In this document: piece by piece, positions 1 to 48,646 of the stretch
Position numbering within the stretch: the stretch's first letter is position 1
How the letters are laid out: every line of letters begins with the position of its first letter
DNA from: Rubrivivax sp.
GTDB taxonomy: Bacteria > Pseudomonadota > Gammaproteobacteria > Burkholderiales > Burkholderiaceae_C
Assembly: GCA_026785885.1 (NCBI GenBank)
Contig: JAJAZC010000121.1
Span: 1 to 48,646 of the forward strand
DNA: 48,646 nucleotides
Reading direction: 5' to 3'
Notes under the pieces: generated by a model
What the model was told of the DNA's origin: nothing
Seen by the model: only the letters and a program-made list of their open reading frames with translations
The model's database searches: none
Position numbers and translations under genes: made by a program

Positions 1-2
1 CG

Positions 3-1013
3 CTGATCCTGCCCTCAGGCTCGCGCCGTGGCGGGCGCCCGCACGAGACGACCTTCACGCCCGACCTTTACCGCATGAGCGAGACGATGCCGGCGCCGCT
101 GGAAACACAGAACGGCAGCTTGCAGTCGCTCAGCTATCACGGCCAGGCGCCACGCGCGCCCGCGCTGGAGCGTTGGGCCGACGTGGCGCGTGGCACCACG
201 CAGCACGCCGACCGTCAGGCCATCGAGCTGGTGAGCCGGCTGTTCGAGGCCATGCTGGCCGACGTGCGCGTGCCGGCCGACATCCAGCTGTTGATCTCAC
301 GCCTGCATGGCCCGGCCATGCGGCTCGCAATGCGTGACCGCTGCCTGCTGGACCAGGGCAAACACCCGCTGTGGCGCTTCATCAATCAGCTGGTTTTTTC
401 GGCCGAGATGGCGCCCGACGCCACCGACCCAGAGCGCCAGCAGCTGCTGAAGGTGGCGCAGGTGACGATCGACCAGTTGGCCAGCGAGCCAGCGCAGAAC
501 ACCAGCCTGTACGCCTGGGCCGTAGAGCGGCTGGAGACCTACCTGAAGAAGCGCCTGACCCGCCGCCTGGCCGCGCTGGCCAGCCAGATTGGCGCGCTGC
601 AAAAGCTCGAGGATCAGGTTGCCGATGGCCAAGGCCCGCCGTCGACGATGAGCGGCCCACTGGACGTTCACCAGCTGGACACCGTGCCGGCCGAATTTAT
701 GCCCAGCGACATGCCGGCGGCCATCGACAAGGCCGACGCGGGCGCTTGGCTGAACAAGCTGCGCGCCGGCGACTGGCTGCGCATGTTCTTCAAAGGCCGC
801 TGGCTCCAGGCGCAGTTGCTGTGGCCCGGCGAGCGGCGCGAGTTCCTGCTGTTTGGCGACGGTGCATCGGATCGAACCTGGGCCGTGCGGGCCGGCGCTT
901 TGAGCCTCATGCACGCCAACGGCCTGGTCAAGACGCTGAAGCAGCGCTCGATCGTCGGCAGCGCCGCGGTGCGGGTGCAGGAGCAGGTAACGTCCGATCC
1001 GTCGGCCGCCTGA
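3..1013 (+). CDS. DUF1631 family protein, 5'-truncated by the window edge
   Basis: Frame is open from position 3 (LILPSGSRRGGRPHETTFTPDLYRMSE...) to the stop at 1013; sequence resembles the DUF1631 C-terminal part (recall, not searched). Confidence 0.75.
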   Translation: MILPSGSRRGGRPHETTFTPDLYRMSETMPAPLETQNGSLQSLSYHGQAPRAPALERWADVARGTTQHADRQAIELVSRLFEAMLADVRVPADIQLLISRLHGPAMRLAMRDRCLLDQGKHPLWRFINQLVFSAEMAPDATDPERQQLLKVAQVTIDQLASEPAQNTSLYAWAVERLETYLKKRLTRRLAALASQIGALQKLEDQVADGQGPPSTMSGPLDVHQLDTVPAEFMPSDMPAAIDKADAGAWLNKLRAGDWLRMFFKGRWLQAQLLWPGERREFLLFGDGASDRTWAVRAGALSLMHANGLVKTLKQRSIVGSAAVRVQEQVTSDPSAA

Positions 1014-1039
1014 CGTGCACCGGCCGGACAGTCGGCAAC

Positions 1040-1981
1040 TCAGCCGGCCGCTGACCCGCCGAGCAAGGACACGATCACCTCGGTGACCAGCCTGGGCTGC
1101 TCGTGCACGATCCAGTGTGACGCGTCCGGCACGTGCACCAGCTGCAGCTGCGGCACCCAACGCTCCAGTCCCGTCAACAGCGAAGGCCGCAATGCGGCGT
1201 CGCGCTCACCCCATAGCACCGTCGTTGGCACGCGTGAGGTCACAGCTGCGTCAGGCGGTTGCAGCTGGTGCAGCGGATCATCAGCACCCGTTGGCGGGCG
1301 CAGCGGCGAAGCGCGGTAGTAGTTAAGAGCGCCCGTCAGGCCGCGCCCCTGGTTGAGCCAGGCCTGGCGGTACTGCGCGCGCACCGCCGGCGTCAACCAC
1401 GCCGGCTCCCCGAGAAAGGGCCACAGGCGGCGGAAGTCGTCTTCGGCCAGCTGCTGCTCAGCGCCTGGCCGGCACAGGTAGGTCATGTAAGCGCTGGCCG
1501 TCTGCTGCTCCGCGCTGTGGCGCAGCTCGCGCAGGAAGGCCGCCGGGTGCGGCGAGTTGACGATCAACAGCTGCTTGATCAGCTCCGGCCGCTGCGCCGC
1601 CAGGTTCCAGGCCAGCGCGCCGCCCCAGTCGTGCGCCACCAGCAAGTCCAGCGGGGGGCCCAGCGCGTCGATGGCTGCAGCCACATCGCCTACCAGGCAC
1701 TTGGCGCGGTAGGCCGCAACTTCAGTCGGCGCCGATGAGCCGATGTAGCCGCGCAGGTTGGGCGCCACCGCGGCCACCTGCGGCGCCAGGCGCTGCAGCA
1801 CCCCATCCCACACGAAGGCGGCTTCCGGAAAGCCGTGCAGCAGCATGGCCCGCACACGGCCGGTGCCGGCGCCGCGGCAGGCCAGCGTGATGCTGCCTGA
1901 GCCGCCTGAGCCGCCTGAGCCGCCTGAGCCGCCTGAGCCGCCTGAGCCGTTCGGCAGCGCAAGCTCGAAGTGCCGGATCAC
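1040..1981 (-). CDS. alpha/beta hydrolase with (GGS)n N-terminal insert
   Basis: LLHGFPEAAFVWDGV, HDWGGALAWNLA, DASHWIVHEQP motifs; GTG start overlapping the engB stop (GTGA, 1978-1981). Confidence 0.85.
   Translation of the reverse strand: MIRHFELALPNGSGGSGGSGGSGGSGGSGSITLACRGAGTGRVRAMLLHGFPEAAFVWDGVLQRLAPQVAAVAPNLRGYIGSSAPTEVAAYRAKCLVGDVAAAIDALGPPLDLLVAHDWGGALAWNLAAQRPELIKQLLIVNSPHPAAFLRELRHSAEQQTASAYMTYLCRPGAEQQLAEDDFRRLWPFLGEPAWLTPAVRAQYRQAWLNQGRGLTGALNYYRASPLRPPTGADDPLHQLQPPDAAVTSRVPTTVLWGERDAALRPSLLTGLERWVPQLQLVHVPDASHWIVHEQPRLVTEVIVSLLGGSAAG
1895..1948. repeat. 9-bp tandem repeat (GCCGCCTGA)n inside the hydrolase CDS
   Basis: Five full copies plus partials read directly; encodes GGSGGSGGS on the minus strand. 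Confidence 0.95.
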
Positions 1982-2754
1982 TTGTGCGTCCAGCCGTGCA
2001 GCGCCTGCGCCACATCGCCCAGGCCCTGGCGCGACAGCGCCGAGAACGCAGTAACGCCGATGTCGGCGTTGTCGGTGGTGACTTCCGCCAGCACAGCCTG
2101 GGAGTCACGCAGCGCAGCCTGCACCTCGCTCTTGTTGAGCTTGTCGGCTTTGGTCAACAGGGCCAGCAACCGCACCTCGCCGTTGGCCAACCGCGGCGCG
2201 ATCAACGCCAGGAGGCGCTGATCCAGCTCGGTGAAGCCCAGACGCGAATCGATCATCAGCACGACACCGTGCAGGTTGCGGCGCAGCTGCAAATACTCGG
2301 CCATCACCTCCTGCCAGCGCAGCTTGGCCGCGCGCTCGACGGCTGCATAACCGTAGCCCGGTAGGTCGGCAAAACGCGCATCGGGCGCGTCCTTAGGGCC
2401 GACGTCGAACAGGTTGATGTGCTGCGTGCGCCCCGGAGTGCGCGACGCGAAAGCCAACCGCTTTTGCTGCGCCAGCCGGTTGATGGCCGTGGACTTGCCG
2501 GCGTTGCTGCGGCCGACAAAGGCGATCTCGGGCAGCTCGCTGGCGGGCAACTGGTCCAGCCGGCTGGCGGTGGTCAGGAAGCGGGCACTCTGGGTCCAGG
2601 CGAGTGCAATCTTGTCGAGATCGGCGGCGACAACGGCCGGTGCTTGAGCCGGTGCCTGCGCCGTGGCTGGGGCCGGCGCGTCAACCGACGCGTGGGTCGG
2701 CGCATCGGCCTGCCCGGTTGCTGCAGGAGTCGCCGAACGAATAGGGGTGCTCAT
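1978..2754 (-). CDS. engB: ribosome biogenesis GTP-binding protein YihA/EngB (YsxC)
   Basis: G1 motif GRSNAGKST, TPGRTQHINLF, DLPGYGYA, TKADKLNK; start MSTPIRS at 2754. Confidence 0.92.
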   Translation of the reverse strand: MSTPIRSATPAATGQADAPTHASVDAPAPATAQAPAQAPAVVAADLDKIALAWTQSARFLTTASRLDQLPASELPEIAFVGRSNAGKSTAINRLAQQKRLAFASRTPGRTQHINLFDVGPKDAPDARFADLPGYGYAAVERAAKLRWQEVMAEYLQLRRNLHGVVLMIDSRLGFTELDQRLLALIAPRLANGEVRLLALLTKADKLNKSEVQAALRDSQAVLAEVTTDNADIGVTAFSALSRQGLGDVAQALHGWTHK

Positions 2755-2826
2755 GGCGCATTGTAAAATTCGGGCCTTGGGTTGCCGCCATGCAGCTCCC
2801 GAGAACTTTTGTTGAAGGCCCGCTGC

Positions 2827-3453
2827 ATGAAGCCGTTCGTCGCCCAGACCCTGTTGGCCCTGACCCTGAGCGGGGCCGCCACAGCGGCCTTTGCCGTCGA
2901 TGCCAAGCCCGCCTTCAAGCCCGATATTGCCAAGGGTCAGCAAGTGGCCGCCACTTGCATGGCCTGCCATACCGCCGATGGCTCGCGCGGCTCGCCGGCC
3001 AACCCAATCCTTCAGGGTCAGCACCCCGAATACCTCGTCAAGCAGTTGACCGAGTACAAAAGCGGCAAGCGTAAGAACGCCATCATGCAAGGCATGGCGG
3101 CGGCTTTGTCAGAAGACGAAATGCGCCACGTTGCAGCCTTCTACGCCAGCAAACAGCCACGCAACGGATTTGCCCGCGTCAAGGAAACCGTGGGGCTGGG
3201 TGAGCAGATCTGGCGCGGCGGCATCGCCGCAAAAGCCGTGCCGGCCTGCGCTGGTTGCCACAGCCCGAACGGCGCCGGCATTCCAATACAGTACCCGCGC
3301 ATTTCGGGTCAGCATGGCGACTACACCGAGGCGCAGCTGCTTAACTTCCGCTCCGGCGCGCGCGGAAACAACGCGCAGATGATGACCATCGCGGCCAAGA
3401 TGAACGACCGCGAAATCAAGGCCGTGGCCGACTACACGGCCGGTTTGCGTTGA
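2827..3453 (+). CDS. cytochrome c4-like di-heme cytochrome
   Basis: Signal peptide plus two CxxCH motifs (CMACH, CAGCH); divergent from engB. Confidence 0.9.
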   Translation: MKPFVAQTLLALTLSGAATAAFAVDAKPAFKPDIAKGQQVAATCMACHTADGSRGSPANPILQGQHPEYLVKQLTEYKSGKRKNAIMQGMAAALSEDEMRHVAAFYASKQPRNGFARVKETVGLGEQIWRGGIAAKAVPACAGCHSPNGAGIPIQYPRISGQHGDYTEAQLLNFRSGARGNNAQMMTIAAKMNDREIKAVADYTAGLR

Positions 3454-3538
3454 GGGCGAGCGCTTAGAAGCCGACGACGGTTGCGCTTTTTACGCATAGT
3501 GGCAGCGTCAAAGAGCCTGTCATCACCCGGCCTTCTTC

Positions 3539-5734
3539 ATGGCGCCGGGCTCGCGGCAGATAATCGCGGGCATGGCTGTATCCACCTCGGGCGTTGAAGT
3601 TGCCGTTGGCTCGCGCCGCGTGCGCGATGCGATCGAACTGCTGTCGTCGATGCGGTTTTCGATCTCGCTGCTGACCGTGATCTGCATCGCGTCGGTCATC
3701 GGCACGGTGGTCAAACAAAACGAGCCGCTCAACAACTACGTTAACCAATTCGGGCCTTTTTGGGCCGATGTGTTCGGGCGCGTCAACCTGTACACGGTCT
3801 ACAGCGCGCCGTGGTTTCTGCTGATCCTGGCCTTTCTCGTGCTCAGCACCAGCCTGTGCATCGCACGCAATCTGCCCAAGATCATTGCCGACTGGCAGCA
3901 ATACAAAGAAGGCCTGCGCGAGCAATCGCTGCAGGCCTTTGCACACAAGGGACAGGCGGTGGTGGCTGAAGCGCCTGCCGCGGCGCTGCAACGCGTGAGC
4001 GATCTGCTGATTGCGCAAGGCTGGCGCGCCAAGGTGCAGACCCGCGACCACGGCGTGATGCTCGCGGCGCGCAAGGGCCGCAGCAACAAGATCGGCTACC
4101 TGGCCGCGCACTCGTCCATCGTGCTGATCTGCGTCGGTGGATTGCTGGACGGCGATCTGGTCGTGAAAGCGCAGATGGCGCTGTTGGGCAAAAGCACCTT
4201 TGCCGGCGGCGGCTTGATCGCCGAGGTACCTCCCGAGCACCGGCTGTCGGTCAACAACCCGACCTTCCGCGGCAACCTCTTCGTGCCCGAAGGCGCACGG
4301 GCCGGCGTGGCTGTGCTCAACATGCCCGACGGCGTTGTGCTGCAGGATTTGCCTTTCGACGTCGAGCTGAAGAAGTTCGTCGTCGAGTACTACGCCACCG
4401 GCATGCCCAAGCTGTTTGCCAGCGAGATCGTGATCCACGACCGCAAAACCGGCAGCAAGGCCGAGCACCGGGTCGAGGTCAACAAGCCCGCGTTCCACGA
4501 CGGCGTCGCGATTTACCAAAGCAGCTTCGACGATGGCGGCTCGCGCGTGAAACTGCGCGGCCTGCCGCTGGGCCTGGGCAAGCCCTTCGAGATCGAAGGC
4601 AACATCGGCGGCAAGACCGAGCTGGTGTCCAACGGCCCGCGCGGCGAAGAGAAGGTGACGCTGGAGTTCGCGACGCTGCGTCTCATCAACGTCGAGAACA
4701 TGGGCGGCGGGGTAGGGGCACGCGGTGCGGCGGGCGACTCGTCGGGCGCCGACGTGCGCAAAGTCGACCTCGTCAACTCGATCGAATCGCGCCTGGGCGC
4801 TGGCCACAAGGCGGCCAAGGAAAAGGTGCTGCAGAACGTCGGCCCGTCGATCACCTACCGGTTGCGCGACGCCGCCGGCCAGGCGCGGGAGTATCAGAAC
4901 TACATGGCGCCGGTGCCGCTGGAAGGCAGCAGCGTGTTTCTGATCGGCGTACGCGACAACCCGCAGGACAGCTTCCGATACTTGCGTGTTCCGGCCGACG
5001 AAAACAGCCAGATCGACGGCTGGCTGCGGCTGCGCCAGGCGCTGGACGATCCGGGGCTGCGCGATCAGGCGGCGCACCGCTACGTGGCCATCGCAGCGCC
5101 GGCTGACAAGCCGGAGTTGGTCGAGCAGCTCACCGCCACCACGCGCCGCGCGCTGGGCCTCTTTGCCGGCGCTGAGAAAGGCAAGGCGCCGAACACGCTG
5201 ACGCAAACGCTCAGCGGCTTGCAAGCGCTGGCCGACTTCATGGAGACCTCGGTGCCCGAGGGCGAGCGGCTGCGCGTGTCCGAAGTACTGCTGCGAATCC
5301 TCAACGGCTCGCTGTTCGAGCTGCTCAACCTCACGCGCGAACAAGCCGGTCTGCAGCCGCTGAAGCCTGGGCCCGAGGCCGAACGTTTCATGACGCAGGC
5401 CGTGACGTCGCTGTCCGATAGCTACTTCTACCCCGCGCCGCTGATCTTTCAGTTGAGTGACTTCACGCAGGTGCAGGCCAGCGTGTTTCAGGTCGCGCGG
5501 GCACCCGGTAAAACGCTGGTGTACTTGGGCTGCGGCGCGTTGATCCTGGGCATATTCATGATGTTGTACGTGCGCGACCGGCGGCTGTGGGTCTGGCTGC
5601 AAGCCGCGCCTGGCACGTCTGACGGCGTCACCACGCGCATCAGCACCGCGCTGTCCAGCACACGCCGCACGCTGGACGGCGACGCCGAATTCGATCGTCT
5701 CAAATCGGCCCTGTTGAAGGAGCACACCGCATGA
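3539..5734 (+). CDS. resB: cytochrome c biogenesis protein ResB/Ccs1
   Basis: ELLSSMRFSISLLTVICIASVIGTVVKQNEPLNNYVNQFGPFW and the large periplasmic ResB domain; an alternative start lies at 3572. Confidence 0.9.
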   Translation: MAPGSRQIIAGMAVSTSGVEVAVGSRRVRDAIELLSSMRFSISLLTVICIASVIGTVVKQNEPLNNYVNQFGPFWADVFGRVNLYTVYSAPWFLLILAFLVLSTSLCIARNLPKIIADWQQYKEGLREQSLQAFAHKGQAVVAEAPAAALQRVSDLLIAQGWRAKVQTRDHGVMLAARKGRSNKIGYLAAHSSIVLICVGGLLDGDLVVKAQMALLGKSTFAGGGLIAEVPPEHRLSVNNPTFRGNLFVPEGARAGVAVLNMPDGVVLQDLPFDVELKKFVVEYYATGMPKLFASEIVIHDRKTGSKAEHRVEVNKPAFHDGVAIYQSSFDDGGSRVKLRGLPLGLGKPFEIEGNIGGKTELVSNGPRGEEKVTLEFATLRLINVENMGGGVGARGAAGDSSGADVRKVDLVNSIESRLGAGHKAAKEKVLQNVGPSITYRLRDAAGQAREYQNYMAPVPLEGSSVFLIGVRDNPQDSFRYLRVPADENSQIDGWLRLRQALDDPGLRDQAAHRYVAIAAPADKPELVEQLTATTRRALGLFAGAEKGKAPNTLTQTLSGLQALADFMETSVPEGERLRVSEVLLRILNGSLFELLNLTREQAGLQPLKPGPEAERFMTQAVTSLSDSYFYPAPLIFQLSDFTQVQASVFQVARAPGKTLVYLGCGALILGIFMMLYVRDRRLWVWLQAAPGTSDGVTTRISTALSSTRRTLDGDAEFDRLKSALLKEHTA

Positions 5735-7083
5735 ACACCACCACGCTGGCGCTGGGCCGCAGCTTCAACCCGCTGGCCCAGCGCAGCGTCTACGACTGGA
5801 TCTTCGCGCTGCTGATCGTGGCCGGCGCGGGCTACGCCTTGAGCCGCCATGGCCGGGCGATGGACGTGTACGAGCTGAGCATCCTGGCTGGCGCAGTGCC
5901 TGCGATGATTGCGCTGGGCTGGTTCTGGGGCCCGCTGCGCACCTTGACGCTGGGCGTCGGCGCGCTGGTGTTGATCGCGATTGCGCTTTACGCCCGCACA
6001 CCGGACGACTTCGGCGCCGATCTGGCGGCCGGCGAGAAAGTTTTTCTGCTCAAGTACTTTCTCTCCAGCCAGAGCGCGATCCTGTGGATGAGCATGCTGT
6101 TCTTCATGAGCACGGCGTTCTACTGGATCGGCCTGCTGGCGCGCCCGAGTGCTGGCGGCAGCGACAACGCTGCGCAGCATATCGGCAGCGGCCTGGCCTG
6201 GGCCGCGGTGGTGATGGCGCTGATCGGCATGCTGGTGCGCTGGTTCGAGAGCCACCAGATCGCGCCAGACATCGGCCACATCCCGGTGTCCAACCTGTAT
6301 GAAGTCTTCGTGCTGTTCTGCTGGATGACGACGCTGTTCTATCTGTACTACGAGCAGCACTACAAGACCCGCGCTTTGGGCGCCTTCGCGATGCTGATCG
6401 TCAGCGCTGCGGTCGGCTTCCTGCTCTGGTACACGGTGGTGCGCGACGCGCATGAGATCCAGCCCCTGGTGCCGGCGCTGCAGAGCTGGTGGATGAAGCT
6501 GCACGTGCCGGCCAACTTCATCGGCTACGGCACCTTCGCCATCGCGGCGATGGTGGCTTTTGCCTACCTGGTCAAGTCGCATGCCCAGGAAACACGCTGG
6601 TGGAAGTTGGCGCCGTTGTGGCTGCTGGGTATGGTGCTGTGCCTCGAGCCGCTGGTCTTCCGCAAAGGGGCCGCAGAGACGGGCAGCTACTGGTTCGTTT
6701 ACTTCGGCATCAGCGCGCTGATCGTGGCCGGTATCCTGGCCGCGCGGCGGCGCATTGCCGAGCGCATGCCGAGCTTCGAAGTGCTGGACGACGTGATGTA
6801 CAAGGCGATCGCGGTGGGCTTTGCGTTCTTCACGATCGCTACCATCCTGGGCGCCTTCTGGGCCGCAGAGGCCTGGGGCGGCTACTGGAGCTGGGACCCC
6901 AAGGAAACCTGGGCACTGATCGTCTGGCTCAACTACGCGGCCTGGCTGCACATGCGGCTGATGAAGGGCTTGCGCGGCGCCATCTCAGCCTGGTGGGCGC
7001 TGGTCGGGCTGGCGGTGACGACGTTTGCCTTTCTGGGCGTCAACATGTTCTTGTCGGGACTGCACTCCTACGGTGAACTGTAA
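5731..7083 (+). CDS. ccsB: cytochrome c biogenesis protein CcsB/ResC (CcsA family)
   Basis: Multi-TM protein with WGGYWSWDPKETW heme-handling motif; ATGA overlap with resB. Confidence 0.92.
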   Translation: MNTTTLALGRSFNPLAQRSVYDWIFALLIVAGAGYALSRHGRAMDVYELSILAGAVPAMIALGWFWGPLRTLTLGVGALVLIAIALYARTPDDFGADLAAGEKVFLLKYFLSSQSAILWMSMLFFMSTAFYWIGLLARPSAGGSDNAAQHIGSGLAWAAVVMALIGMLVRWFESHQIAPDIGHIPVSNLYEVFVLFCWMTTLFYLYYEQHYKTRALGAFAMLIVSAAVGFLLWYTVVRDAHEIQPLVPALQSWWMKLHVPANFIGYGTFAIAAMVAFAYLVKSHAQETRWWKLAPLWLLGMVLCLEPLVFRKGAAETGSYWFVYFGISALIVAGILAARRRIAERMPSFEVLDDVMYKAIAVGFAFFTIATILGAFWAAEAWGGYWSWDPKETWALIVWLNYAAWLHMRLMKGLRGAISAWWALVGLAVTTFAFLGVNMFLSGLHSYGEL

Positions 7084-7134
7084 GAAGCGCTGGCGGTCAC
7101 ACGACCTCCAGCCGATCACCGTACCGAAGCTTCC

Positions 7135-8118
7135 ATGCACGTCCCCAAGGACCGCGGCTTCCAGCAGACACCGGCGTCTGAGATCACATCGCGCAGCACC
7201 TACCTGCGCCGCCGCCAGCTGATGCACGGCCTGGCCGCAGGCGCTGCTGCGCTGGCCCTGCCGGCCACGGCGCAGACCGCAGCCGCGGCGCGCCCCGGCA
7301 AAAACGCCGCGCTGCCTGCTGCCCGCAGCACCGTGCCTGGCGCAGTGTCGATGGACAAGCCCACGCTCTACGCCGACACCAGCAGCTACAACAACTTCTA
7401 TGAGTTCGGCACCGACAAGGCCGACCCGGCACGCACCGCCGGCAGCTTGAAGACCCGCCCCTGGACCGTGGCCATCGAAGGCGAGGTCAAAAAGCCGATG
7501 ACGCTGGACATCGACGCGCTGATGAAGCTAGCTGCGATGGAAGAGCGCATCTACCGGCTGCGCTGCGTCGAAGGCTGGTCGATGGTCATCCCGTGGGTTG
7601 GCTTTTCGCTGGCCGAGTTGATCAAGCGCGTCGAGCCCACCGGCAACGCAAACTACCTGCAGTTCTTGACACTGGCCGACAAGGCGCAGATGCCGGGCCT
7701 GAGCTCGCGTGTGCTGGACTGGCCGTACGCCGAAGGCCTGCGCATCGACGAAGCCAATCACCCGTTGGCAATGCTGGCCTTCGGCATGTACGGCGAGCTG
7801 CTGCCCAACCAGAACGGCGCGCCGGTGCGGCTGGTGGTGCCGTGGAAGTACGGCTTCAAGAGCGCCAAGTCGATCGTCAAGATCCGCTTTGTGCAGAAGC
7901 AGCCCAGGACCAGCTGGGAAGAAGCCGCGCGCGACGAATACGGCTTTAATTCCAACGTCAACCCGAAGGTCGACCACCCGCGCTGGAGCCAGGCCACCGA
8001 GCGACGCATCCGCCAAGACGGCCTGTTCGCGAAGAAGCGGCCGACGTTGATGTTCAACGGCTACGAGCCGCAGGTTGGCCAGCTGTACGCCGGCATGGAT
8101 TTGAAAAAGTTGTTCTGA
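7135..8118 (+). CDS. msrP: protein-methionine-sulfoxide reductase catalytic subunit MsrP (YedY)
   Basis: Twin-arginine-like leader ([17 protein letters not shown]), [24 protein letters not shown] molybdopterin domain. Confidence 0.93.
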
Positions 8119-8831
8119 TGGCCCCCACGGGGGGCACACCGGCAGCACCGGTTGCGCCAGTGACGCCGGTCACACCGGCGCGTGCCACCGCGCCGCGCCA
8201 CTCGCAGCCGTCACGCCCAATGTGGGCCACCCGCCTCAATGCCGTGCTGCTGCGGCCCTGGGCCAAGCCGCTAATCTTTTTGCTGGCGCTGTTGCCGCTG
8301 GCCAGCCTGATCTACGGCGCGGCGGCCGACACGCTGGGTGCCAACCCGGCCGAAGCGCTGATCCGCAGTACAGGTGACTGGACGCTGCGCTTGCTGTGCC
8401 TGGCGTTGGCCATCACACCGCTGCGGCAGATGGCCGGCCTGGTGGCGCTGGCCCGGCTGCGCCGCATGCTGGGCCTGTTTACCTTTTTCTATGGCGTGCT
8501 GCACTTCTTGTGCTTCGCTTGGCTGGACATGGGCCTGGACGTGGCCGCCATCGTTGCCGACCTCCCGAAGCGCCCTTTCATCCTGGTGGGCAGCCTGGCG
8601 CTCTTGTTGATGTTGCCGCTGGCGCTGACCAGCTTCAACCGCGCGATCAAGGCACTGGGCGCGGCGCGTTGGCAGGCGCTGCACAAGGCGGTGTACGCGG
8701 TGGTACTGCTGGCGCTGCTGCACTTCTTCTGGATGCGCGCCGGAAAGAACGACTTTGCAGAGTGGTCTGTCTACGCGGCGGTGGTTGCAGTGCTGATGGG
8801 CTGGCGTTTGTGGCAGCGCTTTGCGCGCTGA
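8118..8831 (+). CDS. msrQ: heme-binding membrane subunit MsrQ (YedZ)
   Basis: Ferric-reductase-like TM protein directly after msrP; RRMLGLFTFFYGVLHFLCF. Confidence 0.9.
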   Translation: MAPTGGTPAAPVAPVTPVTPARATAPRHSQPSRPMWATRLNAVLLRPWAKPLIFLLALLPLASLIYGAAADTLGANPAEALIRSTGDWTLRLLCLALAITPLRQMAGLVALARLRRMLGLFTFFYGVLHFLCFAWLDMGLDVAAIVADLPKRPFILVGSLALLLMLPLALTSFNRAIKALGAARWQALHKAVYAVVLLALLHFFWMRAGKNDFAEWSVYAAVVAVLMGWRLWQRFAR

Positions 8832-8880
8832 GTGCTGAGTGCTGAGTGCTGAGCGCTGAGTGCTGAGTGCTGAGCGCTGA
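8825..8880. repeat. 7-bp tandem repeat (G[T/C]GCTGA) x8
   Basis: Eight contiguous 7-mers starting at the msrQ stop region. Confidence 0.95.
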
Positions 8881-8882
8881 AC

Positions 8883-8921
8883 GCTTGATTGGTCTGCTTC
8901 GATCGGACGGTTCAATCAAGC
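8883..8921. other. inverted repeat GCTTGATTG...CAATCAAGC between convergent genes
   Basis: Perfect 9-bp arms, 21-nt spacer; possible bidirectional terminator but no clear T-tract. Confidence 0.5.
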
Positions 8922-8937
8922 TGGACCGCCTGCCAGC

Positions 8938-9363
8938 TCAACGCCCGTCCAACAGCTCGACGGCCACGACCGATGCCAGCTTCCTTGCACGCGCAACCCG
9001 CTTGGCAAACTGCTTGTCGAAGGTCAGCAGCGCCTGCATCTGCGAGCTGCGGGTCAAATGCAGCGCGTCGGCAAAATCCAGGGTGTGTTCTTTGAACAGC
9101 TCCAGAGCCCCGGCAACATCGCCGCGGTGCTCGATGAGGACATGCTCCAGCCCGAGCAGCGTGCCCAGGATTGCCGCGACCGTGGGTCTTGGAAATTTGT
9201 AGAAGCCCTGAATCAGCCAGCTGAATTCCAGCAGCACCGTCAGCGGCACGAACACCGGTTGCGAGAAGACGCGCAAGGCCACCTGCCGCTGTCGCGCGGC
9301 CTCGGCGTCATCCGGGTCGTCGACCAGAAAGCGCGCCAGAACGTTGGTGTCGACTGCTTTCAC
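8938..9363 (-). CDS. PIN-domain ribonuclease toxin (VapC-like)
   Basis: AVDTNVLARFLVDD, LLEFSWLI, DFADALHL, LTFDKQF; conserved acidic residues present. Confidence 0.88.
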   Translation of the reverse strand: MKAVDTNVLARFLVDDPDDAEAARQRQVALRVFSQPVFVPLTVLLEFSWLIQGFYKFPRPTVAAILGTLLGLEHVLIEHRGDVAGALELFKEHTLDFADALHLTRSSQMQALLTFDKQFAKRVARARKLASVVAVELLDGR

Positions 9364-9365
9364 GC

Positions 9366-9635
9366 TCAGCGGCTGCGTTTGGGCTTGGCACCCAGCGTTG
9401 CATAGTCGGCGGCGTTGAAGTCGAACAGGCTCCTGGGCTTGCCCGCAGTTGGCGCCTTGAACTTGCCGGCGACCTCGGCCACAGACTGCTTTGGCACCGC
9501 GCGCACGACGCGCAAATGAAGGCCGTCAGCCGCCTCGACAACCTCGAGCTGCGACCCGGTACCCAACCCGAGCTTGCGCCGCAGCGGCGCCGGCAGCACG
9601 ATCTGCCCCTTGGACGAAACGGAGATAAGACTCAT
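9366..9635 (-). CDS. AbrB/MazE/SpoVT-family antitoxin
   Basis: SVSSKGQIVLPAPLRRKLGLGTGSQLEV swapped-hairpin motif; adjacent to the PIN gene. Confidence 0.88.
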   Translation of the reverse strand: MSLISVSSKGQIVLPAPLRRKLGLGTGSQLEVVEAADGLHLRVVRAVPKQSVAEVAGKFKAPTAGKPRSLFDFNAADYATLGAKPKRSR

Positions 9636-9677
9636 GGCGCACCCACATGGTGAATTCCGACATCTTACTTAGTAAGC

Positions 9678-10970
9678 CTATCTCATCATCCCCGGCAGCC
9701 ATAAGCTCAGCGGCTGAAAGTGCAGCACCACCACTAGCGCCAGCACCAGCGCAGCGACAAAGAGCCAGACGCCGCGGAAGATCTGGCGCAGGCCGACGTC
9801 CTTCAGCAGCGAATTCAGCACGAACAGGTTCATGCCCACCGGCGGGCTGATGAGCCCGATCTGCACCACCAGCACGATCAGCACGCCGAACCACACCGGG
9901 TCGAAGCCCAGCCCGGTGACGATGGGGAAGAACACCGGAATTGTCAGCAGCACCATGCTGAGCTCTTCCATGATGGTGCCCAACAGCACGTAGATCAGCA
10001 TCATCGCGCCCACCACCATCAACGGGCTCAAGCCCTGGCCCAGGATCCAGTCCTTGAGATCGCCAGGCATCGTCGTGAAGTTGACGAAGCTCGAAAACAG
10101 CATGGCTGCGATCAGGATCGTGAACAGCATCGCCGTCGTGCGCGCGCTTTCCACCAGCACCTGAAGCAGCACGCGCCAGCTCAAGGTGCGGCGCGCCAGC
10201 GCAAACAGGAAGGCGCCCATGGCACCGATGCCTGCGCCTTCGGTGGCGGTGAAGACGCCGCCGTAGATGCCGCCCAGCACCAGCACCACCAACAGCGCCA
10301 CACCCCAGATGTCGCGCAGCGCCTTCAGCCGATCGGGCCAGGCGGTGCGTTCGCCGGCCGGGCCGGCGCTGGGGTCGCGCCAGGTGATCCAGGCCACGGC
10401 CGCCATCAAAAAGCCGGCGCACATCAGGCCTGGCAACACGCCCGCAGCAAACAGCTTGCCGATGTTGGTCTCGGTCACGATGCCGTAGATCACGAGGATC
10501 GTGCTGGGCGGAATCATGATGCCCAACGTGCCGCCGGCTGCGATGACGCCGGTGCTCAGGTAGTCGGCATAGCCGAGCTTCTTCATCTGCGGGTAGGCCA
10601 CCTTGGCCATCGTGGCTGCGGTTGCGATGCTGCTGCCGCAAATGGCGCCAAAGCCGGCACAGGCCAGCACCGTGGCGTGCGCCAAGCCGCCGCGCAGGTG
10701 GCCGATGAAGGCATACGCAGCCCGAAACAGCTCCTGCGCCAGCCCAGCGCGCGCGACGAAGTTGCCCATCAGGATGAACAGCGGCACGACGCTCAGCGTG
10801 TAGGCGAAGCCGGTGTCGTAAACCACCTGTGCTGCGTTAGCCATGGTCGGCGCCCAGCCGCGCATGAGGCCCAGGCCGACAAAGCCCACCAGCCCCATTG
10901 CAAAGGCCAGCGGGATGCGCAGCAGCGCCAGCACAAACACCGCAGCAAAGCCGATCAGCGCTTCAGACAT
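9678..10970 (-). CDS. dctM: TRAP transporter large permease (DctM)
   Basis: Hydrophobic protein with GGTLGIMIPPSTILVIYG and SPPVGMNLFVL motifs. Confidence 0.93.
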   Translation of the reverse strand: MSEALIGFAAVFVLALLRIPLAFAMGLVGFVGLGLMRGWAPTMANAAQVVYDTGFAYTLSVVPLFILMGNFVARAGLAQELFRAAYAFIGHLRGGLAHATVLACAGFGAICGSSIATAATMAKVAYPQMKKLGYADYLSTGVIAAGGTLGIMIPPSTILVIYGIVTETNIGKLFAAGVLPGLMCAGFLMAAVAWITWRDPSAGPAGERTAWPDRLKALRDIWGVALLVVLVLGGIYGGVFTATEGAGIGAMGAFLFALARRTLSWRVLLQVLVESARTTAMLFTILIAAMLFSSFVNFTTMPGDLKDWILGQGLSPLMVVGAMMLIYVLLGTIMEELSMVLLTIPVFFPIVTGLGFDPVWFGVLIVLVVQIGLISPPVGMNLFVLNSLLKDVGLRQIFRGVWLFVAALVLALVVVLHFQPLSLWLPGMMR

Positions 10971-11025
10971 TCAGTGCCTCGGGCACGTCTGCGCCTCGAT
11001 AGCAAAAACTTTGAACGTTAGCGCC

Positions 11026-11523
11026 TCAGACATACGCGTCTTCGGCCTGGTCGGTTGGAGCTTCCTGCGTCTGCAAGGCCAGCACCGCATGCACGCCGGC
11101 CGTGACGGCACACAACACAGCCATCACATACACAAACGGCGCCAGCGGCAGCTGCAGCTGCGCGGTGATGTCGCCGTAGCCGGCCATCTGCCCGGCCTTG
11201 CTCCACATCAGCCAGGCCAGGCCCAGCAGCAAAGCCGCGCTCAGCAGATCGACGGCAGCCAGCTGCATGCGGCGCAGCGCGGCCGGCGTCCAGCGGTCGA
11301 GCGAATCGAAGACCACATGCTCACGCTGTAGCGACACCAGCGGCAGCCCGGCAAAGATGACGACGACCATCAGCAGCTCGGTCAGCTCCAGCGAGCCGGG
11401 CACCGACGCGCTCAGGAATTTGCGGCCCAGCACGTCGACAAAAGTCAGCACCATGATGCCGAACAGCGCCAGCGCGGCCAGCAGGCCGCACAGCGTGGGC
11501 AGCAGCTTCTTCAAACGCGGCAA
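11026..11523 (-). CDS. dctQ: TRAP transporter small permease (DctQ)
   Basis: Four-TM protein with VDVLGRKFLSASVPGSLELTELLMV; the predicted start is TTG. Confidence 0.87.
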   Translation of the reverse strand: MPRLKKLLPTLCGLLAALALFGIMVLTFVDVLGRKFLSASVPGSLELTELLMVVVIFAGLPLVSLQREHVVFDSLDRWTPAALRRMQLAAVDLLSAALLLGLAWLMWSKAGQMAGYGDITAQLQLPLAPFVYVMAVLCAVTAGVHAVLALQTQEAPTDQAEDAYV

Positions 11524-11530
11524 GGCGCCA

Positions 11531-11746
11531 TCCCACGCGACGCGTGGGATGCGTAAATCACGCCCGGCGCGTGAGGTGCGTCTTTCACACGCGACGCGTG
11601 GGATGCGTCACTCACACGCCGCGCGTGCGGTGCGTCATGCCCGCGCCGCGCGTGGGATGCGTCATGCCCACGCCGCGCGTGGGGTGCGTCATGCCCACGC
11701 CGCGCGTGGGGTGCGTCATGCCCACGCCGCGCGTGGGGTGTGGCCA
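11531..11746. repeat. 27-bp tandem array, 8 units, each an inverted repeat (consensus GCCCACGCCGCGCGTGGGGTGCGTCAT)
   Basis: Units begin at 11531, 11558, 11585, 11612, 11639, 11666, 11693, 11720; most have CCCACGC-NNN-GCGTGGG-like arms. Confidence 0.95.
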
Positions 11747-11752
11747 CCCGGT

Positions 11753-12769
11753 TCACTGCAGCTTGGCGATGTCGGCGCGGAAGGTGACCAGTGCCTTCTT
11801 CGGCTCCTTCATGCCCTTGGCTTCGGCCGCCTTGGCCCAGGTGTCCACCAGCGGATCGGTCCTGGCCGTCACGGCCTTGACGAAGGCCGCGTCGGCCTTG
11901 CTGATCTGCACACCGGCGGCCTGCATGAAGGCCATGCCGCGGCGGTCGACCTTGTCCCAGGCCTTGCCGAACATACGGGCGGCGAATTCACCCGACATCT
12001 CGTCGATGGCACGCTTCACGTCAGCAGGCAGCGCGTCGTACTTGGCCTGGTTCATCATGAACACGAAGCTGGTGTTGTACAGGCCACCAGGAAACTGCGT
12101 GCCATGCTTGATGACCTTGTCGATCTTGAAGCTCTCGACGCTTTCTGCCGGGAACAGCGTGCCGTCCATAACGCCGGTGCTGAGCAGCTCGTAGCTTTCT
12201 GGCGCCGGCTTGAGCGTCACGTTCATGCCCATCGCCTTGCTGATCTCGTTGACCATGCCGCCGCCAACGCGCCACTTCAAGCCGAGCAAATCTTCGGCCT
12301 TGACCACCGGCCGCTTGGTGTTGAAGACGATGCCGGGGCCGTGCGTGAACACGGTGATGACCTTCACGCCCTTGTGTTCGTCGGCCATCGCCGGTGTCTT
12401 GGCGTACAGGCGCTGGAAGGCCACCGACACGGCTTCAGCGTTGTCGCCGAGAAACGGAAACTCCGCAATCTGCGTCGTCACGAAGCGGCCCGGGGTGTAG
12501 CCGTGCACCGTGAAGGAGATGTCGGCCAGCCCGTTGCGCACCGCGTCGAAGGTGGCTGGCGGCGCAGCCACGCTGCGCGGCAGCAGGTTGCACTTGACCT
12601 TGCCGGTGGTCTTCTGCTCAAGCAGGCTGCACCACTCTTTTTGCGTTTCCGTCAGCGCATGGCTGGGCGGCAGCCAAGACGATGAAGTGAGGACAGTCTG
12701 CGCCTGAGCGCCACCAAACAGCAGCGCTGCGGTGGCCGCAAGGGCGAGGGGCTTGGACACGGGGCGCAT
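11753..12769 (-). CDS. dctP: TRAP transporter substrate-binding protein (DctP)
   Basis: Signal peptide MRPVSKPLALAATAALLFGGAQAQ; LGLKWRVGGGMVNEISKAMGMNVTLKPAPESYELLSTGVMDG. Confidence 0.92.
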   Translation of the reverse strand: MRPVSKPLALAATAALLFGGAQAQTVLTSSSWLPPSHALTETQKEWCSLLEQKTTGKVKCNLLPRSVAAPPATFDAVRNGLADISFTVHGYTPGRFVTTQIAEFPFLGDNAEAVSVAFQRLYAKTPAMADEHKGVKVITVFTHGPGIVFNTKRPVVKAEDLLGLKWRVGGGMVNEISKAMGMNVTLKPAPESYELLSTGVMDGTLFPAESVESFKIDKVIKHGTQFPGGLYNTSFVFMMNQAKYDALPADVKRAIDEMSGEFAARMFGKAWDKVDRRGMAFMQAAGVQISKADAAFVKAVTARTDPLVDTWAKAAEAKGMKEPKKALVTFRADIAKLQ

Positions 12770-12916
12770 AAATTCTCCAATCGATGGATGTGGCACAGGT
12801 ATCTCAATTTTCACGGCCCGACACCGAAGTTGAGCTGACTCGGCAGCTAGGACTAACCCGCGCCGCACCAAGTTGCGAGCGTGGCCGTCGGCCGTGCCAA
12901 CAGTTTCCCTTTGGCG

Positions 12917-13750
12917 TTAGTTGCCGGCAGGGTTTTTGCGCACCGGCTGCGCCCCGTTGCGTAGCGCGAGCTGTTTGGCGATCTCTGCCGTCATTGCGTC
13001 CATTTCGCTCAGCACCCTCTCGCTGGTGGTGGCAACCGTCACGAACTGTTCCTTGCGCGGGTTGTCGATGTTGTGCAGCGCGCTGTCGAAAAACACCATC
13101 TGCATACGCGCCAGCTCTAACTGCGGCGTAATGTTTGCGAACTCGGATTTCGCATCGTCGAACATCATGAGCGCGGCCTTGAACTGTGTAGCGGCAAATT
13201 CAGCGCGTTGTTTCAGCTCCGGCGCGCGTGCTTCTGTCTGGTACATCAAAAAGCACGCGGCAGCTCGTTGCGACAACATGCGTTGCCGTGCTGCCAGGTT
13301 GAGCAGGGCCGCGGGCGCCTCGACCCCGCCTTTGACAAACCCCTGGGTCAGCGCCTCGGCGTTGTTGAGCAACTCTTCGCTAACGAGAATCGCCGCCTGC
13401 AGCGTCTTGGCCGCAGGTGGTACCGACACGCTGAGCGCAAGCTTGGCGATCAACTCGCCCTGCTGTTTGCCCGACGTCTCTAGTGGCCCGCGCGCAGCGA
13501 GCAGGACCAGCGCCAGACCGCTGCGCAGTTCATCCAGCGATGTGCTCAGAATCGTTCCGGCCCTTGCAGGCAGCACATCCAGCGCCTGCATTGCATAGGC
13601 CTTCAGCACCCGCTGGCTCAGCATGCGTTGGCGGCCCGCTGTCGACACCAGGTTGAGGCTGGCCACGGATTGCGCGCTAGCTTGCATCTGCAAGCTCACA
13701 CAGCCTGAAACGCCGGCAGCGCCTATGAGCAACAAACGACGACGCTGCAT
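12917..13750 (-). CDS. lipoprotein with type IV pili/nitrate-sensing (PilJ N-terminal-like) domain
   Basis: MQRRRLLLIGAAGVSGC leader; two 'AGRQRMLSQR/AARQRMLSQR' motifs typical of PilJ/NIT-like domains. Confidence 0.75.
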   Translation of the reverse strand: MQRRRLLLIGAAGVSGCVSLQMQASAQSVASLNLVSTAGRQRMLSQRVLKAYAMQALDVLPARAGTILSTSLDELRSGLALVLLAARGPLETSGKQQGELIAKLALSVSVPPAAKTLQAAILVSEELLNNAEALTQGFVKGGVEAPAALLNLAARQRMLSQRAAACFLMYQTEARAPELKQRAEFAATQFKAALMMFDDAKSEFANITPQLELARMQMVFFDSALHNIDNPRKEQFVTVATTSERVLSEMDAMTAEIAKQLALRNGAQPVRKNPAGN

Positions 13751-14044
13751 ACCTTGACCTCTACATAGTTTGGGCTCTGGCAAAACACCGAGCCGATACA
13801 ACTGATTACAACGCGCCGGGTTCTGCTCGCGCAACGCATCGGCTACACGCCGACGTTCCTGGCGTGACAGATGCACGATGGGGTATGCAGCTAAGCGTTT
13901 CGTGAATGCACCACGAGCGGTCGCGCTACCCCCGGATCTGTGGGGCCTCGGCACCGCTTTGGGCAGGCTTGTCACCGAAGCCCGGGATGTCGCGGCAGTG
14001 CACGACGCCCTAGTCTTTAGCCCAACGAATCCAAGGACGTCCCG

Positions 14045-14809
14045 ATGAACAAGATCACCTTCGCCGCGCTTGGCCTCAGCCTTACGGCCATCACCGCACC
14101 GGGCTTCGCCGCCCCGATCACGCTGGCCGTCACGGTGCGCGACTTCTGCTCATCGGCCTTTACTGCGGCGGCCAGCTGCAGCAACCATGTCGACTTCGAC
14201 AACAGCGGCATCGAGAGCGTCAGCGACGCCGTCAAAGCCACGCTGGGCGCCGACGGCAAGCCAGTGTTCAACGCCAGCCCGTCTTCGGTCTTCAGCACCG
14301 CGGCCAACTTCGATCAGTGGTTCCGCGACACCCCGGGTATCAACCAAGCCATCAGCAGCAGCCTGACGCTGAGCGAGACGCTGCCCGGCATCTACGAATT
14401 CCAGAGCGCGGCCTACTTTCCTATCGACGGCCTGGGCTTCGGCAACCAAGGCAACGCGCACAACTACCACTTCACGATGGAGCTGCATTCCAGCTTCACC
14501 TACCGCGCCGGCCAGACCTTCAGCTTCACCGGCGACGACGACGTCTGGGCCTTCATCGACAACCAGCGCGTCGTCGACCTCGGCGGCATCCATGGCGCGG
14601 CCAGCCAGAGCGTCAACCTCGATACGCTGGGCCTGGTCGACGGCCAGAGCTACAACTTCGACTTTTTCTTCGCCGAGCGCCACCTGACCGAATCCAACCT
14701 GCGCATCCAGACCTCGATCGACTTCGGCAACCGCGTGCCGGAGCCGGCAACGCTGGCGCTGGTGGGGCTGGCGTTGCTGGGTGCGGCGGGCGCGCGGCGC
14801 AAGCGCTGA
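14045..14809 (+). CDS. PEP-CTERM sorted protein with fibro-slime-like domain
   Basis: Signal peptide; DDDVWAFIDNQRVVDLGGIHGA; C-terminal VPEPATLALVGLALLGAAGARRKR. Confidence 0.88.
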   Translation: MNKITFAALGLSLTAITAPGFAAPITLAVTVRDFCSSAFTAAASCSNHVDFDNSGIESVSDAVKATLGADGKPVFNASPSSVFSTAANFDQWFRDTPGINQAISSSLTLSETLPGIYEFQSAAYFPIDGLGFGNQGNAHNYHFTMELHSSFTYRAGQTFSFTGDDDVWAFIDNQRVVDLGGIHGAASQSVNLDTLGLVDGQSYNFDFFFAERHLTESNLRIQTSIDFGNRVPEPATLALVGLALLGAAGARRKR

Positions 14810-14914
14810 GTGCTCGGCCTGGGCGGCAGCGCCTCTGCGGCTGGCTACCCACGCTTATCGCCACGTTGTCAGCGCCGGTCACCAGCGCTGACAGCTGGGC
14901 GGTCAGCTCCCCGC

Positions 14915-15236
14915 ATGGACGCAGACCACAGCACCAGTGACGAGCAAAGCCTCCGGCTGACCCGTGCAGCGCCGAGCCGCTTGCAAGCACAGCCGCAAAG
15001 GCTGCAAAGCGCACTGGCGACCTTGGACCGTTGGGACCGGGTAGCGCCGCTGGACTCCAAGCCGCTGCGGGACGACTAGCGCCGAATTTTGACTGGCGGC
15101 GACCGGCAGGTGCTTCTTCAGCCCGGCTCCAGGGGCCAGCAACTTCGGCAGGCTCTCGCCCTTGGGCAGAGCACTCGATCACAAGCAACGCCTGGCAATC
15201 ATTCGCGCATGCAAAGGTCGTAGCTCGAACACCTGA
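14915..15236 (+). pseudogene. degraded partner ORF upstream of a nucleotidyltransferase
   Basis: Frame 1 (...LQSALATLDRWDRVAPLDSKPLRDD) stops at TAG 15077-15079, continues RRILTGGDR..., and ends in another frame (RALDHKQRLAIIRACKGRSSNT*, TGA 15234-15236). Confidence 0.55.
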
Positions 15237-15739
15237 TCCGCGCCGGGGCCGAGATCACGAACCAGTCCGAGTTTGTGATCATCGGCAGCCAGTCGATCGT
15301 CGGCGCGCTGCTGGCGCCTCCGCGCGAGTGCACGGTGTCGATGGAAGCGGATATCTACCCTCTGCAGGCGCCGGAGCTGGCCGACCTTATCGACGGTGCC
15401 ATTGGCGAGCTGTCGTTCTTTCACGATCACTTCGGCTACTACGCGCAGGGCGTAGGCCCAACCACCGCGAAGCTCCCCCGCGGCTGGCAGGATCATTTGA
15501 TCCGTCTGCCGTCAGAGGCTACGAAGGGCCGCGTCGGTTACTGCCTGGACCCTACGGACCTGTTTGTCTCCAAGGCCTGTGCCGGGCGCTAAAAGGACGC
15601 CGGCTTGAACCGGGCCTTGCTGCGACACGGCATCGCCTCGGTTGGCCTGGCGCTGGCCCGTGCCGCCGGGCTGGACAACGCTGCTGACGCCGCCCGCGCG
15701 GCCGCCTGGATACGGCGTCCGGTGGCAGCGGCGCGCTGA
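15233..15739 (+). pseudogene. nucleotidyltransferase (DUF6036-like) with in-frame stop
   Basis: LIRAGAEITNQSEFVIIGSQSIVGALL...DPTDLFVSKACAGR*KDAGLNRALLRHGIASV...; TAA at 15590-15592, same frame open to TGA 15737-15739; no ATG at the expected start (CTGA overlap). Confidence 0.6.
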
Positions 15740-15759
15740 AAGCGCTGCTCCTCGGCCCC

Positions 15760-18700
15760 TCAACCCCGCGCCAGCACCGCCTCCAGCGCCCGCCCCGTGT
15801 GCGAGCCCGCGGCCACCACGGCCTCGGGCGTGCCGGCGACCACCACGCGGCCGCCGGCGTTGCCGCCATCCGGCCCCAGGTCGATGACCCAGTCGGCTTC
15901 GGCGATGACGTCGAGATCGTGTTCGATGACCACCACGCTGTGGCCACCGTCGACCAGCCGGTGCAGCACCTGGATTAGCCGGCCGACATCGGCCATGTGC
16001 AGGCCCACGGTCGGCTCGTCCAGCACGTACAGCGTGCGCGGCGCGCGTTGGCCGCGGCGGGTGATGTCGTCGCGCACCTTGCTGAGTTCGGTGACGAGCT
16101 TGATGCGCTGGGCTTCACCGCCGCTCAGCGTCGGTGAGGGTTGGCCCAGCGTCAGGTAGCCCAGGCCGACGTCTTTGAGCAGCTGCAGCGGGTGCGCGAT
16201 GGCCGGCATGCTGGCGAAGAAGTCGACCGCCTCGTCGACTTCCATGCGCAGCACGTCGCCGATGCTTTTGCCGCGCCAGGTGACGGCCAGCGTCTCGGGG
16301 TTGAAGCGCGCGCCGTGGCAGATGTCGCAGGGCACCTTGACGTCAGGCAGAAAGCTCATCGCGATGGTCTTCATGCCCTGGCCTTCGCAGCCCGGGCAAC
16401 GCCCCTCCCCGGTGTTGAAGCTGAAGCGCGCCGCGGCATAACCACGGGCCCTGGCTTCCAGCGTTTCGGTAAACAGCTTGCGCATCGCGTCCCAGAAGCC
16501 GACGTAGGTCGCTGGGCAGCTGCGCGGGGTCTTGCCGATCGGCGTCTGGTCGACCTCCAGCACACGGTCGATGTCCTCGAAGCCCTGCAGGCCCGTGCAG
16601 CCGACCAGCGATGGCCGGCGGCCCGCGCTCAGCGCATCACGTCCGGCCTTGGTGGCCTTGTGCTGCACCAGTGCGGCCACGTTGGCCAGCAGCACATCGC
16701 GCGCCAGCGTGCTCTTGCCGGAGCCCGACACGCCCGTCACCGCCACCAGCCGGCCCAGCGGCAGCTGCAGGTCAACACCTTGCAGGTTATGCAGGTGCGC
16801 GCCCTGCAGCGTCAGCATCGGCTGGTTGGCGCCCAGCGCGCGGCGCGCCTGCTGCGGGTGGCGCATCGGGTGTGCAAGCAACCGGCCGGTCACGGACTCG
16901 GGCACAGCCGACAAATCCGCAGCGCTGCCTTGCGCCACCAGCGTGCCGCCGCGGCGCCCGGCGCCGGGGCCGATGTCGATCAGGTGCTCGGCGCGGCGGA
17001 TGGTGTCCTCGTCGTGCTCCACCACCACCAGCGTGTTGCCTGACGCGCTGAGCTTGGCCAAAGCGCCCAGCAAGATGCCGTTGTCGCGCGGGTGCAGGCC
17101 GATGGTCGGCTCGTCCAGCACGTAGCACACACCCTGCAGGTTGCTGCCCAGCTGCGCGGCCAGGCGAATGCGCTGCGCCTCGCCGCCGCTGAGCGTGGGC
17201 GCGGCGCGGTCCAGCGTCAAGTAACCCAGGCCGACATCGGACAGAAACTCCAGCCGGCTCGCGATCTCCGTAATCACATCGCGCGCAATGCCGCTTTGGC
17301 GCTCGCTCAAGCGGCCGTGCACAGACAGCGTTGCAATCCATGCCCGCGCTTCGTGCACCGACATGCGCGCCACGTCTTCGATCGGGTGCTGCTCGAAGGT
17401 GACCTTGCGCGACGTGGCGTTGAGCCGCGCGCCGCCGCAGTCGCTGCAAGGCGCGTCGACAACACCCTCGACCTCGGCTTCTTCGGACGGGAAGGTCATC
17501 TCACGGCCCTGCGTGTCGTCGGCTTTCACGCTGTCGTCGTAGGCCTTGCGCTGCTCACGCGTCAGCTTCAAGCCGGTGCCTACGCAGCCGGTGCACCAGC
17601 CGTGTTTGCTGTTGTAGCTGAACATGCGCGGGTCGAGCTCTGCGTAGCTGGTGCCGCACACCGGGCAGGCGCGCTTGGTGCTGAAGACCTTGATGTCGCC
17701 CACGCCGCTGCCAGTACCGCCAAAGTCCATCGCCACCGCCAGCCGGTCGATCGGGTGCAGCAGGTGCAGCACCCCGCGGCCGCCATCCAGCGCCTTGCTC
17801 AGCAGCGCGCGCAACTCGGGCTCGTTGGCTGCGCTGATGACGATGTCGCCCACCGGCAGCTCCAGCGTGTGCTCCTTGAAACGGTCGATGCGCGGAAAGG
17901 GCTGCGTCGGCAGGAATTCACCGTCTACCCGCAGGTGCGTGTGACCGCGCGCGTGGGCCCACTTGGCCAGATCGGTGTAGACGCCCTTGCGGTTAATGAC
18001 CAGCGGCGCCAGCAGGCCCACGTGCTCGCCGGCATGGTCGCGCAGTAGCTGCGCGGCGATGCTTTCCACACTCTGCGCGCGCACCGGTGCGCCGTCGTGC
18101 ACGCAATGCTGCAAGCCGAGCTTGACCCACAACAGCCGCAGGAAGTGCCAGACCTCGGTGGTGGTGGCCACCGTGCTTTTGCGGCCGCCGCGGCTCAGGC
18201 GCTGCTCGATGGCCACCGTGGGCGGAATGCCGTAGACCGCGTCGACCTCGGGCCGCCCTGCGGGCTGCACGATGCTGCGGGCGTAGGCGTTCAAGCTCTC
18301 CAGATAACGCCGCTGCCCTTCGTTGAACAGGATGTCAAAAGCCAGCGTGCTTTTGCCCGAGCCGCTGACGCCGGTGATGACGTTGAACTTGCCACGCGGG
18401 ATGTCGACGTTGAGGCTTTTGAGGTTGTGCTCGCGCGCGTTGACGATGCGGATGTTCTCGTCGGCCGCCGCGCGGCGCTCGCGCACGGCGCTCTGCAAAG
18501 AGCGTCCGTCCTCGCCGACCGATTGCACGGGCCGGCCTTCTTCGACCATCAAGGTGCCGGTGCCGAGCGCGGTTTCGTAGTCGCGCAGCGCCTGCCCGGT
18601 GTGCGATGTGGGGTGCGCCTTCACATCGTCCGGCGTGCCGTAGCAGACAACAGCGCCGCCGGCTTCACCGCCTTCGGGGCCCAGGTCGATGACCCAGTCG

Positions 18701-21486
18701 CTGGCGCGGATCACGTCCAGGTTGTGTTCGATCACCAGCAGTGAATGCCCAGCCGCCTGCAGCTTGCGCAAAGCGCGCATCAGCTTGGCGATGTCGTCGA
18801 AATGCAAGCCCGTGGTCGGCTCGTCGAACAAGAACAGCGTGCCGTGTTTGAAGGCTGCCTGGCGCGGCCCCGAGGCGGCGGCATCGGCCAAAAAACCCGC
18901 CAGCTTCAAGCGCTGTGCTTCGCCGCCCGACAGCGTCGGCACCGGTTGCCCCAGGCGCACGTAATCGAGCCCCACGTCGATGATCGGCTGCAGCCGTGCG
19001 ACCACCTCACGGTCGTTCTGGAACCAGTGCGCGGCCTCGGCCACGGTGAGGTCCAGCACGTCGGCAATGCTCAGCTGCATCGGCCCGCGCACGACCTTCA
19101 CGTCCAGGACCTGCGGGCGATAACGCCGGCCGTCGCAATCGGGGCAACGCAAGTAGACGTCGCTGAGGAACTGCATCTCGACGTGCTCGAAGCCGCTGCC
19201 GCCGCAGGTCGGGCAGCGGCCGTCGCCGGCGTTGAAGCTGAAGGTGCCGGCGCTGTAGCTGCGCTCGCGCGCCAGCGGCGCTTCGGCAAAGATCTTGCGC
19301 AACTCATCGAAAGCGCCGACGTAACTCGCCGGGTTGCTGCGCGCAGTTTTGCCGATCGGGCTTTGGTCGACGAAGACCGCGTCGCTGAGCATCTCGGCGC
19401 CCAGCAGGCGGTCGAAGGCGCCGGGCGTCTCCGTGGCCTTGCCGAAGTGGCGGGCCAGCGCCGGGTACAACACATCCTGGATCAGCGTGCTCTTGCCCGA
19501 GCCGCTGACGCCGGTGATGCAGACCAGCCGCTGCAGCGGCAGCTCGACCGTCACGTTCTGCAGGTTGTGGTCACGCGCGCCTTCCAGGATCAGCTTGGGC
19601 GTGTTGGCCTCCACCGCTTTGCGAAAGCCCAGGCCAACCTGTTTGCGCGCACCCAGGTAAGCGCCAGTCAGCGTGTCGGCACTGCGCGCCTCGAACGGTG
19701 TTCCGTCGAAGACGATCTGGCCACCGCGCTCGCCCGGGCCCGGGCCCATGTCGATCAGCCGGTCTGCCGCCAGCATCACGGCCGGGTCGTGCTCCACCAC
19801 CACCAGCGTGTTGCCGGCGTCGCGCAGCCGGTGCATGGCCTGCACGATGCGGTTCATGTCGCGCGGGTGCAGGCCGATGCTGGGCTCGTCCAGCACGAAC
19901 ATGGTGTTGACGAGGCTGGTGCCCAAAGCGGTCGTCAGGTTGATGCGCTGCACTTCGCCGCCGCTCAGCGTGCGGCTTTGGCGGTCCAGCGTCAGGTACT
20001 GCAGGCCAACATCGCACAGGTACTTCAGCCGCGTGCGCACCTCGTCCAGCAGCAGTTTCAGCGCGTCGTCCAGCATCGTCGACGGCAAGCTCAAGCCGTC
20101 GAAGAAGCGGCGCAGGCGCTCGATGCTGAGCTGCATCAGGTCATGCAGGCTCAGGCCGTCCAGCGCTTCGAGCTGATCGCGCGACCAGGCCGCGCCTACC
20201 GGCAGACAACGTTTCTCGGGCGGCAGCACCGCATCGGCATCGGCCTTGCTGCCCAAACGCCACAACAAAGATTCCAGCTTCAGCCGCGCACCGCCGCAGC
20301 TGCCGCAGGGCGTGTAGCTGCGGTATTTGGACAAGAGCACTCGGATATGCATCTTGTAGGCCTTGCTTTCCAGATAACTAAAAAAACGGCGCACGCCGTA
20401 CCACTGCTTGGCCCACTGCCCCTTCCAGTTGGGCGTGCCTTCGATGACCCAGTCGTGCTGTGCCGGCGTCAGCTGCGCCCAGGGTGTGTCGCGTGGGATG
20501 CCGGCCTCGCCTGCGTACTTCAGCAGGTCGCTCTGGCTATCGGCCCAGGCGGGTGTCTGCATCGGCTTGATGGCGCCGTTGCGGAGTGTCTTGCGCGCGT
20601 CGGGGATCACCAGGCCCATGTCGACGCCGACGACACGGCCGAAACCGCGGCAGGTGTCGCAAGCGCCATAAGCGCTGTTGAAGCTGAACATCGCCGGCTG
20701 CGGATCGGCATAGCGCAGGTTGCTCTCGGGGCAGTGCAGGCCGGTGCTGTAGCGCCAGATGGCTGCTTCCTGTTCGTTGCCGTTCGCGTCGGACACCACA
20801 TGCACGGTGAGCCGGCCGGCGCCGCGCTTGAGCGACAGCTCGATGGCTTCCAGCACACGCACCTTCTCAGCGCCGCCCAAGCGCACACGGTCGGCCACCA
20901 CGTCGAGGATCTTCTTGCCGTCCTCCACGCGCTCGGCCTGCACGCGCGTAAAGCCCGCGGCCGACAGCCATTGCTCCTGCTGATCGGCCGTAGTGCCGGC
21001 GGGCAGCTCGGCCGGAAAGGTGAACACCAGACGCGGGTCACCGGACGCGGCGGCGCGTTGCAGCAAGTCGGCGTAGATGGTTTCCGGCGTGTCGTGCCGC
21101 ACCGGCAGCGCGGTGTCCTTGTCGACCAGCTGCGCGGCGCGCGCAAACAACAGCTTCAGGTGGTCGTTCAGCTCGGTCATCGTGCCGACCGTGGAGCGGC
21201 TGGTTCGCACCGGGTTGGTCTGGTCGATGGCTATCGCCGGCGGCACACCGTCGACACGATCGACCGCCGGCCGGTCCATGCGATCCAGAAACTGCCGCGC
21301 GTAGGCGCTAAAAGTTTCGACGTAGCGGCGCTGGCCTTCGGCGTACAGCGTGTCGAACACCAGGCTGGATTTGCCCGAGCCGCTGGGCCCGGTGACCACC
21401 GTCATCTCACCCGTGTGAATGTCGAGATCGAGGTTCTTGAGGTTGTGCTGGCGTGCGCCGCGAATTCGAATGACACCGGTCGACAT
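15760..21486 (-). CDS. uvrA: double-length UvrA-like excinuclease ABC subunit A (about 1908 aa)
   Basis: Four Walker A motifs (GPSGSGKSS, 3x GVSGSGKST), four LSGGE.QR signatures, multiple CxxC...CxxC zinc modules; start [18 protein letters not shown] at 21486. Confidence 0.93.
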
Positions 21487-21703
21487 GAAGGCCTTCGGAA
21501 GCTGAGGGCGGGGGATTCTAGGGGTGGGGTTCTGGCATTTGCGGTGGATGGAGACCCGAGCCGGCGTGCCGAACGCGGGGTGTGCGGCGAGCGAACTCTT
21601 GCGTCCGTCGACGTCGGGCGCCTTGGCGACTGCGCACGGGCTCGGCATCAAACAGCGACATCAGCTGATGCAGGAATGCGTGCTGAACCAAGGAGCCGCA
21701 GCC

Positions 21704-21904
21704 ATGCGAACGACTATCAATCTCGACGATGACCTGCTCGCTGAGGCGGCCCGCCTGGCCGGCCTGCCCGACCGGCCGGCGTTGGTGCACGAGGCGCTGA
21801 AAGCCTTGATCGAGCGCGAGAGTGCCAGGCGGCTGGCCCGGCTGGGCGGCTCCCAGCCCGCCCTGAAGACGGTGCCCAGGCGGCGCGCTGCGCGCCGACC
21901 GTGA
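21704..21904 (+). CDS. VapB-type antitoxin
   Basis: MRTTINLDDDLLAEAARLAGLPDRPALVHEALKALIERESARRLARLGG; followed by a PIN gene with GTGA overlap. Confidence 0.87.
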   Translation: MRTTINLDDDLLAEAARLAGLPDRPALVHEALKALIERESARRLARLGGSQPALKTVPRRRAARRP

Positions 21905-22278
21905 TCCTGGTCGGCACATCGGTGTGGGTCGATCACCTGCGCCGCCGCGACAACCGTCTGGCTGCAGCACTCGACAGTGCGTTGGTGCTGATGCACCCCT
22001 TCGTGATCGGCGAGCTGGCCTGCGGCAGCCTGGCTTACCGTGGCGCGGTACTGGCTTTGTTGCAGGCCTTGCCTGCAGCAGCAGTCGCGCAGGATGCAGA
22101 AGCGCTGGGCTTCATCGAGCGCCATGGCCTGCACGGCGCCGGCATTGGCTATGTCGATGTCCATTTGCTGACAGCAACGGCCTTGAGCGCTGGCACCAGG
22201 CTATGGACGCGCAACCGTCGGCTGTCGTGGGCCGCACAGCAACTGGGCCTTGCCCACGCCGACCCGGGTACGCACTGA
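21901..22278 (+). CDS. VapC-type PIN toxin, first catalytic Asp replaced by Gly
   Basis: Translation starts MILVGTSVWVDHLRR where VapC proteins usually read MILVDTSVW; FVIGELACG and GYVDVHLL retained. Confidence 0.87.
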   Translation: MILVGTSVWVDHLRRRDNRLAAALDSALVLMHPFVIGELACGSLAYRGAVLALLQALPAAAVAQDAEALGFIERHGLHGAGIGYVDVHLLTATALSAGTRLWTRNRRLSWAAQQLGLAHADPGTH

Positions 22279-22333
22279 CGGCCGAGTGGCTAAGGGTGGG
22301 CCGGCACAAAATCCCAGCCAACGCGCCGCAAGC

Positions 22334-23347
22334 TCAGCGCGGATGCCCGTGCCCGTGCCCGTGCCCACCCTCGCCCAAAAACTCCACCGTGGCCCACGTT
22401 TGCCGTGAGTTCAGGATGCCGAGGTGTGTGGTGCGCAGGATGGGGTCGTAGGCGCCCTGCCCGGTCAACGCAATTTCGCGCGCGCCCTTCAGGCTGGCGC
22501 TGCGGCTGAAGTCAGTCGGTTTGCCGAAGCTGTCGATCGCCGGCACCGGTGCGATGAAGCCGTCCTGCAGCGGGAAGTACACGAAGCTGGTGTCGGCGTT
22601 GCGGATCACGAGCGCCCGCGTGCGGCCTTCGGTTTCGCGGCTGCCGCCGGGGCCGTTGAGCAACTTCAGAAACGATGTGTCGGGCGAGCCGAGTTCGCGG
22701 CAGACCTCGGACGATGGCGTGAAGCCGCCGGCCGCTGGCGCCTGAAAGTAGTTGGCCGGGTCCGGGCTGCAATTGATGATGCCGTGGTGAGGCCCGTCGA
22801 TGGCGACGAAACGGCGCACGGCTTTGTGCGCGTCGTCCTGGCGCATCCACTCACGGGCCAGCGTCACGCCCAGGCCGTGGCCGACGATGTCGACCTGGCG
22901 GGCGCCGGTGTAGGCCAGCACGGCTTGCACGAAGCGCCGCAGGTCCGGCACGTTGGCCTGGTTGGTGTGCGCAATGCGGCTGCGGTTGTTTTGATCGGCG
23001 GCCAGGTTGCACTGGTCACCCTGATAGCCCAGCGCCCACAGCTCGCTCGTGCTCCAGCCGTTGTCGGCCAGGTGCTGCGCCAGCGCCTGCACACGGCCGA
23101 AGCGGCTGCACGCCGTGGCAAACGGCGTGTCGTTGTTGCCGTGCAAGAAGATCACCGGCGTGCGCGTGACGGTGCCGGCCGCGCCGAAGCTGATCACCGG
23201 CTTGGCCAGAGACGCGTCTTCGATCACAGGAAAGTCGGGCGGGAAGCTGGTGCCTACCGTGCCGGCGGCTTGCGCAGCAGCGGCCAGCAGCAGCGCGGCG
23301 CTGGCGACGAAGCTGCGCATGCGGTGGGTGGATGTGACGGCGTTCAT
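22334..23347 (-). CDS. secreted lipase/esterase-like alpha/beta hydrolase with atypical nucleophile elbow (GHGLG)
   Basis: Signal peptide; TPVIFLHGNNDTPF; DIVGHGLGVTLAREW; C-terminal GHGHGHGHPR. Confidence 0.75.
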   Translation of the reverse strand: MNAVTSTHRMRSFVASAALLLAAAAQAAGTVGTSFPPDFPVIEDASLAKPVISFGAAGTVTRTPVIFLHGNNDTPFATACSRFGRVQALAQHLADNGWSTSELWALGYQGDQCNLAADQNNRSRIAHTNQANVPDLRRFVQAVLAYTGARQVDIVGHGLGVTLAREWMRQDDAHKAVRRFVAIDGPHHGIINCSPDPANYFQAPAAGGFTPSSEVCRELGSPDTSFLKLLNGPGGSRETEGRTRALVIRNADTSFVYFPLQDGFIAPVPAIDSFGKPTDFSRSASLKGAREIALTGQGAYDPILRTTHLGILNSRQTWATVEFLGEGGHGHGHGHPR

Positions 23348-23388
23348 GTCGGTCTTCTGGTGTTGTGGTGGTGTGTGTTGTGGTCGAT

Positions 23389-24252
23389 TCAAGCCGAAAG
23401 AAAGCGCTCGACCAACGCAAACTGCTCTGGCGTATTGAGTGCCGGCGCGTGGCCGCAGCCGGCCATCGTCACCACCACCGCGCGCGGGCCGCGGTTGCGC
23501 ATGGCCTCGGCGGTATCAGGCAGCAGCAGGTCACTGCTCTGGCCGCGCAGCACCAGCACCGGCAGCGTCAACGAATCCCAGGCCAGCCACTGCTCTTAGT
23601 CCTGCGGGTGGTGCACGAACTGCTGGACGATGGCCGGGTCGTAGTGCGGCGTCACGCGGCCATCGGGCAGGCGGCGGCACGAGGTCTCGGTCAGCAGCCG
23701 CCACTGCGCATCGCTGAGCCAGCCGTACGGTTGGTAGATGAGGCGGAAGTACCGCTCAAGCTCGCTCACGGTGGCAAAAGCCGCCGGCTGGTTGGCATAA
23801 GACAGGATGCGGTCAGCGGCCGGCTCGGGCAGCGTCGGCCCGATGTCGTTGATGACCGGCCGCGTGATGCGCCCGCGCAGCAGGTTGGCTGCAGCGCGCA
23901 TGCCGATGGCGCCGCCCATGCTGGTGCCCAACCAGGCCAGCCGCTGCAGGCCCAGTTGATCCACCAGTGCCAGCGCCAGCCGCTCGTAGAAAGCCAGCTG
24001 GTATTCGGCCGCCGGGGCGGCGCTCCACTGGCTCAAGCCACGGCCCAGCGTGTCGGGGCAGATGACGTGAAAGCGCGGCGCCAGGTGCGCGGCCATCGCG
24101 TCCATGTCGCGCCCGGTGCGCGCCAGGCCGTGCCAGGCGATCAATGCCGGCGCTTGTGCGTCGCCCCACTCGGTGACGTGCAGCTCGCGGCCTTCGCAGC
24201 GCAGGTAAATGCTGCGCTGCGCTGCGCTGGGCTGCGCGGGGCGGCGCTGCAC
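23389..24252 (-). pseudogene. alpha/beta hydrolase interrupted by in-frame TAA
   Basis: ...WLGTSMGGAIGMR...FVHHPQD* (TAA at 23596-23598) then EQWLAWDSLTLPVLVLRGQSSDLLLPDT...AGCGHAPALNTPEQFALVERFLSA in the same frame. Confidence 0.75.
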
Positions 24253-25337
24253 GCACTCATCGCCGCACCGCCGCACCGCCGCACCGCCGCGCGCAGCCTG
24301 CCGACGATGCCACTCGGGAAGTGATGGACCGACAGCACAAACAGCAGGCCCAGCCACAACAGCCAGCGGTCGGGTGTCAGCGCTGCGCCCAAAAGCGGCA
24401 CACCTTCGAAGGCAGCGCTGGCCAGGCGCAGCAGATCCTGCAGATAGTTTTGCGCCAGCACAAACAGCGCCGCGCCGACCACCGCGCCGTACATCGTGCC
24501 CATGCCGCCGATGACGACGATGAGCAGGATGTCCAGCATGATCTCGAAGGACAGCGTGGTGTCCGGCCCCACGTAGCGCAGCCACAGCGCCAGCAGCGCA
24601 CCGGCCAGCGTGGCGAACAGCGCCGAGATCACGTTGCTGGCCGTGGGGTAAACGACGGTGCGAAAGCCCAGCGCCTCAGCCCGAACGTCGTTTTCGCGGA
24701 TGGCCTGCAGCACGCGGCCGAACGGTGAGTTGACGATGCGCAGCAGCGCCAGAAACAGCAGCGCCACGGCCACGAACAGGCCGTAGTAAGCGAGGATGCG
24801 GCCATCGATCACCAGGCCCAGCACCGGGGTACTGGACAGCTCGAAGGCCGGGCTCAGCCACTCTGGCGTCCTGAAGCTGAGACCGTCTTCACCGCCGGTG
24901 AAGTTCGACAGCTGCGAGGTCAGCGTCTGAAAGGCGCTGGCCACCGCCAGCGTGATCATCGCGAAGAAGATGGCCTTCACGCGCAGCGAGAACAGCCCCA
25001 CCAGCAGCGACAACAGCAAAGAAGTGACCAGCGCCGCTGCCGTGCCCAGCAGCACCTCGCTCCAGCCCGGCCCCAGCCGCGTGCCGGCAATGGCCACGCC
25101 GTAAGCGCCGATGCCAAAGAACATCGTGTGCGCAAAGCTGACGATGCCGGTGTAGCCCGGCAAAAGATCGAAGCTGGCCACCAGCAGGATGAACATTAGC
25201 GCCTTGGCAGCCACCGACAGCGCCTTGACACCGGGAAAGGCAAACGGCGCGACCAGCAGCGCAACGACGACGATGACCAGCGCCAGCGCCAGCCGGCGGC
25301 TGCGCGGCAGGTCGTGCGACAGCAGGCGGCTCGACAT
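24141..25337 (-). CDS. livM: branched-chain amino acid ABC transporter permease LivM (C-terminus of ORF likely spurious)
   Basis: FDLLPGYTGIVSFAHTMFFGIGAYG, GGMGTMYGAVVGAALF; normal similarity appears to end near HHFPSGIVGRLRA. Confidence 0.85.
   Translation of the reverse strand: MSSRLLSHDLPRSRRLALALVIVVVALLVAPFAFPGVKALSVAAKALMFILLVASFDLLPGYTGIVSFAHTMFFGIGAYGVAIAGTRLGPGWSEVLLGTAAALVTSLLLSLLVGLFSLRVKAIFFAMITLAVASAFQTLTSQLSNFTGGEDGLSFRTPEWLSPAFELSSTPVLGLVIDGRILAYYGLFVAVALLFLALLRIVNSPFGRVLQAIRENDVRAEALGFRTVVYPTASNVISALFATLAGALLALWLRYVGPDTTLSFEIMLDILLIVVIGGMGTMYGAVVGAALFVLAQNYLQDLLRLASAAFEGVPLLGAALTPDRWLLWLGLLFVLSVHHFPSGIVGRLRAAVRRCGGAAMSACSAAPRSPAQRSAAFTCAAKAASCTSPSGATHKRRH
24211..24250. repeat. 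5-bp tandem repeat (GCTGC)n, imperfect x8
   Basis: gctgc gctgc gctgc gctgg gctgc gcggg gcggc gctgc. Confidence 0.9.
24261..24292. repeat. 8-bp tandem repeat (CGCCGCAC) x4
   Basis: cgccgcac x3 + cgccgcgc at the 3' end of livM. Confidence 0.92.
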
Positions 25338-25428
25338 GATTTTGAGCCGAGGCCTAGCGCGGAACCGGCTTTGCCGGGCCGCTGCAAACGCCCCCTCGGG
25401 GGCAGCGAGCGCAGCGAGCGTGGGGGCT

Positions 25429-26519
25429 TCATGACTTCACGGGGTAGAGGCCCTGCGGCCGCCACAGCAGGATTGCCACCATCAACGCGGTGTTCGAAAA
25501 CAGCGCCACCCTGGGCGCCAGAAAACCTAGTTGGTCAGCAGCCCGACCAGCAGCGCACCGATGAAACAGCCCAGCGTCGAGCCGAGGCCGCCGATGATGA
25601 TGACGATGAAGATCAGCACGTTGACCTGCGCACCGATCTGCGGTGACACGGCCTGCTGGTGGAGCCCCCACATCACACCGCCCAGGCCGGCCAGTGCCGA
25701 GCCAGCGACGAAGACACCGACAAACAAACGCCGGATGCGGTAGCCCAGGCTTTCGACCATCGCGCGGTCTTGCACACCGGCGCGGATGAGCAAACCGAGC
25801 TTGGTGCGCGACAGCGTCCACAGCAGCACCAGCAGCACGACCGCACCGACGATGCTGGCGAAGACGCGGTACTTCTCGATGGCCGCTGTCTCCGAACCGA
25901 TCTCGATCAGGAACGCGCCGCGCAAGGGCTGCGGCAGCGGCAGCGCAATCTGCCGCGGGCCCCAGATGACCTTGATGATCTCTTCACCGACGATCATGCC
26001 GCCCATCGTGATCAGGATCTGCTTCAGGTGCAGCCCGTAGACCGGCCGCACGATCACGCGCTCGAAAGCCCAGCCCAACGCACCGGCCACCGCCATGGCG
26101 ACCAGCATCGCGCAGAAGATCGCCAGCAGCGCAGCGGCTGCGTTCTGGTCGGCAAACGCGGCCATGCCGCCCATTACCGTGGTGGCCACGAAGGCACCCA
26201 GCGCGATGAACACGCCGTGGCCGAAGTTCAGCACGTCCATCAGGCCGAAGACCAGCGTCAAGCCGGACGCGATGACGAACACGATGAAGCCCATCGCCAA
26301 GCCAGCCACCGTGAGAGTTAGCCAGCTGCTTGTGCTGCCGATGGCCGGTATTGCGACCAGCATCAGGCCGACCAGCAGCGCCACCGGTATCCAGTCGAAC
26401 TGTGTTTTGGGCAGCGCGGCGCGCGGCGCCAGCACAGCCTGCGCGCTGGTGGCCGGGCCGGGCGCCACTGGGCGGTCGGCCGTGGCCGCGGCCGGTGCTG
26501 GTAGTGCCGATCTGCTCAT
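25429..26519 (-). CDS. livH: branched-chain amino acid ABC transporter permease LivH, probable frameshift near the 3' end
   Basis: Main frame MSRSALPAP...GALLVGLLTN* (TAG 25527-25529); tail LGFLAPRVALFSNTALMVAILLWRPQGLYPVKS* is in another frame. Confidence 0.82.
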
Positions 26520-27253
26520 GCGTGCGCCGCCAGCGACAAGCCCAGCAACCACTGCTGCAGCGCCGCGTTTGCTGCCAGCGCAGCCATCGTGCCGGTGTGC
26601 ACGACACGGCCGTTGTCCATCACCGCGACCGTATCGCCCAGGGCGCGCGCCATCATGAAGTTCTGCTCGACGAGCAGGATCGTCGTGCGCTGCAGCTTCA
26701 GCTCGCGCAGCGCGCGGATCAGGTTGTGCACGATGGCCGGCGCCAGGCCTTTGCTGGGCTCGTCGACGAGGATCAGCGCGCGCGGCTCGCAGATCGCGCG
26801 GGCCACCGCCAGCATCTGCTTTTGCCCACCCGACAGCTTGCCCGCCGGGTACAGCCAGAAGGTCTGCAGCGCCGGGAAGAGGCCGAAGATCCAGGCCATT
26901 CGCGCGGCATCCAGATCGCTCTCGTGGCGCGCTGCGCGGGCCGCCAGCAGCATGTTTTCCTTCACCGTCAGGTCGCTGAAGATGCCCATGCTCTCGGGCA
27001 CGTAGGCGATGCCGCTGGCAGCGATCTCGGGCGTGGCGCAGCTGTCCAGCCGCGTGCCCCGAAACGTGATGCGACCTTGCGACGTCCGCCACAAGCCCAT
27101 CACCGTGCGCAGCGTCGTGGTCTTGCCGGCGCCGTTGCGGCCCAGCAGCACGGTGACCTCGCCTTCGGGCACCACCAGGTCCACGCCATGCAGGATGTGG
27201 GGCGCGCCGATGTGCGTGTGCACGCCCTGCAGCGCGAGCAGCGGCGCGCTCAA
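26516..27253 (-). CDS. livF: branched-chain amino acid ABC transporter ATP-binding protein LivF
   Basis: Walker A GRNGAGKTT, signature LSGGQKQM, ILVDEPSKGLAP; TTG start overlapping the livG stop. Confidence 0.92.
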   Translation of the reverse strand: MSAPLLALQGVHTHIGAPHILHGVDLVVPEGEVTVLLGRNGAGKTTTLRTVMGLWRTSQGRITFRGTRLDSCATPEIAASGIAYVPESMGIFSDLTVKENMLLAARAARHESDLDAARMAWIFGLFPALQTFWLYPAGKLSGGQKQMLAVARAICEPRALILVDEPSKGLAPAIVHNLIRALRELKLQRTTILLVEQNFMMARALGDTVAVMDNGRVVHTGTMAALAANAALQQWLLGLSLAAHA

Positions 27254-28060
27254 ACCAGCGCCTCGGCTGCGATGCCCGGGTAGGCCTGCTGCACCACCGG
27301 CAAGGCGATCACGGCTGCCGGCTCACCGTCGGCCACCAGCTGCCCGTTGTGCATCACGACGATGCGGTCAGCCAGCTCGCGCACGAGGTCCATCTTGTGC
27401 TCGACCAGCAGGATCGCGATGTCCTTGCGCGCTTTGAGCTGGCGGATGAGGTCCAGCACCACCGGCACGTCGGCCACGCTCATGCCTGCGGTCGGCTCGT
27501 CGAAGAGGTAGACCTTGGGGTCCAGCGCCATCAGCAGCGCCACTTCGAGCTTGCGCTGGTCACCGTGCGGCAGGCTGCTGGCGGTGGCCTCGGCCTTGTC
27601 GGCCAGATGTACAAGTGTCAATAGCTGCGCCGCTTCTGCTATCCAGGCGCGGTGGTCCGACCAGATGCGCCGCAGGTCCATGCCGCCCAGCGCCAGCAAG
27701 CCGCGGCGCGCGCGCCCGGCCTCACGCGCCTGCACCGCCAGGCGGACGTTCTCGTGCACCGTCAGATTCGGAAACAGCTGCGTCAGCTGAAAAGCCCGCC
27801 CGAGCCCCCGCCGTGTGCGCAGCGCCGCAGGCAAGGCCGTGATGTCCTCGCCCTGCAGCAGCACCCGGCCGGCACTCGCCCGCAACTGGCCCGAGATCAG
27901 GTTGAAGTAAGTCGTCTTGCCGGCGCCGTTGGGCCCGACGATGGCCGTCAGCGTGCCGGCCTCGAAGCGGCAGGACACGGCGCGCGCGGCTGGAGCGGCG
28001 CAATGCCCGTGGCAACATGTTCGGCAAAGGCCGGCGCCAGTCCTTCAGCCTGATGGTCAA
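27250..28060 (-). CDS. livG: branched-chain amino acid ABC transporter ATP-binding protein LivG, N-terminus frame-disrupted
   Basis: Walker A GPNGAGKTT, GLGRAFQLTQLFPNLTVHENV; only VSCRFEAG... onward is in frame (GTG 27978), a plausible start MTIRLK at 28060 is in another frame. Confidence 0.75.
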
Positions 28061-28205
28061 CTGCCCTTACGACGCGGGCCAAGTCCAGGTTCAGGCCCAG
28101 GCCAGTCGCGCCGAGTTTCACCACGGGAAGTAGCCCGCTCACGCGCCATCGCAGCGCCGGTTTCAGAGCCGCATCGAATCAAACCAACGACGGAGGCAAC
28201 AACGC

Positions 28206-29210
28206 ATGAACCGCATCGACCGCATCAATATCGACCGCCGCCAGGCGCTCATCGGCGGCACCGCCACCCTCGCCAGCATGCTGGCCACACCCTGGGTGCA
28301 GGCGCAGGCCGGCTGGCCCAGCAAGCCCGTGACCATCGTCGTGCCCTTCCCGCCCGGCGGCGGCACCGACGCCTTTGCACGGCCGCTGTTTGCCGCGATG
28401 ACGCGCAACCTGGGCAAGCAGTTCGTCATCGACAACAAGGGCGGCGCCGGCGGCACGCTGGGCGCGAGCCTGGCGGCCAAGGCCGCACCCGACGGCACCA
28501 CCTTCTTCATGGGCGCGGTGCACCACGCGATCGCGCCCAGCATGTACCCGAAGCTCGACTACAACATCGAGACCGACTTCATCCCCGTGGGCTTGGTCAG
28601 CAGCGTGCCGCAGGTCATCGTCGTCAACCCACAAAAAGTTGCGGCCACGACGCTGCCGCAGCTGCTGGAGTTGCTGCGCAAGAACCCGGGCCGGCTCAAT
28701 TACGGCTCGGCCGGCAACGGCACCAGCCACCACCTGGCCGGCGAGCTGTTCAAGCTGCAGACCAAGACCTTCATCACGCACATTCCCTACCGCGGCGCCG
28801 GGCCGGCGCTGCAGGATTTGATTGCCGGCCAGGTCGACCTGATGTTCGACGGCCTGGGCTCCAGCGCCACGCACATCAAGAGCGGCAGGCTGCGCGCCAT
28901 CGCCGTGGCCAGCGACAAGCGAGCACCCGGCTTCCCCGACGTTCCGACCTCGGTGGACGGCGGCGTGCCGACCTACCGGGTGGCCACCTGGTACGGCATC
29001 TGGGCGCCCAAAGGCACGCCGCGCGAAGCCATGCAGGCCATGGCCGCCGAGATGCGCAAGGCCCTGAACGCAGACGATTTACGGACCATGTGGACCGGCC
29101 TGGGCACCGAGACGCCCAACCTGTGGGGCGATGACTTCGGCAGGTTCGTCGGTGCCGAGGTCAAGCGCTGGGCCGAGGTGGTCAAAAACTCCGGCGCCCG
29201 GCTGGATTGA
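28206..29210 (+). CDS. Bug/TctC family tripartite tricarboxylate receptor (periplasmic binding protein)
   Basis: Signal sequence; WPSKPVTIVVPFPPGGGTDAFARPL; HIPYRGAGPALQDLIAGQVDLMFDG. Confidence 0.92.
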   Translation: MNRIDRINIDRRQALIGGTATLASMLATPWVQAQAGWPSKPVTIVVPFPPGGGTDAFARPLFAAMTRNLGKQFVIDNKGGAGGTLGASLAAKAAPDGTTFFMGAVHHAIAPSMYPKLDYNIETDFIPVGLVSSVPQVIVVNPQKVAATTLPQLLELLRKNPGRLNYGSAGNGTSHHLAGELFKLQTKTFITHIPYRGAGPALQDLIAGQVDLMFDGLGSSATHIKSGRLRAIAVASDKRAPGFPDVPTSVDGGVPTYRVATWYGIWAPKGTPREAMQAMAAEMRKALNADDLRTMWTGLGTETPNLWGDDFGRFVGAEVKRWAEVVKNSGARLD

Positions 29211-29230
29211 CACCCAAGGCGCAATCCGAG

Positions 29231-30784
29231 ATGACGCCCGAGAACCACAACCTCTTCACCGCGCTGCGCGCCGCCTTCCCGGCCGACCTGGACAGCACCG
29301 CCATCGAGACCGCCGACACGGCGACGCCGCTGCACTACAGCTGGCGCGACCTGGACTGCGGCAGCGCGATGATGGCCAACCTGATCGACGCGCTGGAGCT
29401 GCCGCCGGCTTCCCGCGTGGCGGTGCAGGTCGACAAGAGCGTCGAAGCGCTCATGCTGTACCTGGCCGTGCTGCGTGCAGGCCACGTCTTCCTGCCGCTG
29501 AACACGGCGTACCAGGCGGCCGAGATCGCGTACTTCATCGGCAATGCCGAGCCGGCGCTGGTGGTGTGTGCGGGCAAGAACTTCGGCTGGGTCAGCAAGC
29601 TGGCTTTCCAGGCCGGCACGAAGAACGTTTTCACGCTCAACGACGACCGCACCGGCACGCTGCTGCAGCGTGCCGCACACCACAGCACGCAGCACGCGCC
29701 GGCCGAGCGCAGCGCCGACGACCTGGCCGCCATCCTCTACACCAGCGGCACGACAGGGCGCAGCAAGGGCGCGATGCTGACGCACGGCAACCTGCTGTCG
29801 AACGCGCGCGTGCTGAGGGACGCGTGGGGCTGGCAAACGGCTGCAGACGGCGGTGACGTGCTGATCCACGCGCTGCCCATCTTCCACGTGCACGGCCTGT
29901 TCGTGGCCAGCCACGGCGCGCTGATCAACGGCAGCAAGATGATCTGGTTTTCGCGCTTCGAGCCGCGCGCCGTGGCGGCCCGGCTGCCCGAGGCCACCGT
30001 GTTCATGGGTGTGCCTACGCTGTACGTGCGGCTGCTGGCCGAGCCGGGCTTCGGCAAGGAAGCCTGCAGCCGGATGCGCCTCTTCGTCAGCGGGTCTGCG
30101 CCGCTGCTGCTGGAGACCTTCCACGAATTCCGCACGCGCACCGGCCACACCCTGCTCGAGCGTTACGGCATGAGCGAGACGGTGATGCTCACCAGCAACC
30201 CCTACCGCCCAGAAAGCGCGCGCCGCGGCGGCACCGTGGGCCCGGCGCTGCCCGGCGTGGGTGTGCGCGTGCATGGCGACAACGGCCAGCCGCTGCCGGC
30301 CGGCAAGATCGGCCACATCGAAGTGCGCGGCCCCAACGTGTTCAAGGGCTACTGGAAGATGCCGGAGAAGACCGCGGCCGAGTTCACTGCCGACGGCTGG
30401 TTCAAGACCGGCGACGTGGGCCAGATCAGCGCCGACGGCGGGGTCACCATCGTCGGCCGCAGCAAGGACCTCATCATCACCGGCGGCTACAACGTCTACC
30501 CGGCCGAGATCGAGGGCTTCATCAACGACATGCCCGGCGTGGCCGAGAGCGCGGTGGTGGGCGTGCCGCACCCCGACTTCGGCGAGGCCGTGGTGGCGGT
30601 GGTGGTGCCCAAAGCCGGCGCCACGTTGAACGGCGCCGACATCGCCGCCCGGCTCAAAGGCCGGATCGCCAACTTCAAGGTGCCCAAGCTGGTGGAGGTG
30701 GCGCCCGACCTGCCGCGCAACGCCATGGGCAAGGTGCAGAAGAGTCTGTTGCGCGAGCGGCACCAGGGACTCTTCGCACGGTGA
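29231..30784 (+). CDS. matB: malonyl-CoA synthetase-like AMP-dependent acyl-CoA ligase (MatB family)
   Basis: YTSGTTGRSKGAMLTHGN, RYGMSETVM, GRSKDLIITGGYNVYPAEIE, AMGKVQK. Confidence 0.82.
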   Translation: MTPENHNLFTALRAAFPADLDSTAIETADTATPLHYSWRDLDCGSAMMANLIDALELPPASRVAVQVDKSVEALMLYLAVLRAGHVFLPLNTAYQAAEIAYFIGNAEPALVVCAGKNFGWVSKLAFQAGTKNVFTLNDDRTGTLLQRAAHHSTQHAPAERSADDLAAILYTSGTTGRSKGAMLTHGNLLSNARVLRDAWGWQTAADGGDVLIHALPIFHVHGLFVASHGALINGSKMIWFSRFEPRAVAARLPEATVFMGVPTLYVRLLAEPGFGKEACSRMRLFVSGSAPLLLETFHEFRTRTGHTLLERYGMSETVMLTSNPYRPESARRGGTVGPALPGVGVRVHGDNGQPLPAGKIGHIEVRGPNVFKGYWKMPEKTAAEFTADGWFKTGDVGQISADGGVTIVGRSKDLIITGGYNVYPAEIEGFINDMPGVAESAVVGVPHPDFGEAVVAVVVPKAGATLNGADIAARLKGRIANFKVPKLVEVAPDLPRNAMGKVQKSLLRERHQGLFAR

Positions 30785-31176
30785 ACGCCGCAGCCGACCC
30801 CGTAAGCCCCGCGGCGTTGCCTCTGGCGCCCTACCGCTGCCCGCGCTGCGGCGGCAGTTTCACTTGCGGCGCGGCCGGGCCGGCGCATTGCGCCTGCACC
30901 ACGGTGACATCGAGCGAAGCGCTGCAAGCCGCGCTGCGCGAGCGCTACAGCGGCTGCCCGCGCCTACGCTGCCTGCAGCAGCTGGAGGCCGAGGTTGCCG
31001 TCAACACAAGCGACAGCGCACCAGCTGGTCAGCGCACGGCGGGCAGCGGCTGCGCCTGTTGCAGCTGCGCCGGCGTCAGCGAAGCCGTCGACACCAGCTG
31101 CAGCTGCAGCGTCTGCGCGCCGCTGGTCTTTGGCGCAGACGCCTGCAGCTGTGCGTTGACCGCATCGGGAAAGTAG
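30781..31176 (+). CDS. cysteine-rich CWC-like small protein (3' end uncertain)
   Basis: YRCPRCGGSFTCGAAGPAHCACTTV...LRERYSGC..RCLQQL; GTGA overlap with the ligase; 3' part overlaps the opposite-strand lipoprotein. Confidence 0.5.
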   Translation: MNAAADPVSPAALPLAPYRCPRCGGSFTCGAAGPAHCACTTVTSSEALQAALRERYSGCPRLRCLQQLEAEVAVNTSDSAPAGQRTAGSGCACCSCAGVSEAVDTSCSCSVCAPLVFGADACSCALTASGK

Positions 31177-31541
31177 TACATCGCCCCGGTCACCGGGTCC
31201 ACGGCCAGCATGCCGATGAAGCCGCCGAAGAGGATGTTGCCGATGTACCAGCCGCTCATCGTGCCGGTGACGGTGATCTCTTGCGGCGCGAAGCCGTCTT
31301 TGCTGTAGCTGACGGTGTAGGTTTCGGACTTGAAGTAACCGGCGCCGCGCTTGAGCGTCAGCGACACCGGCGTCATGCCGCTGTGGACCTTTTCGCCAGC
31401 GCGGTTGGTAACCGTGATCGCGGCACCCTCAGGCACGCTCTGGAAGGACACCGGCTGCGTCTGGCCGTTGAAGATCGTGGCGCAGGCGGACAGGCTCACA
31501 ACTGCGGTGAGCACGGTGGCAGCGCGGGTAGCAAACTTCAT
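31029..31541 (-). CDS. PEGA-like lipoprotein
   Basis: MKFATRAATVLTAVVSLSACATIFNG lipobox; VPEGAAITVTNRAGEKVHSGMTPVSLTLKRG. Confidence 0.78.
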   Translation of the reverse strand: MKFATRAATVLTAVVSLSACATIFNGQTQPVSFQSVPEGAAITVTNRAGEKVHSGMTPVSLTLKRGAGYFKSETYTVSYSKDGFAPQEITVTGTMSGWYIGNILFGGFIGMLAVDPVTGAMYYFPDAVNAQLQASAPKTSGAQTLQLQLVSTASLTPAQLQQAQPLPAVR

Positions 31542-31669
31542 GGCAAGGGGCTTGGGGTGACGAAAGGGACCCGCAGACTACCTGGCCACCGTTGCGGCCT
31601 AACCCCCAAGGTTCACAACTTTCCGCTTTGATCGACCCGGCGCGCTGCGCGCTGGTCCCAGCGCTGGCA

Positions 31670-32299
31670 TCAGGCCGGGCGCACGACACCCTGAGGCGCC
31701 GCACCCGCCGCATCCCACGCCGGCCCGGCGGACCAGGCGCCGCCGAGCAGTGCATCGCGCAGCATGGGCAGGCTCTCCAGGCCCCAGTACAAACGGCCAT
31801 CCAGCTCCAGCGTCGGCACACCGAACAAGCCGGCCGCCACAGCGGCGTCGGTGTGGCTGCGCAACTCGGCTTTGACATCGGTGCCGTCGGGGTCGCGCGC
31901 GGGTGCCAGCGTGTCGCGCAGCGTGGCCAGACGTTCTGGGTCCAGCGCATCCAGCCCGCCCTGCCACACGTGCGCCAGCGCAGCTTCGACGGTGCGGCGA
32001 TTGGGCCCGGCAGCGAGCAGCAGACGCAGGATGGGCAGTGGGTTGAACGGGTGCTGGGCCGGCGTTTGCAGCGCGATGCCGTGTTGCTGCGCCAGCCAAT
32101 ACACATGGCGAAAGATCCACGCGCGCTTGGGCTCGATCTCGGCCGGGCCCTTGTGTGCGTGCGCCTTGAGCAGCGCGGCAAACAGCAGCGGCCGGTATTC
32201 GACCGCGTAGCTGCAATCTTCCAGCACCTGCGGCAGGCGGTGGAAAGCCAGGTGCACGTAAGGCGAGATGACGTCGAAGTGGAAGACGATGTGTTTCAT
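31670..32299 (-). CDS. DsbA-family 2-hydroxychromene-2-carboxylate isomerase-like protein
   Basis: MKHIVFHFDVISPYVHLAFHRLPQVLED...VFGVPTLELDGRLYWGLESLPMLRDAL. Confidence 0.85.
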   Translation of the reverse strand: MKHIVFHFDVISPYVHLAFHRLPQVLEDCSYAVEYRPLLFAALLKAHAHKGPAEIEPKRAWIFRHVYWLAQQHGIALQTPAQHPFNPLPILRLLLAAGPNRRTVEAALAHVWQGGLDALDPERLATLRDTLAPARDPDGTDVKAELRSHTDAAVAAGLFGVPTLELDGRLYWGLESLPMLRDALLGGAWSAGPAWDAAGAAPQGVVRPA

Positions 32300-32354
32300 G
32301 CGATGTCTCGTCAGCCCGTTTGCCGCTTTCTGCGCGCCGGTTCGCCAGTCTCGA

Positions 32355-32588
32355 TCAGCCCGCGGTGCCGCCGCTGCGCTGGGTGCCTGGCGCGGCTTCG
32401 GCCGGGTGCAGGCGGCGCCACTGCACACGGCGCTCGGCCAACTGGCGCCACACGACGCGCTTTTCATCGTCGTCCAGCAGCGACCAGACACCGATCTCGT
32501 CCAGCGTGCGCAGGCAGCCTTCGCACCAGCCGGTGGCCGTGTCGACGCGGCACACGTCGATGCAGGGGCTGGCGACTGCTCCGCTCAC
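32355..32588 (-). CDS. DUF1289 domain protein
   Basis: SPCIDVCRVDTATGWCEGCLRTLDEI...W cysteine pattern. Confidence 0.85.
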   Translation of the reverse strand: MSGAVASPCIDVCRVDTATGWCEGCLRTLDEIGVWSLLDDDEKRVVWRQLAERRVQWRRLHPAEAAPGTQRSGGTAG

Positions 32589-33523
32589 GACACCGCAACC
32601 TGCGCTGCCGCAGCGCGCTTGGCCAGCACCGCACGGCTGACGTGTGACACCGGCGCGCGGCCCAGCACGGTGCTGATGGCGGCTGCAGCGTCGACCAGCA
32701 GGTCGAGGTCCAGCCCGGTGGCTATGCCCATGCCGTGCAGCATGAAGACCACGTCTTCAGTCGCCACGTTGCCGGTTGCGCCTTTGGCGTAGGGGCAGCC
32801 GCCGAGGCCGGCGATGCTGGTGTCGAAGGTGTGCAGACCCATCTGCAGGCAGGCCAGGATGTTGGCCAGCGCCTGGCCGTAGGTGTCGTGGAAATGGCCG
32901 CTGACCTCGCCCACCGGGTAGTGCTTCAAGGCCCGCTCGATGGCTGCCTGCACGGCGCGCGGCGTGCCCACGCCGATGGTGTCGGCAATGCCGCAGTGGT
33001 CGACGCCGATCTGCTTCATCAGGCGCACCACGTGCTCGACCTCATCCGGCGTCACCGCGCCCTGGTAAGGGCAGCCGAGCGCGCAGGACACCGCGCCGCG
33101 CACCTTGAGCCCGGCTTCGTGCGCAGCGGCCACCACCGGCGCAAAGCGCTGCAGGCTCACCTCGATGCTGCAGTTGATGTTGCGTTGGCTGAATGCTTCA
33201 CTCGCCGCGCCGAAGACGACGAACTCGTCGGGCCAGCGCGCGCGTGGCAGCGCCAGCGCCGCCTGCAGGCCCTGCAGGTTGGGCGTCAGCACGGCATAGC
33301 GCACACCGGGCCGGCGCTGGATGCCGGCCAGCACCTGGGCGTTGTCGGCCATCTGCGGCACCCACTTCGGGCTCACGAAGCTGGTGACTTCGATCTCTCG
33401 GCAGCCGGCGGCCTGCAGAGCGTGAACCAGCGCGATCTTGTCTGCAGCGGCTACGACCTGGGCTTCGTTTTGCAGCCCGTCGCGCGGGCCGACATCGACG
33501 AGGGTGACGTGGTCGGGAATCAT
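32585..33523 (-). CDS. liuE: hydroxymethylglutaryl-CoA lyase
   Basis: VDVGPRDGLQNE, EVTSFVSPKWVPQMAD, GGCPYAKGATGNVATEDV. Confidence 0.93.
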   Translation of the reverse strand: MIPDHVTLVDVGPRDGLQNEAQVVAAADKIALVHALQAAGCREIEVTSFVSPKWVPQMADNAQVLAGIQRRPGVRYAVLTPNLQGLQAALALPRARWPDEFVVFGAASEAFSQRNINCSIEVSLQRFAPVVAAAHEAGLKVRGAVSCALGCPYQGAVTPDEVEHVVRLMKQIGVDHCGIADTIGVGTPRAVQAAIERALKHYPVGEVSGHFHDTYGQALANILACLQMGLHTFDTSIAGLGGCPYAKGATGNVATEDVVFMLHGMGIATGLDLDLLVDAAAAISTVLGRAPVSHVSRAVLAKRAAAAQVAVS

Positions 33524-33568
33524 CTGGTCAAGCCTACAGGGACACGTGGTGGGGGGCCGCGCCCGGGG

Positions 33569-35653
33569 TCATGGCGCGGCTGCGGCTGATACGGCGGCGT
33601 CCACGGCGCCCAGCCGCAACAGCGCCCCGCCTTCGGGCACCTGGTCGCCCACGCCGTACAACAGCTCTTCGATCACGCCGTCGTGCGGCGCGCTGATGGT
33701 GTGCTCCATCTTCATCGCCTCCATCACCGCCAGCGCCTGGCCGCGCTGCACGCGGTCACCGGCGCGGACCAGAAAGGACACGACCTTGCCCGGCATCGGC
33801 GCGGTCAGGCGGCCCGCCTCCTGAGCGCTGTCGCCGGCATGCGCAATCGGATCGAACCGCGCCAGCAGCGCGCTGCCCTGGGGCGCGAACACGGCATAAC
33901 GGTCACCATGCGCGTACACAGCCAGCGTGCGGCGGTCGTCGCCCAATTGCACGTCGAAGCGCGCGTCGCCCAGCAGCTGCGTCATCAGCGGCCAGCTCTG
34001 GCCATCGATCTGCAGCCGCGTGGCGCCGTCGTGCAGCCGCGTCAGCGTCGCGTGCAGCGTTGGCTGCGCCGGCTCGCCTTCAGCCACCAGATCGAGCCGG
34101 CGCTGCGCACCGCCATGCAGCCGCCAGCCGTCGCGCCGGCTCCAGGGGTCGGCGTCCTGCAGCGCCGCCTCGGCGGCCAGGCGGTGTGCGGCCACACCGG
34201 CGGCAGCCCAGGCCGCGGCAAGCGGCGGCACTTCGAACAGCGCCGCGTGTTCGCGCTCGATCAACGCGGTATCCAGATCGGCGCTGGCGAAAGCCCGGCT
34301 CGCGACCACACGGCGCAGGAAAGCGACGTTGGTGGCCAGGCCCATGATGTGCGTGCCGGCCAGTGCCGTGGCCAGCCGCGCCAGCGCTTGCGCGCGGTCT
34401 TCGCCCCAGACCACGAGCTTGGCAATCATGCTGTCGTAGTGCGGGCTGATCGCATCGCCTTCGCGCACGCCGCTGTCCACACGCGGCAGCGCATCGCTGC
34501 GCTCGAAGGCCACGTGCTGCGGCCAGCGTGCGATATGCAGCGTGCCGGTGGCGGGCAGAAAGTTGGCATCCGGGTTTTCGGCGCAGATGCGCGCTTCGAT
34601 CGCGTGGCCGCGCATCGTGAGCTGGTCTTGACGCAGGGGCAGCGGCTCGCCGGCGGCCACGCGCAATTGCCACTCGACGAGGTCCAGCCCGGTGATGGCT
34701 TCCGTCACCGGGTGCTCGACCTGCAGCCGCGTGTTCATCTCCATGAAGTAAAAGCGCAGGTCGCTGCTGTCGCTGCTGTCGCTGTTGTCGCTGCTATTGC
34801 CGCCGTCATCGGCAGGCTCGGCGATGAACTCCACCGTGCCGGCGCCGACATAGCCCACCGCGCGCGCGGCAGCCACCGCAGCGGCGCCCATCTCGGCACG
34901 GCGCTCGGCGCTGATGCCGGGTGCGGGCGCTTCTTCCAGCACTTTCTGGTGGCGGCGCTGCACGCTGCAGTCGCGCTCGAAGAGGTGGATGCAGTGGCCG
35001 TGCGCATCACCGAAGACCTGAATCTCGATGTGCCGCGGCCGCCGCACATAACGCTCGACAAGCACGTGTTGATCGCCGAAGCTATTCAGCGCCTCGCGCT
35101 GGCAGGCAGCCAGTGCGGCGATGAAATCGCTGGCCCGGTCGACACGCCGCATGCCCTTGCCACCGCCACCCGCACTTGCCTTGATCAGCACCGGGTAGCC
35201 GATCTGCGCGGCCTGCGCGGCCAGGAAGGCCGGCTCGTTGTTGCCGCCGTGGTAGCCGGGCACCAGCGGCACGCCGGCTTGGGCCATCAGCGACTTGGCT
35301 GCGCTCTTGCTGCCCATGGCCGCAATGGCTTCGGGCGGCGGGCCGACGAAGACCAGGCCGGCGGCAGCGCAGGCGCGCGCGAAAACCTCGTTCTCGCTCA
35401 AGAAGCCGTAGCCTGGATGCACGGCCTGCGCCCCTGTGGCCTGCGCGGCTTCGATGATGCGGTGCATCACCAGGTAGCTGTCGCGCGGCGCGTTGCTGCC
35501 GACGCGCACGGCTTCATCGCAGGCGCGCACGTGGCGCGCTTGCGCGTCGGCGTCGGAGTACACCGCCACCGTGCGCACGCCGAGGCGGCGGGCCGTGGCT
35601 GCCACGCGGCAGGCAATTTCACCGCGGTTGGCGATCAGTATCTTCGTGAACAT
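33569..35653 (-). CDS. liuD: methylcrotonyl-CoA carboxylase biotin-containing (alpha) subunit
   Basis: Biotin carboxylase (MFTKILIANRGEIACRV, FYFMEMNTRLQVEHPVTE) and biotinyl site VMEAMKMEH; in a liu operon. Confidence 0.9.
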   Translation of the reverse strand: MFTKILIANRGEIACRVAATARRLGVRTVAVYSDADAQARHVRACDEAVRVGSNAPRDSYLVMHRIIEAAQATGAQAVHPGYGFLSENEVFARACAAAGLVFVGPPPEAIAAMGSKSAAKSLMAQAGVPLVPGYHGGNNEPAFLAAQAAQIGYPVLIKASAGGGGKGMRRVDRASDFIAALAACQREALNSFGDQHVLVERYVRRPRHIEIQVFGDAHGHCIHLFERDCSVQRRHQKVLEEAPAPGISAERRAEMGAAAVAAARAVGYVGAGTVEFIAEPADDGGNSSDNSDSSDSSDLRFYFMEMNTRLQVEHPVTEAITGLDLVEWQLRVAAGEPLPLRQDQLTMRGHAIEARICAENPDANFLPATGTLHIARWPQHVAFERSDALPRVDSGVREGDAISPHYDSMIAKLVVWGEDRAQALARLATALAGTHIMGLATNVAFLRRVVASRAFASADLDTALIEREHAALFEVPPLAAAWAAAGVAAHRLAAEAALQDADPWSRRDGWRLHGGAQRRLDLVAEGEPAQPTLHATLTRLHDGATRLQIDGQSWPLMTQLLGDARFDVQLGDDRRTLAVYAHGDRYAVFAPQGSALLARFDPIAHAGDSAQEAGRLTAPMPGKVVSFLVRAGDRVQRGQALAVMEAMKMEHTISAPHDGVIEELLYGVGDQVPEGGALLRLGAVDAAVSAAAAP
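34760..34800. repeat. 9-bp-type tandem repeat (TCGCTGCTG) encoding SSD repeats in liuD
   Basis: tcgctgctgtcgctgctgtcgctgttgtcgctgcta read directly. Confidence 0.88.
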
Positions 35654-35663
35654 GGCACGTCCT

Positions 35664-36290
35664 TCAAGCCGCCGCCGGGCTGGGTTTGAACAGCCGCCGC
35701 AGCAGCGCGCGCAGCACTTTGAACAGCACGACGATGGTGGTGAGCGCGATCAGCACCATCACCACCAAGAGCGGCCAGAACCAGGCCGGGTGCTCGTAGG
35801 CCAGCCACAGCATCACCGGCACCGCGGCATCGCCGGCCAGCGACATTGCAATGTTGGAAAACGGCTCCGGCGATGTGTTGACCGCTGCTCGCGAGGTGAT
35901 CTTGGCGGTGTGCGACGTGGCCGCCAGCGTGCCGCCGGCGAGTGCAGCGATCAGCGCCCAGCTGGCAGAGTCACCACCCAGGCCCCCGAAGGCGCCGGCT
36001 GCCAGCGCTGCACCCGCGGGTATGCGGATCACGGTGTGCACGGTGTCCCACAGGGAATCGACGAAAGGAATCTTGTCGGCAACAAATTCCACCATCAGCA
36101 TCAGCCCGCTGGCGCCCAGCACCCAGGGGTTCTGCAGCACCTGCAAGCCGGCGGGTAGCGGCACCCAGCCCAGGGTGCCCACCAGGCCGGTGATGAAGAC
36201 CACCGCATACAGCCGCAGCCCGCTGGCCCAGCCGAGTGCAGCGGCCATCGCGGCCAATGCGGACACATCGAGCGCACTGCCGATGTTCAT
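35664..36290 (-). CDS. DUF4126-like membrane protein
   Basis: ALGWASGLRLYAVVFITGLVGTLG...FVADKIPFVDSLWDTVHTVIRIPAGAALA. Confidence 0.82.
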   Translation of the reverse strand: MNIGSALDVSALAAMAAALGWASGLRLYAVVFITGLVGTLGWVPLPAGLQVLQNPWVLGASGLMLMVEFVADKIPFVDSLWDTVHTVIRIPAGAALAAGAFGGLGGDSASWALIAALAGGTLAATSHTAKITSRAAVNTSPEPFSNIAMSLAGDAAVPVMLWLAYEHPAWFWPLLVVMVLIALTTIVVLFKVLRALLRRLFKPSPAAA

Positions 36291-37069
36291 CGCCAGCCGG
36301 GCTCACGTTTGTCGAGAAAGGCTTTGACGCCTTCGCGCCCTTCGTCGCTGGCACGGATGTCGGCGATGCGGCGGGCCGTCTCGTCGCGCAGCGCGGCGTC
36401 GATGGCGCGGCCTTCGATGTCCTGCACCAGACGTTTGCAGGCCCGCACCGCGGCCGGCCCGTTGGCCACCAGCGCGCTGACGATGCCGGCGACCGTGCTG
36501 TCCAATCGATCGGCCGCCGCGACCTCGTGCACCAAGCCCAGAACCTGCGCCTGCGCAGCGCTGAAGCGCTCGGCGGTAAGGAAGTAGCGGCGCGAAGCCT
36601 GCACGCCCAAAGCGCGTACGACATAGGGGCCGATGGTGGCCGGCAGCAAACCGAGCCGCGCTTCGCTCAAGCAGAAGTGCGCGCCCTCGGCGGCCACCAG
36701 CACATCGCACACGGCAGCCAGGCCGACACCACCGGCATAACAGTCACCCTGGATGCGGCCGACCAGCGGCACCGGGCAGGTCGCCAGCGTCCACAGCATC
36801 TGCGCCAGCGCCGAGGCATCGGCGTGGTTCTGCTGCCAGTCGTAGTCGGCCATGCGGCGCATCCAGGCCAGATCGGCGCCGGCGCAAAAGGCTTTGCCGT
36901 GCCCACCCAGCACGATGGCGCGCAGATCACGGTCGGCACCCAGCATCGTGAAAGCGGCCGTCAGCTCGGCGATGACGCCGTCGTTGAAGGCGTTGCGGAC
37001 GTCGGGGCGGTTCAGCCAGACCTCGGCGACATGCGCGCTGGTGCGGCGGATGTCCAGCGTTGTGCTCAT
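36287..37069 (-). CDS. liuC: enoyl-CoA hydratase/isomerase family (probable methylglutaconyl-CoA hydratase)
   Basis: NRPDVRNAFNDGVIAEL, GKAFCAGADLAWM, GDCYAGGVGLAAVCDV. Confidence 0.87.
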   Translation of the reverse strand: MSTTLDIRRTSAHVAEVWLNRPDVRNAFNDGVIAELTAAFTMLGADRDLRAIVLGGHGKAFCAGADLAWMRRMADYDWQQNHADASALAQMLWTLATCPVPLVGRIQGDCYAGGVGLAAVCDVLVAAEGAHFCLSEARLGLLPATIGPYVVRALGVQASRRYFLTAERFSAAQAQVLGLVHEVAAADRLDSTVAGIVSALVANGPAAVRACKRLVQDIEGRAIDAALRDETARRIADIRASDEGREGVKAFLDKREPGWR

Positions 37070-38352
37070 CGCTGCGCCTGCATGTTCGTGTTCGTGTGCG
37101 ACTGCGTTTGTGGCTGTGGCTGTGGCTGTGGCTGTGGCTGTGGCTGGGGTTGTGGCTGTGGCTGTGGCTGCGTCTGAATTTGTGTCCGCATCTGCATCTG
37201 CATCTGCATCTGCATCTGCATCTGCGTCTGCATCTGCGTCTGCATCTGCATCTGCGTCTGCGTCTGCGTCTGCATCTGCGTCTGCGTCTGTGGCGTCTGG
37301 TCCTGCTGCAGCATTGGCACCATGTCCAACTCCGGGCAGGGCCGGCCCATCGCCGTCAGCGCGGCTGTGATCTGCCCGCGGTGGTGAATGCCGTGGTTGA
37401 AAACGTGCGCCAGCGTGGCCGCAAAAGGCAGCTCCATGGGCTGGCCGTCGGTGCGGGTGTAGGCCAGCGTGCCGGCCAGCCGGCCTTCGGGACAGACCTC
37501 GATCAGCGGTGTCCAGGCCAGCGCACCGTCGAGCAGGCGCTGTCGCAAGCGCACGCGGTCGGCCTCGGCCTCGGAGTCCAGCGCCAGTGCTTCGGAGCGG
37601 CCTTCGGCAAAACGCGCAAACCACAACAGGTGCTCGGCCAGCAGCAGGTGATTCAGTGTGCCGTGGATGCTCGTGAAGAACAGGCCCGCGTCGCGCCGGT
37701 AGTCGGCGTCCGGCAGTGCGTCCACGTGCTCGTACAGATGTTGCGTGGCCCAGCGGTTGTAGCGCGCCAGCGTCTGCAGATGGTCGCGCAGCGGTGAGCG
37801 GTCCAGGCCCTTGAGCATGATCACGCTGCGGTAGGCGCGGCCCTGCCACTGCACGCTGCCGACATCGCCGTAACCCAGGTGGCGGTACAGCGCGCGCAAG
37901 GCATCGGCTGGCTCGGCGGTATCCAGCGCCATGCGGCGGTAGCCGTTCTTGCGCGCCCAGCGTTCGCAGGCTTCGACGAGCCGACGGCCCACACCACGGC
38001 CCTGCGTGGCCGGGTCGACCGCAAACTGGTGGAAGTGCGCGGTGTCGGGGTCGCGGAACCAGGGCACGTCAGCAGTCCAGGGTGCGCTGTCGATGTCGTA
38101 GGGGCCGCACACCGTGACCGTGCCGACGACGCTGCCGCCGGCATCGGCCACGAGGCACTGGCCTTCGGCCACCCGCCGGCGTGTCACCTCGGCACCCTGC
38201 GTTGCGGCGACGAAGTTCAGACCCTGCGCGGCCAGCAGCGCGTAGGCGCGGTGCAGCAACGCGTTCAGCGCCTCCAGCGAATCGCGCGCGGCGAGCGGGC
38301 GGATGTCGATCACAGCGGGCGCAGCCTCAAAGGTTGATCGGGTGTTCCGCAT
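37066..38352 (-). CDS. GNAT N-acetyltransferase - DinB-like fusion with Q-rich repeat tail
   Basis: FAVDPATQGRGVGRRLVEACERWARKNGYRRMALDTAE (GNAT); LARYNRWATQHLYEHVDALPD...HVFNHGIHHRGQI (DinB); tail QTQTQMQ...QPQPQP. Confidence 0.85.
   Translation of the reverse strand: MRNTRSTFEAAPAVIDIRPLAARDSLEALNALLHRAYALLAAQGLNFVAATQGAEVTRRRVAEGQCLVADAGGSVVGTVTVCGPYDIDSAPWTADVPWFRDPDTAHFHQFAVDPATQGRGVGRRLVEACERWARKNGYRRMALDTAEPADALRALYRHLGYGDVGSVQWQGRAYRSVIMLKGLDRSPLRDHLQTLARYNRWATQHLYEHVDALPDADYRRDAGLFFTSIHGTLNHLLLAEHLLWFARFAEGRSEALALDSEAEADRVRLRQRLLDGALAWTPLIEVCPEGRLAGTLAYTRTDGQPMELPFAATLAHVFNHGIHHRGQITAALTAMGRPCPELDMVPMLQQDQTPQTQTQMQTQTQTQMQMQTQMQTQMQMQMQMQMQMRTQIQTQPQPQPQPQPQPQPQPQPQPQTQSHTNTNMQAQR
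37108..37300. repeat. 6-bp repeats (TGTGGC)n and ([C]A/GTCTG[C])n
   Basis: Long hexanucleotide-period tract encoding (QP)n and (QT/QM)n on the minus strand. Confidence 0.95.
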
Positions 38353-38369
38353 GCAGGTGACATGCGAAT

Positions 38370-39980
38370 TCACATGCGAAAGATGCCGAATCGCGGGCAG
38401 TCCGGGATCGGCGCGTTGAGGCTTGCGCTCAAGCCCAAAGCGAGCACACGGCGCGTGTCGGCCGGGTCGATGACGCCGTCGTCCCACAGGCGCGCGCTGG
38501 CGTAGTACGGGTGCGCCTGGTGCTCGAACTGCTTCAGGATCGGCGCCTTGAACGCGGCTTCTTCATCAGCAGTCCAGCGGCCGCCTTTGGCTTCGATACC
38601 GTCACGCTTGACGGTGGCCAACACACCTGCGGCCTGCTCGCCGCCCATCACGCTGATGCGCGCGTTGGGCCACATCCACAAGAAGCGCGGGCTGTACGCG
38701 CGGCCACACATGCCGTAATTGCCGGCGCCGAAACTGCCGCCGATGATGACGGTTAGCTTTGGCACCGTGGCGGTGGCCACCGCCGTCACCATCTTGGCGC
38801 CGTGTTTGGCAATGCCGTCGTTCTCGGCCTTCTTTCCGACCATGAAGCCGGTAATGTTCTGCAAGAAGATCAGCGGCACGCGGCGCTGGCAGCACAGCTC
38901 GATGAAGTGCGCGCCCTTTTGCGCGCTCTCACCGAACAGGATGCCGTTGTTGGCGATGATGCCCACCGGCAAACCTTCGATGTGCGCAAAACCCGTCACC
39001 AGCGTGGCGCCGTAACGGGCCTTGAATTCATCGAACTCGCTGCCGTCGACCAGCCGCGCGATGATTTCGCGCACATCGAAGGGTTTGCGCGGGTCGCTCG
39101 GGATTACGCCGTGCAGCTCAGCCGCATCGAACAGCGGCGCCCGCGGCGGCACGCGCAGCAACTGATCGGGTTTGCGCCAGTTGAGGTTGGCCACACTGGC
39201 GCGCGCAATGGCCAGCGCGTGCAGGTCGTTCTCGGCCAGGTGGTCGGCCACACCCGACAGTCGCGTGTGCACATCACCGCCGCCCAGGTCTTCAGCACTC
39301 ACGACCTCACCCGTGGCGGCCTTTACCAGTGGAGGGCCGCCGAGAAAGATGGTGCCCTGGTTCTTGACGATGATGGCTTCGTCGCTCATCGCCGGCACGT
39401 ACGCGCCGCCGGCCGTGCAAGAGCCCATGACGACGGCGATCTGCGGAATGCCCAGCGACGACATCTGCGCCTGGTTGTAGAAGATGCGGCCGAAGTGATC
39501 GCGGTCCGGAAAGACCTCGTCCTGGTTGGGCAGGTTGGCGCCGCCGCTGTCGACCAAGTAGATGCAGGGCAGCCGGTTTTGCTGCGCCACCTCTTGCGCG
39601 CGCAGGTGTTTTTTCACCGTCAGCGGGTAGTAGGTGCCGCCCTTGACGGTGGCGTCGTTGCACACGATCAGGCACTCGACACCGCTGACACGCCCGATGC
39701 CGGTAATCAAACCCGCGCCGGGCGCGGCGTTGTCGTAGAGGTCCAGCGCGGCCAGCGGCGCCAGCTCCAGGAACGGCGTGTCGGGGTCCAGCAGCATTTC
39801 CACCCGCTCGCGCGGCAGCAGCTTGCCGCGCGCAGTGTGCTTGGCGCGCGCTGCTTCGCCACCGCCCAGCGCGATCTGCGCCAGCTTCGCGTTGAGGTCG
39901 TCAATCAGCCCGCGCATCGAAGCCGCACCGGCCTTGAATGCCTCGGAGCGCGGGTTGAGTTTGGACGTAAGCGCGGGCAT
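38370..39980 (-). CDS. liuB: methylcrotonyl-CoA carboxylase carboxyltransferase (beta) subunit
   Basis: [92 protein letters not shown]. Confidence 0.95.
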
Positions 39981-40025
39981 GGGCGGGGGTCTCCTCGGCT
40001 GGCCGGTCAGGCTCTCGCGGCCTGG

Positions 40026-40041
40026 TTGACGTTAACGTCAA
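40026..40041. promoter_or_regulatory. perfect 16-bp palindrome TTGACGTTAACGTCAA upstream of liuB, candidate LiuR-type operator
   Basis: Perfect palindrome 45 bp upstream of the liuB start; ACGT half-sites consistent with MerR-family LiuR-type sites (recall). Confidence 0.6.
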
Positions 40042-40113
40042 TCGATTCTAGGTTGGGGCCGCGACGCGGCGGGGGTCTGGCAAGCGCGCCCAACAGCCGC
40101 AGCGACTGCACCG

Positions 40114-40527
40114 TCAAGATCCCGCGGTGGGCCCGGTATCCGGCAGCACCACCGGCGCACCAGCCGCGCGCCAGGCGCTGAAGCCGCCGTCGACATGGCA
40201 CACCCGCTGCAGCCCCATGTCCTGCAGCGTCTTGGCTGCCAGCGCCGAGCGCCAGCCGGCGGCGCAAAACAGCACGACGCGCCGGCCTTGGCCGAACACC
40301 GGCTTGAAGTAGTCGCTGTGCGGATCGACCCAGAACTCCAGCACGCCGCGCGGTGCATGAAAGGCGCCGGGGATGCCACCCTCGCGCTGCAACTCGCGCA
40401 CGTCGCGGATGTCGACGAACAGCGCGTCGGGATCGGGCAGCAGCGCTTGCGCTTCGGACAAGCCAATCGTCTGCACCTCGCGCAGCGCTTCGTCGACGAG
40501 TTGGCGGACGGTTTTCATGGACGACAT
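40114..40527 (-). CDS. rhodanese-like domain protein
   Basis: FVDIRDVRELQREGGIPGAFHAPRG...VLFCAAGWRSALAAKTLQDMG. Confidence 0.88.
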   Translation of the reverse strand: MSSMKTVRQLVDEALREVQTIGLSEAQALLPDPDALFVDIRDVRELQREGGIPGAFHAPRGVLEFWVDPHSDYFKPVFGQGRRVVLFCAAGWRSALAAKTLQDMGLQRVCHVDGGFSAWRAAGAPVVLPDTGPTAGS

Positions 40528-40556
40528 GGGCTGGGCGAGGCCGCGTGCAAGCGCTC

Positions 40557-40781
40557 TCAGGAATTGCTCGGCCACTTGATCTCGACCTTGCGATTTTGTG
40601 CAAGGCAGTCTCTCAAGTACAGGTTGACGAGGCTCTGGTAAAGCACGCCCGCCTCGGCGGCCATGCTCTTGGAGTACTGAACCACATCCTCGGACAGGCG
40701 CATGGTCACCGACTTCTTGAGCTTTGAGGCGTACGGGTTGGGACGCGACTTCATTTTGGACAAGTTGTATTCCGTTTTCAT
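40557..40781 (-). CDS. brnA: BrnA-type antitoxin
   Basis: KKSVTMRLSEDVVQYSKSMAAEAGVLYQSLVNLYLRDCL ribbon-helix-helix-like; directly downstream of brnT. Confidence 0.8.
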   Translation of the reverse strand: MKTEYNLSKMKSRPNPYASKLKKSVTMRLSEDVVQYSKSMAAEAGVLYQSLVNLYLRDCLAQNRKVEIKWPSNS

Positions 40782-41059
40782 TTATCTACCTCGGTAGTGC
40801 CGAGCCTCGGTAACCGTGGCTTTGCGGGCGTAAATGATGCGGATGACGTCCCCATCTTCTGTCTCGCAGTGGCACACCAAAAGAAGTTTGGCGTCTGAAC
40901 TCAAGCCCAGCAAAAGGAAGCGGTCGTCATGCGAAGAGTGCTCATCGTCGAGAAACTGAATTGCGAAGTCGTCATGAAAACGGTCTTGGCCACTTCGAAG
41001 GTGACGTGGTGATTCCTCGCGTTCGACGCAGCCTTTGCGGGGTCCCACTCGAATCGCAT
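40782..41059 (-). pseudogene. brnT: BrnT-type toxin with frameshift
   Basis: MRFEWDPAKAASNARNHHVTFEVAKTVF (start ATG 41059) continues as HDDFAIQFLDDEHSSHDDRFLLLGLSSDAKLLLVCHCETEDGDVIRIIYARKAT... only after a frame change near 40973-40981. Confidence 0.8.
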
Positions 41060-41119
41060 CCATAAATTGGATGGATCGAGGGAGCATGGTCAAGACGATG
41101 GTTCGCTATGGTGCGGGCA

Positions 41120-42502
41120 TCAGCTTGCCCCGCGGATTGCAGGGTCTGCCGGACTTAGCCCAGCCCCCAATTCCGCACCATCGGCAAGCAGCCGCCGCTG
41201 CAGCTCGGCGATGCTGAAAGCGCCCCGCACCCGCAGCGCCGCTGCAGTGCCTGCCGCCTGCCCCATCACGAAGCACGCACCACTGGCGCGTGCTGCGCTT
41301 TGGCCCAGGTGCTGCATGCCGGCGCAGCGCCCGGCCATCAGCAAGTTGGGCACGGCCAGCGGCACCAGCATGCGCCAAGGCAGCGTGTTGAAGGCGTTGT
41401 CGGCGTCGTGCGCAAAGCCCCATTCGATACGTCCGGCCACGTGCTGCTCCAGCGGCCAGGCATTGAGGCCGATGCTGTCGTCGAAGCGCGCGCCTTGCAG
41501 CACCTCGTCGCCACTCAACATGTGTTGGCAGTGCACACGGCGCGATTCGCGGATGCCGACTTGCGCTGCAATTTCGCTGATCTCCGCGGCCTCGAAACCC
41601 GGCACCTCGGCGCGCACAAAGCGCATGAACTCGACGATCTGGCGCCGGCCTTCGACCTCAGCCGCGCTGAGCTGGCGTGCATCGGTAGCGTCGGCCGCCT
41701 GGCCTTGCGCATTGCGCAGCTGCGTGACGTTGGCGCGCCATTCGCGTGGGTTGCGCTGCGGCCGGAGGATGGCACCGCGGCGCGGGAAGCTGTAGCGATC
41801 GGCTGCTGCGTCCATCAGCGCGTCGATGGCGCCGAAACTGCCGATGGCGGCCTGCGCGCGTGCTGCGTCGACGTTGCCGATGCGGAACATCGTGCTCGGG
41901 TACAGCGCGTTGCCGTGGCCGTCGCCTAAAGCGTAGGGCACACCGGCGTGGTGGGCGATATCGGCATCGCCGCTTGCGTCGATGACCTGGCGCGCGCGGA
42001 TGGCCTGGCGGCCGGAGCGGGTCTCGACGATTACCGCGTCGATGGCACCTGCAGGGTCCTTGACGACCGCCACCGCCAACGCGTGCAGCAGCAGCTGCAC
42101 ACCGGCGTCGATCAACCAAGCGTCGGCTGCACATTTGTAGGCCGCGACGTCGTAGCTGCGGACGCGGATGCGGCCCTGCAGCGCGTCCTGCGGGGTGTTG
42201 AGTCCGCCGAGCGCATCGATACGCGCGAGCAGCGCGTCGGCCACGCCGCGCACCAGCGGCTGCATGACGCCGCCGCGCTTGCCGTACAGGCCGGCGAAGT
42301 TGGTGACGCCGCCGGCCGTGCCCATGCCGCCGAGAAAGCCGTAGCGTTCCAGCAGCAGCGTGCTGGCACCGTGGCGCGCGGCGCTGACGGCGGCAGCCAG
42401 GCCGGCCGGGCCGCCGCCGACCACCAGCACGTCGTAGGTGCCGAAGACCGGCGTGTGCCGTGCGGGCTCGGCAACGGCTTGGGTCAGCGGCTCGTCAAGC
42501 AC
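41120..42502 (-). CDS. FAD-dependent oxidoreductase
   Basis: YDVLVVGGGPAGLAAAVSAARHGASTLLLER Rossmann motif; GFLGGMGTAGGVTNFAGLYG; VIDASGDADIAHHAG. Confidence 0.9.
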   Translation of the reverse strand: MLDEPLTQAVAEPARHTPVFGTYDVLVVGGGPAGLAAAVSAARHGASTLLLERYGFLGGMGTAGGVTNFAGLYGKRGGVMQPLVRGVADALLARIDALGGLNTPQDALQGRIRVRSYDVAAYKCAADAWLIDAGVQLLLHALAVAVVKDPAGAIDAVIVETRSGRQAIRARQVIDASGDADIAHHAGVPYALGDGHGNALYPSTMFRIGNVDAARAQAAIGSFGAIDALMDAAADRYSFPRRGAILRPQRNPREWRANVTQLRNAQGQAADATDARQLSAAEVEGRRQIVEFMRFVRAEVPGFEAAEISEIAAQVGIRESRRVHCQHMLSGDEVLQGARFDDSIGLNAWPLEQHVAGRIEWGFAHDADNAFNTLPWRMLVPLAVPNLLMAGRCAGMQHLGQSAARASGACFVMGQAAGTAAALRVRGAFSIAELQRRLLADGAELGAGLSPADPAIRGAS

Positions 42503-43564
42503 TCATTCCAGCTTGATGCCGCGGCTGGTGATGATGTCGCCGAGCAGCCGCGCCTCACTGGCCACGCGCGCGGCCAGAGCGTCGCTGGGTGAACGCGCGG
42601 CCAGCCCTTCTGCGCTGATGGCCTGCACGTCCCAGCCGCCGGTGAACAAGCGCGCGCGGGTCTCTGCTTCGCGCAGCGTGGCGGGCACGTCGCGCGCCAG
42701 GCGCTCCAGAGCGGCCTTGCTGAGGTTGGCCGGGCCGACGAGCGCGGTCCAAACTTCCAGCGGCGCCATCTTCAGGCCGCTGTCAGCCAGCGGTGCAACC
42801 TCCGGCGCCAGCGCGCTGCGCGGGCCCGTCAGGCCGATGGCGTGCAGCTTGCCGGCCTTGACTTGCGCCAGCGCCAGGCCCGGCGGCACCAGCGCCATCT
42901 GAATCTGTCCGCTCAACATGGCCGTCAGCACCGCGGGGTTGCCGTTGTAGGGCACGTGCACCGCGCCGGTGTTCGGCGCGCTTGTGCTGCCGGTGACGGT
43001 GCCGCTGCCTGCGCCGCTTGTGTTCTGAACGGCAGCCTTCACCAGCTCCATGCCCAGGTGCCCGACCGAGCCGATGCCGACCGAGCCATAGCTCCACTTG
43101 TCGCCCGCTGCGCGCGCCGCGGCGACGAAAGCCGCGCTCTGCGGCTGATCGGCCGGCGTCACCAGCACCAGCGGCGCAGTGGCGATCAGGCTGATCAGGC
43201 TGAAGTCCTTGGCCGGGTCGTACGGCAACTTGGGGTTGAGCTGTTTGGCCGAGGTCAGGTTGCCGTTGATGACGACGCCCAGCGTGTGGTCGTCGCTGCT
43301 CTTGGCCACCGCGTCGGCTGCAACGTTGCCAGAAGCACCGGGCCGGTTGTCGACCACCACCGGCTGGCCCCAGGTTTTGGCCAGCGCATCGGCCAGCGCA
43401 CGCGCTGCGATGTCGGGCGTGCTGCCGCCGGGGAAGCCGACGAGCAGCTTCACCGGCTTGCTCGGCCAGGGCGCGGTCTGCGCGTGGGCAACGCCGCAGC
43501 AGGCCAGCGCCAGGCCCAGCAAGGTGGCTTGGAAAACGCGGCGGGTGCAAGGGGTGATGCGCAT
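42503..43564 (-). CDS. Bug/TctC family periplasmic receptor
   Basis: Signal peptide; WPSKPVKLLVGFPGGSTPDIAARALADALAKTWGQPVVVDNRPGASGN. Confidence 0.88.
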   Translation of the reverse strand: MRITPCTRRVFQATLLGLALACCGVAHAQTAPWPSKPVKLLVGFPGGSTPDIAARALADALAKTWGQPVVVDNRPGASGNVAADAVAKSSDDHTLGVVINGNLTSAKQLNPKLPYDPAKDFSLISLIATAPLVLVTPADQPQSAAFVAAARAAGDKWSYGSVGIGSVGHLGMELVKAAVQNTSGAGSGTVTGSTSAPNTGAVHVPYNGNPAVLTAMLSGQIQMALVPPGLALAQVKAGKLHAIGLTGPRSALAPEVAPLADSGLKMAPLEVWTALVGPANLSKAALERLARDVPATLREAETRARLFTGGWDVQAISAEGLAARSPSDALAARVASEARLLGDIITSRGIKLE

Positions 43565-43614
43565 GGCGTGTCTCTGGTTAATGTTGATCTTGATGGGCGC
43601 GCTCACTCGGCACC

Positions 43615-44634
43615 TCACTCGGCACGGATACCGGCGCGCTGAATCACGGCTTTCCAGCTCGTGTACTCGTCGCGGTAGGTCTTGGCAAACTGCTCCGGCG
43701 TGCTAACGACGGGCTCTGCCCCGAGCTTGTCCAGCCGCTCGGCCACGTCGGGTGCACGCACGATGGTGTTCAGCTCGCGGTTCAGGCGCTGCACGATGTC
43801 GGCCGGCGTGCCGGCCGGCGCAAAGATGCCGAACCAGTTGCTGAATTCCATGCCCGGCACGCCGATCTCGGCGAAGGTCGGCACGGTGGGCAGCGCGGCT
43901 GAGCGCTTGCTGCCGCTGACCGCCAACGCGCGGATCTTGCCGTCACGGATGTGCGATTGCGCCGACACCGCGCTGTCCATCAGGAAGCCGATCTGGCCGG
44001 CCATCAGATCGGTCAGTACGAGCCCGGTGCCGCGGTACGGGATGTGCACGACGAAGAGGCCTCCGGCGCGCCACTTGAACATCTCGGCCGACAGATGCGG
44101 ATAGGTGCCGATGCCGCTGGAGCCGTAGTTGTATTTGCCGGGGCTGGCCTTCACCGCCGCGATCAAATCCTGTGCCGTGCGCCACGGTGCGTTCTGGCCC
44201 ACCACGAGCACGCTGGGCGCATTGGCCACGTGGGCCACCGGCATGAAGTCCTTGAACGCGTCGTACGGCATGCGCGCGTTCAGCGCCGGCCCGATGGAAT
44301 GCGTGGAGCTGGTGGACATCAGCACCGTGTAGCCGTCGGGTGCGGCCTTTGCCGCCAGGTCGGCGCCGATGGTGCCGCCGGCGCCGGGGTTGTTGTCGAC
44401 CACGACCTGCTGGCCGAGCGCTGCCGACAGCTGCTGCGCCTGCGTGCGACCGATGATGTCGGGGGCGCCACCGGCCGGAAACGGCACCACCAGGCGCAGC
44501 GGCTTGTTGGGCCACGCGGGTTGGGCGGATGCGGCCAACGGCCACACGGCCGCAGCACCCACAACAGCAGCGGACAGGCAGGCAAACAAGGTCTTCACAG
44601 CAGCGCTCTCCAGTTTGGCGAGCGAGGATATCAA
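43615..44634 (-). CDS. Bug/TctC family periplasmic receptor
   Basis: WPNKPLRLVVPFPAGGAPDIIGRTQAQQLSAALGQQVVVDNNPGAGGTIGADLAAKAAPDGYT. Confidence 0.92.
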   Translation of the reverse strand: MISSLAKLESAAVKTLFACLSAAVVGAAAVWPLAASAQPAWPNKPLRLVVPFPAGGAPDIIGRTQAQQLSAALGQQVVVDNNPGAGGTIGADLAAKAAPDGYTVLMSTSSTHSIGPALNARMPYDAFKDFMPVAHVANAPSVLVVGQNAPWRTAQDLIAAVKASPGKYNYGSSGIGTYPHLSAEMFKWRAGGLFVVHIPYRGTGLVLTDLMAGQIGFLMDSAVSAQSHIRDGKIRALAVSGSKRSAALPTVPTFAEIGVPGMEFSNWFGIFAPAGTPADIVQRLNRELNTIVRAPDVAERLDKLGAEPVVSTPEQFAKTYRDEYTSWKAVIQRAGIRAE

Positions 44635-44665
44635 CCAGCCCGCAGCGGGCAGCTGGTGAATCGCG

Positions 44666-44702
44666 CCGACTCAATGGCGCGGACTCAATGGCGCGGACTC
44701 AA
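44666..44702. repeat. 14-bp tandem repeat (GACTCAATGGCGCG)
   Basis: Two full copies plus partial, the last overlapping the trkH stop. Confidence 0.85.
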
Positions 44703-46153
44703 CGCCGCCAGAACTGCGGCGTCAGCAACACCAGCACGCTGAGCAGCTCCAGCCGGCCCAGCATCATCGCGAAGGTGCAGACCCAGGTCTGGAAGTCGCT
44801 CAGGCTGCCGTAGTTGACGGCCGGGCCGACATCGCCGAGCCCGGGCCCGATGTTGTTGACGCAGGCCAGCACGGCGGTGAAAGCCGTCACGGCATCCAGC
44901 CCGCTGAACAGCATCAGCATCGTCAGCGTCACCAGCGTGGCGCCATAGGCCATCATGAAAGCGATCACGCTTTGCATCACACGGTCGCCGACGGCATTGC
45001 CACCCAGCACCACCGGGTTGACCACGCTCGGGTGCACGATGCGCACCAGCTCGCGCTGCGCCTGCTTTATCAGCAGCAGCATGCGGATCATCTTGATGCC
45101 GCCGCCGGTGCTGCCGGCGCAGGTGGCGAAGCAACCCAACAAGATCATCAACAGTGACGCGAACAACGGCCACTGCGCGTAGTCGTGCGTGGCGTAGCCG
45201 GCGGTGGTGGCCACCGAGACAACGTGGAAGGCGGTGTGGCGCAGCGCGTTGCCCCAGCTTGCGTATTCACCGCTCAGCACCAGAAAGGTCGTGATCAGCG
45301 CGATGCTGCCGGCCAGCACCGCCACAAAGGCGCGCGCCTCGACGTTGTGCCACAGGCGCAGCGCCGAGCGCGCGCGCCAGGCCATGAAGTACGTGACCAG
45401 GCCAATGCCCGACAAGACCATGAAGACGATGGCCACGGCTTCGATCAGCGGTGAATTCCAGTGGCCGAAGCTGGCGTCGTAGCGCGAAAAGCCGCCCAGG
45501 CTCACGGTGCTGCACATGTGCAAAAAGGCGTCGACCCAGTTCATGCCGGCGGCGCGGTAAGCCAGGAAGCAGGTGATCGACAACACGCCGTAGGTGCCCC
45601 AGATGGCGCGCGCGGTGTCGGCGATGCGCGGCGTCAGCTTCTGATCCTTCAGCGGGCCGGAGGCCTCGGTCTTGTACAGCTGCGAGCCGCCGACGCCCAG
45701 CAGCGGCAGGATGGCCACCGCCAGGATCACTATGCCCAGGCCGCCGACCCAGGTCATGAAACAGCGCCAAACGTTGACCGACAGCGGCAGCGCATCCAAC
45801 CCGGCGATGGCCGTGGCGCCGGTGGCGGTGAAGGCCGACATGGCCTCGAAGTAGGCGTCGGTGGCGCTCAAGCCCGGCACCGCGAGCCACAGCGGCAGCG
45901 CGCCGAACAGCGGCAGCACCAGCCAGGTCAGCGTGACCAGCACAAAGCCGTCGCGCGGCTGCAGCTCGCGCCTGAAGCGCCAGGTCAGCGCGGTGAGCGC
46001 TGCGCCACACAGCAGCGTCAGCAGTATCGCGGTGGCGAAGTCGCGCTGCGCTGCGTCTTGGCCGATCAGCGCAAAGGCCAGCGGCACCAGCATCAGCAGC
46101 GCAAACAACAGCACCATGCGGCCCACCAGTGCAACGACGGCCAGCGTGCCCAT
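44699..46153 (-). CDS. trkH: Trk potassium uptake membrane subunit TrkH
   Basis: MSAFTATGATAIAGLDALP, TVSLGGFSRYDASFG, TCAGSTGGGIKMIRMLLL selectivity-loop motifs. Confidence 0.94.
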   Translation of the reverse strand: MGTLAVVALVGRMVLLFALLMLVPLAFALIGQDAAQRDFATAILLTLLCGAALTALTWRFRRELQPRDGFVLVTLTWLVLPLFGALPLWLAVPGLSATDAYFEAMSAFTATGATAIAGLDALPLSVNVWRCFMTWVGGLGIVILAVAILPLLGVGGSQLYKTEASGPLKDQKLTPRIADTARAIWGTYGVLSITCFLAYRAAGMNWVDAFLHMCSTVSLGGFSRYDASFGHWNSPLIEAVAIVFMVLSGIGLVTYFMAWRARSALRLWHNVEARAFVAVLAGSIALITTFLVLSGEYASWGNALRHTAFHVVSVATTAGYATHDYAQWPLFASLLMILLGCFATCAGSTGGGIKMIRMLLLIKQAQRELVRIVHPSVVNPVVLGGNAVGDRVMQSVIAFMMAYGATLVTLTMLMLFSGLDAVTAFTAVLACVNNIGPGLGDVGPAVNYGSLSDFQTWVCTFAMMLGRLELLSVLVLLTPQFWRR

Positions 46154-46174
46154 GTCAGTACCGCCCGGACATCA

Positions 46175-46418
46175 AGTGCAGTGTTCGACACTGTGTGGAA
46201 CATAAAACCGCGTCTTCGGCCGCCTGGCGTTGTTGCAAGCCTTGCAGACCGCGCTCGCGCAGGGCTTCAGCCCTTCGCCAGGCACGAACAGTCCGCAGGG
46301 ACTGTTCGTGCCCGGGCTCTGCCTCGCGATGCCACTGGGCATCGCTGTGGTTTGCGGCTGGCCAGACGAACGAATCCATCGGCTTTCTCAAATTCCACAC
46401 AGCATCGAACACTGCACT
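46175..46418. mobile_element. MITE-like element with 26-bp terminal inverted repeats
   Basis: Left AGTGCAGTGTTCGACACTGTGTGGAA (46175-46200); right TTCCACACAGCATCGAACACTGCACT (46393-46418), 24/26 complementary; internal perfect 14-bp hairpin. Confidence 0.7.
46281..46312. other. perfect inverted repeat GGCACGAACAGTCC-GCAG-GGACTGTTCGTGCC
   Basis: 14-bp arms, 4-nt loop, inside the MITE-like element. Confidence 0.92.
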
Positions 46419-47841
46419 AGAACAAGAACGTGGCGCTGACCTGGAACAGCTTTTCGACCTCGCGCACCATCGCGTGCTGCGGCACGAAGACGATAACGTG
46501 GTCGTTGCGCTGCACCACCGTGTCGTGGTGCGCCATGATGACTTCGGGCCCGGTGTCGGTCCCGGTATCGGAGCCGTCATCACGGTGCAGACCGCGCACG
46601 ATGGCGCCGACCTGCGCGCCCGCGGGCAACGCCAGCTCGTCGATGCGCCGGCCGGCCATGCGGCAGGTCTTGCGGTCACCACGCACCACCGCTTCCAGCG
46701 CCTCGGCGGCGCCGCGGCGCAGGCTGTGCACGGCGCGCACATCACCGCGGCGTACAAAGGCCAGCAACTCGCCCAGCACGGCCTGGCTGGGATTGATGGC
46801 GATGTCGATGGTCGTGCCCTGCACGAGCTCGGCGTAAGCGCGGCGGTTGATCAGCGCCAGCACGCGCCGCGCACCCAGCCGCTTGGCCAACAGGCAGGAC
46901 ATGATGTTGTCCTCATCGTCGCTGGTCAGCGCCAAGAACAGGTCCATGTCCTGCACGTTCTCGTCGGCCAGCAACTCGCCGTCGGTGCTGTCGCCTTGCA
47001 GCACCAGCACGTCGGCCGCGGTCTGTGTGGCGAGGTACTCGCAACGCGCGGACTGCGGCTCGATGATCTTGATCTGGTGGTCGGCCTGCAGCTGCCGCGC
47101 CAGCCGCAGGCCGATCTTGCCGCCGCCGGCAATCATCACGCGCCGCGCCGGCTTGTCGCGCTGGCGCAGCGCGCCCAGCACGTTGCGGATGTGCGCGGTG
47201 GCGGCCAGCACGAAGACCTCATCGCCGGCCTGGATCAGCGTGTTGCCTTGCAGAACCGGCAGCGCCGTGTCCTGGCGGTAGATGGCGACGATGCGCATGT
47301 CCGCGCCCGGCACCAGGCGCGGAATCTCGGCCAGCGTGTGCTGCACCAGCAGCCCGCCGGCCACCGCGCGCACGGCGATCAGGCTGACCAGGCCACCTGC
47401 AAACTCCAGCACCTGCAGCGCCTCGGGGTAGTCGATCAGCTTGCGGATGTAGGCCGTGACGCTGGCTTCCGGGCACAAGGTGTGGTCGACCGCAAAGCCG
47501 GTCTTGCCGAGCAGCGCACTGCCCTCGACAAACTCCTGGCTGCGCACACGCGCAACCGTCGTCGGCACATTGAACAGGTCGTGCGCAATCTTGCAGACCA
47601 CCAGGTTGGTCTCGTCCAGCGGCGCGCACGCGATGATCATGTCGGCGTCAGCAATGCCGGCTTCCTGCAGCACGCTGGGCTGGATGCCGTTGCCGACCAC
47701 GGCGCGCAGGTCCAGCCGGTCCTGCAGATCGCGCAGGCGCGCCGGGTTGGTGTCGATCAAGGTGATGTCGTTGCGCTCGGTGACCAGACTCTCGGCCACG
47801 CTTTCACCGACGCGGCCTGCACCAAGGATCAGGATCTTCAT
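46417..47841 (-). CDS. trkA: Trk potassium uptake regulatory NAD-binding protein TrkA
   Basis: MKILILGAGRVGESVAESLVTERNDITLID and second Rossmann MIAGGGKIGLRLARQL; stop codon lies in the edge of the adjacent element. Confidence 0.94.
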   Translation of the reverse strand: MKILILGAGRVGESVAESLVTERNDITLIDTNPARLRDLQDRLDLRAVVGNGIQPSVLQEAGIADADMIIACAPLDETNLVVCKIAHDLFNVPTTVARVRSQEFVEGSALLGKTGFAVDHTLCPEASVTAYIRKLIDYPEALQVLEFAGGLVSLIAVRAVAGGLLVQHTLAEIPRLVPGADMRIVAIYRQDTALPVLQGNTLIQAGDEVFVLAATAHIRNVLGALRQRDKPARRVMIAGGGKIGLRLARQLQADHQIKIIEPQSARCEYLATQTAADVLVLQGDSTDGELLADENVQDMDLFLALTSDDEDNIMSCLLAKRLGARRVLALINRRAYAELVQGTTIDIAINPSQAVLGELLAFVRRGDVRAVHSLRRGAAEALEAVVRGDRKTCRMAGRRIDELALPAGAQVGAIVRGLHRDDGSDTGTDTGPEVIMAHHDTVVQRNDHVIVFVPQHAMVREVEKLFQVSATFLF

Positions 47842-47854
47842 GCGCGGCGAGTTT

Positions 47855-48010
47855 ATGGGCGGCTGATGGGCGGCTGATGGGCGCCTTACGGGCGCTCGGT
47901 TCTGCTCACGGGCGCCGGGTCCGGTTCCGGGCGCCTTACGGGCGCTCGGTACGGCTCACGGGCGGCTCACCGGCGGCTCACCAGCCGCTCACGGGCCGCT
48001 CACGGGCCGC
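47855..48010. repeat. intergenic short imperfect repeats including GGGCGCCTTACGGGCGCTCGGT x2
   Basis: Exact 22-bp copies at 47879-47900 and 47929-47950; surrounding GGCTCACGGGC-like copies. Confidence 0.82.
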
Positions 48011-48646
48011 CCAGCGTCTGGCGCACGGTGCGTGCCAAGAGCGGCTGCAGCGCCGCGGCCAGGCGCTCGGCTTCGCCGCTGTTGTCCAGCCGGCGCTCGC
48101 GTGCGCGCCACAGCGCGGCCAGTGCGGCCTGGTTCTGCGCCAGTGCCGCGGCCAGCGCGGCATGCTGCTGCTGCGGCGCCGTCGGCCGCGGATGCGCGAC
48201 CGCCAGGTAGCTCTCCAGCAGCCCCTGCACGATGGGCGCCAGCGCGTCGTCGCTCCAGGCGACAAAGGGTTTGTCGGTGCCGCGCACGACGTTGAGGCCG
48301 CGCGCCACGCCGGCCGCACCCAGAGCGCCAATGACACTGCCGGCCAGCGCACCGGCGCCCATCGTCAGGCCGCCGCTGAGCACATCGGCCTTGAGCCCGG
48401 CCAGCGCGCCGGTCAGCGCACCGCCCACCAGTGCTGCGCGCCCTTCGCCGAAGCGGCTGCGCAGCGACGGTGCAGCACCGGTTGCGGGGCGCGGTGCAGT
48501 GGCCCGTGTAGACGCAACAGCGGTTGCCGGTACTGCGGTCAGCGCATGCGCGGGTCCAGGTCCAGGTCCAGGTCCAGGTCCAGGTCCAGGTCCAGGTCCA
48601 GGTCCAGGTCCAGGTCCAGGTCCAGGTCCAGGTCCAGGTCCAGGTC
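48000..48646 (-). CDS. C-terminal part of a DUF3482-like (GTPase-associated) protein, truncated at the window edge
   Basis: FGEGRAALVGGALTGALAGLKADVLSGGLTMGAGALAGSVIGALGAAGVARGLNVVRGTDKPFVAWSDDAL; frame continues upstream through a (PG)n tract to the window end. Confidence 0.65.
   Translation of the reverse strand, partial: PGPGPGPGPGPGPGPGPGPGPGPGPGPGPGPAHALTAVPATAVASTRATAPRPATGAAPSLRSRFGEGRAALVGGALTGALAGLKADVLSGGLTMGAGALAGSVIGALGAAGVARGLNVVRGTDKPFVAWSDDALAPIVQGLLESYLAVAHPRPTAPQQQHAALAAALAQNQAALAALWRARERRLDNSGEAERLAAALQPLLARTVRQTLGGP
48553..48646. repeat. 6-bp tandem repeat (GGTCCA)n running off the window
   Basis: About 15.7 perfect copies to the final base. Confidence 0.98.

Follow-up and report, generated by a model that had tools for sequence, protein, structure and literature searches.

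The 48,646-nt stretch of Rubrivivax sp. DNA that we analysed (hereafter the window) carries, between the genes trkA and trkH, a short element which, judging from its sequence, is almost certainly a MITE of IS630 type. It is non-coding, bounded by terminal inverted repeats (TIRs), and extends over positions 46176..46417 (242 bp), limits that are set by the exact ends common to homologous copies; it represents the long form of its family (family A with an internal module B). An earlier note on this DNA had proposed a MITE-like, non-autonomous TIR element within the trkA-trkH unit, and the copies elsewhere in the genome, the related transposase family and the empty sites in relatives described below bear this out. 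The segment of ~244 bp delimited there (46175-46418) is real, although the exact element is the one given above. Its TIR sequence is GTGCAGTGTTCGA, with a left repeat of 26 bp on the plus strand (GTGCAGTGTTCGACACTGTGTGGAAC, 46176..46201) and a right one, also of 26 bp, on the minus strand (GTGCAGTGTTCGATGCTGTGTGGAAT, 46392..46417). The match of 24 out of 26 positions reported previously holds for 46175-46200 and 46393-46418, and over the longer arms 46172-46200 and 46393-46421 complementarity reaches 26 of 29 positions. In 100 shuffled versions of the window the TIR pattern never appears, against two occurrences in the actual sequence; this, together with the further genomic copies, rules out a chance inverted repeat.

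The trkA-trkH locus and its empty sites

Both genes are intact, are supported by Pfam matches and lie on the minus strand in the order trkA (46417..47841, 474 aa) then trkH (44699..46153, 484 aa). The original spacer of 19 nt is kept ahead of trkH (46154..46172, minus strand), and joining the window flanks without the element yields TTCTAGATGTCCGGGCGGTACTGACATG, with a 19-bp gap. Empty sites do exist in relatives: where the two genes adjoin, the gap is mostly of -1 to about 40 bp and contains no element, and almost all trkA-bearing relatives lack it at this place. The closest relative by TrkH (G023, TrkA 82% identical) has a trkA gene ending in TTCTAG followed by a 3-bp gap, and a second genome (G032) shows the same trkA end. 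The segment is neither single-copy nor fixed at this junction among relatives.

As had been noticed before, the trkA stop codon overlaps the terminal repeat: the TAG at 46417..46419 (read 46419-46417 on the minus strand) takes its TA from the target and its G from the first base of the element. That the insertion had reset the TrkA C-terminus, as was then suggested, is not what we found, since TrkA of relatives (QVSATF-L/M-F*) stops at that same residue or no more than one away from it, two of the genes closing with TTCTAG; the element has contributed nothing to the stop codon but its G. Other relatives carry other repeats in the trkA-trkH gap, which therefore collects repeats.

Copies of the element in Burkholderiales

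We searched the genome of origin (3.3 Mb in 227 contigs, 90% complete) and detected, as the earlier note had recommended looking for, five further dispersed copies with the same ends; of the resulting six, two are long and four are short, lacking the internal stretch. Among 40 elements collected from Burkholderiales most measure 160 or 161 bp and three 241-242 bp. The TIR family was present in 17 of 401 genomes of the bacterial family and in 56 named stretches, nearly all from Burkholderiales, and the genus- and family-wide searches together with the scan of named sequences retrieved the same ends in Rubrivivax, Hydrogenophaga, Acidovorax, Ramlibacter, Cupriavidus and Aquabacterium. Searches of plasmid and phage collections with the element gave no match. 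We found no earlier description in the literature searched (a review mentions a MITE with reference to the genome paper of Polaromonas JS666, which lay outside that search), so that this IS630-linked MITE family of Burkholderiales is apparently undescribed so far.

The genome of origin also contains a sister MITE subfamily (L013-L016 and L026, on contigs C102, C12, C18, C103 and C56), with a homologous core and CTAG flanks and with different TIRs (GTGCTCCGGCCCAG.. or GTACGCC..); one of its copies is nested beside another hairpin repeat.

Target site and IS630 partner

The flanks read CTA on the left in 31 and on the right in 28 of the 40 MITE copies, and on both sides in all ten full-length IS copies, an arrangement that reads CTA|element|TAG along one strand and from which it follows that the site before insertion was CTAG and that its TA was duplicated. 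In the window, one TA of the duplication is intact (46418..46419) and the other has decayed to AA on the plus strand (46174..46175). The earlier note had seen no clear target duplication; one is present, within CTAG as in most copies, with one side mutated. This AA in place of TA at the left flank is one of the observations that speak against the IS630-type reading, along with the lack of an intact matching transposase in the genome of origin and a TIR match confined to the outer part, both described below. IS630 itself reportedly prefers TA in CTAG (Tenzen and Ohtsubo, 1991, cited in PMC2170065). CTAG is strongly avoided in the window: base composition predicts 147 sites and trinucleotides predict 36, whereas 12 are present.

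The transposase with matching ends that the earlier note suggested searching for was found in related genomes. Four of them (G336, G313, G426 and G285) contain elements of 1164 bp with matching outer ends and flanks and a single ORF each, which encodes an IS630-family transposase (NF033545, E~1e-80; Pfam DDE_3); its close plasmid relatives include copies annotated as ISBmu8-like IS630. The ends are common to the MITE and this autonomous element in the outer part of the TIR (GTGYAGTGTTC..), the only part over which the match is good. In the genome of origin we detected one decayed IS630 copy, which begins at CTAG and has two in-frame stops, and no intact matching transposase in the 90% of the genome that is available, so that mobilisation was past, was foreign or its source was missed. 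The transposase ORF of the 1164-bp copies (L090:362-1525, L097:362-1525, L192:1456-2619 and others) has no stop of its own: the reading frame continues through the final base of the element (..NGTLH) and is closed by the TAG of the CTAG target.

The element thus resembles the IS630 family (the ISBmu8-like group; IS630, ISY100) in its outer TIR, its TA duplication, its CTAG preference and its autonomous partner of ~1.16 kb with a DDE_3 transposase, and differs in that the MITE family, of 161 or 242 bp, encodes no transposase. ISY100, a member of the IS630 family, also inserts at TA and duplicates it (PMC2170065). A comparable case is RUP of Streptococcus pneumoniae, a MITE with a TA target that an IS630 transposase (IS630-Spn1) is believed to mobilise (PMC2229807); it is likewise IS630-linked, although it differs in host and sequence and has a length of 107 bp and a TIR of 9 bp.

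Flanks alone do not fully separate a TA duplicated within CTAG from a 4-bp CTAG/YTAR duplication, the hallmark of an IS5-group MITE, and MITEPsy1 of Pseudomonas syringae, a short non-coding TIR element located like ours at CTAG, does duplicate CTAG/YTAA (PMC3189936). However, the transposase found between matching ends is of the IS630/DDE_3 type, and since the ends begin with G and finish with C, the 4-bp reading would strip the TIR of its terminal base; MITEPsy1, in turn, is IS5-like, with a 4-bp duplication and a different TIR. We therefore consider an IS5-group origin very improbable.

Hairpins and module B

All the hairpins described by the earlier note are present in the IS630-type element, namely the perfect 14-bp one (46281..46312, plus strand, arms 46281-46294/46299-46312) and the smaller GGGC-TTCA-GCCC and GATGCC-ACTG-GGCATC. 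The first belongs to module B, an 83-bp sequence with two hairpins (46239..46321, plus strand) that occupies a fixed internal site, where it takes the place of the AT of the short form; the last, GCGATGCC-ACTG-GGCATCGC (46326..46345, plus strand), is the apical hairpin of the MITE core and shows compensatory changes between copies.

The fold of the segment is very stable compared with shuffled sequences (z = -12.8 and -10.5 on the two strands), and the core apical hairpin is 97% paired across 35 copies, with two compensatory pairs of ten sequences each. Such features would also be expected of a structured RNA (an attenuator, a processing site or a riboregulator) selected for trkA-trkH control and not mobile. 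Nevertheless, the empty trkA-trkH gaps of relatives mostly refute this explanation, the other copies adjoin unrelated genes, the TIR and CTAG flanks are of IS type, and an Rfam search with the element gave no match. The pairing kept in the core hairpin may reflect selection or template switching in palindromes, which can also yield compensatory changes. We accordingly regard a dedicated regulatory RNA as highly unlikely.

Module B lies in the context GTTGCAA / module / CCTCGCGAT and was found at the identical internal site in elements whose terminal repeats differ from those of the window copy (L176, G161, G263). Overall, four or more different terminal repeats are represented among the MITEs that carry it at precisely this internal site (window 46239-46321; L002, L176, L226, L230, L232, L216), a pattern suggestive of a site-specific or recombining module. 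Many genomes of the same genus also contain it on its own, as a two-hairpin repeat, including one in which it lies in the trkA-trkH gap (G018, L068) independently of the window element. This stand-alone form recalls the REP/BIME-like palindromic repeats spread by a RAYT (IS200/IS605-like) transposase, an explanation that may hold for module B. Extended to the whole element it is hardly credible, since REP elements have a RAYT partner and neither a long TIR nor a TA duplication, whereas here TIRs of 26 bp, a duplicated TA and a partner of IS630 type are present.

Proposed origin and effect on the operon

The history that best fits an IS630-type MITE would start with an IS630-family transposase mobilising the non-autonomous element in trans. 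Cut-and-paste transposition, as in the Tc1/mariner-like IS630, would then have inserted it into the TA of the CTAG formed at the trkA stop codon (TTC TAG). With CTAG as target and G as the first base of the element, TA + G restores the TAG precisely and TrkA stays as it was, and on the far side of the insertion the 19-nt spacer would have remained intact together with the start of trkH.

We found no promoter inside the element that could drive trkH; in the direction of trkH it contains some weak terminator-like sites, at a level close to chance, none of them convincing. The most likely remaining effect on the operon would be mRNA processing between the cistrons, to judge from an analogous system. 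The transcript of ~240 nt would fold between the two cistrons into a long hairpin of very high stability, probably a target of RNase III as in the Correia/NEMIS elements, and its cleavage would loosen the coupling of trkA and trkH. Correia elements of Neisseria have TIRs of 24-26 bp, TA at their termini, a long stem-loop RNA and forms of 107 and 155 bp (PMC2229807), and their transcripts are cut by RNase III (PMC10969869). As in the MITE family described here (161/242 bp), their short and long forms differ by one internal segment. They are, however, an analogue only, for which we claim no sequence relation: they have known promoters, whereas none was found in the window element, and they occur in Neisseria, whereas the named copies of the present family come nearly all from Burkholderiales. 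That RNase III or mRNA processing matters for trkA-trkH is, on this analogy, plausible but less likely than not.

Insertion at stop codons

Preservation of the stop codon appears to extend beyond trkA. For 32 copies, 310 bp or more of sequence was available on each side; in 16 of them the junction TAG terminates a long ORF whose G+C content varies with codon position as in genuine genes, as judged by heuristic gene calling. By comparison, 20 of the 131 unoccupied CTAG sites outside called genes in the same sequences are stop codons (15-16% under stricter distance limits). The p value of the enrichment ranges from 8e-5 to 6e-4 according to the edge limit chosen, with about 2e-4 to 6e-4 for the stricter ones. 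All ten flanking ORFs tested for Pfam domains were positive, and in those for glutamine synthetase, LrgB, RecO and an FAD-binding protein the domain reaches near the junction stop.

This enrichment at gene ends may reflect survival rather than targeting. A "stop-codon safe haven" might be built into the family, a proposal for which we see about equal grounds for belief and disbelief: the CTAG that these genomes strongly avoid would be available at C-TAG stops, the terminal G would rebuild TAG, and insertions would accumulate at gene ends, leaving the protein unchanged and setting hairpins of the RNase III type between the genes of operons, while the autonomous IS would take its stop from the target alike. 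It offers a simple, countable rule for tolerance at gene ends (a CTAG target plus a terminal G equals a preserved stop codon), which may explain many of the intergenic long hairpins in operons of Burkholderiales.

Apart from the element, the window ends in a perfect tandem array of the 6-bp unit GGTCCA (48553-48646, 15.7 copies), which runs to the end of the contig and is probably the place where the assembly broke.
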